Positions 1 to 64,000 of a stretch of 64,000 bases of DNA are shown here, piece by piece (within the stretch, counting starts at the first letter, position 1; each line of letters opens with the position of its first letter). The translations under genes and the position numbers were made by a program. The DNA is from Nocardioides houyundeii (lineage in GTDB: Bacteria; Actinomycetota; Actinomycetes; Propionibacteriales; Nocardioidaceae), in assembly GCF_002865585.1 (NCBI RefSeq), contig NZ_CP025581.1, positions 2,666,001-2,730,000 on the forward strand, written 5' to 3'. Under the pieces are notes generated by a model, which saw nothing but the letters and a program-made list of their open reading frames with translations, searched no databases and was not told the origin of the DNA.

Positions 1-839
1 CCGCGCAGTTCATCTACCAGGCCCACGACCTCGACAAGCCCGAGATCATCGGGCGGGTGCTGCAGGCCGAGGACGCGGACAAGATCATCGTCTTCACCCG
101 CACCAAGCGCCAGGCCCAGCGGGTCGCCGACGACCTCGCCGAGCGTGGCTTCGCAGCCAGCCCGCTGCACGGCGACATGGCCCAGATCGCCCGCGAGAAG
201 GCGCTGACCAAGTTCCGCGAGAACAAGATCCGGGTGCTGGTCGCCACCGACGTGGCCGCCCGCGGGATCGACGTGGCCGGCGTCTCCCACGTCATCAACT
301 ACACCTGCCCCGAGGACGACAAGACCTACGTGCACCGGATCGGCCGCACCGGCCGGGCCGGCGCCACGGGCACCGCGATCACCTTCGTCGACTGGGCGGA
401 CCTGCACCGCTGGAAGATGATCAACAAGGCGCTCGACCTGCCGTTCGACTCCCCGCAGGAGACCTACTCCACCTCCGAGCATCTGTTCCACGACCAGGGC
501 ATCGCCCCGGGCACGAAGGGCCGCATCGTGGACCCCGCGCCCGTGGAGCGTCCGGCGCGGTCGAGCCGCGACGGGGGCCGCGACGGGGCCCGCGAGGAGC
601 GCCGCGAGCGGGCACCCCGCAACCGGGACCGCAGTCGCTCCCGCACCCGGAACGGTGCTCCGGTCGCCGAGGGCGCCGACGCCGCGCCCGGTGCCGACAA
701 GACCGAGGCGTCCACCTCGGCTGCCACCACGTCCGAGGAGACCGCCAAGGCGCCGCGCAGCCGCAGCCGCAACCGGCGTCGGGGACGCTCGAGCGGCGAG
801 GGCTCCGGCGACGCCGTGAGCACCGAGAGCGCTTCCTGA
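1..839 (+). CDS. DEAD-box ATP-dependent RNA helicase, C-terminal part (5' end outside window)
   Basis: The reading frame is open from base 3, so the N-terminal RecA domain (Q motif, Walker A, DEAD) lies upstream of the window. The visible 278 residues hold the helicase C domain: motif IV (IIVFTRTKR), motif V (VLVATDVAARGID) and motif VI (YVHRIGRTGRAG). A tail of about 100 residues follows, rich in Arg, Ser, Glu and Ala with RSRSR-type clusters; such basic tails commonly bind RNA. Known family role: ATP-driven remodelling of RNA duplexes in ribosome assembly or mRNA decay. Which helicase this is (RhlE or CsdA type) cannot be told without the missing half. It converges with the parA-like gene across a hairpin. 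Confidence 0.93.
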   Translation, partial: AQFIYQAHDLDKPEIIGRVLQAEDADKIIVFTRTKRQAQRVADDLAERGFAASPLHGDMAQIAREKALTKFRENKIRVLVATDVAARGIDVAGVSHVINYTCPEDDKTYVHRIGRTGRAGATGTAITFVDWADLHRWKMINKALDLPFDSPQETYSTSEHLFHDQGIAPGTKGRIVDPAPVERPARSSRDGGRDGAREERRERAPRNRDRSRSRTRNGAPVAEGADAAPGADKTEASTSAATTSEETAKAPRSRSRNRRRGRSSGEGSGDAVSTESAS

Positions 840-851
840 CTCCGACCTCCA

Positions 852-883
852 CCCCGGTCGTCGGTCTCGGCCGAAGACCGGGG
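852..883. terminator. Bidirectional hairpin between convergent helicase and parA-like genes
   Basis: CCCCGGTC at 852-859 pairs with GACCGGGG at 876-883. Inside it, TCGG (861-864) pairs with CCGA (871-874) across one G/A mismatch. It sits 13 bases after the helicase stop and 5 bases after the parA stop, where either transcript would end. There is no U-tract, as is common in actinobacteria. Confidence 0.6.
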
Positions 884-888
884 GCAGG

Positions 889-1704
889 TCAGCTGCCGCT
901 GCTCTCGGGGGCTGCTGCTTCGGGGGCGCCGTTCCGCGCCGCCCGCGCCACCAGGTTGGCCGCCACCTGACGGTAGGCGATGGCCCCCTTGCTGGTCCGT
1001 GACGTCGCCAGGATCGAGCGGCCGGCCGCGGGCGCCTCGGCGAACTTGATCGTCTTCGGGATCGGCGGCTCGATCACGTCGAGGTCGTAGGTCGCCGAGA
1101 TGGTCTCCAGCACCGTCCGGGCGTGGTTGGTGCGACCGTCGTACATGGTGGGCAGCACCCCCCAGACCGACAGCGTGCGGTTGGTGAACCGGCGTACGTC
1201 GTGCACTGTGTCGAGCAGCTGTCCCACACCGCGGTGCGAGAGCGTCTCGCACTGCAGCGGTACGACGACGCCGTCTGCCGCGGTCAGCGCGGCGACGGTC
1301 AGCACGCCCAACGACGGCGGGCAGTCCAGCAGCACCCAGTCGTAGTCCGCCCCCGACTCCGCCAGGTCCTGGAGCATCGAGGTGATCACGTGCTCACGCC
1401 CGGTGCGGGTGAGCAGGTCGGCCTCGGCGCGCGCGAGCTCGATCGTGGCGGGCATCAGGTCGGGGCCGTCCGGCGTCTGCAGCACGACCTCGCCGGCCAC
1501 CGCCCGCTGGGTCAGGACGTGGTGCACCGAGACCTGCAGGTCCTCGGGGTCGATGCCCAGCGAGAACGTGAGACACGCCTGGGGGTCGAGATCGACGAGC
1601 AGGACCCGGTGGCCCAGCTCGACGAGCGCGGCGCCGATGGAGGCCACCGAAGTGGTCTTGGCCACGCCGCCCTTCTGGTTCGCAACCGCAAGTGTCGTCG
1701 TCAT
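889..1704 (-). CDS. ParA/Soj-family ATPase
   Basis: This 271-residue P-loop ATPase of the ParA/MinD family starts at ATG 1704 (MTTTLAVANQKGG). The deviant Walker A, KGGVAKTT, lies at the extreme N-terminus, followed by DLDPQ with the Mg-contacting Asp and a Walker B-like strand ending in DCPPSLG. Longer readings upstream have no family similarity, so the ATG just before the P-loop is preferred. There is no ParB gene or parS-like repeat beside it, so it is more likely an orphan ParA used for positioning or partition of other cargo than the chromosomal Soj. The C-terminus is Ala/Glu/Ser rich. The upstream neighbour is a divergent SDR gene. Confidence 0.88.
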   Translation of the reverse strand: MTTTLAVANQKGGVAKTTSVASIGAALVELGHRVLLVDLDPQACLTFSLGIDPEDLQVSVHHVLTQRAVAGEVVLQTPDGPDLMPATIELARAEADLLTRTGREHVITSMLQDLAESGADYDWVLLDCPPSLGVLTVAALTAADGVVVPLQCETLSHRGVGQLLDTVHDVRRFTNRTLSVWGVLPTMYDGRTNHARTVLETISATYDLDVIEPPIPKTIKFAEAPAAGRSILATSRTSKGAIAYRQVAANLVARAARNGAPEAAAPESSGS

Positions 1705-1765
1705 GGCAGCACCATCATGCCCGAATCGTTTGCGCAGCGGGGTGCGACACCGCGATGCTGCCCCC

Positions 1766-2545
1766 ATGGACAATCGCCCCACGACGACCCGCACCGCACT
1801 GGTCACGGGTCCCACCGCCGGAATCGGCCGCTCCTTCGCCCACCAGCTCGCCGCCCGCGGCCACGACCTGGTGCTGGTCGCGCGCGACGTCGCGCGACTG
1901 GAGGAGGAGGCTGCCACGCTGCGCGAGCGCCACGGTGTCCAGGTCGAGGTGCTCGTGGCCGACCTCGCGGACCGCGCACAGCTGGCCCGGGTCGAGGCCC
2001 GCGTCGCGGACCGGGACCGTCCGGTGGACCTGCTGGTCAACAACGCCGGCTTCGGGCTCAAGGGCCGGTTCGCCGACAACGACGTGGAGTCCGAGCAGGC
2101 GATGATCGACGTGATGGTCACTGCGGTGATGCGGCTGACCCACGCCGCCGTCGGCGCCATGGCCGAGCGGGGTCGTGGCGGGATCATCAACGTCTCCAGC
2201 GTGGCCGCGTTCCTGCCGCGCGGGACCTACTCCGCGGCCAAGGCCTGGGTGAACTCCTTCGGGGAGTGGGCGGCCAACGAGTACCGCCCGCAAGGAGTGC
2301 GCGTGACGACCCTGTGCCCCGGGTTCACCAAGACCGAGTTCCACCAGCGGATGGACGTCAGCCGGGGCTCCGCGCCGCAGTTCCTGTGGCTCGAGGCCGA
2401 CGACCTGGTGCGCAAGGCGCTGGCGGACCACGACAAGGGGCGGATCTTCTCCATCCCGGGCGCCCAGTACAAGGTGATCACCACGATGACCAAGCTGGTG
2501 CCGACCCGGGCGCTGCAGAGCCTGCAGTCCCTGGGCCGCAAGTAG
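1766..2545 (+). CDS. Short-chain dehydrogenase/reductase (SDR)
   Basis: A classical SDR of 259 residues. The cofactor motif TGPTAGIG is near the N-terminus, NNAG follows at mid-protein, then the catalytic Ser in NVSS and the YSAAK pair (Tyr and Lys), all in standard order and spacing. It should be a cytosolic NAD(P)-dependent oxidoreductase. RD residues after the second strand (VLVARD) suggest NADP(H), though this is inference. The substrate cannot be read from the sequence. The start at ATG 1766 leaves seven residues before the first strand. No clear ribosome-binding site precedes it, so the transcript may be leaderless. It converges with the PHP gene over 21 bases. Confidence 0.9.
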   Translation: MDNRPTTTRTALVTGPTAGIGRSFAHQLAARGHDLVLVARDVARLEEEAATLRERHGVQVEVLVADLADRAQLARVEARVADRDRPVDLLVNNAGFGLKGRFADNDVESEQAMIDVMVTAVMRLTHAAVGAMAERGRGGIINVSSVAAFLPRGTYSAAKAWVNSFGEWAANEYRPQGVRVTTLCPGFTKTEFHQRMDVSRGSAPQFLWLEADDLVRKALADHDKGRIFSIPGAQYKVITTMTKLVPTRALQSLQSLGRK

Positions 2546-2566
2546 CCCCGGGCAGCACCGCGCCCC

Positions 2567-3445
2567 TCAGGCGACCACCAGGTCGGGGACGGCCCGCCCG
2601 GAGCGCGCGGCAGCCTCCTGCGCTGCCGCCAGCAGCCGCTCGTACTCGAGCGGGTCGGTGGTGTTGCAGCCCAGCTCGTGGCCGACCTTGCCCCGCCCGT
2701 GGTGGTCGCTGGAGCCGGTGACCACCAGGTCGTGGTGGCGTGCGACGGCTCGCAGCTCGTCCCGGACCGGCCTTGGGTGGTCCTCGTGGTCGACCTCGAT
2801 CCCGGTCAGGCCGAGTGCTCGAAGCTCACCGAGGGTCGCCGGGTCCAGCACCTGGCGGGCACTGCGGCCCCACGGGTGCGCCAGGACGCTGACTCCGCCG
2901 GCGTCGGCCACCACCGTGATCATGTCCACCAGGTCCGCCGCCGTGCGGTCCACGTAGGCCGGCCGGCCGGGGTTCAGGAACCGGTCGAAGGCCTCCCGTC
3001 GGTCGCGCACCACCCCCTTGGTCACCAGGGCGTCGGCCAGGTGCGGCCGGCCGGTGGCCGCGGTGCGGCCGGACGCGCTGGCCACCTCCTCCTCGGTGAG
3101 GTCGACGCCGAGAGCCGAGAGCCGTTCCAGGATCGCCGGCACTCGGGAGGCTCGTCCCGCCAGGATCGCGCGCAGCCGACTGCGCAGGACGGGGTGGGTG
3201 GGGTCGGGGAGGTAGGCCAGAAGGTGCACCCCACGTCCTCGGTGCACGGTGCTGATCTCGATCCCGCGCACCAGAGTCAGGCCGACCTCTCGGGCCGCCT
3301 GCGCGGCCTCGTCCCAGCTGGCGGTCGTGTCGTGGTCGGTGATGGCCAGCACGTCCAGACCCGAGGCCGCAGCGGCGCGGACGAGCTCGCCGGGGCGCTG
3401 GGTGCCGTCACTGACGCTCGAGTGGGCGTGGAGGTCGATGCGCAC
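2567..3445 (-). CDS. PHP-domain metal-dependent phosphoesterase
   Basis: This 292-residue protein starts at GTG 3445. N-terminal motif I, DLHAHSSVSDG, supplies metal-binding His residues. ITDHD (motif II) is near residue 37, HPWGR (motif III) near residue 190, and GSSDHHG (motif IV) near residue 245. The length and motif order match stand-alone PHP proteins of the YciV/TrpH type (RNase AM-like 5'-3' exonuclease or 3',5'-nucleoside bisphosphate phosphatase) rather than DNA polymerase PHP domains. Cytosolic, probably trinuclear metal. It lies 28 bases downstream of the MaoC gene on the same strand and may share its transcript. The exact substrate is unknown. Confidence 0.88.
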   Translation of the reverse strand: MRIDLHAHSSVSDGTQRPGELVRAAAASGLDVLAITDHDTTASWDEAAQAAREVGLTLVRGIEISTVHRGRGVHLLAYLPDPTHPVLRSRLRAILAGRASRVPAILERLSALGVDLTEEEVASASGRTAATGRPHLADALVTKGVVRDRREAFDRFLNPGRPAYVDRTAADLVDMITVVADAGGVSVLAHPWGRSARQVLDPATLGELRALGLTGIEVDHEDHPRPVRDELRAVARHHDLVVTGSSDHHGRGKVGHELGCNTTDPLEYERLLAAAQEAAARSGRAVPDLVVA

Positions 3446-3473
3446 AGACAGAGGCTAGTTCCCCGGCTCCGGC

Positions 3474-4508
3474 TCAGCGAGGCACGAGGGCCCAGTAGTC
3501 CAGGTCGAGCAGCACGCCGGGGGCGTACTTGCCGTCCTCGCCGCGCAGCACCATCGCCTCGTCCCGGTCCTTGGTCGCCACCAGGCGCAGCCGCAGGGCG
3601 CCCACACCGGGGGCGGAGGTCTCGCCCTTGTCGAGCACCTCGGACCAGGCGTAGACGGTGTCACCGCCGAACGCCGGCGCCACGTGGGAGCCGGCGTTGA
3701 TCGCGGCCACCAGCTGGGCGTTGGCGAGACCGTTGAAGGACAGGGCGCGAGCCATCGAGATCACGTGGCCGCCATAGACCAGGCGCCTTCCGTCGGGCCG
3801 GGCCTGGGTGTTGAAGTGCACCTTCGCGGTGTTCTGCCACAGCCGCGTGGCCATCATGTGCTCGGCATCGCTGAGCGTGACGCCGTCGACGTGGTCGATC
3901 TTCTCCCCCACCGCGTAGTCGTCGTAGCGGTGCGGCTCACCGGCCGCGGCGAAGTCGTAGCCGGAGAAGTCCAGGCCGTCCGGCACCACCAGCTCCTCGA
4001 CCCTCAGGTGCCTGGCCAGCTCGGGCACCACCGTCGTCGGCGCCGGAGCCTCGTGGTCGCGCTTGTGGACCATCACCCACCGAGCCCAGTCGATGGCGAC
4101 CTCGCCACGCTGGTTGACCGCGGTGGAGCGGACCCACACCACGCCGGTGCGCCCGTTGGAGTTCTCCTTCAGGCCGATGACCTCCGACCGGGTGCTGAGC
4201 GTGTCACCGGGCACCACCGGGGTGTGGAACCGGCACTCGGAGTAGCCGAGGTTGGCGACCGCGTTGAGGGAGACGTCGGGGACCGTCTTGCCGAAGGCGA
4301 TGTGGAAGCCCACCAGCTCCTCCACGGGCGCCGGGTCGAGGCCGCAGGACGCGGCGAACCGGGCCGAGGACGGCAGCGCGAACCGCGTGGGGTAGAGCGA
4401 CCCGTACAGGGCGCGGTCGCCCTCGGTGACCGTGCGGGGCGTCGCGTGCTCGATGACCTGCCCGAGGGTGAAGTCCTCGAAGAAGTTGCCGGGGTTCGTC
4501 TTCGTCAT
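3474..4508 (-). CDS. MaoC-family double-hotdog dehydratase (mesaconyl-CoA hydratase-like)
   Basis: 344 residues from ATG 4508 (MTKTNPGNFFEDF); an in-frame extension to 4547 lacks family features. Two hotdog folds are present. The N-terminal half (FFEDFTLGQVIEHATPRTVTEGD) resembles the MaoC N-half and the C-terminal half (VGEKIDHVDGVTLSDAEH) the second fold. The length fits the mesaconyl-CoA or beta-methylmalyl-CoA hydratase group of the MaoC family, which add or remove water on a CoA-bound enoyl group. Near an acyl-CoA dehydrogenase gene on the same strand, a role in branched or dicarboxylic acyl-CoA metabolism is plausible. The ethylmalonyl-CoA pathway itself cannot be inferred, since its other enzymes are not here. 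Confidence 0.82.
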   Translation of the reverse strand: MTKTNPGNFFEDFTLGQVIEHATPRTVTEGDRALYGSLYPTRFALPSSARFAASCGLDPAPVEELVGFHIAFGKTVPDVSLNAVANLGYSECRFHTPVVPGDTLSTRSEVIGLKENSNGRTGVVWVRSTAVNQRGEVAIDWARWVMVHKRDHEAPAPTTVVPELARHLRVEELVVPDGLDFSGYDFAAAGEPHRYDDYAVGEKIDHVDGVTLSDAEHMMATRLWQNTAKVHFNTQARPDGRRLVYGGHVISMARALSFNGLANAQLVAAINAGSHVAPAFGGDTVYAWSEVLDKGETSAPGVGALRLRLVATKDRDEAMVLRGEDGKYAPGVLLDLDYWALVPR

Positions 4509-4574
4509 GGCGACACATGATGCCCTGTCCGCCCCCGGGGTTCTCACGGCACCCCTGGGGGCGGACAGCGGGGA

Positions 4575-4745
4575 TCAGGCGCCGCCGCCGCCAGCCTTGC
4601 GACGGTGCATCTTCGGGCCGGTGCCGGTGACCTCCGAGCCGTGGGCCTTCTCCTTGACGGGGCCGTCCTGGTGGACCCCCCGCTCCACGCCGTTCTTCTT
4701 GTCCAGCGCCTCGCGCATCTTGGCCTTCAGGTCGTCGTTGTTCAT
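4575..4745 (-). CDS. Small DUF5302-like protein
   Basis: A 56-residue basic protein, start ATG 4745, stop 4575. The N-terminal helix (DDLKAKMREALDKKNG) is followed by a His/Gly/Lys-rich tail with HGSE and a terminal MHRRK cluster. This layout, a short amphipathic KxKxREAL helix then an HG motif and a basic end, recalls the DUF5302 family of small actinobacterial proteins of unknown function; the assignment is from memory of the pattern. Third codon positions are mostly G or C, which supports coding. It lies between the acd terminator and the MaoC gene, so it may have its own promoter in 4748-4815. Confidence 0.7.
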   Translation of the reverse strand: MNNDDLKAKMREALDKKNGVERGVHQDGPVKEKAHGSEVTGTGPKMHRRKAGGGGA

Positions 4746-4815
4746 CTCAGCTCCGTCTCCGCTCGCGCTGCGTCCATCGCTCGCTGTGTGGCATCCACTG
4801 TGTCACGGACGACGA

Positions 4816-4847
4816 ACGCCCGTCACCGGAGTATCGGTGACGGGCGT
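4816..4847 (-). terminator. Strong intrinsic-type terminator after acyl-CoA dehydrogenase
   Basis: ACGCCCGTCACCG (4816-4828) and CGGTGACGGGCGT (4835-4847) form a perfect 13-bp stem with a 6-base loop. It begins 18 bases beyond the acd stop codon. No U-run follows in either direction. It is the longest perfect hairpin I found and should separate acd from the small gene. Confidence 0.8.
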
Positions 4848-4864
4848 CCGCGAGGCGGGCTGGA

Positions 4865-6070
4865 TCAGCGCAGCTTGTACTCCTTGAGCATGCTGCGGCC
4901 GATGATCATCTTCTGGATGTCGGAGGTGCCCTCACCGATGAGCATGAAGGCGGCCTCGCGGTAGAGGCGCTCGATCTCGTACTCCTTGGAGTAGCCGTAG
5001 CCACCGTGGATCCGGAACGAGTCCTGGACGACCTCGTTGCAGTACTCCGAGGCGACCATCTTGGCCATACCGGCCTCGACGTCGTTGCGCTGGCCCGAGT
5101 CCTTCTTGCGGGCGGCCTTGACCATCATCGCGTGGGCGGTGTCGACCTTGGTCGCCATCTCCGCGATGCGGAACAGGATCGCCTGGTGCTCCGCGATCGG
5201 CTTGCCGAAGGTCTCGCGCTGCTGGGCGTAGGCGACGCCGAGCTCGAAGGCGCGGTTGGCGATGCCGCAGGCGCGGGCCGCGACGTTGACCCGGCCCACC
5301 TCGACCCCGTCCATCATCTGGTAGAAACCCTTGCCCGGCTCGCCACCCAGGATCTGGTCCGCGGAGATCTTGTGGCCCTCGAACACCATCTCGGTGGTGT
5401 CGATCCCCTTGTAGCCCATCTTGTCGATCTTGCCGGGGACGGTGACGCCCTGGGCGGTCTCGCCGAAGCCCGGCTCCTTCTCGACCAGGAACGTGGTCAT
5501 GTTCTTGTAGACCGAGTCGGCGCCCTCGTCGGTCTTGACCAGCACCGCCACCAGGGTCGAGGACCCACCGTTGGTCAGCCACATCTTCTGGCCGGTGATC
5601 TCGTAGCCTCCCCCTTCGACGGAGTCGGTCTTCGTGGCCTTGGTCGAGATGGCCGCCACGTCGGAGCCCAGGGACGGCTCGGACATCGAGAAAGCACCGC
5701 GCACCTCGCCGGTCGCCATCCGCGGGAGGTACTTGCGCTTCTGCTCCTCGGTGCCGTGCTTCATCAGCATGTAGGCCACGATGAAGTGGGTGTTGATGAC
5801 ACCGGAGACGCTCATCCAGCCGCGCGCGATCTCCTCCACGCACAGCGCGTAGGTGAGCAGCGACTCGCCCAGGCCGTCGTACTCCTCGGGGATCATCAGC
5901 CCGAAGATCCCGAGCTCCTTGAGTCCCTCCACGATCTCGGTGGGGTACTCGTCGGCGTGCTCGAGCTCGGTGGCGACCGGGAGGATCTTGTCCTCCACGA
6001 ACGTGCGCACCGCCTTGAGGATCTCGGCCTGGTCCTCGGTGAGGTCGTCGGTCTGACACAGGCGGGGCAT
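4865..6070 (-). CDS. Acyl-CoA dehydrogenase
   Basis: 401 residues, the standard length for a soluble homotetrameric FAD acyl-CoA dehydrogenase. The three domains are visible: an N-terminal helical domain (LTEDQAEILKAVRTFVE), a middle beta domain (GAFSMSEPSLGSDVAA, then KMWLTNGG, typical FAD and substrate contacts), and a C-terminal helical domain with RETFGKPIAEHQAI and the late signature YGYSKEYEIERLYREA. YSKE is near the usual position of the catalytic base, but I cannot fix the residue without an alignment. It introduces a 2,3-double bond into acyl-CoA in beta-oxidation or amino-acid breakdown; chain length is not readable. A GGAG site precedes ATG 6070 by six bases. Confidence 0.94.
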   Translation of the reverse strand: MPRLCQTDDLTEDQAEILKAVRTFVEDKILPVATELEHADEYPTEIVEGLKELGIFGLMIPEEYDGLGESLLTYALCVEEIARGWMSVSGVINTHFIVAYMLMKHGTEEQKRKYLPRMATGEVRGAFSMSEPSLGSDVAAISTKATKTDSVEGGGYEITGQKMWLTNGGSSTLVAVLVKTDEGADSVYKNMTTFLVEKEPGFGETAQGVTVPGKIDKMGYKGIDTTEMVFEGHKISADQILGGEPGKGFYQMMDGVEVGRVNVAARACGIANRAFELGVAYAQQRETFGKPIAEHQAILFRIAEMATKVDTAHAMMVKAARKKDSGQRNDVEAGMAKMVASEYCNEVVQDSFRIHGGYGYSKEYEIERLYREAAFMLIGEGTSDIQKMIIGRSMLKEYKLR

Positions 6071-6093
6071 GGGGAACTCCTAGGTCGGTGCGG

Positions 6094-8367
6094 TCAGTGG
6101 GAAGCGGGGGTGTCGACCTGCCGGTCGTCGCGCAGATCGTACCCAGCGCCCCCGGGCCGCCGGCGCCCCAGCCACGGCACGAGACCGAGGAGCAGGGCCA
6201 GTAAGGTGCCCCCCGCCGCCGAGGCGACGCCCACCGTCAGGCCCGGCGGACGGTAGGAGAGCTCCACCTTGCCGACCGAGCCCGGCGGCAGCGTGACGGT
6301 CAGCAGACCGGTGCGGCCGTGTCCCACCGGCAGCGTGCGGCCGTCCAGCTCGGCCTCCCACCCCGGCCAGCCGAGCATCGCGAAGACCAGCCTGCCGCCG
6401 TCCTCGGCGTCGACCTCCACCCGCTGGTGCAGGGCGTCCACGGTGGTGGCGTCGCGCACCCGCACCCCGTTCGAGGCCCAGCTGAGCTCGGAGTCCGGCC
6501 ACGGCGGCTCCCCCTCGCGGTGCAGCACGATGCGGTCCTTGGTCCGCGACTCCTCCACCCACCCCGGCGTGGGCTGCACGCCCTTGGCGATCCGCGGCTG
6601 GACCACCACGGTCTCCAGCTTCATCAGGTCGGCCATGGACGGCATCCCGCCACCCTGGGCGCGCCACAGGTTGCGGTAGCCGCAGGGCTGGGTCAGGCCG
6701 TCGTACTCCATGCAGAAGTACTTGGTGAAGGGCAGGAAGCCCATTCCGGTGTAGTTGTTCACCGCCTCCACCCCGGCCGGGTGGTACATGCTGCCGGGCA
6801 GGTAGTCGGCCCACGCGTCCTCTAGGGCGTCGAGCCTGCCCTGGCGCTGCAGCGGCTTGAGGTCCGCGAACTGCATGGTGCGGCCCTCCAGCTCACCGAA
6901 GTCGTCCTGGAGCGCCGCGACGTCGCTGGGAACGTGCCACACCCGGGAGCTGGCGTTCTCCCCGAAGACGCCCACCTGGAGCACCAGCACGGCGCCCACC
7001 CCGGCGACGGCCACCGCGGCCACCGCCAGGTTGCGGCGCACCAGCAGGTGGGCGGCGAGCAGCAGCGCGGTGAGGACCAGCAGTGCCGCGGCTCCCAGGG
7101 CGGTCCGGCGCAGGGTCGCGGGGTCCTGGGCCCAGGTGAGGTACGACGTCATCAGCACCAGGGCGGCGGATCCGGCGACCCGGGCCTTGCGGTGCGAGGT
7201 CGCCAGGCCCTGCGACATGGCGACGGCGAGCGCCACCAGCACCGCGAGGTAGAAGTACTCCACCACCCGCAGCGGCCAGCGGAACAGCCACAGCTTGCTC
7301 GGACCCAGCGCCATCGCCAGGTAGAGACCGGCCACCAGGCCGAGCCCGGTGAACTCCCGCCAGCGTCCTGCGAGTGCCCGATAGCGCAGCCAGGGCAGCA
7401 GCGGCAGGACGAACCAGGCCAGGTAGGTGGCAGGCACCTGCATGGGACCGGTGATGGCCCGGATCGGCGGGACCAGGGTGGGCGAGCTCAGGCCCAGGAG
7501 GTCACCGGCCGCGGGGCGGAGCTTGCCGCTGTTCTCGAACAGGGCTCCCGTGGACCGGACCGCCAGGTCCGCCGAGGCGAGCAGCGGCAGGTAGACCAGC
7601 GGGAGGAAGGCGGCGATGCACAGGCCCACCCCGAGCACCCGGGCCAGGCCGCGCCAGGCCCGGGACACCGCGGCCTCGCAGACCAGGGCCGCGCCGATGA
7701 CCACCACCGCGAGCGTCCCGTAGGGGTTGCCGTGGGTCACGGCCAGCACCCCGACCACGAAGGCCAGCAGCGGGTTGCCCGCTCCGCGCAGGGTGCGGCG
7801 CAGCGTCACCCAGACCCACGGCGCGTAGGCGAACGCCATCAGCCCCGAGGGCCAGGACCCGGCGTCCCAGAACAGGGTGAAGCCCGAGAAGGGCAGGGCG
7901 ACCGCCACGGTCGCCGCGGCCCAGGGAGCGGCCTCGTACTCGCGAGCCAGCAGGTAGCTGCCCAGCGCCAGCGCCACCATCACCGTGGCCTTGACCACCA
8001 GGGTCGAGACGGCGAGGTCCGGGCCCAGGCTCACCCCCAGCCAGACCAGGACGTTGAGCGGGTTGTAGGTGCCGAAGAGCCCCTCGGCGACGTAGTTGCC
8101 GCCGGCCCAGGACGTCGGGTCCAGCCAGACCGGCCACTGGCCCTCACGCACCAGCTCGCCGAGGCGGAACCAGGTGGGCGCGAACTGCGCGGCGGTGTCC
8201 CCGCGCTGGTAGAACCGCGGCTCCAGCAGGTACGGGACCACGCTGTAGGCCGCAGTCACCACGCAGACCGCCAGCGCCCACCAGCGCCCCCCGCGGGCGC
8301 GCTGGGATGCGCGTTCGGGTGCGGATTCGGGCGCGCTGTCGGTCGTGAGGTCCTGCTGGGTGCTCAC
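6094..8367 (-). CDS. YfhO-like polytopic membrane protein
   Basis: 757 residues from GTG 8367, whose GTGA overlaps the stop of the glycosyltransferase by 4 bases. About twelve hydrophobic segments fill residues 30-500, followed by an extracytoplasmic C-terminal domain and a last membrane segment. Features of the YfhO family are visible: loop 1 with YQRGDTAAQFAPTWFRLGE and the sequence GWPGWEAELDG near the C-terminus followed by RTGLLTVTLPPG. YfhO proteins are GT-C-like and in Firmicutes add sugars to lipoteichoic acid or other surface polymers using undecaprenyl-phosphate sugars. Translational coupling to a GtrB-type enzyme, which makes such donors, supports the same role here. The acceptor is unknown. 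Confidence 0.8.
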   Translation of the reverse strand: MSTQQDLTTDSAPESAPERASQRARGGRWWALAVCVVTAAYSVVPYLLEPRFYQRGDTAAQFAPTWFRLGELVREGQWPVWLDPTSWAGGNYVAEGLFGTYNPLNVLVWLGVSLGPDLAVSTLVVKATVMVALALGSYLLAREYEAAPWAAATVAVALPFSGFTLFWDAGSWPSGLMAFAYAPWVWVTLRRTLRGAGNPLLAFVVGVLAVTHGNPYGTLAVVVIGAALVCEAAVSRAWRGLARVLGVGLCIAAFLPLVYLPLLASADLAVRSTGALFENSGKLRPAAGDLLGLSSPTLVPPIRAITGPMQVPATYLAWFVLPLLPWLRYRALAGRWREFTGLGLVAGLYLAMALGPSKLWLFRWPLRVVEYFYLAVLVALAVAMSQGLATSHRKARVAGSAALVLMTSYLTWAQDPATLRRTALGAAALLVLTALLLAAHLLVRRNLAVAAVAVAGVGAVLVLQVGVFGENASSRVWHVPSDVAALQDDFGELEGRTMQFADLKPLQRQGRLDALEDAWADYLPGSMYHPAGVEAVNNYTGMGFLPFTKYFCMEYDGLTQPCGYRNLWRAQGGGMPSMADLMKLETVVVQPRIAKGVQPTPGWVEESRTKDRIVLHREGEPPWPDSELSWASNGVRVRDATTVDALHQRVEVDAEDGGRLVFAMLGWPGWEAELDGRTLPVGHGRTGLLTVTLPPGSVGKVELSYRPPGLTVGVASAAGGTLLALLLGLVPWLGRRRPGGAGYDLRDDRQVDTPASH

Positions 8368-9401
8368 GCCTGCCCGCTCCGGCCGTGGGCAGCCAGGTCC
8401 TGCTGCTCGAGCTCGTGCGCCGCGCCGAGCACCGCGGTGACCGGGGTGTCGTCGGGACCGTTGCTGCTCTCCTTGAGCAGGAACAGCGGGCGTCTCTTGG
8501 TCTCGGCGTAGATCCTGCCCAGGTACTCGCCAATGACACCGAGGATGATCAGCTGCACGCCGCCGAACCCGGTGACCACGCAGATGGTGGTGACGTAGCC
8601 GGGCACCGCGTTGCCGTGCCACACCGCGTCGAGCAGCACCCAGGCGGCGTAGCCGGCCGCGACCACGGTCACCAGCAGGCCCAACCAGATCGACATCCGC
8701 AGCGGGCGGTAGTTGAACGAGACGACCCCGTCGATGCCGTAGTTGAACAGGTCCCGGAGCCGCCACTTCGTCGCGCCGGCCTCCCGCGAGACGTTCTCGT
8801 AGTCCACCACGGCGGTGGGGAACCCGATCCAGGCGAAGAGGCCCTTGGAGAACCGGTTGGTCTCCCCCAGGGCCAGCAGCGCCCGGACGGCCATCCGGTC
8901 CAGCACCCGGAAGTCGCCCACCCCGTCCTGGAGCTCGACGTCGACGAGCCGGTTCATCAGCTTGTAGTAGATCCGCGAGAGCCACGTGCGGACGGCGGGG
9001 TCGTTGGTCCGTGTCCGGCGCGCCACCACCTGGGAGTACTCCCCGTCCAGCAGGGGGAGCATCTGCGCGAGCAGGTGCGGCGGGTGCTGCAGGTCGGCGT
9101 CCATGATGGCCACCCGGTCGCCGCGGGCCTGGCTCAGCCCCGCGAGCATCGCGGACTCCTTGCCGAAGTTGCGGCTCAGCGCGAGGTAGCGGAACCGGGG
9201 CCGGGTGGCTGCCACCTCCCGGAGCAGCGCCAGGGTGGTGTCCCGGCTGCCGTCGTCGACGAGGATGACCTCGTAGCTGTCGGTGATCTCACCGAGCTCG
9301 GCCTCGAGGACCTCCACCAGCCTGGGGAGGGAGTCCTCCTCGTTGTAGCAGGGGATGACCACGGACAGGTCAAGGCGTGTTGGGGCCACCATGGCGGTCA
9401 T
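8364..9401 (-). CDS. GtrB/DPM1-type family 2 glycosyltransferase (polyprenyl-phosphate sugar synthase)
   Basis: 345 residues. An N-terminal GT-A fold carries VVIPCYNEEDSLP, the nucleotide-binding VDDGSRD, MDADLQHPP with the metal-binding D-x-D, and the G-DFRVLDR motif typical of dolichyl/polyprenyl-phosphate glycosyltransferases. Two C-terminal membrane helices follow (about 230-255 and 270-295), with GEYLGRIYAETKRRP at the end, the layout of GtrB, CsbB and YkoT. It transfers glucose or a related hexose from a nucleotide sugar to undecaprenyl phosphate on the cytosolic face. A second ATG at 9392 has a better-spaced GGGAG upstream and may be the true start. It is coupled to the YfhO-like gene that would use its product. 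Confidence 0.9.
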   Translation of the reverse strand: MTAMVAPTRLDLSVVIPCYNEEDSLPRLVEVLEAELGEITDSYEVILVDDGSRDTTLALLREVAATRPRFRYLALSRNFGKESAMLAGLSQARGDRVAIMDADLQHPPHLLAQMLPLLDGEYSQVVARRTRTNDPAVRTWLSRIYYKLMNRLVDVELQDGVGDFRVLDRMAVRALLALGETNRFSKGLFAWIGFPTAVVDYENVSREAGATKWRLRDLFNYGIDGVVSFNYRPLRMSIWLGLLVTVVAAGYAAWVLLDAVWHGNAVPGYVTTICVVTGFGGVQLIILGVIGEYLGRIYAETKRRPLFLLKESSNGPDDTPVTAVLGAAHELEQQDLAAHGRSGQA

Positions 9402-9418
9402 GCTCCCACATCGAGGGC

Positions 9419-9619
9419 TCAGGACTGGTCGCGGCGGTGCTGCTCCTCCAGCAGATCGATCACCGCACGCTCGACCCGGTCCACCTGTTCAGCCAGCAGC
9501 GTCTCCAGGTGGCGGTTCTCCGCCATGGCGACCTCGAGCCGACCGAGCTGCTCCTCGACGCCCTCGAACTCACGAACCCCGGCCACGTCGGCCAGGCGCT
9601 CCCGCGGCGAGCCGCTCAC
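9419..9619 (-). CDS. Short coiled-coil protein
   Basis: 66 residues from GTG 9619, sharing GTGA with the stop of the upstream sulfotransferase-like gene and ending 17 bases before the glycosyltransferase. It is almost entirely heptad-like (VEEQLGRLEVAMAENRHLET, then QVDRVERAVIDLLEEQ), charged and without Cys or membrane segments, so a helical adaptor or oligomerisation peptide is likely. The end of the upstream protein also has a coiled coil (VAELEARIAELEEQV). The tight coupling makes pairing between the two plausible, but this is inference. I recognise no family. Confidence 0.6.
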   Translation of the reverse strand: MSGSPRERLADVAGVREFEGVEEQLGRLEVAMAENRHLETLLAEQVDRVERAVIDLLEEQHRRDQS

Positions 9620-10931
9620 AGCGACCTCTGGCGGAACTCTCGCACCGCGCTCATCGTCAGCTCCCCGTCACGCAGGTCGGCAGGCAGCAGCAGCTCCTCC
9701 ACCAGGTCCGTCAGGGTGGCCACCCGCAGGTGCAGGGCGCGAGAGGCATGGACCTGCTCCTCGAGCTCCGCGATCCGCGCCTCCAGCTCCGCGACCCGTC
9801 GGTCCCGCACCGGCGCCGCAGCCCGGCGTAGCGTGGCGCCGACCATGCCCCGGGCGGCCGCGAGTCCGCGTGGTCGCGCGACGGGCCGGACACCCGGCTC
9901 CTTGGCGCCGCGCGGATCGGAGCCGGCGTCCCGCGCCCAGACCAGGAGGTCGGCCAGAGCCAGCACGGCGGCCTCGAGCAGCTCCTCCTCCGTCACGTCC
10001 TTCGGGAGGCGGGCGGGAGGGGCTTGGGGACGGAGGTCCTCGAGGTCACCGTGCACCAGGTAGCCCGCGGCCCGGATGGCGGTGATCGCCTCCTCGGCCT
10101 GCTCCCTCGCCAGCTCCAGGTGCTCAGGGGTGAGCCCGATGGGCTCGTGGCCGATCCCGGCCAGCACCTGGTGCGCCAGCACGTCCCTGATCCACAACGA
10201 GCGTTGACGACCCGCCTGGACGCGACCGTCGAGGGCCTTGTTGACCCGACGCAGCAGCTCGGCCTCCACCAGGCCGAGCGACTCGTTGACCCGGGTCACC
10301 GCGAGGTCGAGACCGCTCGTCTCGGACAGCCCGCACGCCTGGGCGAAGCGCCGCCACAGCTCGCTGCTGTCCCGGCTGTGGCTGGGCACGGTGATCACGT
10401 GCACCTGGTCGGCGGGCAGGTCCGCGCCCCAGCGGGCCGCGACGTTGGCCGGCTGCATGGTGCGCCAGCCCCACTCGCTCTCCGGGGCGCTCTCAGCGGG
10501 GGCTGCCAACGCTCGAGCGGTCGGATGAGCCCGAACTTCAGCTGCTCCTGCCACGCCGAGGGGATGGACTTGCCCAGGTCACGCGCGGTGACCAGGACGT
10601 GCACCTGCAGCCCTTCCAGGGCACCGAGCGCGACGCGGACCTGCTCGATCGAGGCCCCCGCGAAAAGCTCGTAGCTGAGGACCGCGGCGGGTCCGCGCCA
10701 AGCCCGGATCTGGGCCACCAACCGGTCCCAGGAGCCGCGCGCCAACTCGGGGAGCCGGTCCAGCCGCGGGTCCTCACGGACCACCATCGAGGCATGGATC
10801 GCCTCCAGGCGCGGACCCACCACCAGGGTCCCGGCCTCGGCGAGACGGGCGGAGTTGGTCTCCAGCACCTGCTGCAAGAAGGTCGTCCCCGACTTGGGGC
10901 CTCCCACGTGGAGGTACACAACCTCAGTCAT
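9616..10931 (-). pseudogene. P-loop sulfotransferase-like protein, frame broken by one missing base
   Basis: Read from ATG 10931, MTEVVYLHVGGPKSGTTFLQ has the PAPS-type P-loop (PKSGTT) of sulfotransferases. The frame continues to ERWQPP, then breaks at the GGGGG run 10498-10502. Restoring one G gives ERWQPPAESAPESEWGW and an unbroken 438-residue protein to the stop at 9616, ending in a coiled coil. Both halves have actinobacterial codon bias. The N-terminal half matches a group of actinobacterial proteins with a sulfotransferase P-loop whose acceptor is not known. ATG 10931 overlaps the upstream stop by 8 bases. Either a base-call error or a real 1-bp deletion; see findings. Confidence 0.75.
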
Positions 10932-12527
10932 CGTTCGCCTGTCCTGTCGTGGGGATCTGTTCGCCAGCGGAGGCGGGAGTGGGCCACTCCACCACCATGC
11001 GCCACCTGGTCGGGGACCCCGACCGCACCGAGCGTGCGGCCGCGGTGAAGTTCTCGCGCAGCACCACGGTGCCGCCGGCCGCCCGGGCGGCCACCTCGAC
11101 GTCCGCGGGGTCCAGGGGCAGCACCCGAGGGATGCCCCGCTCACTGTGGAGCCTGCGGCACTCGGCCCGGGAGCGGCTCATGCCCTCCAGGTAGACCCGA
11201 CCGCCGGGACGCAGCGCCATGGAGGTGAAGCGCCAGAACGCCTCGCGCACCGGTTCCTCCACAGACTCCAGCAGCCGACGAGCGCAGACCACCCGGGGGC
11301 CCGAGGCGCGCGCCGCCACGGCCCCGGAGGTGAGGACGTCGCGCAGGTCCAGCAGGTTGAGGTTGCGCCGGGACGCACCCTCGGGCAGCCCCTCGATCGG
11401 GCGGCCTCCGGCAGCGCCTCGTCCCGGGTGCGCGAAGTCGTAGGCCAGGGCCCGGTATCCCTCCGCGGCATAGTGCCGGGTGTCGGCCAGCGACCCCGAT
11501 CCGATGTCCAGCACGCGGGCCGGCCCTCGAGCTGCCCCGTCACCCAACGGGCGAAGGACGACCCCGAGGAGTCCTGCTTCGCGGCGGCCGCGGTGTTGAC
11601 CGAGACCCAGTCCCGACGGTGGGTCATCAGGGACCCGAACCAGTCGTGGAAGCGCTCGGTCGTCTCCCTGTCGGGCTGGTGCCGGAACGAGGGATCGGGC
11701 ACCTTCCAACCGGGACCGTAGGAGACCGTCAGCATCCGGTCGGGTTCCGCCGGCGCCGGCATCAGCCTGCCTTCGAACTCAAGCTGGCGAAGCGGCATGA
11801 TCGCGGACCGCGGCACCGGCGCCCGCACCGTGGCGGTCTCGTACAGCAGGTCGCCGACGTAGAAGCAGGTGTAGATGTCGATCCCGTCCATGCCGCCGTC
11901 CGGCGCCTCGTAGACGACGGTGATGAAGCTGGCCGACTTGTGCTTGACCTGGATCCCGGCATCGGTGAGCGCGCGGGCGATCGACCACAGCTCGGCGATC
12001 ATCTCCGCGGGCGTCGCGCGCTCGGACAGGAAGCACAGGTCGATGTCGCTGTCGTGGCCGATGACGGCGCCGGAGCGAGCCGCACCCAGCAGCGTGCCGA
12101 AGGAGATCCAGCCGTCGATGCCGCAGTCACGGCGCATCACCTCGAGGACCTGCTCGGCCATCTGGGTCATCATCTCGACGGCGCCACCGGCCCGACGCAC
12201 CTCGAAGGGCCGCTGCTGCAGGCCCCACTTGTCGATGATGATCTGCGTGCCGTGCCGGTCCACCAGCTCGACCCGCCCCGTCCCGGAGCCGAAGCTGACC
12301 TCGCCTTCGAAGAGCTGCTCGCCCTCGTGGGTCACCGACACCTGGGAGACGCCGTCGAGCCAGGGGCGCAGCCGCTTGGGCCAGGGCACCACGAAGGGCT
12401 CCTCGGAGACCCGGTCGATGGCAGCGGACCAGCCGCGCCAACCGTCGAAGTGCACGTCGACCGATCCTGGGAACGCGCCGACCACCTCGAGGCCGTCGTC
12501 ATCGACCCTGCACACCCGCGGCTTCAT
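10924..12527 (-). pseudogene. LicD-like transferase fused to SAM methyltransferase, frame broken by one missing base
   Basis: ATG 12527 has GGAGG upstream. Residues 1-330 contain SFGTLLGAARSG then GHDSDIDLCF, the LicD/fukutin-type nucleotidyltransferase signature with D-x-D metal ligands, and a GIDIYTCFY strand. LicD proteins move phosphocholine or similar groups onto surface sugars. The frame breaks near 11524, within GGCCGGCCC. Adding one G/C joins TGQLEG to PARVLDIGSG, the glycine-rich loop of a class I SAM methyltransferase of about 200 residues running to 10924. The restored protein is 534 residues. If real, the fusion would couple head-group transfer to methylation of a surface glycan. 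The downstream sulfotransferase-like gene overlaps its stop. Confidence 0.68.
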
Positions 12528-12540
12528 TCAAGCCTCCTAG

Positions 12541-12564
12541 TGCCGAGTCGCGTGGAACTCGGCA
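12541..12564 (-). terminator. Hairpin after the RCC1-EEP gene
   Basis: TGCCGAGT (12541-12548) and ACTCGGCA (12557-12564) form a perfect 8-bp stem with an 8-base loop, five bases past the stop at 12569. It lies immediately before the start region of the LicD-like gene and probably separates the two minus-strand units. Confidence 0.55.
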
Positions 12565-12568
12565 GACC

Positions 12569-15500
12569 CTACTGCACGGAGAACTTGCTGGAGATCACCG
12601 CATGGTCGGTCGCCCGGCGAACCCGGTTGGACTGGTCGATGGCGGTCCCGCTGAAGGTCCCCCGAGAGCCGAACACCCAGTCGACACGCATGTTCTTGGG
12701 CGGCTTGCACGACCCGTTGTGGGTGCCTCCCTGGGCAGCCTCGAGGTTGGTGCTCCCCACCACCTTGCAGAACGCGTCACGGTGCTCGTTGAAGTCACCG
12801 GTCAGCATGATCGGCAGGCCGTCGGCGTCGAGCTGCTTGATCGCAGCCACGATGATGTTCAGCGCCTTCTTGCGGTCGTCCTCCATCTTTCCCGGGGACA
12901 GGTGCACGTTCATCATGTAGACCTCCGCGCCACTGGCGCGGTTGCGGAGGCGGACCAGCGCCTGCGGCCGCGACTGGTGCATGAACGGCATCGAGATCGT
13001 GCTGCCCCAGACGAACTCCCAGTCCGCCTCGCGCCACATGATCGACTGCGTGGCGCCGGCGTAGCCCATGGTGTTGCCGGGGTAGAACGAGTAGGCGCCC
13101 TGGGTGGCGACGTCGAAGGAGGTCACCTGGTCGGGCTGGATCTCCTGGGTCCCGATCAGGGACGCGTCGCGCGCCGAGATCACCTGCTTGGCCCACTCGG
13201 TCCGCACCCGGCCGGGCGCGAACGCGGGGCGTCCCCCGGTGGGCGCGGTGTGCTGGCTGCCCAGCACGTTGAAGGACATGATATTGAAGGACGCGGCCTT
13301 GCGGCTGGCCAGCCGCGCCGAGACGGCGGGACGGCCGGCGATCCCGGCGGTGGCGATGCGCTTGGCACCCCACTGCTTGACCTGCTGGTTGGTCAGCGGG
13401 GTCGGAGCGACCCAGGTGGGCCTGGGCGCGGTCGGCATCGCGGCCACCGACTGGACGCCGTTGCCCAGCTGACCCTGGTCGTTGGCGCCCCAGCAGGTCG
13501 GGCCGGCGGTCGACAGGGCGCACGCGTGCATCCATCCGGCGGCCACGGCACCGCCGACCGAGGTCACGCCTGCGGGGACAGGAACCGTGGAGGACGTCGA
13601 CGTCGCCGGGCCCAGCTGGCCGTAGCGGTTGTCGCCCCAGCACCACACCGCGCCGCTGCGCTCGGTGGCGCACGCGCCGGCGAGGCTCGTGGCGACCTGC
13701 GCCCAGCTGCCGTTCCCGCCCGCGACCGAGACCGGGTTGGACCGGTCGGCGTAGGTCCCGTCGCCGATGCCGCCCGAGGCGTTGTCGCCCCAGCAGCGCA
13801 GCCCGCCGTCCACCAGCACGCCGCAGGTCCGCCCCCAGGTGGCACTCAGCTGGGTGAAGGACCCCTCGCCCTTGACCCGCTGCGGCCGCACCCGCAGGGT
13901 CGTGGTCCCGTCCCCGACCTCACCGAAGGTGTTCTCCCCCCAGCACCACGCAGAGCCGTCACCGGCGGTGCCGCAGGTGTGCCAGCCCCCCGCCGTCACG
14001 CCGGTCCACTGCTGGTCGCCGAGCACCCGGAGCGGGGTGCTGCGCGAGGAGGTCTTGCCGTTGCCGAGCTGGCCCCGACTGTTCTGGCCCCAGCACCACA
14101 TGCTGCCGTCAGCCTGGGTCGCGCAGGCGTGCCCCCAGGAGGCGGAGACCTCGCGCCACGTCGCACCGGTGCCGACCTGGCGGGGCAGGTTGGAGCTGGT
14201 CTTGTCGGTGCCCCCGAGCTGGCCGAAGTTGTTCAGCCCCCAGCACCACAGCGTCCCGTCGGTCTTCACCCCGCAGGTGAAGCTGCCCCCGGTGGCCACC
14301 CGGGCCCAGCCGGAGCCCGCGACCTGCGCGGGCGAGACGCGCAACGTGTTGGTGCCGTCGCCGAGCTGGCCGAAGTCGTTGCGGCCCCAGCACCAGGCGG
14401 ACCCGTCAACGCGCACCTCGCACGTGCTCTGGCCCCCCGCACTGAGCGCGCCGGACGCGGCACGGGCGTTGAGCAGCACCTTGCCGGAGCGCGCCGTGGT
14501 GGCGGGCGACGTGCCCGCCACGGTGAAGGAGACCTCGTAGATCCCCGAGGACGGGAGCTCACCGCTGAGCAGTCCGGTCTCTGACAGGGTGAGACCGGTC
14601 GGGACGGACACCGGAGCCCACCGGACCGCGGGAGCCACCGGCGATCCACCCGTGGCCTGCAGCTGCACCGAGATCGGCTCGCCGGCGGCCACCATCAGCT
14701 GCTGCTCGACCGGGTCCGGCCAGAGCGAGAGCTGCTTCCAGGCGGCGTCGGCGGCCTGACGGAGCACCGCCTTGGAGGCGCCCTTGTGGTAGGAGCCGGA
14801 GACCTTCAGCGCCTTGCCGACCTTGGTCCGACGGGGGTTGCACACGAGGTCGGCACGGTGGCAGACCGAGATGGCGCGGAACGTCGGCACCGAGCCCGGC
14901 ACGTCGCCCACCGACTTGCCGAACCGGGCGATCACACCCTTGGACCCGTTGCCGGCGGACGGCTTGCCCAGCGGGCGGCCCGCTGAGGACTTCGGGACCC
15001 GGTAGGGGTCGGAGACGAGCACGACTCCGGCGACGTTGCCGAGCTTGCCCGCCTTGTCCAGCTTCTGGGAGACCAGGTGCGCCACGGCAGCACCCTGGGC
15101 GTAGCCCACCAGCAGCACCTGCTGCTCCGGACAGCTCGCCATCCGCTTGGCCAGCAGGGTGCGGGTCTTCTTCACGCCCGCGCTCACCGGCGCCTTCCAG
15201 CGCCGCAGCTGCTTCTTGGAGACCGCCTTGGTGGCGGGGGTCCCGGCCTTCCGGCCGCCCTTGAGCACCGTGTTGGCCGGGGTGCCGACGCGGATCCGGG
15301 ACGTGGTCACCGACCGGTTCTGCGCCGTCGCGCGGGCGGTGACCTTGTTCGCGACCTTGGCGACCACCGCGCCGTACTTGGCCTTGCGTCCCTGGCCGTT
15401 GCCGTCGATGCCGACCACGAGCACGTCGGTGCAGGTCGACGCGGCCGACCGCTCCACCTCCGGCAGCGGCGCGACCTCGGCGCCCTGCTGGTCGGCGACC

Positions 15501-15613
15501 ACCAGGAGCACGGAGCCGAGCACGCAGGCCGTCACCGCCCTGGCCACCGTGGCACGAGTCGCGGTCCGTGAGACGGAAGCGAGGCTGCGGAGTGACCAGG
15601 GCGCACGCGTCAT
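12569..15613 (-). CDS. Exported multidomain protein: serine-less cutinase-like domain, RCC1 repeats, EEP phosphoesterase domain
   Basis: 1014 residues from ATG 15613, one base after the upstream stop. An N-terminal hydrophobic segment (about 24-40) suggests export. Residues 60-290 follow the cutinase plan: STCTDVLVVGIDG, the nucleophile elbow GYAQG, CHRADLVC and SYHKG. The expected GYSQG serine is Ala172, while Asp255 and His276 remain, so esterase activity should be lost. Residues about 300-385 form an Ig-like (He_PIG-type) domain. About 390-725 hold seven RCC1-type repeats with the core WCWGxNxxGQLGDG. About 770-1014 is an endonuclease/exonuclease/phosphatase domain (FNVLGSQHT, GTQEIQ, TGDFNEH, TDHAVI) with its catalytic motifs kept. 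The EEP part is a paralogue of the domain at 17530-18843. Confidence 0.85.
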   Translation of the reverse strand: MTRAPWSLRSLASVSRTATRATVARAVTACVLGSVLLVVADQQGAEVAPLPEVERSAASTCTDVLVVGIDGNGQGRKAKYGAVVAKVANKVTARATAQNRSVTTSRIRVGTPANTVLKGGRKAGTPATKAVSKKQLRRWKAPVSAGVKKTRTLLAKRMASCPEQQVLLVGYAQGAAVAHLVSQKLDKAGKLGNVAGVVLVSDPYRVPKSSAGRPLGKPSAGNGSKGVIARFGKSVGDVPGSVPTFRAISVCHRADLVCNPRRTKVGKALKVSGSYHKGASKAVLRQAADAAWKQLSLWPDPVEQQLMVAAGEPISVQLQATGGSPVAPAVRWAPVSVPTGLTLSETGLLSGELPSSGIYEVSFTVAGTSPATTARSGKVLLNARAASGALSAGGQSTCEVRVDGSAWCWGRNDFGQLGDGTNTLRVSPAQVAGSGWARVATGGSFTCGVKTDGTLWCWGLNNFGQLGGTDKTSSNLPRQVGTGATWREVSASWGHACATQADGSMWCWGQNSRGQLGNGKTSSRSTPLRVLGDQQWTGVTAGGWHTCGTAGDGSAWCWGENTFGEVGDGTTTLRVRPQRVKGEGSFTQLSATWGRTCGVLVDGGLRCWGDNASGGIGDGTYADRSNPVSVAGGNGSWAQVATSLAGACATERSGAVWCWGDNRYGQLGPATSTSSTVPVPAGVTSVGGAVAAGWMHACALSTAGPTCWGANDQGQLGNGVQSVAAMPTAPRPTWVAPTPLTNQQVKQWGAKRIATAGIAGRPAVSARLASRKAASFNIMSFNVLGSQHTAPTGGRPAFAPGRVRTEWAKQVISARDASLIGTQEIQPDQVTSFDVATQGAYSFYPGNTMGYAGATQSIMWREADWEFVWGSTISMPFMHQSRPQALVRLRNRASGAEVYMMNVHLSPGKMEDDRKKALNIIVAAIKQLDADGLPIMLTGDFNEHRDAFCKVVGSTNLEAAQGGTHNGSCKPPKNMRVDWVFGSRGTFSGTAIDQSNRVRRATDHAVISSKFSVQ

Positions 15614-15614
15614 G

Positions 15615-16934
15615 TCAGTTCTCCTCCTTGATGAGGGCGTACGGGTCGACACCCTCGATCAACGTGGTGTCGTTGCCAGGCAAAGCCCGGCGCCCGGCCG
15701 CCTTGCCGGGGGTGTTCGGATCCGCACCCCATGCCTTCGGCCGGTGGGTGAACATGTAGTCGATCCACTTCATGTACTTGGTGGTGACGCCGCCCTTGTA
15801 GACCTGACCCAGGACCTCGTCGCTGGCCAGGGCCACCGGAGTCCAGTTGGCCGAGCCGTTGAGCGTGAACTTCGCGGCCGGGTTGCCCCCGTAGTTGCCG
15901 CTGATCGCCATCGCCTTCATGTGCACGTAGCGGTCGTAGACGCCGTCCTTGTTCGAGTCGTAGGCGAGGTGGGTCAGCGGGACCCCGGCCTGGCGCAGGA
16001 TCTTGAGGACGTTGTTGCCGAACATGGCGTAGACGATCCGGATGTTGCAACCCTGCTTGCGCAGCGAGGCGAGCTTCTTGGCGATCTTGATGCCGCGGTC
16101 GCCGTACATGGCGGTCTGGGCGATCCGGATCCGGGTGCGACCGTTCTTGGTCGCGGCACCGGTGCAGGAGACCTGCTTGAGGATGTCGATGACGGGGTCG
16201 CCCACCGCGCCCTCACCGCGGAACGGGTAGAAGCCGTTGGCGATGACGCCGTCGGTGTAGCCCACCAGCCCCTGCTTGACCGTCTTCTGCCGCGCCATCT
16301 GCTTGAACACCTTCTCGAAGGTGGCGTAGCGCGCGGTGTCCCGCTTGATCGTGTAGAGGTCGTTCCACTGGATCGTGGCACCCAGCTCGGTGGCGTTGTA
16401 GGAGCCGTACATGATCACGTCCGGGACCTTCACGACCTTGCTGAACAGGAAGAACTTGGTGTGCGCGATGCCGCTCTTGCCACGGCAGGCGCTGATGCAC
16501 TTGCGCACCCAGCTGCGCATCTCCTTGGGCCGCTGCTTGTTGCCCTTCTTCAGCCCCTCGATCAACCGGCGCGCGTCCGCGTTGGGGTTGTTGGGGTTGT
16601 AGTTGTGGCGGTCCATCACGACCTGGACGCTGATCTTGCGCTCCTGGTGCGCACGGATCAGCGAGGTGACGATGCTCGAGCTGCGCACGTTCCACGAGGC
16701 GATCCGGATCTTCTGCTTCTTCGGGACGCTGTCGATCGTGCGGTTCACCTGGCGGATCAGCCGCCGCACCTCCTGCGGCTTGCCGTAGGGGTCGTTGAAC
16801 GCCGGCCCCGACTTGGGGACGAAGTTGTCGGGCGCCGGCTTGGCCGGCTTGGCCAGGGCCGGGCTGCCGAGCCCGAGGGTGGCCGACACCATCAGGGCGA
16901 CGGAGAGGAGTGCGACGACGAATGACTTGCGCAA
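15615..16934 (-). CDS. Secreted phospholipase D-like protein
   Basis: 439 residues from TTG 16934, the only start that keeps the signal peptide (RKSFVVALLSVALMVSATLG, cleavage after SPALA). Two PLD half-motifs are seen: HTK with His158 and Lys160 (IAHTKFFLF, then YGSYNAT) and HMK with His338 and Lys340 (VHMKAMAI, then NGSANWT). Spacing is that of a bilobal PLD enzyme. The canonical Asp of HxKx4D is absent, as in some secreted nuclease- or lipid-acting members. It probably hydrolyses phosphodiesters outside the cell; nucleic acid versus phospholipid cannot be decided. It precedes the RCC1-EEP gene by one base and follows a possible promoter. Confidence 0.85.
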   Translation of the reverse strand: MRKSFVVALLSVALMVSATLGLGSPALAKPAKPAPDNFVPKSGPAFNDPYGKPQEVRRLIRQVNRTIDSVPKKQKIRIASWNVRSSSIVTSLIRAHQERKISVQVVMDRHNYNPNNPNADARRLIEGLKKGNKQRPKEMRSWVRKCISACRGKSGIAHTKFFLFSKVVKVPDVIMYGSYNATELGATIQWNDLYTIKRDTARYATFEKVFKQMARQKTVKQGLVGYTDGVIANGFYPFRGEGAVGDPVIDILKQVSCTGAATKNGRTRIRIAQTAMYGDRGIKIAKKLASLRKQGCNIRIVYAMFGNNVLKILRQAGVPLTHLAYDSNKDGVYDRYVHMKAMAISGNYGGNPAAKFTLNGSANWTPVALASDEVLGQVYKGGVTTKYMKWIDYMFTHRPKAWGADPNTPGKAAGRRALPGNDTTLIEGVDPYALIKEEN

Positions 16935-17010
16935 GGCTGGTCCCAGAATCTCGAAAAGTTGCCCGGGCGCCAGCTCTACTGGAACCCATGTGCCGGGCTG
17001 GAATACGGAC

Positions 17011-17038
17011 AGTGTAGGCGAAAGTTGACTGTGGTCAC
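17011..17038 (-). promoter_or_regulatory. Possible sigma-70-type promoter for the PLD-like gene
   Basis: On the minus strand, GTGACC (17038-17033) lies 16 bases from TACACT (17016-17011), close to TTGACN/TANNNT. This is about 75 bases upstream of the TTG start. Weak evidence: the region is short and the -35 is imperfect. Confidence 0.35.
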
Positions 17039-17078
17039 TTCTTCACCACTGGTCACAGAGGTGAGGAAGGGCTGCCGT

Positions 17079-17533
17079 TCAGGCCCCGCAGGCCGAGAGA
17101 GCGCTCTGGAACTGGGGGTTCTTGGCCAGGGGGGTGGCCGACTCGACGACCCTCTCGCCCTTGGCCGCGTAGAAGGTGCGTCCGAAGGTCACCAGGTTCT
17201 GGCCCGAGGAGCAGGGGTACACGAAGGCCTCGCGCCACTTCGTCCCGTCCAGGCATCCCTGGTAGCGGCGCGGCAGGACCTGTCCGTCCACCCACACCTC
17301 CTCGCACAGGGGCCCCTCGGGGGTCGCCTCCTCCTCGGTCGACTCCGTGGGGTCCCCTCCGGGCTGGGCGAGGAGGAGACGGACGTCCCCGGGGTGCTCG
17401 CGGAGTCGTCGGAGGCGGTGTCGGAGGAGTCCTCCCCACACCCGGTGAGCAGCACCGTGAGCACGGCCGCGAGCAGGATCGACGCCGCGGGGTACCGACG
17501 CTTGGGTGCAGAGTTGGGGAGCGAGGTCCTCAT
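17079..17533 (-). pseudogene. Small lipoprotein, frame broken by one missing base
   Basis: ATG 17533 opens a lipoprotein signal peptide: basic MRTSLPNSAPKRR, then a hydrophobic stretch ending in the lipobox LLTGC. A Ser/Asp/Thr linker follows. The frame is lost at about 17349-17357 (GGGG then T then CCCC). One added base joins SPSPEG to DPTESTEEE and gives 151 residues, ending CGA at 17079. The mature C-half (EEVWVDGQVLPRRYQGCLDG, TFYAAKGERVVES) has Cys at CEE, GCLDG, PCSSG and near the end, so disulfides are likely. No family recognised. ATGA overlap with the upstream EEP gene implies co-expression. Probably anchored on the outer face of the membrane. Confidence 0.7.
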
Positions 17534-18843
17534 TGTTCTCCTGGGTCGGTGACTTGGACTGCTGCATGGATGAAGTAGTGATCGCTGGCGCGGGCCAGGG
17601 ACGCCCCGTCCTGCACGTAGCCGGAGAAGCTGACCCCGCCGCCGCCGCCGCCCATGATCCAGTCGACGCGCAACGGCCGCGGCGGGAGCGAGCAGCCCAC
17701 TCCCCCGCCGTTGGCAGCCAGGAACCCCGTGGCGCCGCAGACCGAGTAGAAGAACTCCTCGTGCTCGTTGACGTCGCCCATGATGAGCACCGGCTTGCCG
17801 TTGCGTGCCTGGAGCTCCTTGATCAGCGAGATCTGGCGAGCGGTGGCCGCGTCCCGCTGGCCCTCCAGGTCCCGGGCGGAGTTGTGGGTGGTGATGACCC
17901 AGAACTGCGCCTGGGTCTCCCGGTCGCGCAGCAGGACGAAGGGCAGCGGGATCGTCTGGCTGTCGAAGACATAGCTGACCGAACCGGTGTCGAGCAGCTC
18001 GAACCGCGAGTCGCGCCACGCGATCTGCAGGCGCTGGCCGTTGCTGCCCAGCTGGTGCTGCGGCCACACGGTGTAGCCGGGAAGCCGGTTCAGGAGCACC
18101 GGGAGCTGGTCGTCCTGCACCTCCTGCAGGCCCACCACGTCGACGCCGCGGGAGGTGACCAGCCCGGCGGAGATGCCGGCCCGCTCGGGTCCGGGACCGT
18201 AGCCACCGGCACCGCGGGTGTGCTGGCTGCCCAGGATGTTGAGGCTGCCGACCCGGAAGGTGGAGGTCTTGGCCATCTGTGCGCGCCGGGCCATCGCCTT
18301 GCGGCGCTGCTGCTGCTTCTTCTTGCGAGCAGCGGCCTGACGGGCGGCGATGCGCTCGACCTGCCGCTTCTTGGCCCGGGTCGCGGCGACCTTGGTGCGC
18401 TGGTGCAGGTCGGCGGCGAACGCCCAGGTGCTGGCTGTGCCGGGGCGGTCGCGCAGCAGGGCCCGGGACACCTGGCCGGCGCGGTCCTCCTGGCCCTCCC
18501 CTGCGGCTCCGGTCCCCTGCTCGGCCTGTCCCTCGGTCCGCCCTGCGCCCCGCTCCTGCCCAGCGGCCTGGTCGGTGGCCTGCTCGGTGGGCCCCGCAGC
18601 GGCGGGCCCACCCGTGGGGGATCCGGATCCCTGCGGACCGAGGGGGGCAGAGGCCCCGTCGGGCACCGTGTCCTGGCCGCCCCAGAGAGCTCGCCCGGGG
18701 ACGACCATCAGCCCGAGCACCAGCACGAGCCCGAGGACGGTCGCCAGGACCCGCCACGACGGCAGGGAGACCTGTCTGGGTCCACCGGGCGCTGGGCGCT
18801 GGGCCGGGCGCGGGTCTCGGTGGTTGGCTCGATGGTTGGACAT
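17530..18843 (-). CDS. Membrane-anchored endonuclease/exonuclease/phosphatase-family protein
   Basis: 437 residues from ATG 18843 (MSNHRANHRDPRPAQ). One membrane helix near residues 30-48 is followed by a low-complexity Gly/Ala/Glu/Gln linker and a Lys/Arg-rich segment (AARKKKQQQRRKAMARRAQ) before the EEP domain from about 200 to the end. Catalytic motifs are present: SLNILGSQHT, LQEVQ with the metal-binding Glu, MGDVNEHEE, and ASDHYFI with the terminal Asp-His pair. The domain resembles extracellular DNase/phosphatase members. It is the first gene of the minus-strand set that includes the lipoprotein, and is divergent from the MgtE-N gene across 188 bases. Substrate unknown; topology places the catalytic domain outside. 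Confidence 0.85.
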   Translation of the reverse strand: MSNHRANHRDPRPAQRPAPGGPRQVSLPSWRVLATVLGLVLVLGLMVVPGRALWGGQDTVPDGASAPLGPQGSGSPTGGPAAAGPTEQATDQAAGQERGAGRTEGQAEQGTGAAGEGQEDRAGQVSRALLRDRPGTASTWAFAADLHQRTKVAATRAKKRQVERIAARQAAARKKKQQQRRKAMARRAQMAKTSTFRVGSLNILGSQHTRGAGGYGPGPERAGISAGLVTSRGVDVVGLQEVQDDQLPVLLNRLPGYTVWPQHQLGSNGQRLQIAWRDSRFELLDTGSVSYVFDSQTIPLPFVLLRDRETQAQFWVITTHNSARDLEGQRDAATARQISLIKELQARNGKPVLIMGDVNEHEEFFYSVCGATGFLAANGGGVGCSLPPRPLRVDWIMGGGGGGVSFSGYVQDGASLARASDHYFIHAAVQVTDPGEQ

Positions 18844-19031
18844 CGAGACACCCTTCTGCCGTGGGACTAGAACCGCTCTGCACACACCGACCCTGCGCCG
18901 GGTGGCCTGGACGGTCCAACAGGGTAACGCATCTCGAGGGGGCCGGTCTGCGTTGCCGAACGCCCCCCGACAGGCCCGGGCCTCACGTCGGTGCCACGCC
19001 AGCGCCGCATCGCACAGGTAACCTTGCGCGC

Positions 19032-20276
19032 GTGAGCAACACCCCCTCGCGCGTCTACGTGGCCCGCCTCGTCGGCCTGCCGATCTTCGACCCCCAGGGG
19101 GATCAGGTCGGCAAGGTGCGCGACCTCGTGGTCACGGTGCGGGGCGAGGCCAGCCAGCCGCGGGTGCTCGGGCTGGTCGCCGAGGTGTTCGGCCGACGGC
19201 GGATCTTCGTGCCCATGACCAGGGTGACCCACATCGACAGCGGGCAGGTCTACACCACGGGGCTGCTCAACATGCGACGGTTCGAGCAGCGCCCCACCGA
19301 GACCCTGGTGATGGCGCAGATGCTCGACCGGTCGGTCCGCATCGTGCCCACCGATGTCCGGGGCACCGTGTACGACGTGGCGATGGAGCAGGCGCGCACC
19401 CGTGACTGGGTGCTCAGCCGGGTCGCGGTCCAGGAGCCGGCGAAGGGGTTCCGCCGACGTGGCCAGACCTACATCGTGGACTGGCGCGACCTCGAGGGCC
19501 TCACCCGGCACGAGCCCTCCCAGGGCGCCACGCACCTGATCGCGGCGATCAGCGACATGCGCCCGGCGGACGCGGCCCACATGATCCACGACCTCCCGGC
19601 CGAGCGGCGTACCGCCGTGGTGGCTGCGATGGACGACGAGCGGCTGGCCGACGTCCTCGAGGAGCTGCCCGAGGAGGACCAGGTCCAGATCATGGAGCGC
19701 CTGGACTCCGAGCGTGCCGCGGACGTGCTGGAGGAGATGTCGGCCGACGACGCCGCGGACCTGATCGCCGACCTCGCGCCCGAGACCGCGGCCACGCTGC
19801 TCGCCCTGATGGAGCCCGGGGAGGCTGAGGACGTCCGGCGCCTGATGTCCTACGCGGAGCGGACCGCCGGCGCCATGATGACTCCGGAGCCGGTGATCCT
19901 GGGACCCGACGCCACCATCGCCGACGCCCTCGCGCACGTGCGCAACCCCGACCTCACACCGGCTCTGGCCGCCCTGGTCTACATCTGCCGCCAGCCGTTG
20001 GAGACCCCCACCGGTCGGCTCCTGGGCGCGGCCCACATCCAGCGCCTGCTGCGCGAGCCCCCGTCCACCCTGGTCGCCGCGGCCCTGGACAGCTCCCTGG
20101 ACCCGTTGCACCCCGAGGCGCGCATCGACGAGGTCGCCGCCCACCTCGCGACGTACAACCTGGTCGCCGCGCCCGTGGTGGACGAGGAGGGCCGCCTGCT
20201 GGGCGCGGTCACCGTGGACGACCTCCTCGACCACATGCTGCCGGAGAACTGGCGGGACCAGGCGGTGCGCCGATGA
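19032..20276 (+). CDS. MgtE N-terminal and CBS domain protein without transport domain
   Basis: 414 residues from GTG 19032. An N-terminal PRC-barrel-like part (VYVARLVGLPIFDPQGDQVG) is followed by the MgtE N superhelix (about 190-280: MIHDLPAERRTAVVAAMDDE, VLEELPEEDQVQIMERL repeats) and a CBS pair (GAMMTPEPVIL, then NLVAAPVVDEEGRLLGAVTV). The MgtE channel helices are missing, so it cannot transport Mg2+ alone; known actinobacterial relatives share this architecture and their function is not settled. It probably senses Mg2+ or nucleotide for a partner. The DUF1003 membrane protein overlaps its stop by 4 bases and is the obvious candidate partner. Confidence 0.88.
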   Translation: MSNTPSRVYVARLVGLPIFDPQGDQVGKVRDLVVTVRGEASQPRVLGLVAEVFGRRRIFVPMTRVTHIDSGQVYTTGLLNMRRFEQRPTETLVMAQMLDRSVRIVPTDVRGTVYDVAMEQARTRDWVLSRVAVQEPAKGFRRRGQTYIVDWRDLEGLTRHEPSQGATHLIAAISDMRPADAAHMIHDLPAERRTAVVAAMDDERLADVLEELPEEDQVQIMERLDSERAADVLEEMSADDAADLIADLAPETAATLLALMEPGEAEDVRRLMSYAERTAGAMMTPEPVILGPDATIADALAHVRNPDLTPALAALVYICRQPLETPTGRLLGAAHIQRLLREPPSTLVAAALDSSLDPLHPEARIDEVAAHLATYNLVAAPVVDEEGRLLGAVTVDDLLDHMLPENWRDQAVRR

Positions 20277-20806
20277 GCGAGTCCCGGCCCACCCGCAGCC
20301 GGCTGGACACGCCGCGCGACACCCGCCGCAGCCTGCGACCCCGGCGCTCCTACGACGCCGACGCGTTCGGGGTGTTCGCCGAGCAGTTCGCCCGATTCAT
20401 GGGGACGGCGCGCTTCCTGGCCTACATGACGATCTTCGTGGCCGTGTGGATGGCCTGGAACATCCTGGCCCCGACCCAGTGGCGGTTCGACGAGTTCCCC
20501 TTCATCTTCCTCACCCTGATGCTCAGCCTCCAGGCGTCGTACGCCGCCCCGCTGATCCTGCTGGCCCAGAACCGGCAGGAGGTCCGCGACAAGGTGGTGG
20601 CCGAGCAGGACCGTCAGGTCAACGCCCGCGCCCACGCGGACATGGAGTTCCTGGCGCGTGAGGTCGCCTCGCTGCGGATGTCGGTGGGCGAGGTGGTCAC
20701 CCGCGACTTCCTCCGCTCGGAGTTCCGGGGCCTGCTCAACGACCTCGACGAGCGCTCCCGGCCGCTCGATCCCGACGAGGACGGGGCCGAGGTCACCGAC
20801 CGCTGA
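20273..20806 (+). CDS. DUF1003 membrane protein
   Basis: 177 residues; ATGA overlap with the MgtE-N gene. Two membrane helices (about 44-63 and 74-95: AYMTIFVAVWMAWNIL, FIFLTLMLSLQASYAAPLIL) are followed by the DUF1003 signature LAQNRQEVRDK and a helical, charged C-terminal region. The family has no settled function; it is repeatedly paired with MgtE-N/CBS proteins in actinobacteria. The order and overlap here argue for a two-component Mg2+-related membrane complex, which is inference. Confidence 0.9.
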   Translation: MSESRPTRSRLDTPRDTRRSLRPRRSYDADAFGVFAEQFARFMGTARFLAYMTIFVAVWMAWNILAPTQWRFDEFPFIFLTLMLSLQASYAAPLILLAQNRQEVRDKVVAEQDRQVNARAHADMEFLAREVASLRMSVGEVVTRDFLRSEFRGLLNDLDERSRPLDPDEDGAEVTDR

Positions 20807-20851
20807 CTCCGCCGGAGGCCGCGCTGGGAGGGGCAACTACGCTTGGGCCCC

Positions 20852-22014
20852 ATGAGCACCCCCACCGTCGAGCAGGTCACCGCTGCACTCGCGACCGTCC
20901 ACGACCCGGAGATCAAGCGGCCCATCACCGACCTCGGCATGGTCGAGAGCGTCGGGATCTCCCCTGACGGCCGCGTGGCCGTCACCGTCCTGCTGACCGT
21001 GGCCGGGTGCCCCCTCAAGGACACCATCACCCGGGACGTCACCGGCGCCGTCTCGGCCGTGGCCGGCGTCACCGACGTCATCCTCACCCTGGGCGTCATG
21101 TCGCCGGAGCAGCGCAGCCAGCTCGGCGAGAACCTGCGCGGCGGCCAGGCCCAGCGCGAGATCCCGTTCGCCCAGCCCGGCTCGCTGACCAAGGTCTACG
21201 CCATCGCCAGCGGCAAGGGCGGGGTCGGCAAGTCGTCGGTCACGGTGAACCTCGCCCTGGCGCTCGCCGACGAGGGGCTCAAGGTCGGCATCGTCGACGC
21301 CGACATCTACGGGCACTCCGTCCCGGCGATGCTGGGCGTGGCGGACCACCGCCCGACCCAGGTCGACGACCTGATCATGCCCGTCCCGACGCCCTCGGGC
21401 GTCTCGGTCATCTCCATCGGCATGCTCAAGCCGCGCCGCGACCAGGTGGTCGCCTGGCGCGGCCCGATGCTGGACCGGGCGCTGGTGCAGATGCTGGCCG
21501 ACGTCTACTGGGGCGACCTGGACGTGCTGCTCCTGGACCTCCCGCCGGGCACCGGCGACGTGGCCATCTCGCTGGGGCAGCACCTGCCCAACGCCGAGGT
21601 CGTCGTGGTCACCACGCCGCAGGAGGCCGCCGCCGAGGTCGCCGAGCGCGCCGGCACCATGGCCTCGATGATGCACCAGCGGGTGGTGGGGGTCGTGGAG
21701 AACATGTCCTACCTGCCCTGCCCGCACTGCACCCCGAGGGCAAGGAGCACAAGCTGGAGATCTTCGGCGCCGGCGGTGGCGAGCGAGTCGCCAAGACGCT
21801 GTCGGAGCGCTTCGGCTACGACGTGCCGGTGCTGGGCTCGGTGCCGTTGGAGCTCTCGCTGCGCGCGGGCGGCGACGCCGGGCGGCCGATCGTGGAGTCC
21901 GATCCCACCGCGCCGGCGGCGATCGTGCTGCGCGACATCGCCAAGGCGCTGCACGGACGTGGCCGCGGACTGGCCGGCATGCAGCTGGGGCTCACCCCGT
22001 CCAGTAAGTTCTGA
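20852..22014 (+). pseudogene. mrp: Mrp/NBP35-type Fe-S cluster carrier ATPase, frame broken by one missing base
   Basis: ATG 20852 opens a MIP18-like domain (VEQVTAALATVHDPEIKRPI), then the P-loop ATPase with SGKGGVGKSSV, VDADIYGHS and DLPPGTGD. The frame runs to ENMSYLPCPHC, whose C-x-x-C carries the bridging Fe-S cluster, then shifts at the CCCC run 21732-21735. One added C gives TPEGKEHKLEIFG and a full 387-residue protein with the usual end (LAGMQLGLTPSSKF) at 22014. Mrp transfers Fe-S clusters to apo-enzymes. Every downstream motif is intact in the shifted frame, which speaks against old decay. tatB starts three bases after the stop. Confidence 0.88.
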
Positions 22015-22017
22015 CCC

Positions 22018-22335
22018 ATGCTGGGAGTCGGTCTGCCGGAGATGGCGGTGATCGCGTTCGTCGCGGTGCTCGTCTTCGGTCCCGACCGGCTCCCCGAGCT
22101 CGCCAAGCAGGCAGCACAGATGGTCCGCAAGGTCCGCACCTTGGCGAACTCGGCCCGGGACGAGCTGCGCACCGAGCTCGGCCCGGAGTATGCCGACCTC
22201 GAGCTGCGGGACCTGGACCCGCGCAACGTGGTCCGCAAGCACATCATGGAGGCCATGGAGGACGAGCCGTCACGTCCCGTCCCGGTGCGACTGGCTGCCG
22301 GGGCGCTGCCGCCGTACGACGTCGAGGCCACCTGA
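22018..22335 (+). CDS. tatB: Sec-independent protein translocase subunit TatB
   Basis: 105 residues. One N-terminal membrane helix (LPEMAVIAFVAVLVFGPDRLPELAK) with the FGPxxLP hinge, then an amphipathic helix (AQMVRKVRTLANSARDELRT) and an acidic tail. This is the TatA/B layout, and the longer helix and ELGPEYADLELRDLDP favour TatB. It forms the receptor with TatC for folded proteins bearing twin-arginine signals. tatA and tatC are not in the window. It lies directly after mrp. Confidence 0.88.
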   Translation: MLGVGLPEMAVIAFVAVLVFGPDRLPELAKQAAQMVRKVRTLANSARDELRTELGPEYADLELRDLDPRNVVRKHIMEAMEDEPSRPVPVRLAAGALPPYDVEAT

Positions 22336-22377
22336 GCCTGGGCACGGCTGACGCCGCCCGCTCGATCGGCTGCGGAG

Positions 22378-22400
22378 GCCGGCTGCTGGGCCCAGCCGGC
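22378..22400. terminator. Hairpin between tatB and the convergent unknown gene
   Basis: GCCGGCTG (22378-22385) pairs with CAGCCGGC (22393-22400) across a 7-base loop. It ends three bases before the stop of the minus-strand gene and lies 43 bases after tatB, so it could stop both. Confidence 0.5.
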
Positions 22401-22402
22401 GT

Positions 22403-22933
22403 TCACTGCTCGCTGCGCACCGCGCTGAGCTGCTCCAGGGAGAGCAGCCGCACCGCTCCCCCGGCGCCGAGCTCGAGGAAGTCGCTGCCCACCCGACGCA
22501 GCGCGCCCTCGTGCCTGGACCCCTCGCTGGTCCACAGCACGCAGGGCACCGCCTCGTCAGCCAGCTTCCTGAGCGCCGAGGCGACGGTCAGCCGCTGCAC
22601 GGCGGTCCAGGCGACCTCCGGCACCGAGCGCGCCGAGGCGCCGTGGACGGCCACGACCTGCCGGGTCCACACCGTCCAGCGGGCGTTGTCGCGAACCACC
22701 TGACACCACCCCGGCCCCACCCGCTCGAGGGTGCCGCGGATCCGACCGACCCCGCGCACCTCGACCTCGAGACCTCGCTCGAGCGAGGCCATCAGCCGAC
22801 TGTCCAGCGTCACCGACTGGTACTCGGCGCGAGCTCGGTCCGCCACCTCCGCCGACCGCTCGAGGTGGTGCAGCGACTCCGCCTGCGCCTCCAGGTCCTC
22901 AAAGAGCTCGAAGAGCTCCTCCTCGCCAGCCAT
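22403..22933 (-). CDS. Conserved actinobacterial protein of unknown function
   Basis: 176 residues from ATG 22933. The N-terminal 60 residues are acidic and helical (EEELFELFEDLEAQAESLHH, ADRARAEYQSVTL). The rest alternates short strands (VEVRGVGRIRGTLERVG, WCQVVRDNARWTVW, RRVGSDFLELG, AVRLLSLEQLSAV), suggesting two small beta barrels, perhaps Sm- or PRC-like; that is a guess from pattern only. No catalytic motif, Cys pair or membrane segment. It stands divergent from the LysM gene in the block leading to secA. Cytosolic. Function not assignable. Confidence 0.72.
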   Translation of the reverse strand: MAGEEELFELFEDLEAQAESLHHLERSAEVADRARAEYQSVTLDSRLMASLERGLEVEVRGVGRIRGTLERVGPGWCQVVRDNARWTVWTRQVVAVHGASARSVPEVAWTAVQRLTVASALRKLADEAVPCVLWTSEGSRHEGALRRVGSDFLELGAGGAVRLLSLEQLSAVRSEQ

Positions 22934-23057
22934 GAGGGCAGTGTGCCGCAGCCGCCGCAGGCGTGCCGCGCGGCTTCGCACCTGTGGACATCCACCTTGA
23001 CGAAGCGCTGTAAACCTCAGTTGAATGAAGCAAACGCACGCAAACGAAGGGATCGAC

Positions 23058-23804
23058 ATGGTCGGGGGACGTGGAACGGACCGAGCACCCTGGTGGCGGT
23101 GCCTGCTGGTGTGGCTGACCACGACGAGCGCCTGCGGGGCCGGGGCCTGGCTGTGCACGCGGACGCTGATCGAGCCCGGCGACGGCGCGCCGGGCTCCAG
23201 CTTCGACTCGCTCCTGCTGGCTGCGGCGGCGCTCGCAGGCGCCGCCAGCCTGGGGTGGATCTGGCTGGTCGCGACCCTGACCATCTGCGAGGCGGCGCGC
23301 GGGCGGACCAGCGCCCGGCACGGCGGCGCGCTGCGGCGGGTCGTGCTCGCGGCCTGCGGTGGCGCACTCCTGCTCAGCAGCACCGGACCGGCGCTGGCCC
23401 ACGCGGGAGACCCGGACGCCGCACGGTCCGGCCGGCACGGGGCCCGCGGCTCGGTGGCAGGACTGCCGTTCCCCGACCGGGCCACCGACCCGAGGGACGG
23501 CCTGGAGGTCGAGCCGCGGCACACAGCGCAGAGCCGCCGCGTGAGCGCTCCGCTCGCCTCCCGGGACCCGGGTCCGCCACCGACTGACGGCCCCGGTGAG
23601 GTCCGGGTGGTGCGGCAGGGGGACACCCTGTGGGCCCTGGCGTCCGAGCGCCTGCCCGGATCCGCCACGCCCGACCAGGTCGACCGGGCCTGGCGCGCGA
23701 TCCACCGCCGCAACCGGGCGGTGGTCGGACCGGATCCCGACCTCATCGTCCCCGGTCAGTCCCTGGTCCTGCCGGCCGCGGGCGCCGAGGACGGCCGGTC
23801 ATGA
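23058..23804 (+). CDS. Membrane protein with C-terminal LysM domain
   Basis: 248 residues from ATG 23058, preceded by GAAGGGA at good spacing; an upstream ATG at 23025 has no such site. Three hydrophobic segments lie in the first 110 residues (LLVWLTTTSACGAGAWL, LLLAAAALAGAASLGWIWLV, VVLAACGGALLLSSTGPALA). A Pro/Arg/Asp-rich linker follows, then a LysM domain at about 185-240 (VVRQGDTLWALASERLPG to NRAVVGPDPDLIVPGQSLVL). LysM binds GlcNAc in peptidoglycan. It is coupled by a 4-bp overlap to the Rv3235-family gene, an arrangement seen in other actinobacteria next to secA. Likely a peptidoglycan-contacting envelope protein. Confidence 0.85.
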   Translation: MVGGRGTDRAPWWRCLLVWLTTTSACGAGAWLCTRTLIEPGDGAPGSSFDSLLLAAAALAGAASLGWIWLVATLTICEAARGRTSARHGGALRRVVLAACGGALLLSSTGPALAHAGDPDAARSGRHGARGSVAGLPFPDRATDPRDGLEVEPRHTAQSRRVSAPLASRDPGPPPTDGPGEVRVVRQGDTLWALASERLPGSATPDQVDRAWRAIHRRNRAVVGPDPDLIVPGQSLVLPAAGAEDGRS

Positions 23805-24313
23805 GCGCCCAGCAGGCCACCGTGCACCCGCTGCGGCTCGCCGTGCCGGTGGCCACCGTCCAGGGCACGCTCGCGCTGGACCTGATGCCCCTGCTCGATC
23901 CGCCGGTCACCAATGCCGAGCCAGGGCGCCCCGGGTGCGACGTGGTGCCGGTCGACGTCCGCCTGCGGGAGCGGCTCGAGCACTGGGTCGGACGCTACGT
24001 GCAGGCCAGCGTCGAGATCGTGGCGGGCGACCGCCCCGCTGCCCAGCTCGCTCGCTGGACCCGCCGCGACGTGCAGCAGGACCTGGCGCGGCGAGCCGAG
24101 CTGGTCGCCCGGGCCGGCGGCCACCGCCCGGGTCAGGGCCGGCGGCGCGAGCTCACCAGGTCCCAGGTGGTCGCGGTGCGGATCACCTTCCCGGCCCACG
24201 GGGTCGTCGAGGCGTCCGCCCACGTGCGCCACGGCGAGAGGTCACGCGCCGTGGCTGCACGCTTCGAGACGTTTCGGGACCGCTGGGTCTGCACGGCCCT
24301 GGAGTTCTGCTGA
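23801..24313 (+). CDS. Rv3235-family protein
   Basis: 170 residues; ATG 23801 overlaps the LysM gene stop. The N-terminal part is variable; the C-terminal part has the family pattern (RRELTRSQVVAVRITFPAHG, VEASAHVRHGERSRAVAARF, RWVCTALEFC). M. tuberculosis Rv3235 lies near secA1 in the same way. No enzymatic motif; alpha-beta fold likely. A link to SecA-dependent export is suggested only by position. Confidence 0.82.
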   Translation: MSAQQATVHPLRLAVPVATVQGTLALDLMPLLDPPVTNAEPGRPGCDVVPVDVRLRERLEHWVGRYVQASVEIVAGDRPAAQLARWTRRDVQQDLARRAELVARAGGHRPGQGRRRELTRSQVVAVRITFPAHGVVEASAHVRHGERSRAVAARFETFRDRWVCTALEFC

Positions 24314-24319
24314 CCGGGC

Positions 24320-27151
<2,832 letters not shown>

Positions 27152-27245
27152 GAACGCAGACTCCCTGATTGGTCATTAGCGGCACCGGCGGATGGCTGCA
27201 CGGGACCAAGCGCCATCGTAACCGGCAGACCACAACCCTTCCCGC

Positions 27246-28430
27246 TCAGACCCGCAGCTGCGCCGCCAGGTCCCCGGGGGCGACGATGCTCACGTCCCTC
27301 ATCCCGAGCCATCCCGCCAGCCTGCGCAGCTCGACGGCTAGCTCGGCCGCGGTCTCCTCGGGAGCCCCGGGCTCGGCGTGGGCGGCCTGGACCACCAGCA
27401 CCGAGGAGGACCGGTCGGCCTTGAGATCCACCCGTGCCACCAGCCGGTCCCCCAGCAGGAAGGGCAGGACGTAGTAGCCGTGCACCCGCTTGTGCGCAGG
27501 CGTGTAGATCTCGAGCCGGTAGTGGAAGTCGAACAGGGCCTCGGTGCGGCTCCGCTCCCAGACCAGGGGGTCGAACGGGCTGAGCAGAGCGCGCGCGTGC
27601 ACCTGCCGGGGCAGCCGGGCGGCATGGTGCAGGTACGCCGGCCGGGACCAGCCCGAGACCGTCACCGGCTCCAGCTCGCCGGTCTCGACCAGCGTGCCGA
27701 CCGCGACGCGGGCCTGGGCCAGCGGCATCCGGTAGTAGTCGGCGAGGCAGCGGAGGCTGGCGACCCCGTGGGAGCGGGCCGCCCGCCGCACCAGCTCCAG
27801 CTGCGCCTGGGCCGGGTCGGGCACCGGCGCCTGGAGCACGTGCGCCGGAAGCACCCGTTCTGGGAGGTCGTAGATGACCTCGAACGAGGGTGAGCGTCCG
27901 GCGATGGCCACGTCCCCGACGAGGAAGAGGTAGTCCAGCACCTTGCGTGCCTCGGACCAGTTCCACCCCCAGTGCTGGGAGGTGCGGGGGCCGCTGAACT
28001 CGCCGTCCAGCTGGCGGGCGGTCACCGGTCCCCGTTCGGCGACCGCCGCCAGGATCCGGGGCTCGAGGGTGGGGTCCGCGGTGAAGCCCCACTTGCCGCG
28101 CTGGGCGCGGTAGTGGTCCATGCGGTGGCGCATCAGCGGCCAGAGCTCGACCGGCATCAGGGCCTGCACGTGCGCCCAGTACTCCACCAGCCGGCGGGGT
28201 CTGGCGGCCGAGGCGCGCCGCAGCAGGTCCACGTCGTAGGGGCCCAGCCGTGAGTACAGCGGCAGGTAGTGCGCCCGTTGCAGCACGTTGACCGAGTCGA
28301 CCTGGAGCACCCCGGTGCGCGACACCGTGCGCTGCAGGGAGCGCATGGTCGCGACCGCGTGCGGCCGGTCGGCGAAGCCCTGCGCGGCGAGGGCCACCCG
28401 GCGCGCGGATGCCGGCGACAGGACCCTCAT
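27246..28430 (-). CDS. Winged-helix DNA glycosylase of the YcaQ/AlkX (HTH_42) family
   Basis: 394 residues with winged-helix repeats. The motif GVLQVDSVNVLQRAHYLP contains Q-x-D, which distinguishes AlkX/YcaQ (interstrand-crosslink unhooking and N-alkyl glycosylase) from AlkZ, which has Q-x-Q. LSPFDPLVWERSRTEALFDF and RRLVEYWAHVQALMP are further family marks. It removes alkylated bases or opens DNA crosslinks. ATG 28430 overlaps the TGA of the upstream response-regulator gene by one base (TGATG), so the two are coupled. Cytosolic. No metal site is expected. Confidence 0.87.
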   Translation of the reverse strand: MRVLSPASARRVALAAQGFADRPHAVATMRSLQRTVSRTGVLQVDSVNVLQRAHYLPLYSRLGPYDVDLLRRASAARPRRLVEYWAHVQALMPVELWPLMRHRMDHYRAQRGKWGFTADPTLEPRILAAVAERGPVTARQLDGEFSGPRTSQHWGWNWSEARKVLDYLFLVGDVAIAGRSPSFEVIYDLPERVLPAHVLQAPVPDPAQAQLELVRRAARSHGVASLRCLADYYRMPLAQARVAVGTLVETGELEPVTVSGWSRPAYLHHAARLPRQVHARALLSPFDPLVWERSRTEALFDFHYRLEIYTPAHKRVHGYYVLPFLLGDRLVARVDLKADRSSSVLVVQAAHAEPGAPEETAAELAVELRRLAGWLGMRDVSIVAPGDLAAQLRV

Positions 28431-29119
28431 CAGGGCAGGTCGAGCAGCTTTTCCCTGACCGCGTACATCACGGCCTCCATCCGGGAGTGCAGCTGGAGCT
28501 TCTCCAGCATGTTGCGCACGTGGTTCTTCACGGTGTTCTCGGAGATGAAGAGCTGCTTGGCGATCTCACGGTTGTTCATCCCCGTCGCCACCAGGCGCAG
28601 CACCTCCAGCTCACGCTCGGTCAGCCGGAGTCCGGGCACCTGGCTGCGCTCGGGCTTGGACATCTGCTTGAACTCGTCGATCAGCTTCACCGCCATCGAC
28701 GGGGAGATCAGGGACTGCCCGTCGGCGACCACCCGGATGCCCTGGGCGACCTCCTCGATCGAGGAGTCCTTGAGCAGGTATCCGGCCGCTCCGCCCTTGA
28801 CCGCCTCGTAGAGGTCGGCCTCCTCGTCAGAGACGGTCAGCATGATGACCTTGGCCGACGGGTTGGCCTCCTTGATGGCGCGGCAGGCCTCGATCCCGCT
28901 GCGCCGCGGCATCCGCACGTCGAGCAGGACCACGTCGGGCGCCATGGAGGTGGCCAGGTCGGTGGCGGCGATGCCGTCGCCCGCCTCGGCGACGACCTCG
29001 ATGTCCGGCTCCTGGCTCAGCAGCATGGTGAGCCCGCGGCGGAACAGCTCCTGGTCGTCGGCGAGGATGACCCTGATGGGCTCATCCGCGAGTGTCGGCT
29101 CTGTCACACGGCGCATCAT
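28430..29119 (-). CDS. NarL/LuxR-family response regulator
   Basis: 229 residues. Receiver domain at about 16-130 with the acidic pair ADDQ, phosphoacceptor Asp67 in VVLLDVRMP, Thr in MLTVSD and Lys in LLKDSS. LuxR HTH at about 165-225: LTERELEVLRLVATGMNNRE, then LFISENTVKNHVRNMLEKL. A cognate kinase is not adjacent; the neighbours are hpf and the AlkX gene. ATG 29119 and ATG 29116 are both usable. In other actinobacteria a related regulator also sits beside hpf, so it may be an orphan tuned to stasis or stress, which is inference. Confidence 0.92.
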   Translation of the reverse strand: MMRRVTEPTLADEPIRVILADDQELFRRGLTMLLSQEPDIEVVAEAGDGIAATDLATSMAPDVVLLDVRMPRRSGIEACRAIKEANPSAKVIMLTVSDEEADLYEAVKGGAAGYLLKDSSIEEVAQGIRVVADGQSLISPSMAVKLIDEFKQMSKPERSQVPGLRLTERELEVLRLVATGMNNREIAKQLFISENTVKNHVRNMLEKLQLHSRMEAVMYAVREKLLDLP

Positions 29120-29206
29120 GTCACGTCGGCACAGCAGTGCGCCGACGCCCCGCAGGACGTCGGCGCACCAGGATGCGGCGGGCGGCCCAGCCGCCCCGTG
29201 GAGTCG

Positions 29207-29836
29207 TCAGTCGACGAGGTCGAGGCTGATGACTCCGTAGTCGTAGCCCTTGCGGCGGTAGACCACCGAGGGCTTCTCACTCTCCATGTCGACGAAGAGG
29301 TAGAAGTCGTGCCCCACCAGCTCCATCTCGTAGAGGGCCTGGTCCAGCGTCATCGGCGAGCCGCTGTGCGACTTCTCGCGCACCACCAGCGGGCCCTCAC
29401 CGGTGACGGTGAGCGGTCCCACCTTGCGCTCCGCCACGGCGTCGCCGTCCTCGGCGCCGTCCTGGGTGGGCTCGACGGGCTCCGCGACGTCCGCCAGGGC
29501 CTCGCCGACCGAGACCGGGGTACGTCGACCACGGTGGACGCGCCGACGGTCCGAGGCCTTGCGCATCTGCGTGGCCATCTTGTCCAGCGCCAGGTCCAGG
29601 GCACCCATCTTGTCGTCCGCAGCAGCCTCCGCACGGATGACCGGGCCCTTGGAGAACGCGGTCAGCTCGACCTTCACACCCCGCTCCTGCTGGCGCGGGT
29701 TGCGCTCGGCCGACACCTCCACCTGAACGCGGATGATCCTCTGGTCGTGCTTCTCCAACCGGGAGAGCTTCTCCTCCGCATGGGCTCGGAACCTGTCCGA
29801 TACCTCGAAGTGCCTTCCGGTGACAACTACGTCCAT
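29207..29836 (-). CDS. hpf: Long-form ribosome hibernation promoting factor
   Basis: 209 residues from ATG 29836, with GGAGG six bases upstream. The N-terminal S30AE domain (MDVVVTGRHFEVSDRFRAHA to ASDRRRVHRGRR) binds the 30S subunit at the mRNA/tRNA channel. A Pro/Glu/Asp linker follows, then the C-terminal dimerisation domain (REKSHSGSPMTLDQALYEME, LVGHDFYLFVDMES). The long form makes 100S ribosome dimers in stationary phase. Its 5' leader (29837-30194) is unusually long for this window. Confidence 0.95.
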   Translation of the reverse strand: MDVVVTGRHFEVSDRFRAHAEEKLSRLEKHDQRIIRVQVEVSAERNPRQQERGVKVELTAFSKGPVIRAEAAADDKMGALDLALDKMATQMRKASDRRRVHRGRRTPVSVGEALADVAEPVEPTQDGAEDGDAVAERKVGPLTVTGEGPLVVREKSHSGSPMTLDQALYEMELVGHDFYLFVDMESEKPSVVYRRKGYDYGVISLDLVD

Positions 29837-29885
29837 GTGAACCTCCGATTCAACGTTGGCTACCCGTGCAGGTCGCACCCCGGCA

Positions 29886-29917
29886 CCATCTCACGGTGCT
29901 CGGGGTGGTTGAGATGG
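29886..29917 (-). repeat. Inverted repeat in the hpf leader
   Basis: CCATCTCA (29886-29893) and TGAGATGG (29910-29917) are exact inverted repeats separated by 16 bases, about 50 bases upstream of the hpf start. It could be a regulator operator or an mRNA hairpin affecting hpf translation. Confidence 0.5.
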
Positions 29918-30064
29918 AGCCCGTCCGGCCGACCTGGTCTTCGACCCCACAATCGCCTGCTGAGGCCTTCGCAGCTTCTCTGCCACTGTCGGCCTTCTCC
30001 CGGGGACCGCCGCATCTGACGGCGGGACCGGGGCAGGACTTACTTCTAAGCCGCACCGTGATCA

Positions 30065-30089
30065 GCTCTCCGGCAGGGCCGGTGAGAGC
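30065..30089 (-). terminator. Hairpin downstream of comF
   Basis: GCTC and CCGGC (30065-30074) pair with GCCGG and GAGC (30078-30089) across an AGG loop, with a small asymmetric internal bulge (T against TGA). It is about 105 bases beyond the comF stop. It is a modest structure and may be chance in GC-rich DNA. Confidence 0.35.
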
Positions 30090-30194
30090 CTTACGTGGAC
30101 CGTTTCGCCTGCGACTGGCATCGGCTAGCCACCTGGACGCGACTCGCGCCCGGACGACGCAACCACGGACCCGGACGGACTCCATGCACCGACG

Positions 30195-31010
30195 CTATCC
30201 CGTGGTGGGTCGCGCCGGTTCACGAACCCCCCCATCCACGAGCATCGGGGCCGCGGTGCGACGCCGCACCGCGGCCACCACGGCGATCGCGGCAACCTCC
30301 AGCCCCACCGCCTCCAGGGCCCGCTGGGCCTCGCGCGCGGTCGCGCCGGTGGTGAGCACGTCGTCGCACAGGACCACCCGGCACGGGCCCAGGCCCGCGG
30401 CCAGCCGGCGTACCCCGGCGCTGGGACAGTGCATGGACAGGGCGAGGTTGGCCGCCCGCTCCCGGGCGTCGAGCAGCGACTGGTCACGGACGCCGCGGTG
30501 GGAGCGGAGCAGCCCCGCCACCCGGGTACGTCGACCGCCCGCCCGCAGCGTCCGCGCGGCGATCCGCACCATCCGCCCGGTCGGGTCGTCCCCTCGCGCC
30601 CGGGCCACGCCGGGCCGCGACGGCACCGGGACCAGCACCACCTGCTCGGCGGTGGGCCAGGAGCGCGAGGCCGTGCGGACCGCGGCGGCCAGCGCCTCCC
30701 CCAGCGGCCTGCCCAGGGAGAACCGTCCGTCCTCCTTGTGCCCGACCACCAGGGCGCGCAGCAGTCCGGCGTACTCCCCCGCGGCCCACGGCGTGGCCAA
30801 CCCCGGCGGCGTCGGCGTCGGCCAGCTCACCCTGCCTCCCACGGGCAGCCTCAGCGCACAGTCGGGGCACACCATCCGCCCCGGGCGCGCACACCCCAGG
30901 CAGCTGCTGCCGAGCACGAGGTCGAGCACGGCATCGCGCACCCCGCTCGGGGCCAGCTGGGCGCCGGCGGCCAGCTCGAGGTGCTCCCGGGGTGTGACCA
31001 TGGCCGTCAT
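30195..31010 (-). CDS. comF: ComF-family phosphoribosyltransferase-like protein
   Basis: 271 residues if started at ATG 31010 (MTAMVTPREHLEL); an in-frame GTG at 31064 would add 18 residues, and ATG 31001 would remove three. A four-Cys zinc knuckle (CLGCARPGRMVCPDC) precedes a type I PRTase fold with VVLVPVPSRPGV and the PRPP loop VVLCDDVLTTGATARE. In competent bacteria ComF works with ComFA and PriA in DNA uptake. In actinobacteria it is present without proof of competence. It follows lpqB with 102 bases between. Confidence 0.85.
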   Translation of the reverse strand: MTAMVTPREHLELAAGAQLAPSGVRDAVLDLVLGSSCLGCARPGRMVCPDCALRLPVGGRVSWPTPTPPGLATPWAAGEYAGLLRALVVGHKEDGRFSLGRPLGEALAAAVRTASRSWPTAEQVVLVPVPSRPGVARARGDDPTGRMVRIAARTLRAGGRRTRVAGLLRSHRGVRDQSLLDARERAANLALSMHCPSAGVRRLAAGLGPCRVVLCDDVLTTGATAREAQRALEAVGLEVAAIAVVAAVRRRTAAPMLVDGGVREPARPTTG

Positions 31011-31112
31011 CACAGCCCACCCGGCGGCTGGACGGTCGCGACCAGGGCGGGAGCTGTGGAGCACCGCGACCGGGCGAGGGCCACCCTGGCCCCTGTGGAC
31101 GTGCCGGGGCGC

Positions 31113-32908
31113 TCAGCCCACGTAGCCGATCGAGGTGACGCCCGCCTCGAGGGCCGGCAGCCGTCGTCCTGGGTCGAGGAGGTCGGTGACCCCCGCCTTG
31201 CCCACCACGTAGGGGCTGGCTCCCTCCTCGGGTGAGCTGACCAGCGCCGAGGCCCTCCCCGGGATCCGCAGGGCCCCCGCGTCGGCGAGCTCGCCGGGGG
31301 CCCCGTCGACCGCGACGGTCCGGACCTGGGACACGTCGCCCGCCAGTGCGCTGAGCACCGAGACCGAGGTCGCCGAGCGCCAGGCGATGTCGGTGATCCG
31401 AAACCCGGGCTCGACGTCCAGCTCGATCTCCCGAGCGGGGGTCGCGCGCAGCACCCGTCCGGCGCTGCCGTGCAGCACCCGGCTCACCACCAGCCGGTCC
31501 CGACGAGCACCGCGGACCACGGCGACCAGCCTGCTGCCGTCGCGGGAGACCTGGAAGGCCTTCACCCGGGTGCCCGTCAGACCGGGAACCACCACCGTTC
31601 GCACCTTGGTGCCGACGGCCACCGAGACCCGGGCGCCGGCGGCGGGGCGGTCCACCACCCACAGGCGGTCGGCGAAGTCCCAGGCGGGGGCAGCAGGTCC
31701 GTCGCCCCCGCCACCACCTCGGTCACCGCTCCGCCCGGGTCCGAGAGCGGCGCGACGGAGACCGATCCGCTGCGCGACACCCCGGCTGCGACGGTGCCGC
31801 GCAGGTTGACCGCGGCGCTGACCAGTCCGGCTCCCTCGACCCCGAGCGGTCCGGCGGTGGCCTCGAGCTCGTCCATCCGACCACGCACCAGCAACCCGTC
31901 GCGGAGCGCGAAGATCTCTTCGCTGGCACCCAGGGCGTCGGGGTCGAACCTCGCCCCGGCCTCCCGGGGGATCTCGCTGACCCCTCCGGGCAGCGGCAGG
32001 CGCCTGCCGTCCAGGGTGACCTGGACCGCACGCACCCGCGGCTCCTGACGCAGGGTCCAGGCGAGCTGGGCGGCCATCTCCTCGCTGACGGCCTCGAACT
32101 CCTCGCCCGCCCCGGCCAGGGCGACCTCGGCCAGCCCGTCGGCAGTGATCGGCACCGAGGAGGTCGCCAGCCGGAGCCCCGGGGGCACCGCGCTGCGGGT
32201 GACCTGACCCAGCTCCTCGGGCGGACCGAGGAGCAGGCCGCTGACCAGGGCGGTCGCGAACTGGTCCCCCGCGGGCACGAACACCGGCTCCGGGACCAAC
32301 ATCGAACCGGTCGGGTCGAGGAACTGCAGGGAGGCGCGGACGAACCGCTCCTCGAACCAGGACGCGGGGACCAGCAGGGCGTCGGGGGCCTCGTCGATGC
32401 GCCACTCGTCACCCTCGCGGACCATCGGGAAGCTCAGCCGCGACTCCTGCTCGTCCAGCTTGCGCTCCCACGCCCCGCGCGAGTCGTAGCGCTGGGCCCC
32501 GAGCACGCCCAGGCTCACCGACCGCTCCCCCACGGGGGCCTCGAGATCGGTGTAGGTGACCGTGGCCCGCTCGGGTCGCCACCTGGCCCGCGCCCTGGAG
32601 CTGAGGAACTGCTTGGCCACGCTGGTCCTGATCGGGGTGGCCTTCATCGCCTCGAGGAAGCCATTGACGATCTCCCGGGACGACGACCCGACCGCGGGCG
32701 GGCGGGGGTCGTAGAAGGTCCCGGCCCGAGAGCCGTCCTGGGCCCGCGGATCGATGTCGACCACGGGTCCGGTGTCGGGCATGCCGACGCAGGCGCTCAG
32801 GCTGGCCGTCAGCAGGAGCGGGGCCAGCAGGACCGGCAGGCCTCGTCGCAGCAGGAGCAGCAGTCGCGGGAAGCCCCGGGCCGCACTGGGGACGCGGGTG
32901 CGGATCAC
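31113..32908 (-). pseudogene. lpqB: Lipoprotein LpqB, frame broken by one missing base
   Basis: GTG 32908 overlaps the mtrB stop by 4 bases. The signal peptide ends in the lipobox LSAC. A sporulation/germination (GerMN) domain lies near residues 170-300, followed by the C-terminal beta-propeller domain. The frame is lost at the GGGGG run 31686-31690. Adding one G joins GATDLLPP to AWDFADRLWVV and yields 598 residues, close to the usual LpqB length, ending at 31113. LpqB is an accessory protein of the MtrAB system that contacts the MtrB sensor and affects septation and envelope. Loss would be surprising, so a base-call error is likely. Confidence 0.88.
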
Positions 32909-34524
32909 GCGCTCACCTCGGAGTCCACGGGGACCAGGGGCAGCGGGCTGTGGCGCAGCGACTGGTTGAGCCGGCGCGGGAGCGTGAGCCGGAACTGGGC
33001 GCCCTCGCCGGGGCGACCCCAGGCCTGTAGCCAGCCGCCGTGCAGGTGGGTGTCCTCCATCGAGATGGACAGGCCGAGACCGGTGCCGCCGCTGGTGCGC
33101 GCCCGGGCGGGGTCGGCGCGCCAGAACCTGTTGAAGACCATGGCCGACTCCCCCGCGGCCAGGCCCACGCCGTAGTCGCGCACCGAGATCGCGGCCGTCT
33201 CGTCGTCGGCGGCCACCCGGATCACGATGTCGCGGGTCTCGGCGTGGTCGATGGCGTTGGTGACCAGGTTGCGCACGATGCGCTCGACCCGGCGTACGTC
33301 GGCCTCGGCGAGGCAGGGCTTCCCGGGGTCGATCACCACCACCCGAGTGTGCCGTTGCTCGGCCAGGGCCTTGGTGTTGTCGGCAACGCGGCGCACCACG
33401 TCGACCAGGTTGACGTCGTCGGCCTCGAGAACCGCAGCCCCGGCGTCGAAGCGGCTGATCTCCAGCAGGTCGGCGAGCAGGGTCTCGAAGCGGTCGAGCT
33501 CGGTCTGCAGCAGCTCCGCCGCCCGCGCGGTCGCAGGGTCGAAGTCCTCGCGGGCGTCGTGCAGCACGTCGCCCGCCATCCGCACCGTGGTCAGCGGGGT
33601 GCGCAGCTCGTGGGAGACGTCGCTGACGAACCGACGCTGCAGGCGGCTCAGCTCCTCGAGCTGACGGATCTGGCGCTGCAGGTTGGACGCCATCTGGTTG
33701 AACGACGTCGCCAGCCGGGCGAGGTCGTCCTCACCGGTCACCCGCAGCCGCTCCTGCAGCTGCCCGGCAGCCAGCCGCTCGGCGACCTCGCGGGCCAGCC
33801 GGATCGGGGCCACCACCTGACGGGTCACCAGCCAGGCCACCCCGGCCACCAGGACCACCAGCAGCACCGCGGCCGCCAGCAGGGCACGGGTCACCAGCGC
33901 CAGGGTCTCGGCCTGCTCGGTGAGCGGATAGAGGTAGTACAGGGTGTAGGTCTCGCCGTTGGCCGGGAGGGTCACCTGGGAGGCGACCACGATGCCCGGC
34001 CCCTCCTCCACCCCGGCCACCGGCCCGGTGGTGCGGATCTTGGTGTAGGTCCAGGCAGTGCCGCGAGGCTTGGAGAACCGCTCCTCCAGGGCCGCCGGGA
34101 CGCTGGCCTTGTCCAGGTTCTGGGTGAACTTCGCGCCGCCGCCGGCCAAGGTGCCGCCGGTGGTGACGGGCGGGGAGAGGATGACCGCGAACCCGCGGGT
34201 GGAGCCGCGCGCGATGATGGGGTCGATCAGGTCCTGCTGCTGGCCGGACGCGTTGACGTCGGTGCCGGCCGCGAAGGAGAGGCGGCTGCGCGCCTCGGCC
34301 GTCTCGTCGTCCGCCTCGGCCACCACCCGCTGGACCCGCTGCTCCAGCAGGCCGTCCCGGGTCTGCTGCAGCAGGAACCAGCCGACGCCGCTGACCACGA
34401 CGGTGGAGAGCAGCACGGTCCCGGCCACCACCCGCGCCTGGATCGAGCGTCGCCAGATCGTCAGGGCGCGCCGCAGCGCGGTGGAGACACGGGCGAGGGG
34501 GCGCGGGGCGCGCGAGGAGGACAT
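32905..34524 (-). CDS. mtrB: MtrB sensor histidine kinase
   Basis: 539 residues. Membrane helix 1 (about 30-52), an extracytoplasmic sensor region (about 53-205), membrane helix 2 (about 208-230), HAMP (VAPIRLAREVAERLAAGQLQ), dimerisation domain with the phosphorylated His305 in SDVSHELRTPL, and HATPase with NLVTNAIDHAE, DYGVGL and GGTGLGLSI. It senses envelope or division state and phosphorylates MtrA, controlling cell-wall hydrolases and division genes. It lies between mtrA (10-base gap) and lpqB (overlap), the classical operon. Confidence 0.96.
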   Translation of the reverse strand: MSSSRAPRPLARVSTALRRALTIWRRSIQARVVAGTVLLSTVVVSGVGWFLLQQTRDGLLEQRVQRVVAEADDETAEARSRLSFAAGTDVNASGQQQDLIDPIIARGSTRGFAVILSPPVTTGGTLAGGGAKFTQNLDKASVPAALEERFSKPRGTAWTYTKIRTTGPVAGVEEGPGIVVASQVTLPANGETYTLYYLYPLTEQAETLALVTRALLAAAVLLVVLVAGVAWLVTRQVVAPIRLAREVAERLAAGQLQERLRVTGEDDLARLATSFNQMASNLQRQIRQLEELSRLQRRFVSDVSHELRTPLTTVRMAGDVLHDAREDFDPATARAAELLQTELDRFETLLADLLEISRFDAGAAVLEADDVNLVDVVRRVADNTKALAEQRHTRVVVIDPGKPCLAEADVRRVERIVRNLVTNAIDHAETRDIVIRVAADDETAAISVRDYGVGLAAGESAMVFNRFWRADPARARTSGGTGLGLSISMEDTHLHGGWLQAWGRPGEGAQFRLTLPRRLNQSLRHSPLPLVPVDSEVSA

Positions 34525-34533
34525 CGTGGGCTG

Positions 34534-35238
34534 CTAGGACTTGCCGGCTTTGTAGCCCACTCCACGCACCGTCAGCACGATCTCAGGGTTCTCGGGGTCG
34601 TGCTCGACCTTGGAGCGCAGTCGCTGCACGTGCACGTTGACCAGTCGGGTGTCGGCGGCGTGGCGATAGCCCCAGACCTCCTCCAGGAGCACCTCGCGGG
34701 TGTAGACCTGCCACGGCTTGCGCGCCAGGCAGACCAGCAGGTCGAACTCCAGGGGGGTGAGGTTGATCGGCCGGCCGTCCCGGGTGACGTCGTGGCCCGC
34801 CACGTCGATGACCAGGTCGCCCACGGTCAGCGTCTCGGAGGTGGGCACGTCGTAGCGCCGCATCCGGGCCCGGATGCGCGCCACCAGCTCCTTGGGCTTG
34901 AAGGGCTTGACCACGTAGTCGTCGGCACCGGACTCCAGCCCGACCACCACGTCGATGGTGTCGCTCTTGGCGGTGAGCATCACGATGGGGACCCCGGACT
35001 CGGCGCGGATCTCCTTGCACACGTCGATGCCGTCCTTGCCCGGCAGCATCAGGTCGAGCAGCACCAGGTCGGGGCGGTAGTCGTGGAAGGCGGCCAGCGC
35101 GGCGTCGCCCCGGGTCACCATCTGGCTGTCGAAGCCCTCCTGGCGGAGCACGATGGTGAGCATCTCGGCCAGCGATGCGTCATCGTCGACGACCAGGACC
35201 CGTCCCCGGGTCGGCGGATCGACCGCAGGTTGACTCAT
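34534..35238 (-). CDS. mtrA: MtrA response regulator
   Basis: 234 residues from ATG 35238 (MSQPAVDPPTRG); ATG 35247 is an alternative. Receiver: VVDDDASLAEMLTIVLRQEG with the acidic cluster, phosphoacceptor Asp62 in LVLLDLMLPG, Thr in MLTAKS, Lys in VVKPFKPKEL. OmpR-type winged helix follows (LTPLEFDLLVCLARKP, RLVNVHVQRLRSKVE). Near-identical motifs to mycobacterial MtrA. It activates cell-wall hydrolase genes, possibly including the amidase at 51019-53838, though no binding box was proven. No tmk gene lies between it and ahcY, unlike in M. tuberculosis. Confidence 0.96.
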   Translation of the reverse strand: MSQPAVDPPTRGRVLVVDDDASLAEMLTIVLRQEGFDSQMVTRGDAALAAFHDYRPDLVLLDLMLPGKDGIDVCKEIRAESGVPIVMLTAKSDTIDVVVGLESGADDYVVKPFKPKELVARIRARMRRYDVPTSETLTVGDLVIDVAGHDVTRDGRPINLTPLEFDLLVCLARKPWQVYTREVLLEEVWGYRHAADTRLVNVHVQRLRSKVEHDPENPEIVLTVRGVGYKAGKS

Positions 35239-35276
35239 AACCGCCATTGTGCCAGCCAACGGGTCGCGGGGACGAA

Positions 35277-35307
35277 GCAAGGGCGCCCCCTCCGGGGACG
35301 CCCTTGC
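35277..35307 (-). terminator. Terminator after ahcY
   Basis: GCAAGGGCG (35277-35285) and CCCC pair with GGGG and CGCCCTTGC (35299-35307) around a TCC loop, with one C/A mismatch. It begins 27 bases past the ahcY stop and lies upstream of mtrA, isolating the mtrA transcript. Confidence 0.75.
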
Positions 35308-35334
35308 GTGCCGTCCGTCCGGACGGCGGGGTGC

Positions 35335-36765
<1,431 letters not shown>

Positions 36766-36875
36766 GAACTACCCCTCCGTAGTGCGTGCGCACGTGGGTT
36801 CGTGCGTGCCGACGAGCGTAGGACCGGGCGCGGAAAAAGGCCGAATCCACGATCGCGGCGCGGATACGCCCCTGG

Positions 36876-37871
36876 TCAGGGCGCCGGGTCGGGGGAAGGA
36901 CCCGGCGCGGCGCCGGTGTCGTGGCCGTCCTCGTCCGAGCCGTGCCCGAAGGGCAGCAGGTGCATCACGAGCACCACCAGAGCACCCCAGACGATGCCGA
37001 TCAGGGCGGAGAAGGCGGTGTTCACCAGCCAGCCGACCGCTCCCCCGGCGAAGGTCACCGCGTCGTGAGCGGCCTCCTCCAGGTGGTGCACGAACTCGTA
37101 CGGCGAGTGCCAGCCGAGGTCGTCGGCGCCCACCAGGAGGATGTGCCCCCCGACCCAGAGCATCGCCACGGTGCCCACCACGGAGATGGTGCCGAGCAGC
37201 TTGGGCATGGCCTTGACCAGCCCGAGGCCGAACTTGCCCACCAGTCCGGTGCTACGCCCGGCGAGGTGGAGCCCCACGTCATCCATCTTCACGATCAGCG
37301 CCACGACGCCGTACACCAGGAGCGTGATGACCAGGGCGACGACGACCAGGATCGCGGCACGGGCCAGGAACGGCTCGTCGGCGACCTCGTTGAGGGCGAT
37401 CACCATGATCTCGCCCGACAGGATGAGGTCGGTGCGCACCGCACCCGCGACCATCGTCTTCTCCTGCTCGGGACCGATCTCGGTGGCCAGCACCTTCTCT
37501 TCGTGCTTGTCGTGGCCGGCCAGCTTGGCCCACACCTTCTCGGCGCCCTCGTAGCACAGGTACGTCCCGCCGAGCATCAGGATCGGGGTCAGCAGCCAGG
37601 GCGCGAACTGGCTCAGCAGCAGGATGGCCGGCAGGATCAGCACCAGCTTGTTGCGCACCGAGCCGATCGCGATCTGCTTGATGATGGGGAGCTCGCGCTT
37701 CGCCGCCAGCCCGTGCACGTACTGGGGGGTGACGGCGGTGTCGTCAACCACCACACCCGCGGCCTTGGCGCTGGCCCGGCCGGCGGCGGCAGCCACGTCG
37801 TCCACCGACGCGGCGGCCATCCGGGCCAGGACCGCGACGTCGTCCAGGAGCGCGAAGAGACCGCCGCTCAT
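36876..37871 (-). CDS. DUF808 (YedI-like) membrane protein
   Basis: 331 residues from ATG 37871 (MSGGLFALLDDVAVLARMAA). This opening and VVDDTAVTPQYVHGL are family hallmarks, followed by about seven membrane helices (NKLVLILPAILLLSQFAPWL, AAILVVVALVITLLVYGVVA, LLGTISVVGTVAMLWVGGHI). The C-terminus is short and acidic (HGSDEDGHDTG). An inner-membrane protein of unknown function; no transport signature. It stands between ahcY and the mannose block. Confidence 0.9.
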   Translation of the reverse strand: MSGGLFALLDDVAVLARMAAASVDDVAAAAGRASAKAAGVVVDDTAVTPQYVHGLAAKRELPIIKQIAIGSVRNKLVLILPAILLLSQFAPWLLTPILMLGGTYLCYEGAEKVWAKLAGHDKHEEKVLATEIGPEQEKTMVAGAVRTDLILSGEIMVIALNEVADEPFLARAAILVVVALVITLLVYGVVALIVKMDDVGLHLAGRSTGLVGKFGLGLVKAMPKLLGTISVVGTVAMLWVGGHILLVGADDLGWHSPYEFVHHLEEAAHDAVTFAGGAVGWLVNTAFSALIGIVWGALVVLVMHLLPFGHGSDEDGHDTGAAPGPSPDPAP

Positions 37872-37960
37872 CGCAGCACCGCAGCAGGTCGGGTCGCACC
37901 AGCGGGCTGGCGGGGCACACGGAGGCTCGTCACGCGCAGAAGGGTACCCGCGCGGGCCAC

Positions 37961-39001
37961 TCAGTCGGTGACGAGCCCGATCCGCAGGTACGCCGCGGCG
38001 TAGCGTCCGTGCAGCACCAGGGACGCGTAGCGCGCCAGCTCGGTGGAGGTCGCCGCGTCGTCGCAGGTGACGGTCTCCACGCGAACCCCGCGCGAGGCAG
38101 CCACTGCCTGCAGCCGGGACCGCTGCTCGCGGACGTAGGGCTCCTCGGTGCCGTCGTCGAGCACGAGCAGCAACGGACGTCGCTCCGCGGTGCCGTCGGC
38201 CACCGGGTCGTCGAAGACGTTGCGCGGCCGGGCCGCCTCGAGCACCGGCAGCAGGTGCTCGGCGTCCCCCGCGATCGCGGAGGTCCCGGAGGCACGACGG
38301 ATGGACTCCGCCACCCGGCGGGCCGCCCGGGCGGCGAGCACCGACCCGCCCCAGAGGACCGGTGTGGTGTCGGCCAGGGCGATGGAGAGCATCTTCGCGG
38401 GGTTGACCGCCAGGTCCCGGTGCGGGGAGCACGCCGCCGCGACGCCGTCGAGGGCGTCCGCGACCTCCTCGGTGTCCACCCGCGGCCCCAGGTGCACCCG
38501 GTCCAGGTAGTCCAGCACCACCACGGCAGCGGCCAGCTGGTCGGTGGTGTGCACCGGCAGCACGGTGCTCCACCGTCCGGCGGCGTGCTCGGCGACCGAG
38601 GACCGCGGCGGGCAGGCCACCACCACCTGGGCGCCTCGGCGCACGGCCTCGGCGACCGCGAACGAGGCTCCCTCCCCCGAGCCGTCCGGGGCCAGCATCA
38701 CCACCAGGTCCAGGCTGCCCACCCAGCCGGGGAGCCCGGGCCCCGCCCAGGCGACGAACGGCACCGGGCACCACGGCTCGAGCACCGCCCGCAGCAGCCG
38801 CGAGTCGGGTCCGGCCGCCACCACCGCACGGGGGCGGTTGGTGTCGGCGGCCCGGTGCGCGGCCTGGGTCAACGGCACCTCCACGTCCGCGACCTCGCGG
38901 CGCACCCGGGCGCCGGACTCCGCAAGGCCTCGTAGCAGCGGGTCCGCGGCGGTGAGCACCGAGGGGTCGTCGAGGCGGGACTCCTCGAACCAGGTGGTCA
39001 T
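37961..39001 (-). CDS. SIS-domain protein of the phosphomannose/phosphoglucose isomerase group
   Basis: 346 residues. Two SIS halves can be traced (RPRAVVAAGPDSRLLRAVLE, VVMLAPDGSGEGASFAVAEA, then TPVLWGGSVLAARAARRVAE, RPLLLVLDDGTEEPYVREQ). Its position, two genes after manB, matches Rv3256c of M. tuberculosis. The bifunctional PGI/PMI C-terminal family is the nearest pattern, but catalytic residues cannot be assigned. It may be a real isomerase (fructose-6-P to mannose-6-P) feeding ManB or a regulatory remnant. Confidence 0.78.
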   Translation of the reverse strand: MTTWFEESRLDDPSVLTAADPLLRGLAESGARVRREVADVEVPLTQAAHRAADTNRPRAVVAAGPDSRLLRAVLEPWCPVPFVAWAGPGLPGWVGSLDLVVMLAPDGSGEGASFAVAEAVRRGAQVVVACPPRSSVAEHAAGRWSTVLPVHTTDQLAAAVVVLDYLDRVHLGPRVDTEEVADALDGVAAACSPHRDLAVNPAKMLSIALADTTPVLWGGSVLAARAARRVAESIRRASGTSAIAGDAEHLLPVLEAARPRNVFDDPVADGTAERRPLLLVLDDGTEEPYVREQRSRLQAVAASRGVRVETVTCDDAATSTELARYASLVLHGRYAAAYLRIGLVTD

Positions 39002-39014
39002 GTGCCGGTGGTCC

Positions 39015-39179
39015 TCAGGCCGGCTTCCGGGCCTCGTCGACGAGCAGCACGGGGATGTCGTTGCGCACGGGGTAGGCGTTGCCGCACCCCGAGCACACCA
39101 GCTCCTCGCCCTGTGCCGCGAGGGCTCCGTGGCAGGCGGGGCACACGATGATCTCGAGCAGTGCCGGGTCCAGGTTCAT
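39015..39179 (-). CDS. Trm112/YcaR-family zinc-ribbon protein
   Basis: 54 residues from ATG 39179. LLEIIVCPACHGAL and ELVCSGCGNAYPV give two C-x-x-C pairs for one zinc; DIPVLLVDEARK completes the family pattern. Trm112-like proteins activate methyltransferases in eukaryotes; bacterial ones are of unclear role. The start shares one base with the manB stop (TGATG), and the SIS gene begins 13 bases later, so all three are probably one operon. Confidence 0.92.
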   Translation of the reverse strand: MNLDPALLEIIVCPACHGALAAQGEELVCSGCGNAYPVRNDIPVLLVDEARKPA

Positions 39180-40570
39180 CACTTGCTCCTGATGGTGGTG
39201 AGTACGTCGTCGCGGACGCCTGCCATGGTGGCCTCGTCCTTGCCCTCGGCGTTGAGGCGCAGCAGCGGCTCGGTGTTGGAGGCCCGGACGTTGAACCACC
39301 AGTCGGCGTGGGTGACGGTGAGTCCGTCGAGGTGGTCGACGGTGACACCGTCGCGGGCCGCGTACTGGGTCTCGAGCCTGGCCAGCACTGCCGTCTGGTC
39401 GTGCACGGTGGAGTTGATCTCGCCGCTGGCCGGGTAGCGCTCGTAGCGGGCCAGCAGCTCCGAGAGAGTCCCCTCGGTCTCGGCCAGGGCGGCCAGCGCG
39501 TGCAGCGCGGCCAGCATCCCCGAGTCCGCCCGCCAGAAGTCGCGGAAGTAGAAGTGGCCGCTGTGCTCGCCGCCGAAGATGGCGTCGGTCTCGGCCATGG
39601 TCGCCTTGATGAAGGAGTGGCCCACCCGGGTCCGCACCGGGGTGCCCCCGAGCTCGGTGACGATCTCCGGCACCGAGCGCGAGGTGATCAGGTTGTGGAT
39701 GATCATCGCGCCGGGCTGCTTGACCAGCTCGCGTGCCGCGATCAGGCCGGTGAGCACCGACGGGGAGACCCCGCGACCACGCTCGTCGACCAGGAAGCAG
39801 CGGTCGGCGTCGCCGTCGAACGCCAGTCCGAGGTCCGCCCCCTCCGCCACCACGCGCTCGGCCAGGTCCACCAGGTTCTCCGCCTCGATCGGGTTGGCCT
39901 CGTGGTTGGGGAAGGTCCCGTCGAGCTCGAAGTAGAGCGGCACCATCTCGACCTGCTCGGACCCGATCCGGTCGAAGACCACCGGCGCGGTCAGCCCCGC
40001 CATCCCGTTGCCCGCGTCCACCACGACCTTGAGCCGGCGGCCCTTGACCGGGGCCAGGCGCAGCAGGTGGTCGGCGTAGTCGGCGAGCACGTCGCGCTCG
40101 GTGATGGTCCCGGGGGCGGGACGCTCACCGGAGACCGCTCCCGTGGTGGCGCGCAGCGCGACGAGGTCCCGGATCTCGGCCAGCCCGGTCTCCATCCCCA
40201 CCGGCGTGGCCCCGGCCCGGCACATCTTCATGCCGTTGTACTGGGCCGGGTTGTGGCTCGCGGTGAACATCACCCCGGCATGACCCAGGTGGCCCGAGGC
40301 GAAGTAGAGCTGGTCGGTGCTGGCCAGGCCGATCATCACCACGTCGGCGCCCGCGCCGGCGGCGCCCTGGGCGAAAGCGGCGGCCATCCCGGGCGAGCTG
40401 GGGCGCATGTCGTGGCCCACGACGACGGTGTCGGTGCCGGTCACCTCGACGAAGGCCTCGCCGGTGGCCCGGGCCAGGGTGTCGTCGAGCTGGTCGGGAA
40501 CGGTGCCGCGGACGTCGTAGGCCTTGAAGATGGCGTCGAGGTTGGCGGGGTCGAGGGTGCCGGCAGACAT
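39179..40570 (-). CDS. manB: Phosphomannomutase/phosphoglucomutase ManB
   Basis: 463 residues, four-domain alpha-D-phosphohexomutase. Active-site phosphoserine in TASHNPAQYNGMK; metal loop DGDADR; sugar-ring loop GGEHSGHFYF; phosphate-binding RASNTEPLLR near the C-terminus. It converts mannose-6-P to mannose-1-P for GDP-mannose, used for PIMs, mannans and glycoproteins. ManC (49190-50269) would take the next step. The GTVPDQLDD and FVEVTG segments at the start fit the actinobacterial ManB type. Confidence 0.95.
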   Translation of the reverse strand: MSAGTLDPANLDAIFKAYDVRGTVPDQLDDTLARATGEAFVEVTGTDTVVVGHDMRPSSPGMAAAFAQGAAGAGADVVMIGLASTDQLYFASGHLGHAGVMFTASHNPAQYNGMKMCRAGATPVGMETGLAEIRDLVALRATTGAVSGERPAPGTITERDVLADYADHLLRLAPVKGRRLKVVVDAGNGMAGLTAPVVFDRIGSEQVEMVPLYFELDGTFPNHEANPIEAENLVDLAERVVAEGADLGLAFDGDADRCFLVDERGRGVSPSVLTGLIAARELVKQPGAMIIHNLITSRSVPEIVTELGGTPVRTRVGHSFIKATMAETDAIFGGEHSGHFYFRDFWRADSGMLAALHALAALAETEGTLSELLARYERYPASGEINSTVHDQTAVLARLETQYAARDGVTVDHLDGLTVTHADWWFNVRASNTEPLLRLNAEGKDEATMAGVRDDVLTTIRSK

Positions 40571-40601
40571 GGGGGGAGCCTAACGGCACCGGGGCCGACC
40601 C

Positions 40602-40973
40602 TCAGTCCGTGGTCAGGATCCTGAGGTGACCGCGGCGTACGCCTCGCGTGGGATCGTCGCCCTCCTGCTCGGCCGGACGCAGCCGCGGAGCCGGCTCCGG
40701 CGGTCGCGCGGCCTCGCGCACCGCGTCGGCCAGGGCCAGCAGGTCGTCTCCGCTGGGACCGTGCGCCGACGGGTCCGGCGCCAGTCGCAGGACCTCCCAG
40801 CCACGGGGGGCCGAGAGGCGCTCGCTGTGCTGCTCGCACAGGTCGTAGGCGTGAGGTTCGGCATAGGTCGCCAACGGGCCGAGCACCGCCGTCTGGTCGG
40901 CGTACACGTAGGTCAGGGTGGCGATCGCAGCACGGCTGCACGCTGTGCGCGAACAACGACGGGCGGAGCTCAC
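40602..40973 (-). CDS. DUF3499 protein
   Basis: 123 residues. An N-terminal Cys pair (RRCSRTACSRAAIATLTYVYADQTAVLG) and a later DLCEQHSERL give a likely zinc-ribbon, then PRGWEVLRL, the family core. It corresponds to Rv3258c, always next to manB. Function unknown. The C-terminal Arg/Pro tail is variable. It is divergent from the metallopeptidase-like gene with 49 bases between. Confidence 0.92.
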   Translation of the reverse strand: MSSARRCSRTACSRAAIATLTYVYADQTAVLGPLATYAEPHAYDLCEQHSERLSAPRGWEVLRLAPDPSAHGPSGDDLLALADAVREAARPPEPAPRLRPAEQEGDDPTRGVRRGHLRILTTD

Positions 40974-41022
40974 GGGGCTGACGTTACCCGGCCCGCGGTC
41001 GCAGCCGGACTAGGCTCGCGGC

Positions 41023-41481
41023 ATGGACCCCACCGCTCCCGACGCGCCCGCCGCTCCCCCGGCGCGCAGGCGCACCCGGGACCGACGCGGCCGAGGCATG
41101 CGCGGACCGGGTGTGCTGCCCCGCACCCTGGGGACGCCCGCGCTGCGCACCGACCGGGAGCGCTTCGACGCCCTGGTGCTCGACGTGGTCACCATCCTCG
41201 ACGACCGGTGGCGCGCCGAGCTCGGTCTCGTCGAGTACGCCGTCGAGGACGCCCCGCTGGTGCCCGACGACTGGAGCACCGAGACCGTGCCGCTGTCGTC
41301 GCTGATCCGCGGCTCGGGGACCACCCCGAGCCGCCTGGTCGTCTTCCGGCGGCCTCTGGAGCACCGCTGCGAGACCCGCGAGGAGCTGCGGGCCATGGTG
41401 CTCACCGTCGTCGTGGAGCAGGTGGCCGAGCTGCTCGGGCTGCCCTCCGAGGTCGTCGACCCCCGGTTCGGCAGCGACTGA
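41023..41481 (+). CDS. Metallopeptidase-family protein with degenerate HExxH
   Basis: 152 residues. A basic N-terminus (RRRTRDRRGRGMRGPG) precedes the zincin-like core: FDALVLDVVTILDDRW, then PSRLVVFRRPLEHRCETREE, then the helix that should carry HExxH. Here it reads VVVEQVAELLG, with both His missing and Glu at each end, so zinc catalysis is unlikely. It corresponds in position to Rv3259. It may be a scaffold that kept the fold. No signal peptide. Confidence 0.8.
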   Translation: MDPTAPDAPAAPPARRRTRDRRGRGMRGPGVLPRTLGTPALRTDRERFDALVLDVVTILDDRWRAELGLVEYAVEDAPLVPDDWSTETVPLSSLIRGSGTTPSRLVVFRRPLEHRCETREELRAMVLTVVVEQVAELLGLPSEVVDPRFGSD

Positions 41482-41548
41482 GGCGCCGCGCCCCGGCACC
41501 CGACCCGTCTCGGCCCCCACCCGCCCCCACCTGCCCACTGCCTGCCCC

Positions 41549-41575
41549 GTACTGCGTCAGTACCTGCGTCAGTAC
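41549..41575. repeat. Tandem 12-bp duplication and hairpin at the DUF5719 stop codon
   Basis: CTGCGTCAGTAC occurs at 41552-41563 and 41564-41575. GTACTG/CAGTAC (41549-41554, 41558-41563) is an inverted repeat. The second copy contains the stop codon of the DUF5719 gene, so a duplicated stop follows in frame. It may also serve as a terminator between two convergent genes. Confidence 0.6.
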
Positions 41576-42965
41576 AGGGCGGGCCGCACGTGCGGCACGT
41601 CGCTGTCCAGCACCAGCTCGCTCAACGGCTGCACCGAGCCGCCCGAGCCGCCGGTCACCAGCGCGGCCTGCACCGTCGCCCCCTCGGTGACCAGCTCGAC
41701 GTAGCGCGCGGCCTCGGGAAGCGCGGCGCTGAGCCCCATGCCCGGGCGCAGGCTGACCCGGACCGGCTCGAGCTGCCGGCCCCGGGCGTCGCGGGTGAGC
41801 ACCGTCAGCTCGCTCACCCGCGCCACGCCCGCGAGCACGACGCGCTTGGGCCCGGGGCCCACCACAGCGGCCGCTCGCGAGGAGACGGGTTCGGAGACCA
41901 CCCCGTGCGAGAGACCCTGCGGGGTGACGGCGCGCAGGGTGCCGCTGACCGGGTGGTCGGAGTCGAGCCGGATGCCCAGCGCCCCCTCGCCCTCGGCGCC
42001 TGCCAGCACCCGGGAGAGGTCGAGCAGCGCGGTGGAGCCGGGCGCCACCACCAGCTCCTCGAGACCCGAGGGCGCGAACTCGCTGCGCGAGGTCACCAGC
42101 CGTACCGCGACCCGTGCCTCGTCCGCGCCGTCGTTGGCCACCACCAAGGTGCGCTCCCCGGTCCCGGCGCCGACGCCGAGCAGGTAGCCGGTGCGCGTCG
42201 GGGCCGTCTGTGCCGCGAGCCAGTCCTGGGTCACCGCGCCACCGGCGAGGTCCTCGGAGCGGTCGACGACCCAGGCGCCGAGCCGACCCCGTGAGACCTG
42301 CACCCGCAGGGTGAGCTCCTCGCGCTGCGGCACCAGCCGGGCCAGGTCCAGGCGCACCAGCCGCTGGCCCCGCACGGTCAGGCCGCGCAGCCGCGGGACC
42401 TCGATCTCGCCGGTGGGGCCGAGCACGGTGATGTCCGCGACCGCGGGCCCACCGTCGGGGTTGACCAGCTCGAGCACCGACGAGTGCTCGGCACCGGCCC
42501 CGACCCCGGTGAACCAGGTCTGCGCCTGGGGCGTGACGCAGGACGTCGCCGCGTCGCGCGCCGTGCGGCCGGCGACCAGGCCGGGCGCGGTCGTGTCCTC
42601 GCCGATCAGCACGGCCTGAGCGGGCTCGTCGATCTCCAGCGTCCGACCTGCCTCGAGCTCGAGCTCGTCGGTCTCCTCGTGCCGCAGCCGCACCACTCCG
42701 GCGGCCTCGGGGTCCGCGAGCGCCGCCGAGATGACTCGACCGCCCGGCAGCGCCGGAGGGCACACCAGAGTGCTGCGGGTCAACGGTGCCGAGGAGGGGG
42801 CCGGCCCGGCTCCTCGGTCGGTGTCGGGTGCACGGTGGCCAGGGCGGCCACGGTCAGCGCCGGGACCAGGAAGGCCAGCAGCGTGGTGGAGCTGATGGTG
42901 CGCTCCCGGGGCACCGCGACGCGTCGCCGGCTGCCACCAGCGGGCCGGGGATCCTGCTGGCTCAT
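41569..42965 (-). pseudogene. DUF5719-family envelope protein, frame broken by one missing base
   Basis: ATG 42965 opens MSQQDPRPAGGSRRR, a membrane helix (ISSTTLLAFLVPALTVAAL) and HPTPTEEPG, then the frame ends at a stop at 42780. The GGGGG run 42796-42800 needs one more G to read EPGRPPSSAPLTRSTLVCP, joining to the long DUF5719 domain ending at 41569; the restored protein is 465 residues. The domain is made of repeated beta strands (SSVLELVNPDGGPAVADITV, TRTGYLLGVGAGTGERTLVV) facing outside. ATGA overlap with the glycosyltransferase gene. Role unknown; gene order suggests envelope assembly. Confidence 0.8.
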
Positions 42966-45862
42966 GAGCGCTCCCTGCGTCGGGTCACGGTGGGCGCCGA
43001 CTGCACCAGGGCGAGCACGATCACCGCGGCCTGCAGCACCAGCAGCACGAGGCGCCCGGGACCGACCCGGCTCTCCACGGCGCCGGCCTGCAACGGCCGG
43101 TCCACCCGCCAGGCGCGGGTGGCCCGGTCCTCGGCGCTGGCCTGCACCAGTCCGCTGGCGGCGTCCAGGCCCGCGGCCACGCGGCCGTCGGCGGGTGCGG
43201 CCAGCACGACGTACTCGATGCCGAGCTCGCCGAGGGCGGCCACGTCGGCCGGGGTCGGGCGGGAGGTCAGGCTGGTCACGGTCCTGGTCAGGGCAGCGTC
43301 CTCGGGGGCCAGGGAGAGCACCTCGTCCTCACCCACGGTGATCCCGTCGTCGCGGCGTACCCGGTAGGTGAGCCCGTCCTCCACGGACCCGCGCACCACG
43401 AGCACCCCGCGCTCGGCGCCGGTCAGCGAGCTCTGGGCCATGTAGGCGGGCACCGCCTCCACCACGTCCTCGTCGAAGGAGTCGTCGGCGTCGACCAGCC
43501 ACCACGCCAGACCTCCCAGGGGCACGAGGGCGGCGACCACCGCGAGCAGCCCGGCGGCCGCGCGCTGCCACCAGGGGTGGGTGGCCGCGTCGGTGAGGCG
43601 CCGCACCCAGGCGTCGGCACCCAGCACGGTGGCCACCACCGCGACTCCCTGCAGCACGACCACGAAGAACCCCAGGCTGGGGGGCGTGCTGGTCGCCGGC
43701 AGGTGCAGGGTCACCAGCCCCAGCGCCGCGGCCACGACCGCGGCCGCCAGCGCGATGATCCAGCAGATGGTGACCGGCACCCGGGTCAGCCGGGGCCAGA
43801 TGGCCACCACGGCGAGGACACCGACGATGCCGCCCAGCCACCACGGCGCCCCCAGCTCGCCCAGGCGCCCGGTGAGCAGCTGGACGGCGTCGGCCTCGGC
43901 CACCGGGAGCCGGCCAGACTCCAGGAGCAGGCCGCTGGCCGAGCCGGTGGTGAGCAGCGGCACGAACCAGGGCGCCATGAGCAGCGGCACCACGCCCAGC
44001 GCCAGCGCGGGCGGTCCCCAGGCGGACCTGTCGGCCAGGAGCCTGGGACTGATCGCGAACCCGGCGGCCACCACGATGGCCGCCGCCAGCAGGGCGAACA
44101 GCCAGACCCCGGGCACAAAGGCCGCGGAGAGCGCCAGCAGCAGGCCGGTGCGCCAGGCGGCGCGCCAGCGACGGTCCGGCTCCGGGTCGGCGAACCCCAG
44201 GGCGGCATGGGCCACCCACGGCAGCAGCATCGCCAGCGCGACGGTGCCGAAGCGACCCTCGCCCCAGGCACCCGAGGTCACCGGGACCAGCGCGTACGTC
44301 GTGGCTCCCCAGGCGAGCACCCACCGGGGCAGGCCGCGGGGGTCGACCAGGCGACCCACGACCCGCAGCAGGCGCCAGGCGCCCCACAGGGTCAGCGGCA
44401 CCGCGAGGACCATCAGCGCCCCGACCACCGCGCCGGGACTGCCGCCCAGCACCGTGCCGAGCAGCGCGAAGACCAGCACGTACGCCGGCGCGGGCACGTC
44501 GGTCCCGCTGCCGAGCGGGTGGTGGCTCTCCAGGTGCAGGCGCCACCAGTCCGAGACCGACTGCGGGACCGGGGACAGGGCCCCGCCCTGGATCTCGCCG
44601 AACCCCGCCCGGGCCGCCACCAGGGCCAGCACCACGAAGAGGGTCAGGGCGATGGCGAGCGGGTTGGTGAGGAAGCGCGTGACCAGGCCGGTGTCGGCGT
44701 AGAGCTCCTCCTCGTCCTCCTCAGCCGCGGTTGCCGGCCGGCGCGCGCCCGGCCGGATGGTCGCGGTGGCTGCCGGCTCGTCGGCCACCCGGGCCGCCCG
44801 TCGGCGCTCGGCCACGTCCTGGGCCTGGCCCAGCACCGCGGAGGCCAGGTCGCTGAGGAAGTCCAGCCCGTGCCGGTAGGGCACCCACCACGGGGCCAGC
44901 AGGCCGCGCACGTCCCGCGGTGGCCCGGACCGACGCCTGGCCCGTGCGGCGCGGGCGGCCCGCACCTGGCCGGGATGCCCGTAGACGTTGAGCAGCGCGG
45001 CCAGCTCGTCCAGTGCCTCGGGGACCGAACGGACCAGCAGGAACCCGAGCATGCGCAGCACGCTGCCCAGGGCGAGCCTGATCGTCAGGCCCAGCAGGCG
45101 GCGCGACTCGACATTGGCCAGCAGGGTGAACAGGGCGGCCCGGCGCTCCTGGTAGTGGGTGTGCCGGCCGGTCAGCGGCGTGCGCCGGACGCCGCGATGA
45201 GCGGCCTCGGCGTGGAAGACCACGGCCTGGGGCACGACCAGGGTGGTGTGGCCGGCGCGGGCGGCGCGCCAGCCGAAGTCGATGTCGTTGCCGAAGACAG
45301 CCAGCCGCTCGTCGAAGCCGTCCAACTCCTCCAGCACCCGGCGCCGCACGAGCATGCCCGCGGTGTTGACCGCCAGCACCGGACGGACCTCGTCGTGCTG
45401 TCCCTGGTCGTACTCACCGCGCTCCAGACCGGTCTCGCGGCGACCGGTGGGAGAGATGGTGACCCCCACCTCCAGCATCCGGCGCAACGAGGGCCACTCG
45501 CGCAGCTTGGGCCCCAGCACGTCTGCCTCGGGATGCGCCTCGGCGGCGGCCAGGAGGGCGGCGAGCGCCCCGGGGTCAGGGTTGGCGTCGTCGTGCAGCA
45601 GCCAGATCCACTCGTCGTCACCGGTCGGCTCGAGGTGGGCGAGGGCGAGTCGCACGGCGGCCGGGAAGGTGGTCGAGGAGGGGGCCTGGAGCACCGCTTC
45701 GGTCCCGAAGGCCTCGCGGATCAGCTCTGCGGAGGAGTCCTTGCTGCCAGTGTCGACGGCGACGCCGCGGTCGATGCTGCGCTGCTGTCGGCGGACGCCG
45801 GCCAGGACCGCGGGGAGCCACCTCGCCCCGTCATGGCTGACGAGAATGGCGGAGACGATCAC
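42962..45862 (-). CDS. Large membrane-bound family 2 glycosyltransferase
   Basis: 966 residues from GTG 45862. The N-terminal GT-A domain (1-240) has VSAILVSHDGARWLPAVLAG, VDTGSKDSS, LHDDANPDPG with the metal-binding Asp pair, and GFDERLAVFGNDIDFGWRAA. From about residue 400 some 12 membrane helices with long Ala/Leu/Val stretches follow, and an extracytoplasmic C-terminal domain (DVAALGELGIEYVVLAAPA) before the last helix. This resembles the actinobacterial family of rhamnosyl- or galactofuranosyl-like enzymes fused to a GT-C-like module. It is encoded just upstream of DUF5719 and downstream of whiB2. Substrate unknown; envelope polysaccharide is likely. Confidence 0.85.
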   Translation of the reverse strand: MIVSAILVSHDGARWLPAVLAGVRRQQRSIDRGVAVDTGSKDSSAELIREAFGTEAVLQAPSSTTFPAAVRLALAHLEPTGDDEWIWLLHDDANPDPGALAALLAAAEAHPEADVLGPKLREWPSLRRMLEVGVTISPTGRRETGLERGEYDQGQHDEVRPVLAVNTAGMLVRRRVLEELDGFDERLAVFGNDIDFGWRAARAGHTTLVVPQAVVFHAEAAHRGVRRTPLTGRHTHYQERRAALFTLLANVESRRLLGLTIRLALGSVLRMLGFLLVRSVPEALDELAALLNVYGHPGQVRAARAARARRRSGPPRDVRGLLAPWWVPYRHGLDFLSDLASAVLGQAQDVAERRRAARVADEPAATATIRPGARRPATAAEEDEEELYADTGLVTRFLTNPLAIALTLFVVLALVAARAGFGEIQGGALSPVPQSVSDWWRLHLESHHPLGSGTDVPAPAYVLVFALLGTVLGGSPGAVVGALMVLAVPLTLWGAWRLLRVVGRLVDPRGLPRWVLAWGATTYALVPVTSGAWGEGRFGTVALAMLLPWVAHAALGFADPEPDRRWRAAWRTGLLLALSAAFVPGVWLFALLAAAIVVAAGFAISPRLLADRSAWGPPALALGVVPLLMAPWFVPLLTTGSASGLLLESGRLPVAEADAVQLLTGRLGELGAPWWLGGIVGVLAVVAIWPRLTRVPVTICWIIALAAAVVAAALGLVTLHLPATSTPPSLGFFVVVLQGVAVVATVLGADAWVRRLTDAATHPWWQRAAAGLLAVVAALVPLGGLAWWLVDADDSFDEDVVEAVPAYMAQSSLTGAERGVLVVRGSVEDGLTYRVRRDDGITVGEDEVLSLAPEDAALTRTVTSLTSRPTPADVAALGELGIEYVVLAAPADGRVAAGLDAASGLVQASAEDRATRAWRVDRPLQAGAVESRVGPGRLVLLVLQAAVIVLALVQSAPTVTRRRERS

Positions 45863-45905
45863 GCGGGGCAGCCTAACGACCGCCCCCGCGGTTGGCGGAA
45901 ACGCC

Positions 45906-46160
45906 TCAGACGGCTCGCTTCTTCAGCTTGCGGCGCTCCCGCTCGGAGAGACCGCCCCAGATGCCGAACCGCTCGTCGTTCATCAGCGCGTACTCGAGAC
46001 AGTCGCCCCGCACGTCGCAGGTCAGGCAGACCTTCTTGGCCTCACGCGTGGAGCCGCCCTTCTCTGGGAAGAACGCCTCGGGGTCGGTCTGCGCGCACAG
46101 CGCACGGTCCTGCCACCCCATTTCCTCGGCGTCGGAATCAAGGAGAAACAGTTCTCGCAT
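45906..46160 (-). CDS. whiB2: WhiB2/WhmD-type Fe-S transcriptional regulator
   Basis: 84 residues from ATG 46160. Four Cys (22, 45, 48, 54) hold a 4Fe-4S cluster: C then CLTC then C. The GIWGGL turn and basic KLKKRAV end are the WhiB signature for binding region 4 of the sigma factor. The closeness to WhmD/WhiB2 and its place beside cofD (Rv3260c-Rv3261 order) support WhiB2, which governs septation and sporulation-like division. Longer open frame upstream is not used: the RBS-like GGGCGAGGG lies just before 46160. Confidence 0.94.
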   Translation of the reverse strand: MRELFLLDSDAEEMGWQDRALCAQTDPEAFFPEKGGSTREAKKVCLTCDVRGDCLEYALMNDERFGIWGGLSERERRKLKKRAV

Positions 46161-46251
46161 CGGCCCTCGCCCTTTCGACCCTGTGTTTCGTATACGACCC
46201 GTGTCCAACGTCACACACCCAGGGAAGCGGCGAGCGAAGAACACTGAGGGA

Positions 46252-46280
46252 ATTACATGCCTGTCGTACCGACAAGTCAA
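46252..46280 (-). promoter_or_regulatory. Likely whiB2 promoter
   Basis: On the minus strand, TTGACT (46280-46275), a 17-base spacer, then TGTAAT (46257-46252): a near-consensus vegetative promoter, about 90 bases upstream of whiB2. A TATATC on the plus strand near 46293 with GACAAG 17 bases before it might serve cofD. Confidence 0.6.
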
Positions 46281-46345
46281 GCCCCGGCCGTGCTATATCC
46301 AGACCACTGGTCAGGGACCGGGACCGTTCGCGCGAAGATATGTCC

Positions 46346-47344
46346 ATGCGTGACATCACAGTGCTCTCCGGTGGTATGGGCGGCGCCCGGTTCATCCAGG
46401 GCCTGCTCCACGGAATCGCCGCCGGCACCATCCCCGGCCTTGCCCCCGACGCCCGGGTCACGGTGATCGGCAACACCGCCGACGACCTGTGGATCCACGG
46501 CCTCAAGGTGTGCCCCGACCTCGACACGGTGATGTACACGCTGGGGGACGGCATCGACCCGGAGCGTGGCTGGGGCCGGCGGGAGGAGACCTGGAGCGTC
46601 AAGGAGGAGCTGGCCGCCTACGGCGTGGAGCCGACCTGGTTCGGGCTCGGTGACCGCGACATCGCCACTCACCTGGTCCGGACCCAGATGCTCGAGGCGG
46701 GCTACGGCCTCTCCGCGATCACCGAGGCTCTGTGCCGCCGCTGGCAGCCGGGCGTCCGGCTGCTGCCGATGACCGAGGACCGGGTCGAGACCCACGTCGC
46801 GGTCACCGATCCCGAGCAGCCCAGCGGACGCCGCGTGGTCCACTTCCAGGAGTACTGGGTCCGGCTGCGGGCCGCGCCGCCGGCCGAGGCGGTGATCGTG
46901 GTCGGCCTGGAGGAGGCCACTGCGGGGCCGGGCGTGCTGGAGGCGATCGGGGAGGCGGACCTGGTGGTGCTGCCGCCGTCTAACCCGGTGGTCTCGGTCG
47001 GCACGATCCTGGGGGTGCCCGGGATCCGCGAGGCCGTGCGCACCACGACCGCCCCCGTGGTGGGCCTCTCCCCCATCGTCGGCGACACGCACGTGCGCGG
47101 CATGGCCCACCAGATGCTCGACTGCATCGGCGTCGAGGTGAGCGCCGAGGGTGTCGGGCGGCACTACGGCGCCCGCTCGGCGGGCGGGGTGCTCGACGGG
47201 TGGCTGGTCGACGAGCACGACGCCGACCAGCTGGCCGGGTTGCGCGCGGCCGGCCTCGCCGCAGCCGCCGTACCGCTGATGATGACCTCGCCGGAGGCCA
47301 CCGCGACCATGGCCGCGGCCGCCGTCTCGCTGGTGCAGCGATGA
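46346..47344 (+). CDS. cofD: 2-phospho-L-lactate transferase CofD/FbiA
   Basis: 332 residues. GAAGA sits seven bases before ATG 46346 and only one base before ATG 46340, so 46346 is chosen. MRDITVLSGGMGGARFIQGL has the Gly-rich loop; GNTADDLWIHGLKVCPDLDT is the FbiA signature; LPPSNPVVSVGTILGVPGI binds the substrate. It joins the lactyl or dehydro form of the phospholactate-like unit to FO, making F420-0 (or its dehydro precursor). It overlaps cofE by 4 bases, the usual F420 pair. Confidence 0.95.
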   Translation: MRDITVLSGGMGGARFIQGLLHGIAAGTIPGLAPDARVTVIGNTADDLWIHGLKVCPDLDTVMYTLGDGIDPERGWGRREETWSVKEELAAYGVEPTWFGLGDRDIATHLVRTQMLEAGYGLSAITEALCRRWQPGVRLLPMTEDRVETHVAVTDPEQPSGRRVVHFQEYWVRLRAAPPAEAVIVVGLEEATAGPGVLEAIGEADLVVLPPSNPVVSVGTILGVPGIREAVRTTTAPVVGLSPIVGDTHVRGMAHQMLDCIGVEVSAEGVGRHYGARSAGGVLDGWLVDEHDADQLAGLRAAGLAAAAVPLMMTSPEATATMAAAAVSLVQR

Positions 47345-48375
47345 CCGGCACGACGCTGGTCGTCCTCGCCCCCGACGCCATCCCCGAGGTGGCCCGGGGC
47401 ACCGACCTCGCGACGCTGGTGGCGGACGCCGTCGAGCTGCTGCCCGGCGACGTGGTCGTGGTCACCAGCAAGGTGGTCAGCAAGGCCGAGGGCCGGGTCG
47501 TGGCGGGTGGAGCCGACTCCTACGCCCGAGCGCTGGCCTCGGAGACCCTGCGGGTGGTGGCCAGCCGGGGGCCCGTGCAGATCGTGCGGCAGCGACTGGG
47601 GCTGGTGATGGCCGCGGCGGGCATCGACCGGTCCAACGTCAGCACCGGCAACCTGGTGCTGCTGCCCGAGGACCCCGACTCCTCGGCCCGGGAGCTCCGC
47701 AGCCGGCTGCGGGCGCTGACCGGGGTCAACGTCGGGGTGGTGATCACCGACACCTCCGGTCGCGCCTGGCGCGAGGGCCAGACCGACATCGCGATCGGGG
47801 TGGCGGGACTGGTCCCCCTGGAGCAGTTCGCCGGTCGCCACGACTCCTACGGCAACGAGCTGTCGGTGACGATGCCGGCGGTGGCCGACGAGATCGCCGG
47901 CGCCGCCGAGCTGGCCCAGGGCAAGCTCGGCGGGCGCCCGGTGGCGGTGGTGCGCGGTCGGCAGGACCTGGTGCTGGCGCCCGAGGAGGACGGTCCCGGC
48001 GCCGTCGCCCTGGTGCGGCCCGAGGGCGGCGACCTGTTCGGCTACGGATCCCGGGAGGCCGTGCTGGCGGCCCTGGCGCAGGCGCCGGGGACCGCCTCGG
48101 TGTTCGGGTCCCCGGTCTCCGCCGAGGAGCTGCTGCACGCCGTACGCCGGGTGCTCCCCGGCGTCACGGCCGAGCGCACGGCCGAGCGCACGGTGGAGCG
48201 ACAGGCTCCCGGCGCCGACGCCTGCACCGGGCTGGACCTCGCCCTGCCCCCCGGGGCCGCGCGCGAGGTCCTCGCCGCCCTGTGCTTCAGCCACGGCTGG
48301 CGCATCGCCCTCTGGCAGGCGGACGTGGCCCACCCCGACGCGGTCGTCGCTCGCGTGTCACCAGATATTCCGTAG
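47341..48375 (+). CDS. cofE: Coenzyme F420-0:gamma-glutamyl ligase CofE (FbiB without nitroreductase domain)
   Basis: 344 residues from ATG 47341. The CofE fold is intact: DVVVVTSKVVSKAEGR, TDTSGRAWREGQTDIAIG, GRHDSYGNELSVTMPAVADE, and GKLGGRPVAVVRG, with GTP- and metal-binding Asp and Glu. Mycobacterial FbiB has about 450 residues with a C-terminal FMN nitroreductase domain that reduces dehydro-F420. Here only about 100 residues follow, with no FMN-binding pattern, only REAVLAALAQAPG and a repeat TAERTAERTVER. Dehydro-F420 reduction would need a separate enzyme. A short C-terminus with Trp-rich ALCFSHGWRIALWQAD is unexplained. Confidence 0.9.
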   Translation: MTGTTLVVLAPDAIPEVARGTDLATLVADAVELLPGDVVVVTSKVVSKAEGRVVAGGADSYARALASETLRVVASRGPVQIVRQRLGLVMAAAGIDRSNVSTGNLVLLPEDPDSSARELRSRLRALTGVNVGVVITDTSGRAWREGQTDIAIGVAGLVPLEQFAGRHDSYGNELSVTMPAVADEIAGAAELAQGKLGGRPVAVVRGRQDLVLAPEEDGPGAVALVRPEGGDLFGYGSREAVLAALAQAPGTASVFGSPVSAEELLHAVRRVLPGVTAERTAERTVERQAPGADACTGLDLALPPGAAREVLAALCFSHGWRIALWQADVAHPDAVVARVSPDIP

Positions 48376-48438
48376 ACTCAGCGATCGACCGCCGACGAGC
48401 GCACCGCCGTCGCCGACCCAGAGGCAGGACTCACCCAC

Positions 48439-49173
48439 GTGGCAAAGCAGGACAAGACCGACCGCCGAGCTGTCATCGACGACCTCCGCAACAAGCAGCG
48501 CTCGGCCGAGCGGCGCAAGAACGGGATGATCGTCGGCGTCGCCGTCACCATGGGTGTGCTCATCATCGGCGCGGCCGCCTACAAGCCGATCACCGACGCC
48601 ATGGATCTGCGCGAGTACAAGGACAAGAACCTGTCCGCCATCGGCGCGAAGGCCTCGGTCTGCCAGGAGGTCGAGACCAAGTCCGCCACCGGCGAGCAGG
48701 ACCACGTCGAGCCCGGCACCCCCATCGACTACCCGGACGCACCGCCGGCGTTCGGCCAGCACTACAACGTCTGGGACAGCATCGACCGCAAGTTCTACAC
48801 CGACGACCGCCCCGACGTCGGCGAGCTCGTGCACAACCTGGAGCACGGCTACACCCTGATGTGGTACGACGAGACGGTCGCGGCCGACGAGGAGCAGATG
48901 GACGCGCTGCGCGGCCTGGCCAGCAAGTTCGACAACGACAGCAACCTGCGCAACAAGTTCAAGGCCGTGCCGTGGACCTCCGAGGACGGAGCGGCGTTCC
49001 CCAAGGGCCAGCACATCGCCCTGACCCACTGGTCGATCGGCGGTGCCGGCAACACCGACGCGTCCAAGCACGTCGGCGTGTGGCAGTACTGCTCCGAGCC
49101 CAGTGGCGAGGCGCTGGAGAAGTTCATGCTGGACTACCCCTACATGGACTCCCCCGAGCCCAACGCGGTCTGA
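48439..49173 (+). CDS. DUF3105 membrane-anchored protein
   Basis: 244 residues from GTG 48439. A basic start (AKQDKTDRRAVIDDLRNKQR) precedes one helix (about 30-47, NGMIVGVAVTMGVLIIGAAA). The outside domain has the DUF3105 marks: PPAFGQHYNVWDSIDRKFY, VGELVHNLEHGYTLMWYD and KGQHIALTHW; the His residues may bind metal. Cys pairs (VCQEVE and QYCSEP) might form a disulfide. No function is established. Confidence 0.92.
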   Translation: MAKQDKTDRRAVIDDLRNKQRSAERRKNGMIVGVAVTMGVLIIGAAAYKPITDAMDLREYKDKNLSAIGAKASVCQEVETKSATGEQDHVEPGTPIDYPDAPPAFGQHYNVWDSIDRKFYTDDRPDVGELVHNLEHGYTLMWYDETVAADEEQMDALRGLASKFDNDSNLRNKFKAVPWTSEDGAAFPKGQHIALTHWSIGGAGNTDASKHVGVWQYCSEPSGEALEKFMLDYPYMDSPEPNAV

Positions 49174-49189
49174 GCACCGCCGGCAGGGT

Positions 49190-50269
49190 TCAGATCAGCT
49201 CGTCGTGGCCGTCCTCGGAGAGGGCGGCCACGATCTGCTTCACCTCCTGGGCGCGATCCAGGGTGGTGACGAGCAGGGCGTCGCCGGTGTCGACCACCAC
49301 CACGTCCTCGAGGCCGATCACCGCCACCGTGCGGCCCCCGGCTGGGATCACCAGGCCGCTGGCGTCGATGCTGCGCACCAGGGTCGGCTCCCCCAGCACC
49401 TTCAGGCCTGATCCCGTGAGGAGGTCGGCCAGGGAGGCGAAGTCGCCGACGTCGTCCCAGCCGAACCGGCCGGCGACGACGGCCACCCGGCCTGCGGCCG
49501 CGGCCGGCTCCGCCACCGCGTGGTCGATGGCGATCTTGGGCAGGTGCGGCCAGACCTCCTCCAAGGTGTCCGGGGCCGCGGCGACGGCTCGGAGCGAGGC
49601 GGCGAACTCGGGGTCGGTCTCGGCGAGCAGGTCCAGCAGCACCCCGGGGCGCACCACGAACATGCCGGCGTTCCACCGGTAGCCGGCCTCGACATAGCCG
49701 GCAGCCACCTCGGCGGTCGGCTTCTCCACGAACTCCTGCACGCGGCTGACCTGGCTGAGCCCGGGGACCGGGTCGCCCGCGCGGATGTAGCCGAATCCCG
49801 TGGCAGGGTGGGTGGGCTCGATGCCGATGGTGACCAGCCACCCCTGCTGGGCGGCGCGATAGGCCGCCTGGACGGCCGAGGCGAACTGCTCGGACTCCGG
49901 GATCACGTGGTCCGCGGCGAACGAGCCCATCACCGCCTCGGGGTCGCGGCGCTCGAGCATCGCCGCGGCCAGGCCGATCGCCGCCATCGAGTCCCGGGCC
50001 GAGGGCTCGGCGACCACGTCGTCGGGGCCGAGCTCGGGCAGCTGCGCCAGCACGGCCTCGCGGTGCGCTCGTCCGGTCACCACCAGGCAGCGTCGCCCGG
50101 CCATCGGGGCCAGCCGGTCCACGGTGGCCTGCAGCAGGGTGCGACCCGATCCGGTGAGGTCGAGCAGGAACTTCGGGGCCGAGGAGCGGGACACCGGCCA
50201 GAGCCTGGTGCCGGCGCCCCCGGCGGGGATGACGGCCCAGAAGTGGTCGAGCGGGGCGTGAGGCGACAT
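49190..50269 (-). CDS. manC: Mannose-1-phosphate guanylyltransferase
   Basis: 359 residues from ATG 50269 (MSPHAPLDHFWAVIPAGG). Signature GGAGTRLWPVSR (nucleotide-binding), then FAADHVIP, GFGYIRAGD, VEKPTAEVAAGY, WNAGMFVV and the C-terminal left-handed beta helix (DVVVVDTGDALLVTTLD, QEVKQIVAAL). It makes GDP-mannose from mannose-1-P and GTP, closing the ManB pathway. It converges with the DUF3105 gene over 16 bases and stands divergent from TIGR03089 across 39 bases. Confidence 0.95.
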   Translation of the reverse strand: MSPHAPLDHFWAVIPAGGAGTRLWPVSRSSAPKFLLDLTGSGRTLLQATVDRLAPMAGRRCLVVTGRAHREAVLAQLPELGPDDVVAEPSARDSMAAIGLAAAMLERRDPEAVMGSFAADHVIPESEQFASAVQAAYRAAQQGWLVTIGIEPTHPATGFGYIRAGDPVPGLSQVSRVQEFVEKPTAEVAAGYVEAGYRWNAGMFVVRPGVLLDLLAETDPEFAASLRAVAAAPDTLEEVWPHLPKIAIDHAVAEPAAAAGRVAVVAGRFGWDDVGDFASLADLLTGSGLKVLGEPTLVRSIDASGLVIPAGGRTVAVIGLEDVVVVDTGDALLVTTLDRAQEVKQIVAALSEDGHDELI

Positions 50270-50308
50270 GGCCGCGAGGGTAGACGACGCCGCGCCTAGG
50301 CTGGCCCG

Positions 50309-51037
50309 GTGCCCACCTTTCCCGCGGTCCTCGACAGCCTCCTGCGACGCGATGCCGGACGTCCCCTGATCACCTTCTACGACCACGCGAGCGGTGAGCG
50401 GGTCGAGCTGTCGGTGACGACGTACGCCAACTGGGTGGCCAAGGTCGCGAGCCTCCTGGTCGAGGAGTGCGACCTCGAGCGCGGGCAGCGGCTGCTGGTC
50501 GACCTGCCGCCGCACTGGCTGGGCCCGGTGTTCCTGGGCGCGGCCTGGACGGTGGGGCTCACCGTCGTGGCCACCGAGCCGGCCGACGCCGTGGTGTGCG
50601 GTCCGGCGACCCTGGCCGACCACGCGGGGTCAGCCGCCCAGCGGCCCGTGCTGGCCTGCAGCCTGCGGCCGCTCGGGGTCCGGTTCGCCGAGGGGGTCCC
50701 CGACCACGTGCGAGACGTGGGGGTGGAGGTCTGGTCGCAGCCCGACTCCTTCATCTCCTACGACCCGCCGTCCGAGGCGGACCCGGCGATCGAGGCCGCC
50801 GGCGTCTCCCTCACCCAGGGTGAGCTGATGGCTACGGCCGCCGCCGGGAGTCTCCTCACCGACGGCGGCCGTCTCCTCACGGTGGCGAACCCGACTTCCC
50901 CATCAGCTGTCGCCACCTTCACCGAGCCGCTGGCACGCGGCGGCTCGATGGTGCTCGTGGCCCACGCCGACCCCGATCGCCTGGAGGCGATCGCGGCCGC
51001 CGAGCGGGCCTCGGCGGTCTATCCCGCCAGGTCGTAG
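50309..51037 (+). CDS. TIGR03089-family protein
   Basis: 242 residues from GTG 50309. An adenylate-forming-like N-terminal fragment (RPLITFYDHASGERVELSVTT, RGQRLLVDLPPHWLGPVFLG) is recognisable, but the AMP-binding P-loop and the C-terminal lid are absent, so it is not an acyl-CoA ligase. Its relative Rv3268 also sits beside LCP and mannose genes. Its last 19 bases overlap the end of the convergent amidase gene on the other strand. Function unknown. Confidence 0.9.
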   Translation: MPTFPAVLDSLLRRDAGRPLITFYDHASGERVELSVTTYANWVAKVASLLVEECDLERGQRLLVDLPPHWLGPVFLGAAWTVGLTVVATEPADAVVCGPATLADHAGSAAQRPVLACSLRPLGVRFAEGVPDHVRDVGVEVWSQPDSFISYDPPSEADPAIEAAGVSLTQGELMATAAAGSLLTDGGRLLTVANPTSPSAVATFTEPLARGGSMVLVAHADPDRLEAIAAAERASAVYPARS

Positions 51038-53838
51038 GCTCCCATTCCCTCGCCCAGGTAGCGCCGGTTGCGCAAGCCCTTGTCGTTGCCGTTGATCAGG
51101 TAGAGCCGGCCGGTGCTGGCCTCGCGCACCACCAGGTCGATGCGCGGACCCAGCTGGGCGTCGCTGATCGGGATCCGCCAGTCGTAGGGGCGCAGGTTGT
51201 ACGTCGGCTTCGTGCGGGCCGCGAGCCGGGTCGCGGCGCCACTGAGGCCGGTCGCCGGGAGCGAGTCGAGGAAGCCCGCCGCGCCGTGTCCCCGGTAGAC
51301 CTGGGAGGCACCGCCGAAGGTTCCGATGAGGTCGGGGAACCCGTCGCCGGAGACGTCGCCGACGGCCTCGACGCTGGTCAGGGGGCCCCACCCGGTGCCC
51401 AGCACCTGGGGTGCGGCCAGCTGGCCCTGCCCGTTGCCCCGACGCAGCACCATCGAGCCGTCCGCCTCGCGGGTCAGGACGTCGCCGTAGCCGTCGCGGT
51501 CCCAGTCACCGGCGTTGAGCACCAGGTTGGAGCCCGACAGGTCCGCGCCGGTGTCGATTGGGGCGCCGAGGTCGAAGGTGCCCCGGTTGGGGATGACGAC
51601 CAGGGCGCCGCCACGGCGACCCAGCAGGTCCGGTGCCGCCGAGCCGGTGATCTGGACGGTGGTCAGCCCGGCGACCTTGGGCAGGTTCGCCACCGGGCCC
51701 TGGGGGGACCCGAACGTCTTGTCGCCGTTGCCGGCCAGCACGTAGACGCTGCCCGAACGGGCGCGGACCACCAGGTCGGGGCGGCCGTCGCCGGTGTAGT
51801 CCTGGCCACCGGCGATCTGGTTGTACGACGACCAGGTGCCGGCGGTCGGGCGGGCCTTCCGGAACATCGTGGCTCCCTTGCCGCCGGCCCTGCCGAGCCG
51901 GGTCCAGACCCGGCCCGTCTTGTCCCGGCCCAGCAGGTCGGGGCGGCCGTCGGTGTTGATGTCGCCGACGCCGATCAGCTTGACGTAGCGGCCCCAGTCC
52001 TTGCCCAGCCCCACCTTTTTGAAGCCGTGCTTGGGCGTGCCGAGGTAGGCGACGGCCGAGCGGGAGCCCCGGGCCAGGGAGACGAGGTCGTTGCGGCCGT
52101 CGCCGTTGATGTCACCGACGGCGGTCATGGAGCGACTGCCCTTCATCGACTTCACGGTGCGGGTGGCCCGGGCGAAGGTGCCGGTGCCCGTGCCGGGGCG
52201 GATCTTGCCCACCCCCGAACGCGAGGTGACCACGAGGTCCGGGACGCCGTCGCCGGTCAGGTCGGGTGAGCCCAGGGCGTCGGCCTTGCGGTCCCACCCG
52301 GAGCCGAAGAGCGTGAGGGTCCGCTGGAACGAGAGCAGGCCGCCGGTGGGGATGATCAGCCCGCGACCGTCCGAGGCCCGTCTCACGATCAGGTCGGGGT
52401 GCGGGGTACCGGCCAGGTTGGAGCTGAGCTGTGCCTCGGTCCACTCCGGCGTCGCGGGCTGGCTGGTGATCGGGGTGCCGGAGGCCTGGGCGGCCGCCGC
52501 CGCGGTCCTGATCGCCGGCAGCTGCGCGTAGAGGTACTTGCCCGGACAGGCGGTGCTGCCCGCGTCCCGGTGACCGCTGATGGCCTTGAACACCGAGCGC
52601 CCCACCTTCTGCGAGGTGGAGGCCGGGTTCACCCCGTGCAGTCCCAGCTTCCAGCCGAACAGCTGGCCGTAGGCCTGCAGCATCTCCGCCGACGGCTGGA
52701 CCAGGTCGAAGTTGCCGATGGCCGACATGGCGAACGAGTAGTCGTTGTAGTTCAGCGTGTGGGCGCCCACCACGGCCTTGTCGATGCCGCCGTACCTGCC
52801 CTCCCAGATGCGGCCGAAGCGGTCGACCAGGAAGTTGTAGCCGATGTCGCTCCAGCCGCGGGACTTCACGTGGTAGGCGTAGATGCTGCGCAGGATGCCC
52901 GGCACCTGGTCGGCGGTGTAGTCGTTGGCGTTGACCGTGTGGTGGACGAACCCGCCCGTGATCGTGCCGTAGCGCAGCGAGCTCTTGTCGCGGATGCTCT
53001 CGTCGGCTCCCCACTGGGCCCGCGAGAAGATGGTGGGCTGGGCGGCCTTGCGGGAGGCCTGCAGCGTGATGGCGTCCGGGGACGCCTCGGCGGCCGGGTC
53101 GGTGACAGCCGGGTCGGTGACAGCCGGGTCGGTGACAGCCGGGTTGGCGCCGCTGCCGTCGGTCGGTCCGGTCTCGAGCTCCGGGGCCTCCTGGCGCGTC
53201 TGCGTCGCCTGACCGGGGTCGACGACGGAGAGGGACAGGTCGGCCGGAAGCTCGCCGGAGGCGTCGGCGCGGACCTGGACCTCGTCCACGTCGCCGATGA
53301 TCAGCGGCTCGGTCCCGGGACGGGCGTTCTTCGCGTCCGGGCTGCCCGGGTCCGGGGCGTGGTCGTCGTGGTACTCGAGCTCGCTCCACTCGCTCCACCC
53401 GTCCTCGACCCGGGTCCGCACCTGCAGCGTCAGCGCGTCCTCGGCCACGCTCTCGCCGGCCGCCCAGGTGACGCCCACCGCGCCGTACCCCTCGACGGGC
53501 GCGGTGACCGTCGCCTCGGCGGCCGGCTCGGCGGAGCCGGTCTCCCCCTCGGCGTCGGCCGGAGAGTCGGCCAGGGAGTCGGCCTGCGGCGCCTCGGGGA
53601 CCACGGGGACCTCGGGGACCTCGGGGACCAGCGCGTACTCGTCGACCTCCGGGTCCACCGGTGTGGTGGGCACCAGGGCCGAGGCGAGGACGGCCGTGCC
53701 GGAGGCACTGCCCGACGGCGGCTGCGAGACCACGTCGAGGGAGAGCACTGCGGCAGCGGGCGTCAGGACGGCCAGCACCACGCCGAGGGCCAGCAGCTGC
53801 TGGGTGGCGGTGATGAAGCGAGAGTGAGAACTAGGCAT
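51019..53838 (-). CDS. Exported N-acetylmuramoyl-L-alanine amidase (PGRP type) with FG-GAP repeats
   Basis: 939 residues from ATG 53838. Signal segment (QQLLALGVVLAVLTPAAAVL); a long Pro/Glu/Ser linker with pentapeptide VTDPA repeats; PGRP/amidase 2 domain at about 265-450 with Zn ligands in GGFVHHTVNAND and SGHRDAGSTACPG and the family motif GYNFLVDRFGRIWEGRYGG. About seven FG-GAP/VCBS-like repeats follow (GDINGDGRNDLVSLA, GDINTDGRPDLLGRD, GDWDRDGYGDVLTRE), each with Asp-rich Ca2+ sites, likely folding into a propeller. The enzyme should cut peptide stems from peptidoglycan. MtrA is a plausible regulator. Confidence 0.92.
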   Translation of the reverse strand: MPSSHSRFITATQQLLALGVVLAVLTPAAAVLSLDVVSQPPSGSASGTAVLASALVPTTPVDPEVDEYALVPEVPEVPVVPEAPQADSLADSPADAEGETGSAEPAAEATVTAPVEGYGAVGVTWAAGESVAEDALTLQVRTRVEDGWSEWSELEYHDDHAPDPGSPDAKNARPGTEPLIIGDVDEVQVRADASGELPADLSLSVVDPGQATQTRQEAPELETGPTDGSGANPAVTDPAVTDPAVTDPAAEASPDAITLQASRKAAQPTIFSRAQWGADESIRDKSSLRYGTITGGFVHHTVNANDYTADQVPGILRSIYAYHVKSRGWSDIGYNFLVDRFGRIWEGRYGGIDKAVVGAHTLNYNDYSFAMSAIGNFDLVQPSAEMLQAYGQLFGWKLGLHGVNPASTSQKVGRSVFKAISGHRDAGSTACPGKYLYAQLPAIRTAAAAAQASGTPITSQPATPEWTEAQLSSNLAGTPHPDLIVRRASDGRGLIIPTGGLLSFQRTLTLFGSGWDRKADALGSPDLTGDGVPDLVVTSRSGVGKIRPGTGTGTFARATRTVKSMKGSRSMTAVGDINGDGRNDLVSLARGSRSAVAYLGTPKHGFKKVGLGKDWGRYVKLIGVGDINTDGRPDLLGRDKTGRVWTRLGRAGGKGATMFRKARPTAGTWSSYNQIAGGQDYTGDGRPDLVVRARSGSVYVLAGNGDKTFGSPQGPVANLPKVAGLTTVQITGSAAPDLLGRRGGALVVIPNRGTFDLGAPIDTGADLSGSNLVLNAGDWDRDGYGDVLTREADGSMVLRRGNGQGQLAAPQVLGTGWGPLTSVEAVGDVSGDGFPDLIGTFGGASQVYRGHGAAGFLDSLPATGLSGAATRLAARTKPTYNLRPYDWRIPISDAQLGPRIDLVVREASTGRLYLINGNDKGLRNRRYLGEGMGAYDLAG
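53096..53145 (-). repeat. Tandem 15-bp repeat in the amidase linker
   Basis: GGGTCGGTGACAGCC is repeated exactly at 53096-53110, 53111-53125 and 53126-53140, with a partial fourth copy. It codes for VTDPA repeats. Exact identity suggests recent slippage and likely length variation between strains. Confidence 0.85.
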
Positions 53839-54023
53839 TTTTTGGCTACTCCAGTGCGGGGGAAGAGTCACACGGGTAGCAAGTTTCACATCAGTCCCAC
53901 CAGTTACTCCACTGTTTCTGAGGAACTACAACGGTGTAATTTCCAGTCGACACGCCGGTCAACGCTCAGTTTGTCAACTTCTCACGCCGTTGCACAGCAC
54001 TTCCTGCGGGCCGCCGGCTCCGG
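53839..54023 (-). promoter_or_regulatory. AT-richer spacer upstream of the amidase
   Basis: This 185-base spacer is clearly less GC-rich than its surroundings. On the minus strand TTGACC lies 17 bases from TTACAC, and TTGACA is 9 bases further up. GGAG lies ten bases before ATG 53838. I regard it as the amidase promoter region; the precise start is uncertain. Confidence 0.4.
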
Positions 54024-54431
54024 TCAGGGGGCGTACCCGGGGTCCATCAACGGGTCCACACCCTCGTCCCAGCAGCGCCACGGGGCCACCTCGTCGGTCT
54101 CCACGCTGCGCGCGCGGACGCAGAAGCCGCTGTCCGTCGGCTTCACCGAGACCTGGCTGTCCGGCGCCGCGGTAAAGGTGCCCGTGCCGTCCTCGGTGGG
54201 GAACACCACCACCGCCTCGTCCGGCTCCACGGTCATCGGGGAAACCTCCCCCAGCTGGGCGAGGTGCCGGTGCTGCACGGAGGCCATCTCCGAGCGGTTC
54301 TCGTACAGCGGGCGTCGATCGTCCAGGCTGTCGTCGAGGCGGTGGGCCAACGGCAGGACCAGCAGGATCACCGCGATCAGCCCGACCGCACCCAGGATGA
54401 ACTGCTTGTTCAGCTCGAAGGCCTCACGCAT
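54024..54431 (-). CDS. Single-pass membrane protein of the galactan operon
   Basis: 135 residues from ATG 54431. One membrane helix (ILGAVGLIAVILLVLPLAHR) and a small outside domain with two Cys (GFCVRARS, WRCWDEG), probably disulfide-linked. No family recognised. It follows wzt by 39 bases on the same strand and may be an accessory of the exporter. Its stop lies upstream of the amidase promoter region. Confidence 0.75.
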   Translation of the reverse strand: MREAFELNKQFILGAVGLIAVILLVLPLAHRLDDSLDDRRPLYENRSEMASVQHRHLAQLGEVSPMTVEPDEAVVVFPTEDGTGTFTAAPDSQVSVKPTDSGFCVRARSVETDEVAPWRCWDEGVDPLMDPGYAP

Positions 54432-54470
54432 CGTGCCGCTCGCTCTCTGTCTGCGCTGGTGACCGGGTCA

Positions 54471-55244
54471 TCAGATGTCCGCGCCCAGGCCGTCGTCGGC
54501 GTCGACCTCGCCCGGCTCCTCGTCGTCGTACTTGAGGAAGCGGATGCCCTCGTTCACGCCGCCGTCGAACGTCAGCCTGCCCTTGTCCAGGACCAGGACC
54601 CGGGTGCACAGCTGGCGCACGGCGCCCGGGGCGTGGCTGACGTAGAAGATGGTCGTGCCGGAGTCCCGGATCTCGTCCATCTTGATCTTGCACTTGCGCT
54701 TGAACGGCCGGTCGCCGACCGCCAGCGCCTCGTCGGCGATGAAGATGTCGGAGTCCACGTGGATGGCCACCGCGAACCCGAGGCGGGCCTTCATGCCCGA
54801 GCTGTAGTAGGTGACCGCGGTGTCCAGGAACTTGCCGAGCTCGGCGAACTCCACGATCTCGTCGAACTTGCGCTGGGTCTCGGCCCGGGTCATCCCGAGG
54901 ATGGCCGCGTTGAGCCACAGGTTCTCGCGTCCGGTCAGCTGCATGTCGAAGCCGGCGCCGGTGGCGATCAGCCCGGCGATGCGGCCCCGGGTCAGGACCG
55001 TGCCGGAGTCGGGGCGCATGACTCCGCTGATCAGCTTGAGCAGGGTGGACTTGCCGGAGCCGTTGAGCCCCATCAGCCCGATCGACTCCCCCTGGGCGAC
55101 GGTGAAGCTGACGTCGTCCACGGCGTTGAACTCGTCGTGGGTCGGGAGACCCTTCGCCTTCGCGAGCGCGATCTGCTTCAACGAGCGGTGGTACTGCATG
55201 GTGAAGGACTTGGTGGCGTGGTTCACCTCGATGAAGTTCGTCAT
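54471..55244 (-). CDS. wzt: Wzt-type ABC exporter ATPase
   Basis: 257 residues from ATG 55244. Walker A GLNGSGKST; signature YYSSGMKARLGFAVAIH; Walker B region IFIADEALAVGD; His in FYVSHAPGAV (the usual H-loop position). No C-terminal carbohydrate-binding domain follows, so the exporter is of the type that does not read a capping residue. It pairs with Wzm to flip lipid-linked polysaccharide. The start shares one base with the wzm stop. Confidence 0.92.
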   Translation of the reverse strand: MTNFIEVNHATKSFTMQYHRSLKQIALAKAKGLPTHDEFNAVDDVSFTVAQGESIGLMGLNGSGKSTLLKLISGVMRPDSGTVLTRGRIAGLIATGAGFDMQLTGRENLWLNAAILGMTRAETQRKFDEIVEFAELGKFLDTAVTYYSSGMKARLGFAVAIHVDSDIFIADEALAVGDRPFKRKCKIKMDEIRDSGTTIFYVSHAPGAVRQLCTRVLVLDKGRLTFDGGVNEGIRFLKYDDEEPGEVDADDGLGADI

Positions 55245-56133
55245 CACAGCCGCTCCGGGACGCGCTTCTCGAGCCTGGTGAAGGTCATCTGCGCGATGAT
55301 CAGCAGGACGAACGAGAGCGCCAGCATGATCAGCCCGCGCGACCACAGGTCGGGCGGCATGTGGATCACCGTGGTGGCTCCCGGCTCCTCGGTGGTGCCG
55401 CTCCAGAAGCAGCGCTGGATCAGCAGCACGGCCTCGGCCATCGGGTTGTAGAGGTAGATCTCCGCGCCCGTGGCTCCGAACCTGTCCTGGACCATGGTGA
55501 ACGGGTACATCATCGGCACGCTGAAGGTGACGAACTGGTTCAGGGTCTGCACGACCTTGCTGAAGTCCCGGAAGAAGACGTTGGCGACGCTGAAGATCAG
55601 CGCCAGCGCCAGGCCCAGGACGAGCACGATGCCGAAGCCCAGCAGTCCGGCGAGCAGCCCGACGGGGTCCGGTCGCCAGCCGGTGAGCACACAGGCGACG
55701 AGCAGGATCACCAGCATCGGGCCGGTGTGCCACAGCGAGACCAGCATCCGGGCCACCGGGAAGAGCTCCTTGGGCATGGCCAGCTTGGTGATCAGGCTCC
55801 GGTTCTGCACCAGCGACTGGGTGCCGCCCCCGAAGGTCTCGGTGAAGAAGTGCACGATCACCATCCCCGCGAACAGGTGGATGGCGAAGTTCTCCACACC
55901 CGCGCCGCGGCCGATCATGATCTGGAAGACGAAGTAGAACATCAGGAAGCGCACGGCGGGCTGGAGGTAGCTCCAGGCCCAGCCCAGGGCGGTGCCCTGG
56001 TAGCGCGACTGAATCGTGTTGTGCACCAGCATCCGCAGCAGGTAGCGCTTGCGGAACACCTCCAGCAGCCCGGAGGTGGCTGCCGGGGGCGCCAGCGGCG
56101 GCAGCTGCTGGCGCTCCGTCTCCAGCCCGGTCG

Positions 56134-56137
<4 letters not shown>
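55244..56137 (-). CDS. wzm: Wzm-type ABC exporter permease
   Basis: 297 residues. Interface helix (RKRYLLRMLVHNTIQSRYQG, then LGWAWSYLQPAVRFLMFYFV) with the family's cytoplasmic coupling segment; six membrane helices in all; ABC-2 type. ATGA overlap with glfT2. In mycobacteria Wzm-Wzt (Rv3781, Rv3783) flank GlfT1 and export the galactan; here they follow glfT2 directly. Confidence 0.92.
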
Positions 56138-61365
<5,228 letters not shown>

Positions 61366-61392
61366 CCTAGGGGGCGGGACCCCTGGGCCCGG

Positions 61393-62886
61393 TCAGCAGG
61401 CGCTGCCGAGGTCCTCGGCCTGGTTGGCGGCGTAGCCGGAGCTCAACGTGCCCACCGATCCGCCGGTGACCGGAGCCGGGGCGGAGGGTGTGCTCTGCGG
61501 CGCGGCTGGCGGGGCGTCGGTGGTGGGCGCGGCCGGGGCGGCCGCCTCGACCGGCGCGGGCGGCTGGGACGGCTTGACGCCCTCGGCCCGGTCGATCGCG
61601 GTGCTGATGGTGCTGTGCACCACGGCCATGTCCGGATCGGCGGTGGTGATCAGCGGCGGGACCAGCGAGACGGTCGACATCTTCTGCGACTTGGCCTTCA
61701 GCGCCAGCTGGAGGAAGCGGTCGACCTCGCTGCCGGGGACGTTGGTGGAGATCATCGCGCTGCTGGCCTTGGCGATCTTCTCGAAGTTGCGCAGCGCCTG
61801 GTCGGGGCTGACCTGCTGCAGCATCGCGTTCATCACGCACTTCTGGCGGGCCATCCGCGAGTAGTCGTCGGAGCCGTGGCGGGCGCGGGCGAACCACAGC
61901 GTGTCCTGGCCGTTGAGCTTCTTCACGCCCGGCTCGATGTAGTGGAAGTAGGACTCGTGCGGCAGGCCCACCGGGATCCGGTCGCGCACGTTGAGCTCGA
62001 CCCCGCCGAAGGCGTCCACCAGGTCCTTGAAGCCCTGGAGGTTGACCATCGCCCAGTAGTTGATCTTGAGGTCGGTGATCCCCTCCACCGCCGAGATGGT
62101 GGCGTCGATGCCGGGGTTGTCGGAGTCGCCGAACAGGTCGGTGTGGTCCTGCGCCCAGGTGCTGACCCCGTTGAGGTAGCAGGCGTCGCAGTCGAAGCCC
62201 TGCGGGAACTCGGCTGCCATCGCCGAGCCCTCGGCGAAGGGGAAGCTGGCCATGTTGCGCGGCAGCCCGATGAGCACCGTGCGACCGGTCTCGGCGTCGA
62301 TGCTGGCCACGGTGAGGGAGTCCGGGCGCAGGCCCCAGCGGCCCGCCCCCGAGTCACCGCCCAGGAGCAGCACGTTGAAGCGTCCCTCGTGGGCTCCGAC
62401 CACCTTGTTGTCGCCGAACATCGTGACCATGAAGTCACGTTGCACCCCGACCAGGTGGGCGCCGAAGAGCAGCGAGCCCGCGACGGAGAAGCAGAGCATC
62501 CCGTTGACGCCGACCGCCGCCAGCCGGTGGTTCTGCAGCAGGCTGAGCGGCTGGCCGATGCGCCAGGCGTCGATGAACAGCGCCGCCCAGCCGACCGCCA
62601 GCGCCATCAGGAGCAGGCGCACCAGTCCCAGGAGCAGCGTGTTGGAGACCGCCCAGAAGACCAGCGGGTGCCACAGGACGGAGACGAGGAGCGTGATGGC
62701 GACCACGGCGACCAGACCCAGCCAGATCCGCACGGCGATCCGACCCAGGCGGCGGTTGCCCCCCACCAGCTGCGCCGATCCGGGGACCAGCAGCGTCATC
62801 ACCATCAGGGCGAGCGCTCGGCGGAACCGCACCCGGGCGGCGCGTTCGGGGACCGCGAGGGGGCGGTGCGGGGCGGGGGAAGACAT
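61393..62886 (-). CDS. LytR-CpsA-Psr (LCP) family ligase
   Basis: 497 residues. Three or four membrane helices (to about 150) lead into the LCP domain: NVLLLGGDSGAGRWGLRPDS with the catalytic Arg/Asp pair, LIGLPRNMASFP, GFKDLVDAFGGVELNV, and LNGQDTLWFARARHGSDDYS with conserved Arg. A Pro/Ala-rich tail ends in Cys. LCP enzymes attach lipid-linked polymers to peptidoglycan. Placed upstream of the galactofuran genes on the same strand, it is the natural candidate to link the galactan to the wall. Confidence 0.93.
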   Translation of the reverse strand: MSSPAPHRPLAVPERAARVRFRRALALMVMTLLVPGSAQLVGGNRRLGRIAVRIWLGLVAVVAITLLVSVLWHPLVFWAVSNTLLLGLVRLLLMALAVGWAALFIDAWRIGQPLSLLQNHRLAAVGVNGMLCFSVAGSLLFGAHLVGVQRDFMVTMFGDNKVVGAHEGRFNVLLLGGDSGAGRWGLRPDSLTVASIDAETGRTVLIGLPRNMASFPFAEGSAMAAEFPQGFDCDACYLNGVSTWAQDHTDLFGDSDNPGIDATISAVEGITDLKINYWAMVNLQGFKDLVDAFGGVELNVRDRIPVGLPHESYFHYIEPGVKKLNGQDTLWFARARHGSDDYSRMARQKCVMNAMLQQVSPDQALRNFEKIAKASSAMISTNVPGSEVDRFLQLALKAKSQKMSTVSLVPPLITTADPDMAVVHSTISTAIDRAEGVKPSQPPAPVEAAAPAAPTTDAPPAAPQSTPSAPAPVTGGSVGTLSSGYAANQAEDLGSAC

Positions 62887-63006
62887 CGGGCCTCACTGCG
62901 TGGGGGAAGAGAACAGCTGCGACGTTCAGTATCACCAGTCACACCCGTCACGCCCGTGCAGGCGCCTCGGCGTGTCAGCCCTCGGCTGAGCTACCCCGCG
63001 CCGGCC

Positions 63007-63537
63007 TCAGGCGCGTCCGCGCTCGATCTCGGTCCGTCTCGCCAGCCGGTGCTGGCGCCGGATGCCGGCCTCCCGGTGGCGGCGTACGTCGGCGGCGCTC
63101 TCCAGCAGCAGCTCCGGCACCGGGCGGGCCTGCCCGGAGGCGTCGACCGCGACGAACACGAAGTACGCCGAGGCGACGTGCCGAGGCTCGTTCGCGGCGC
63201 TGTTCCACGGCTGCGCCTCGACCCGCACCCCGATCTCCATCGAGGAGCGTCCCGCCCAGTTGACCTGTCCCGAGGCCCGCACGATGTCGCCCACGTACAC
63301 CGGGTGCAGGAACGCCATCTGGTCCATCGCCGCCGTCACCGCAGGCCCTCCGCTGTGGCGCTGGGCCACCGCGCCCGCGGTGGAGTCGGCGAGCTTCATG
63401 ATCTCCCCGCCATGGATGTTGCCGAGCAGGTTGGCGTGCACCGAGCCGGTCATCAGCGACAGCGAGACCCGCGAGTAGGAGGTGGGGCGGGCCTCAGCGG
63501 GCTGGTCCGGGTGGTCGGAGTCCCTCTCAGAGTGCAT
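63007..63537 (-). CDS. Acyl-CoA thioesterase (hotdog, BFIT/YciA type)
   Basis: 176 residues from ATG 63537. TGSVHANLLGNIHGGEIMKLAD is interrupted only once by variation from the family; the Asn/His-Gly-Gly region and Asp of MKLAD form the active site; FLHPVYVGDIVRASGQVNW and ASAYFVFVAVD complete the hotdog. It hydrolyses acyl-CoA to acid and CoA in the cytosol. Divergent from the next LCP gene over 42 bases. Confidence 0.93.
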   Translation of the reverse strand: MHSERDSDHPDQPAEARPTSYSRVSLSLMTGSVHANLLGNIHGGEIMKLADSTAGAVAQRHSGGPAVTAAMDQMAFLHPVYVGDIVRASGQVNWAGRSSMEIGVRVEAQPWNSAANEPRHVASAYFVFVAVDASGQARPVPELLLESAADVRRHREAGIRRQHRLARRTEIERGRA

Positions 63538-63579
63538 GGTGCGCAGGCTATCCGGCGCCCCTGGGGGTAGTTTCGTGCC

Positions 63580-64000
63580 ATGGCTGATCGACCTCGGGGA
63601 AAGGGCGGCCCCGAGGAGGGGACCCCTGAGTACCAATGGCTCTACGGCAGCGGCAAGGGCTCCGGCTCCCCGTCCCCCGCCGAGCCCACGCGTCCCGTCT
63701 CCCGGCCGTCCCGGCCCGACGAGACCCGGATGATGCCCACCACCCCGCGGCCCTCCGGCGCTCGCGCCGAGCCCCGGCGCGCCAGTGCGCCGGCGGCCCC
63801 GCCCCGGCAGCCCCCCTCTCCGCCGCGCCCCGCGCCCGCCGGCTCGGGACGCTCGCGCGGCCGGTTCCGTCCCCGGCTGCGCCTCGGGCTGCTGCGCTGG
63901 GTCTTCCTGCTGTGGCTGGTGTTCCTGGTCGCGGTGCCGTTCTGGGCCTGGGGCAAGGTCGACAAGGTCGACGCCGACCCCGGTGGTGAGCGTCCCGCAG
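63580..64000 (+). CDS. LCP-family protein, N-terminal part (runs out of window)
   Basis: 140 residues visible from ATG 63580. A cytosolic Gly/Pro/Ser/Arg-rich tail (PEYQWLYGSG then Pro-rich), then one membrane helix (LLRWVFLLWLVFLVAVPFWA) and WGKVDKVDADPGG, the usual lead into an LCP domain. The catalytic domain lies beyond the window, so the family call rests on this opening and on gene order (Rv3267). Confidence 0.75.
   Translation, partial: MADRPRGKGGPEEGTPEYQWLYGSGKGSGSPSPAEPTRPVSRPSRPDETRMMPTTPRPSGARAEPRRASAPAAPPRQPPSPPRPAPAGSGRSRGRFRPRLRLGLLRWVFLLWLVFLVAVPFWAWGKVDKVDADPGGERPA

Follow-up and report, generated by a model that had tools for sequence, protein, structure and literature searches.

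A basic cutinase-fold domain without its nucleophile serine in a family of predicted Nocardioides phosphoesterases

A gene in the 64,000-nucleotide stretch of Nocardioides houyundeii DNA analysed here (contig NZ_CP025581.1; the window) encodes a predicted exported phosphoesterase with an N-terminal cutinase-fold domain, in which the nucleophile Ser and the catalytic His are both replaced. It belongs to a family conserved in these soil bacteria and close relatives, and our best explanation, which we rate at even chances, is that the repeatedly disarmed, basic cutinase-fold module holds the EEP phosphoesterase domain on a surface glycopolymer. The gene and its parts lie as follows.

12569–15613, minus strand: whole gene, 1,014 amino acids from the ATG at 15613 or 1,027 from an upstream GTG at 15652
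15467–15613, minus strand: putative N-terminal export signal or membrane anchor, judged by eye, a basic start followed by ACVLGSVLLVVA
14699–15445, minus strand: pseudo-cutinase domain (presumptive), residues 70–318, net charge +34
15098–15100, minus strand: Ala185 (GCC) at the nucleophile Ser position, motif GYAQGA
14849–14851, minus strand: Asp268, the triad Asp, kept and flanked by Cys264 and Cys271
14798–14800, minus strand: Ser285 (TCC) at the position of the HxxY His of ordinary cutinases
14786–14788, minus strand: His289, earlier supposed to be the catalytic His, variable (6 of 94)
14459–14698, minus strand: Ig-like beta domain, residues 319–398
13418–14455, minus strand: seven RCC1 repeats, residues 400–745
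12572–13306, minus strand: EEP phosphoesterase domain, residues 783–1027, catalytic residues present

Domain architecture, family and active site

A sequence-only reading of this gene had proposed a cutinase domain followed by an Ig-like domain, seven RCC1 repeats and an EEP domain whose catalytic motifs are intact, and this order was borne out. The cutinase domain scored 51.6 bits with the PF01083 profile (curated cut-off 25.9), and the structure prediction that the reading had suggested as a check returned the alpha/beta hydrolase fold of cutinase. The RCC1 profile reached 153.7 bits, with six stretches above the cut-off and seven CWG motifs counted, consistent with a predicted propeller. 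The EEP domain scored 25.3 bits with PF03372 (cut-off 24.5, which a relative in locus L105 missed at 22.3 bits); with its fold and the catalytic Asn, Glu, His and Asp-His all found, it is predicted to be an active phosphoesterase. Overall, what the reading had observed was confirmed in part, and the interpretation built on it was supported in part.

The protein is not an isolated case. Both cutinase and EEP were matched in 94 of the 120 homologues among the matches listed (120 among 1,757 above threshold, from 7,996 candidates scored), where P0115 and P0121, frameshifted copies by eye, were not counted as separate architectures. Of 196 genomes of the genus, 43 gave any match and 27 carried the family at a score of at least 200 bits. 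A family-level sample of 245 genomes contained the family at 170 bits or more in five genomes of three sister groups, the next score outside the genus being 89 bits; in an order-level sample of 245 genomes, matches outside the taxonomic family reached at most 82 bits, and the three inspected (L114, L115, L120) had Ser at the nucleophile position. In keeping with the earlier reading, no description of a protein with this order of domains turned up among the papers listed in our literature searches; the protein is one member of a family conserved in Nocardioides and relatives. Searches joining cutinase, RCC1 and Nocardioides found nothing; cutinase and RCC1 together returned, by the titles listed, plant work only; for cutinase pseudoenzymes only plant GDSL lipases turned up, an inactive homologue in mycobacterial cutinase-like work being possible; and no paper was found on LicD in Nocardioides.

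Compared with the cutinase family (PF01083, CE5: 7cc4, 2czq, Rv3802c 5w95, Fusarium cutinase), the window domain lacks the nucleophile Ser and the His, is strongly basic and is fused to Ig, RCC1 and EEP domains. The S120A cutinase (1cui) is a laboratory point mutant, whereas here the Ala is a naturally fixed state and the His has been lost too. Closest to the EEP domain in its superfamily (PF03372) are 3mpr, 3g6s, the mannosyl-6-phosphatase Bt3783 (4c1r) and Tdp2; it falls in a subfamily matched by FN[VIL]LG[ST][QNS]HT, the records of which are mostly named Nocardioidaceae. The RCC1 part shares repeats and sequence matches with UVR8, HERC2, RCC1 and, more weakly, BLIP-II, but lies in a putatively exported bacterial multidomain protein.

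Active-site residues were counted over 94 full-length aligned rows, comprising the window and 93 homologues, with the window's own duplicate (P0001) left out. Position 185 was Ala in 89 rows, Ser in three, Asp in one and a gap in one, upholding the Ser-to-Ala replacement first noted as Ala172; since the Ala is common to other genomes, a sequencing error as its origin was ruled out. Asp268 (formerly Asp255), Cys264 and Cys271 were each present in 94 of 94 rows, again as first read. The further claim that the catalytic His was kept did not survive: the residue in question (formerly His276) occurs in only 6 of 94 rows and, upon alignment with ordinary cutinases, the HxxY His corresponds to column 285, which ruled it out as a catalytic residue. 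Column 285 was His in four of the 94 rows, namely the Ser rows P0114, P0118 and P0119 and the doubtful P0040, whose HxY motif, within the Ala crown, we took as an alignment coincidence. In a larger set, His occupied this column in 7 of 9 Ser rows, 3 of 103 Ala rows and 14 of 16 ordinary cutinases. Because the His is absent too, the A172S reversion alone is not expected to rebuild the triad.

In the excerpt of PMC8577158 that we used, the nine characterised cutinases carry a Ser-His-Asp triad, with one Ser-His-His exception, and the oxyanion hole consists of Ser or Thr plus Gln. Among the Ala rows, the Gln following the nucleophile position was kept in 102 of 103, and column 85, aligned to the oxyanion Ser, was Asn in 89 of 103; as this column is not clearly Ser in the nine Ser rows either, we regard those as putative esterases only. 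Judging from sequence, the window domain is presumably a non-catalytic pseudoenzyme with Ser and His replaced and Asp, Gln and Cys kept.

Charge and genomic neighbourhood

The window's cutinase domain contains 26 Lys and 18 Arg next to 8 Asp and 2 Glu; the Ig and RCC1 domains are approximately neutral, and the EEP domain carries +6. Mean net charge was +22.5 (range 4 to 36) for 102 Ala rows, +14.2 (3 to 36) for nine Ser rows and −4.1 (−15 to 18) for 16 ordinary cutinases (Mann-Whitney, Ala versus ordinary, p = 2e-9; Ala versus Ser, p = 0.016; the rows are related, not independent). When set against a crude background of 258 further ORFs, taken from the window and from 24 fetched loci and probably including wrong-frame ORFs, the domain's +34 exceeds the 95th percentile (+26) of 1,152 stretches but not the 99th (+38). 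A stretch of at least +20 was found in 49 of the 258 ORFs, and among the fifteen ranking highest, six or more are the PLD-like gene of the same locus; the fifteen family genes in the charge set ranged from +9 to +51. So strongly basic a domain argues for a polyanionic ligand over a polyester one. Of the earlier proposal that the cutinase fold had become a binding module, a presumably non-catalytic module is supported and the polyester ligand disfavoured; from charge and conservation, the domain would now be a polyanion-binding module.

The surrounding genes are listed below.

15615–16934, minus strand: PLD-like protein, the upstream neighbour, with a signal-like start and net charge +39
17079–17567, minus strand: small lipoprotein-like protein (s162), its signal part in another frame here
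17530–18885, minus strand: second EEP protein (EEP2), with an N-terminal hydrophobic segment
11178–12527, minus strand: LicD-family gene, one ORF with the methyltransferase in relatives, frame-broken here
10924–11709, minus strand: methyltransferase part of the LicD gene, in the other frame here
9616–11144, minus strand: sulfotransferase-like P-loop gene carrying DUF6752, split over two frames in the window (9616–10554 and 10395–11144)
8364–9401, minus strand: family 2 glycosyltransferase (GT2), with a homologue (at least 50 bits) in 18 of 34 family loci within the fetched stretch

Of 52 loci fetched, we surveyed the 34 that hold the family; the remaining 18 contain weaker cutinase matches or no match. 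Some of the retrieved sequences are short contigs (L067, 5.4 kb), and absences are therefore upper limits. At thresholds of 190 bits for PLD, 150 for LicD and sulfotransferase-like, 250 for EEP2 and 50 for the others, the PLD-like and LicD genes were each found in 32 loci, the methyltransferase in 31, the sulfotransferase-like gene in 30 and the lipoprotein in 28, alongside MgtE-like (33), DUF1003 (32), Mrp (30) and acyl-CoA dehydrogenase (29) genes; EEP2, GT2 and YfhO were found in 16, 18 and 17. The LicD rows retain an HDSDIDL-type motif. The PLD-like protein shows two HxK pairs conserved across 50 rows, and the window has Ser where the HKD motif carries Asp. The cutinase-RCC1 part and the EEP domain form one gene in 22 loci and two neighbouring genes in 12, with three changes between these states on the three-domain tree described below, and EEP2 (at least 250 bits) accompanied 16 of the 22 fused genes and was found at no split locus out of 12. 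By eye, the separate EEP proteins of L045 and L058 have an N-terminal hydrophobic segment. Among 69 EEP loci taken from titled records via two peptide patterns, the family cutinase was present in 19, and 16 had PLD and LicD genes without it, so the core locus needs no family cutinase.

The divergent MgtE-like/DUF1003/Mrp block (window 18279–22051) adjoins the locus and also occurs at several loci without the cutinase gene. Runs of three EEP2-like ORFs were seen at L148, L159, L160 and L168, where no LicD-locus gene matched. At L148 and L175, two EEP loci that lack the LicD locus, the flanking ORFs scanned showed no clear theme; they included second EEP-type, CAP, PIG-L, transporter, PLP-enzyme and sigma-factor genes. 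In the window, frame changes were seen by eye in the LicD-methyltransferase, sulfotransferase-like, lipoprotein and Mrp genes (9616–12527, 17079–17600, 20843–22051), all four being single ORFs in relatives; four breaks within about 12.5 kb, one in a housekeeping-type gene, suggest assembly indel errors rather than real loss.

Fusion, natural splits and operon suggest that the basic domain and the RCC1 propeller hold the EEP domain, and probably also the basic PLD-like partner, on a polymer. We favour a glycopolymer because LicD, methyltransferase and sulfotransferase-like genes lie in the locus and because the folds closest to the EEP domain include the glycan phosphatase Bt3783. Most likely this would be a surface glycopolymer that bears phosphate and is decorated by the products of the LicD-methyltransferase and sulfotransferase-like genes, and the EEP domain may trim or remodel it; this last step and the polymer's identity are the weakest parts of the explanation. 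The strongest rival is a system in which DNA or RNA is bound by the basic pseudo-cutinase and PLD-like protein and cut by the EEP domain, acting as an extracellular nuclease for nutrients, biofilm control or uptake, yet we think it unlikely, as the LicD-methyltransferase and sulfotransferase-like genes fit polymer decoration and not DNA use. As a whole, the locus can be regarded as a candidate envelope-remodelling system in Nocardioides.

Probable repeated loss of the serine and constraint on the domain

A quick-mode tree of the cutinase domain (130 rows, two trait columns removed, long branches flagged; the 18 rows labelled as outgroup included two family fragments, P0093 and P0094) placed the family in a single clade of 114 (SH-aLRT 99). 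Its crown of 101 (SH-aLRT 97) comprised 99 Ala rows, one Asp and one gap, and the 13 early rows comprised nine Ser and four Ala. A three-domain tree, built in careful mode from 53 rows that represent 34 loci, the window and 18 of the 93 other homologues (L111 flagged as long, eight rows as odd in composition), needed five Ser/Ala changes, at least four of them on well-supported branches, and enforcing a single Ala clade cost 139 log-likelihood units (p-AU 1.06e-7). Because the outgroup of ordinary cutinases has Ser in 16 of 16 and the His is kept beside Ser, we infer that Ser is ancestral. With the number taken from the trees and the direction from the outgroup, the domain would have been retained through four or five separate losses of Ser, probably starting from a Ser-bearing cutinase-Ig-RCC1 protein already partnered with an EEP enzyme. 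Ala stands beside His in L063 and L112, which suggests that Ser was lost before His there; L107 and L110, with Ser but no His, show the opposite order.

These repeated changes of Ser and His, the His left beside Ala as in step-wise decay, the absence of the domain from locus L139 and a dN/dS lower for the EEP domain than for the cutinase domain in six of six close pairs would all suit a domain that is merely decaying, a spacer on its way to loss once esterase function was no longer needed. We nevertheless consider decay quite improbable. The domain's dN/dS (NG86) was 0.14–0.33 where dS was below 0.5 (six pairs), indicating purifying selection, and 0.14–0.84 over all 18 pairs, of which the three most distant and three window pairs (0.60–0.78) are saturated and hence uninformative. 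Eleven dead-site columns, hand-picked and including Ala185, which is fixed by the grouping itself, averaged 98% conservation in Ala rows versus 54% domain-wide, and this conservation, like the common Asn85, extends across Ala rows down to 32% identity to the window. Catalysis through another residue, such as His192 or Asp268, each invariant in 103 of 103 Ala rows, or through a changed, Asn85-based chemistry is most improbable, as His192 also occurs in every one of the nine Ser rows and in 10 of the 16 ordinary cutinases, ruling it out as a new active-site residue, and no usual nucleophile replaces Ser at the elbow position, save one Asp (P0051).

We tentatively raise a broader possibility, that in four or more parallel events within a single conserved protein the fold of a serine hydrolase turned into a cationic module that binds a polymer and delivers a phosphoesterase to the phosphorylated surface glycopolymer of its own operon. 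This would be a new kind of envelope remodelling system with a natural series of Ser-plus-His, half-lost, fully lost and domain-less forms. Pseudoenzymes often come to notice as individual, completed examples. Here natural proteins of one domain and one architecture could be used to test in what order and why the enzyme died, as related genomes show Ser either with His (in L040, L062 and P0119, for instance) or lacking it, Ala likewise with or lacking His and, in L139 (Nocardioides sp. R-C-SC26, 8363–10735), a signal-like start with Ig, RCC1 and EEP domains and the cutinase domain missing.
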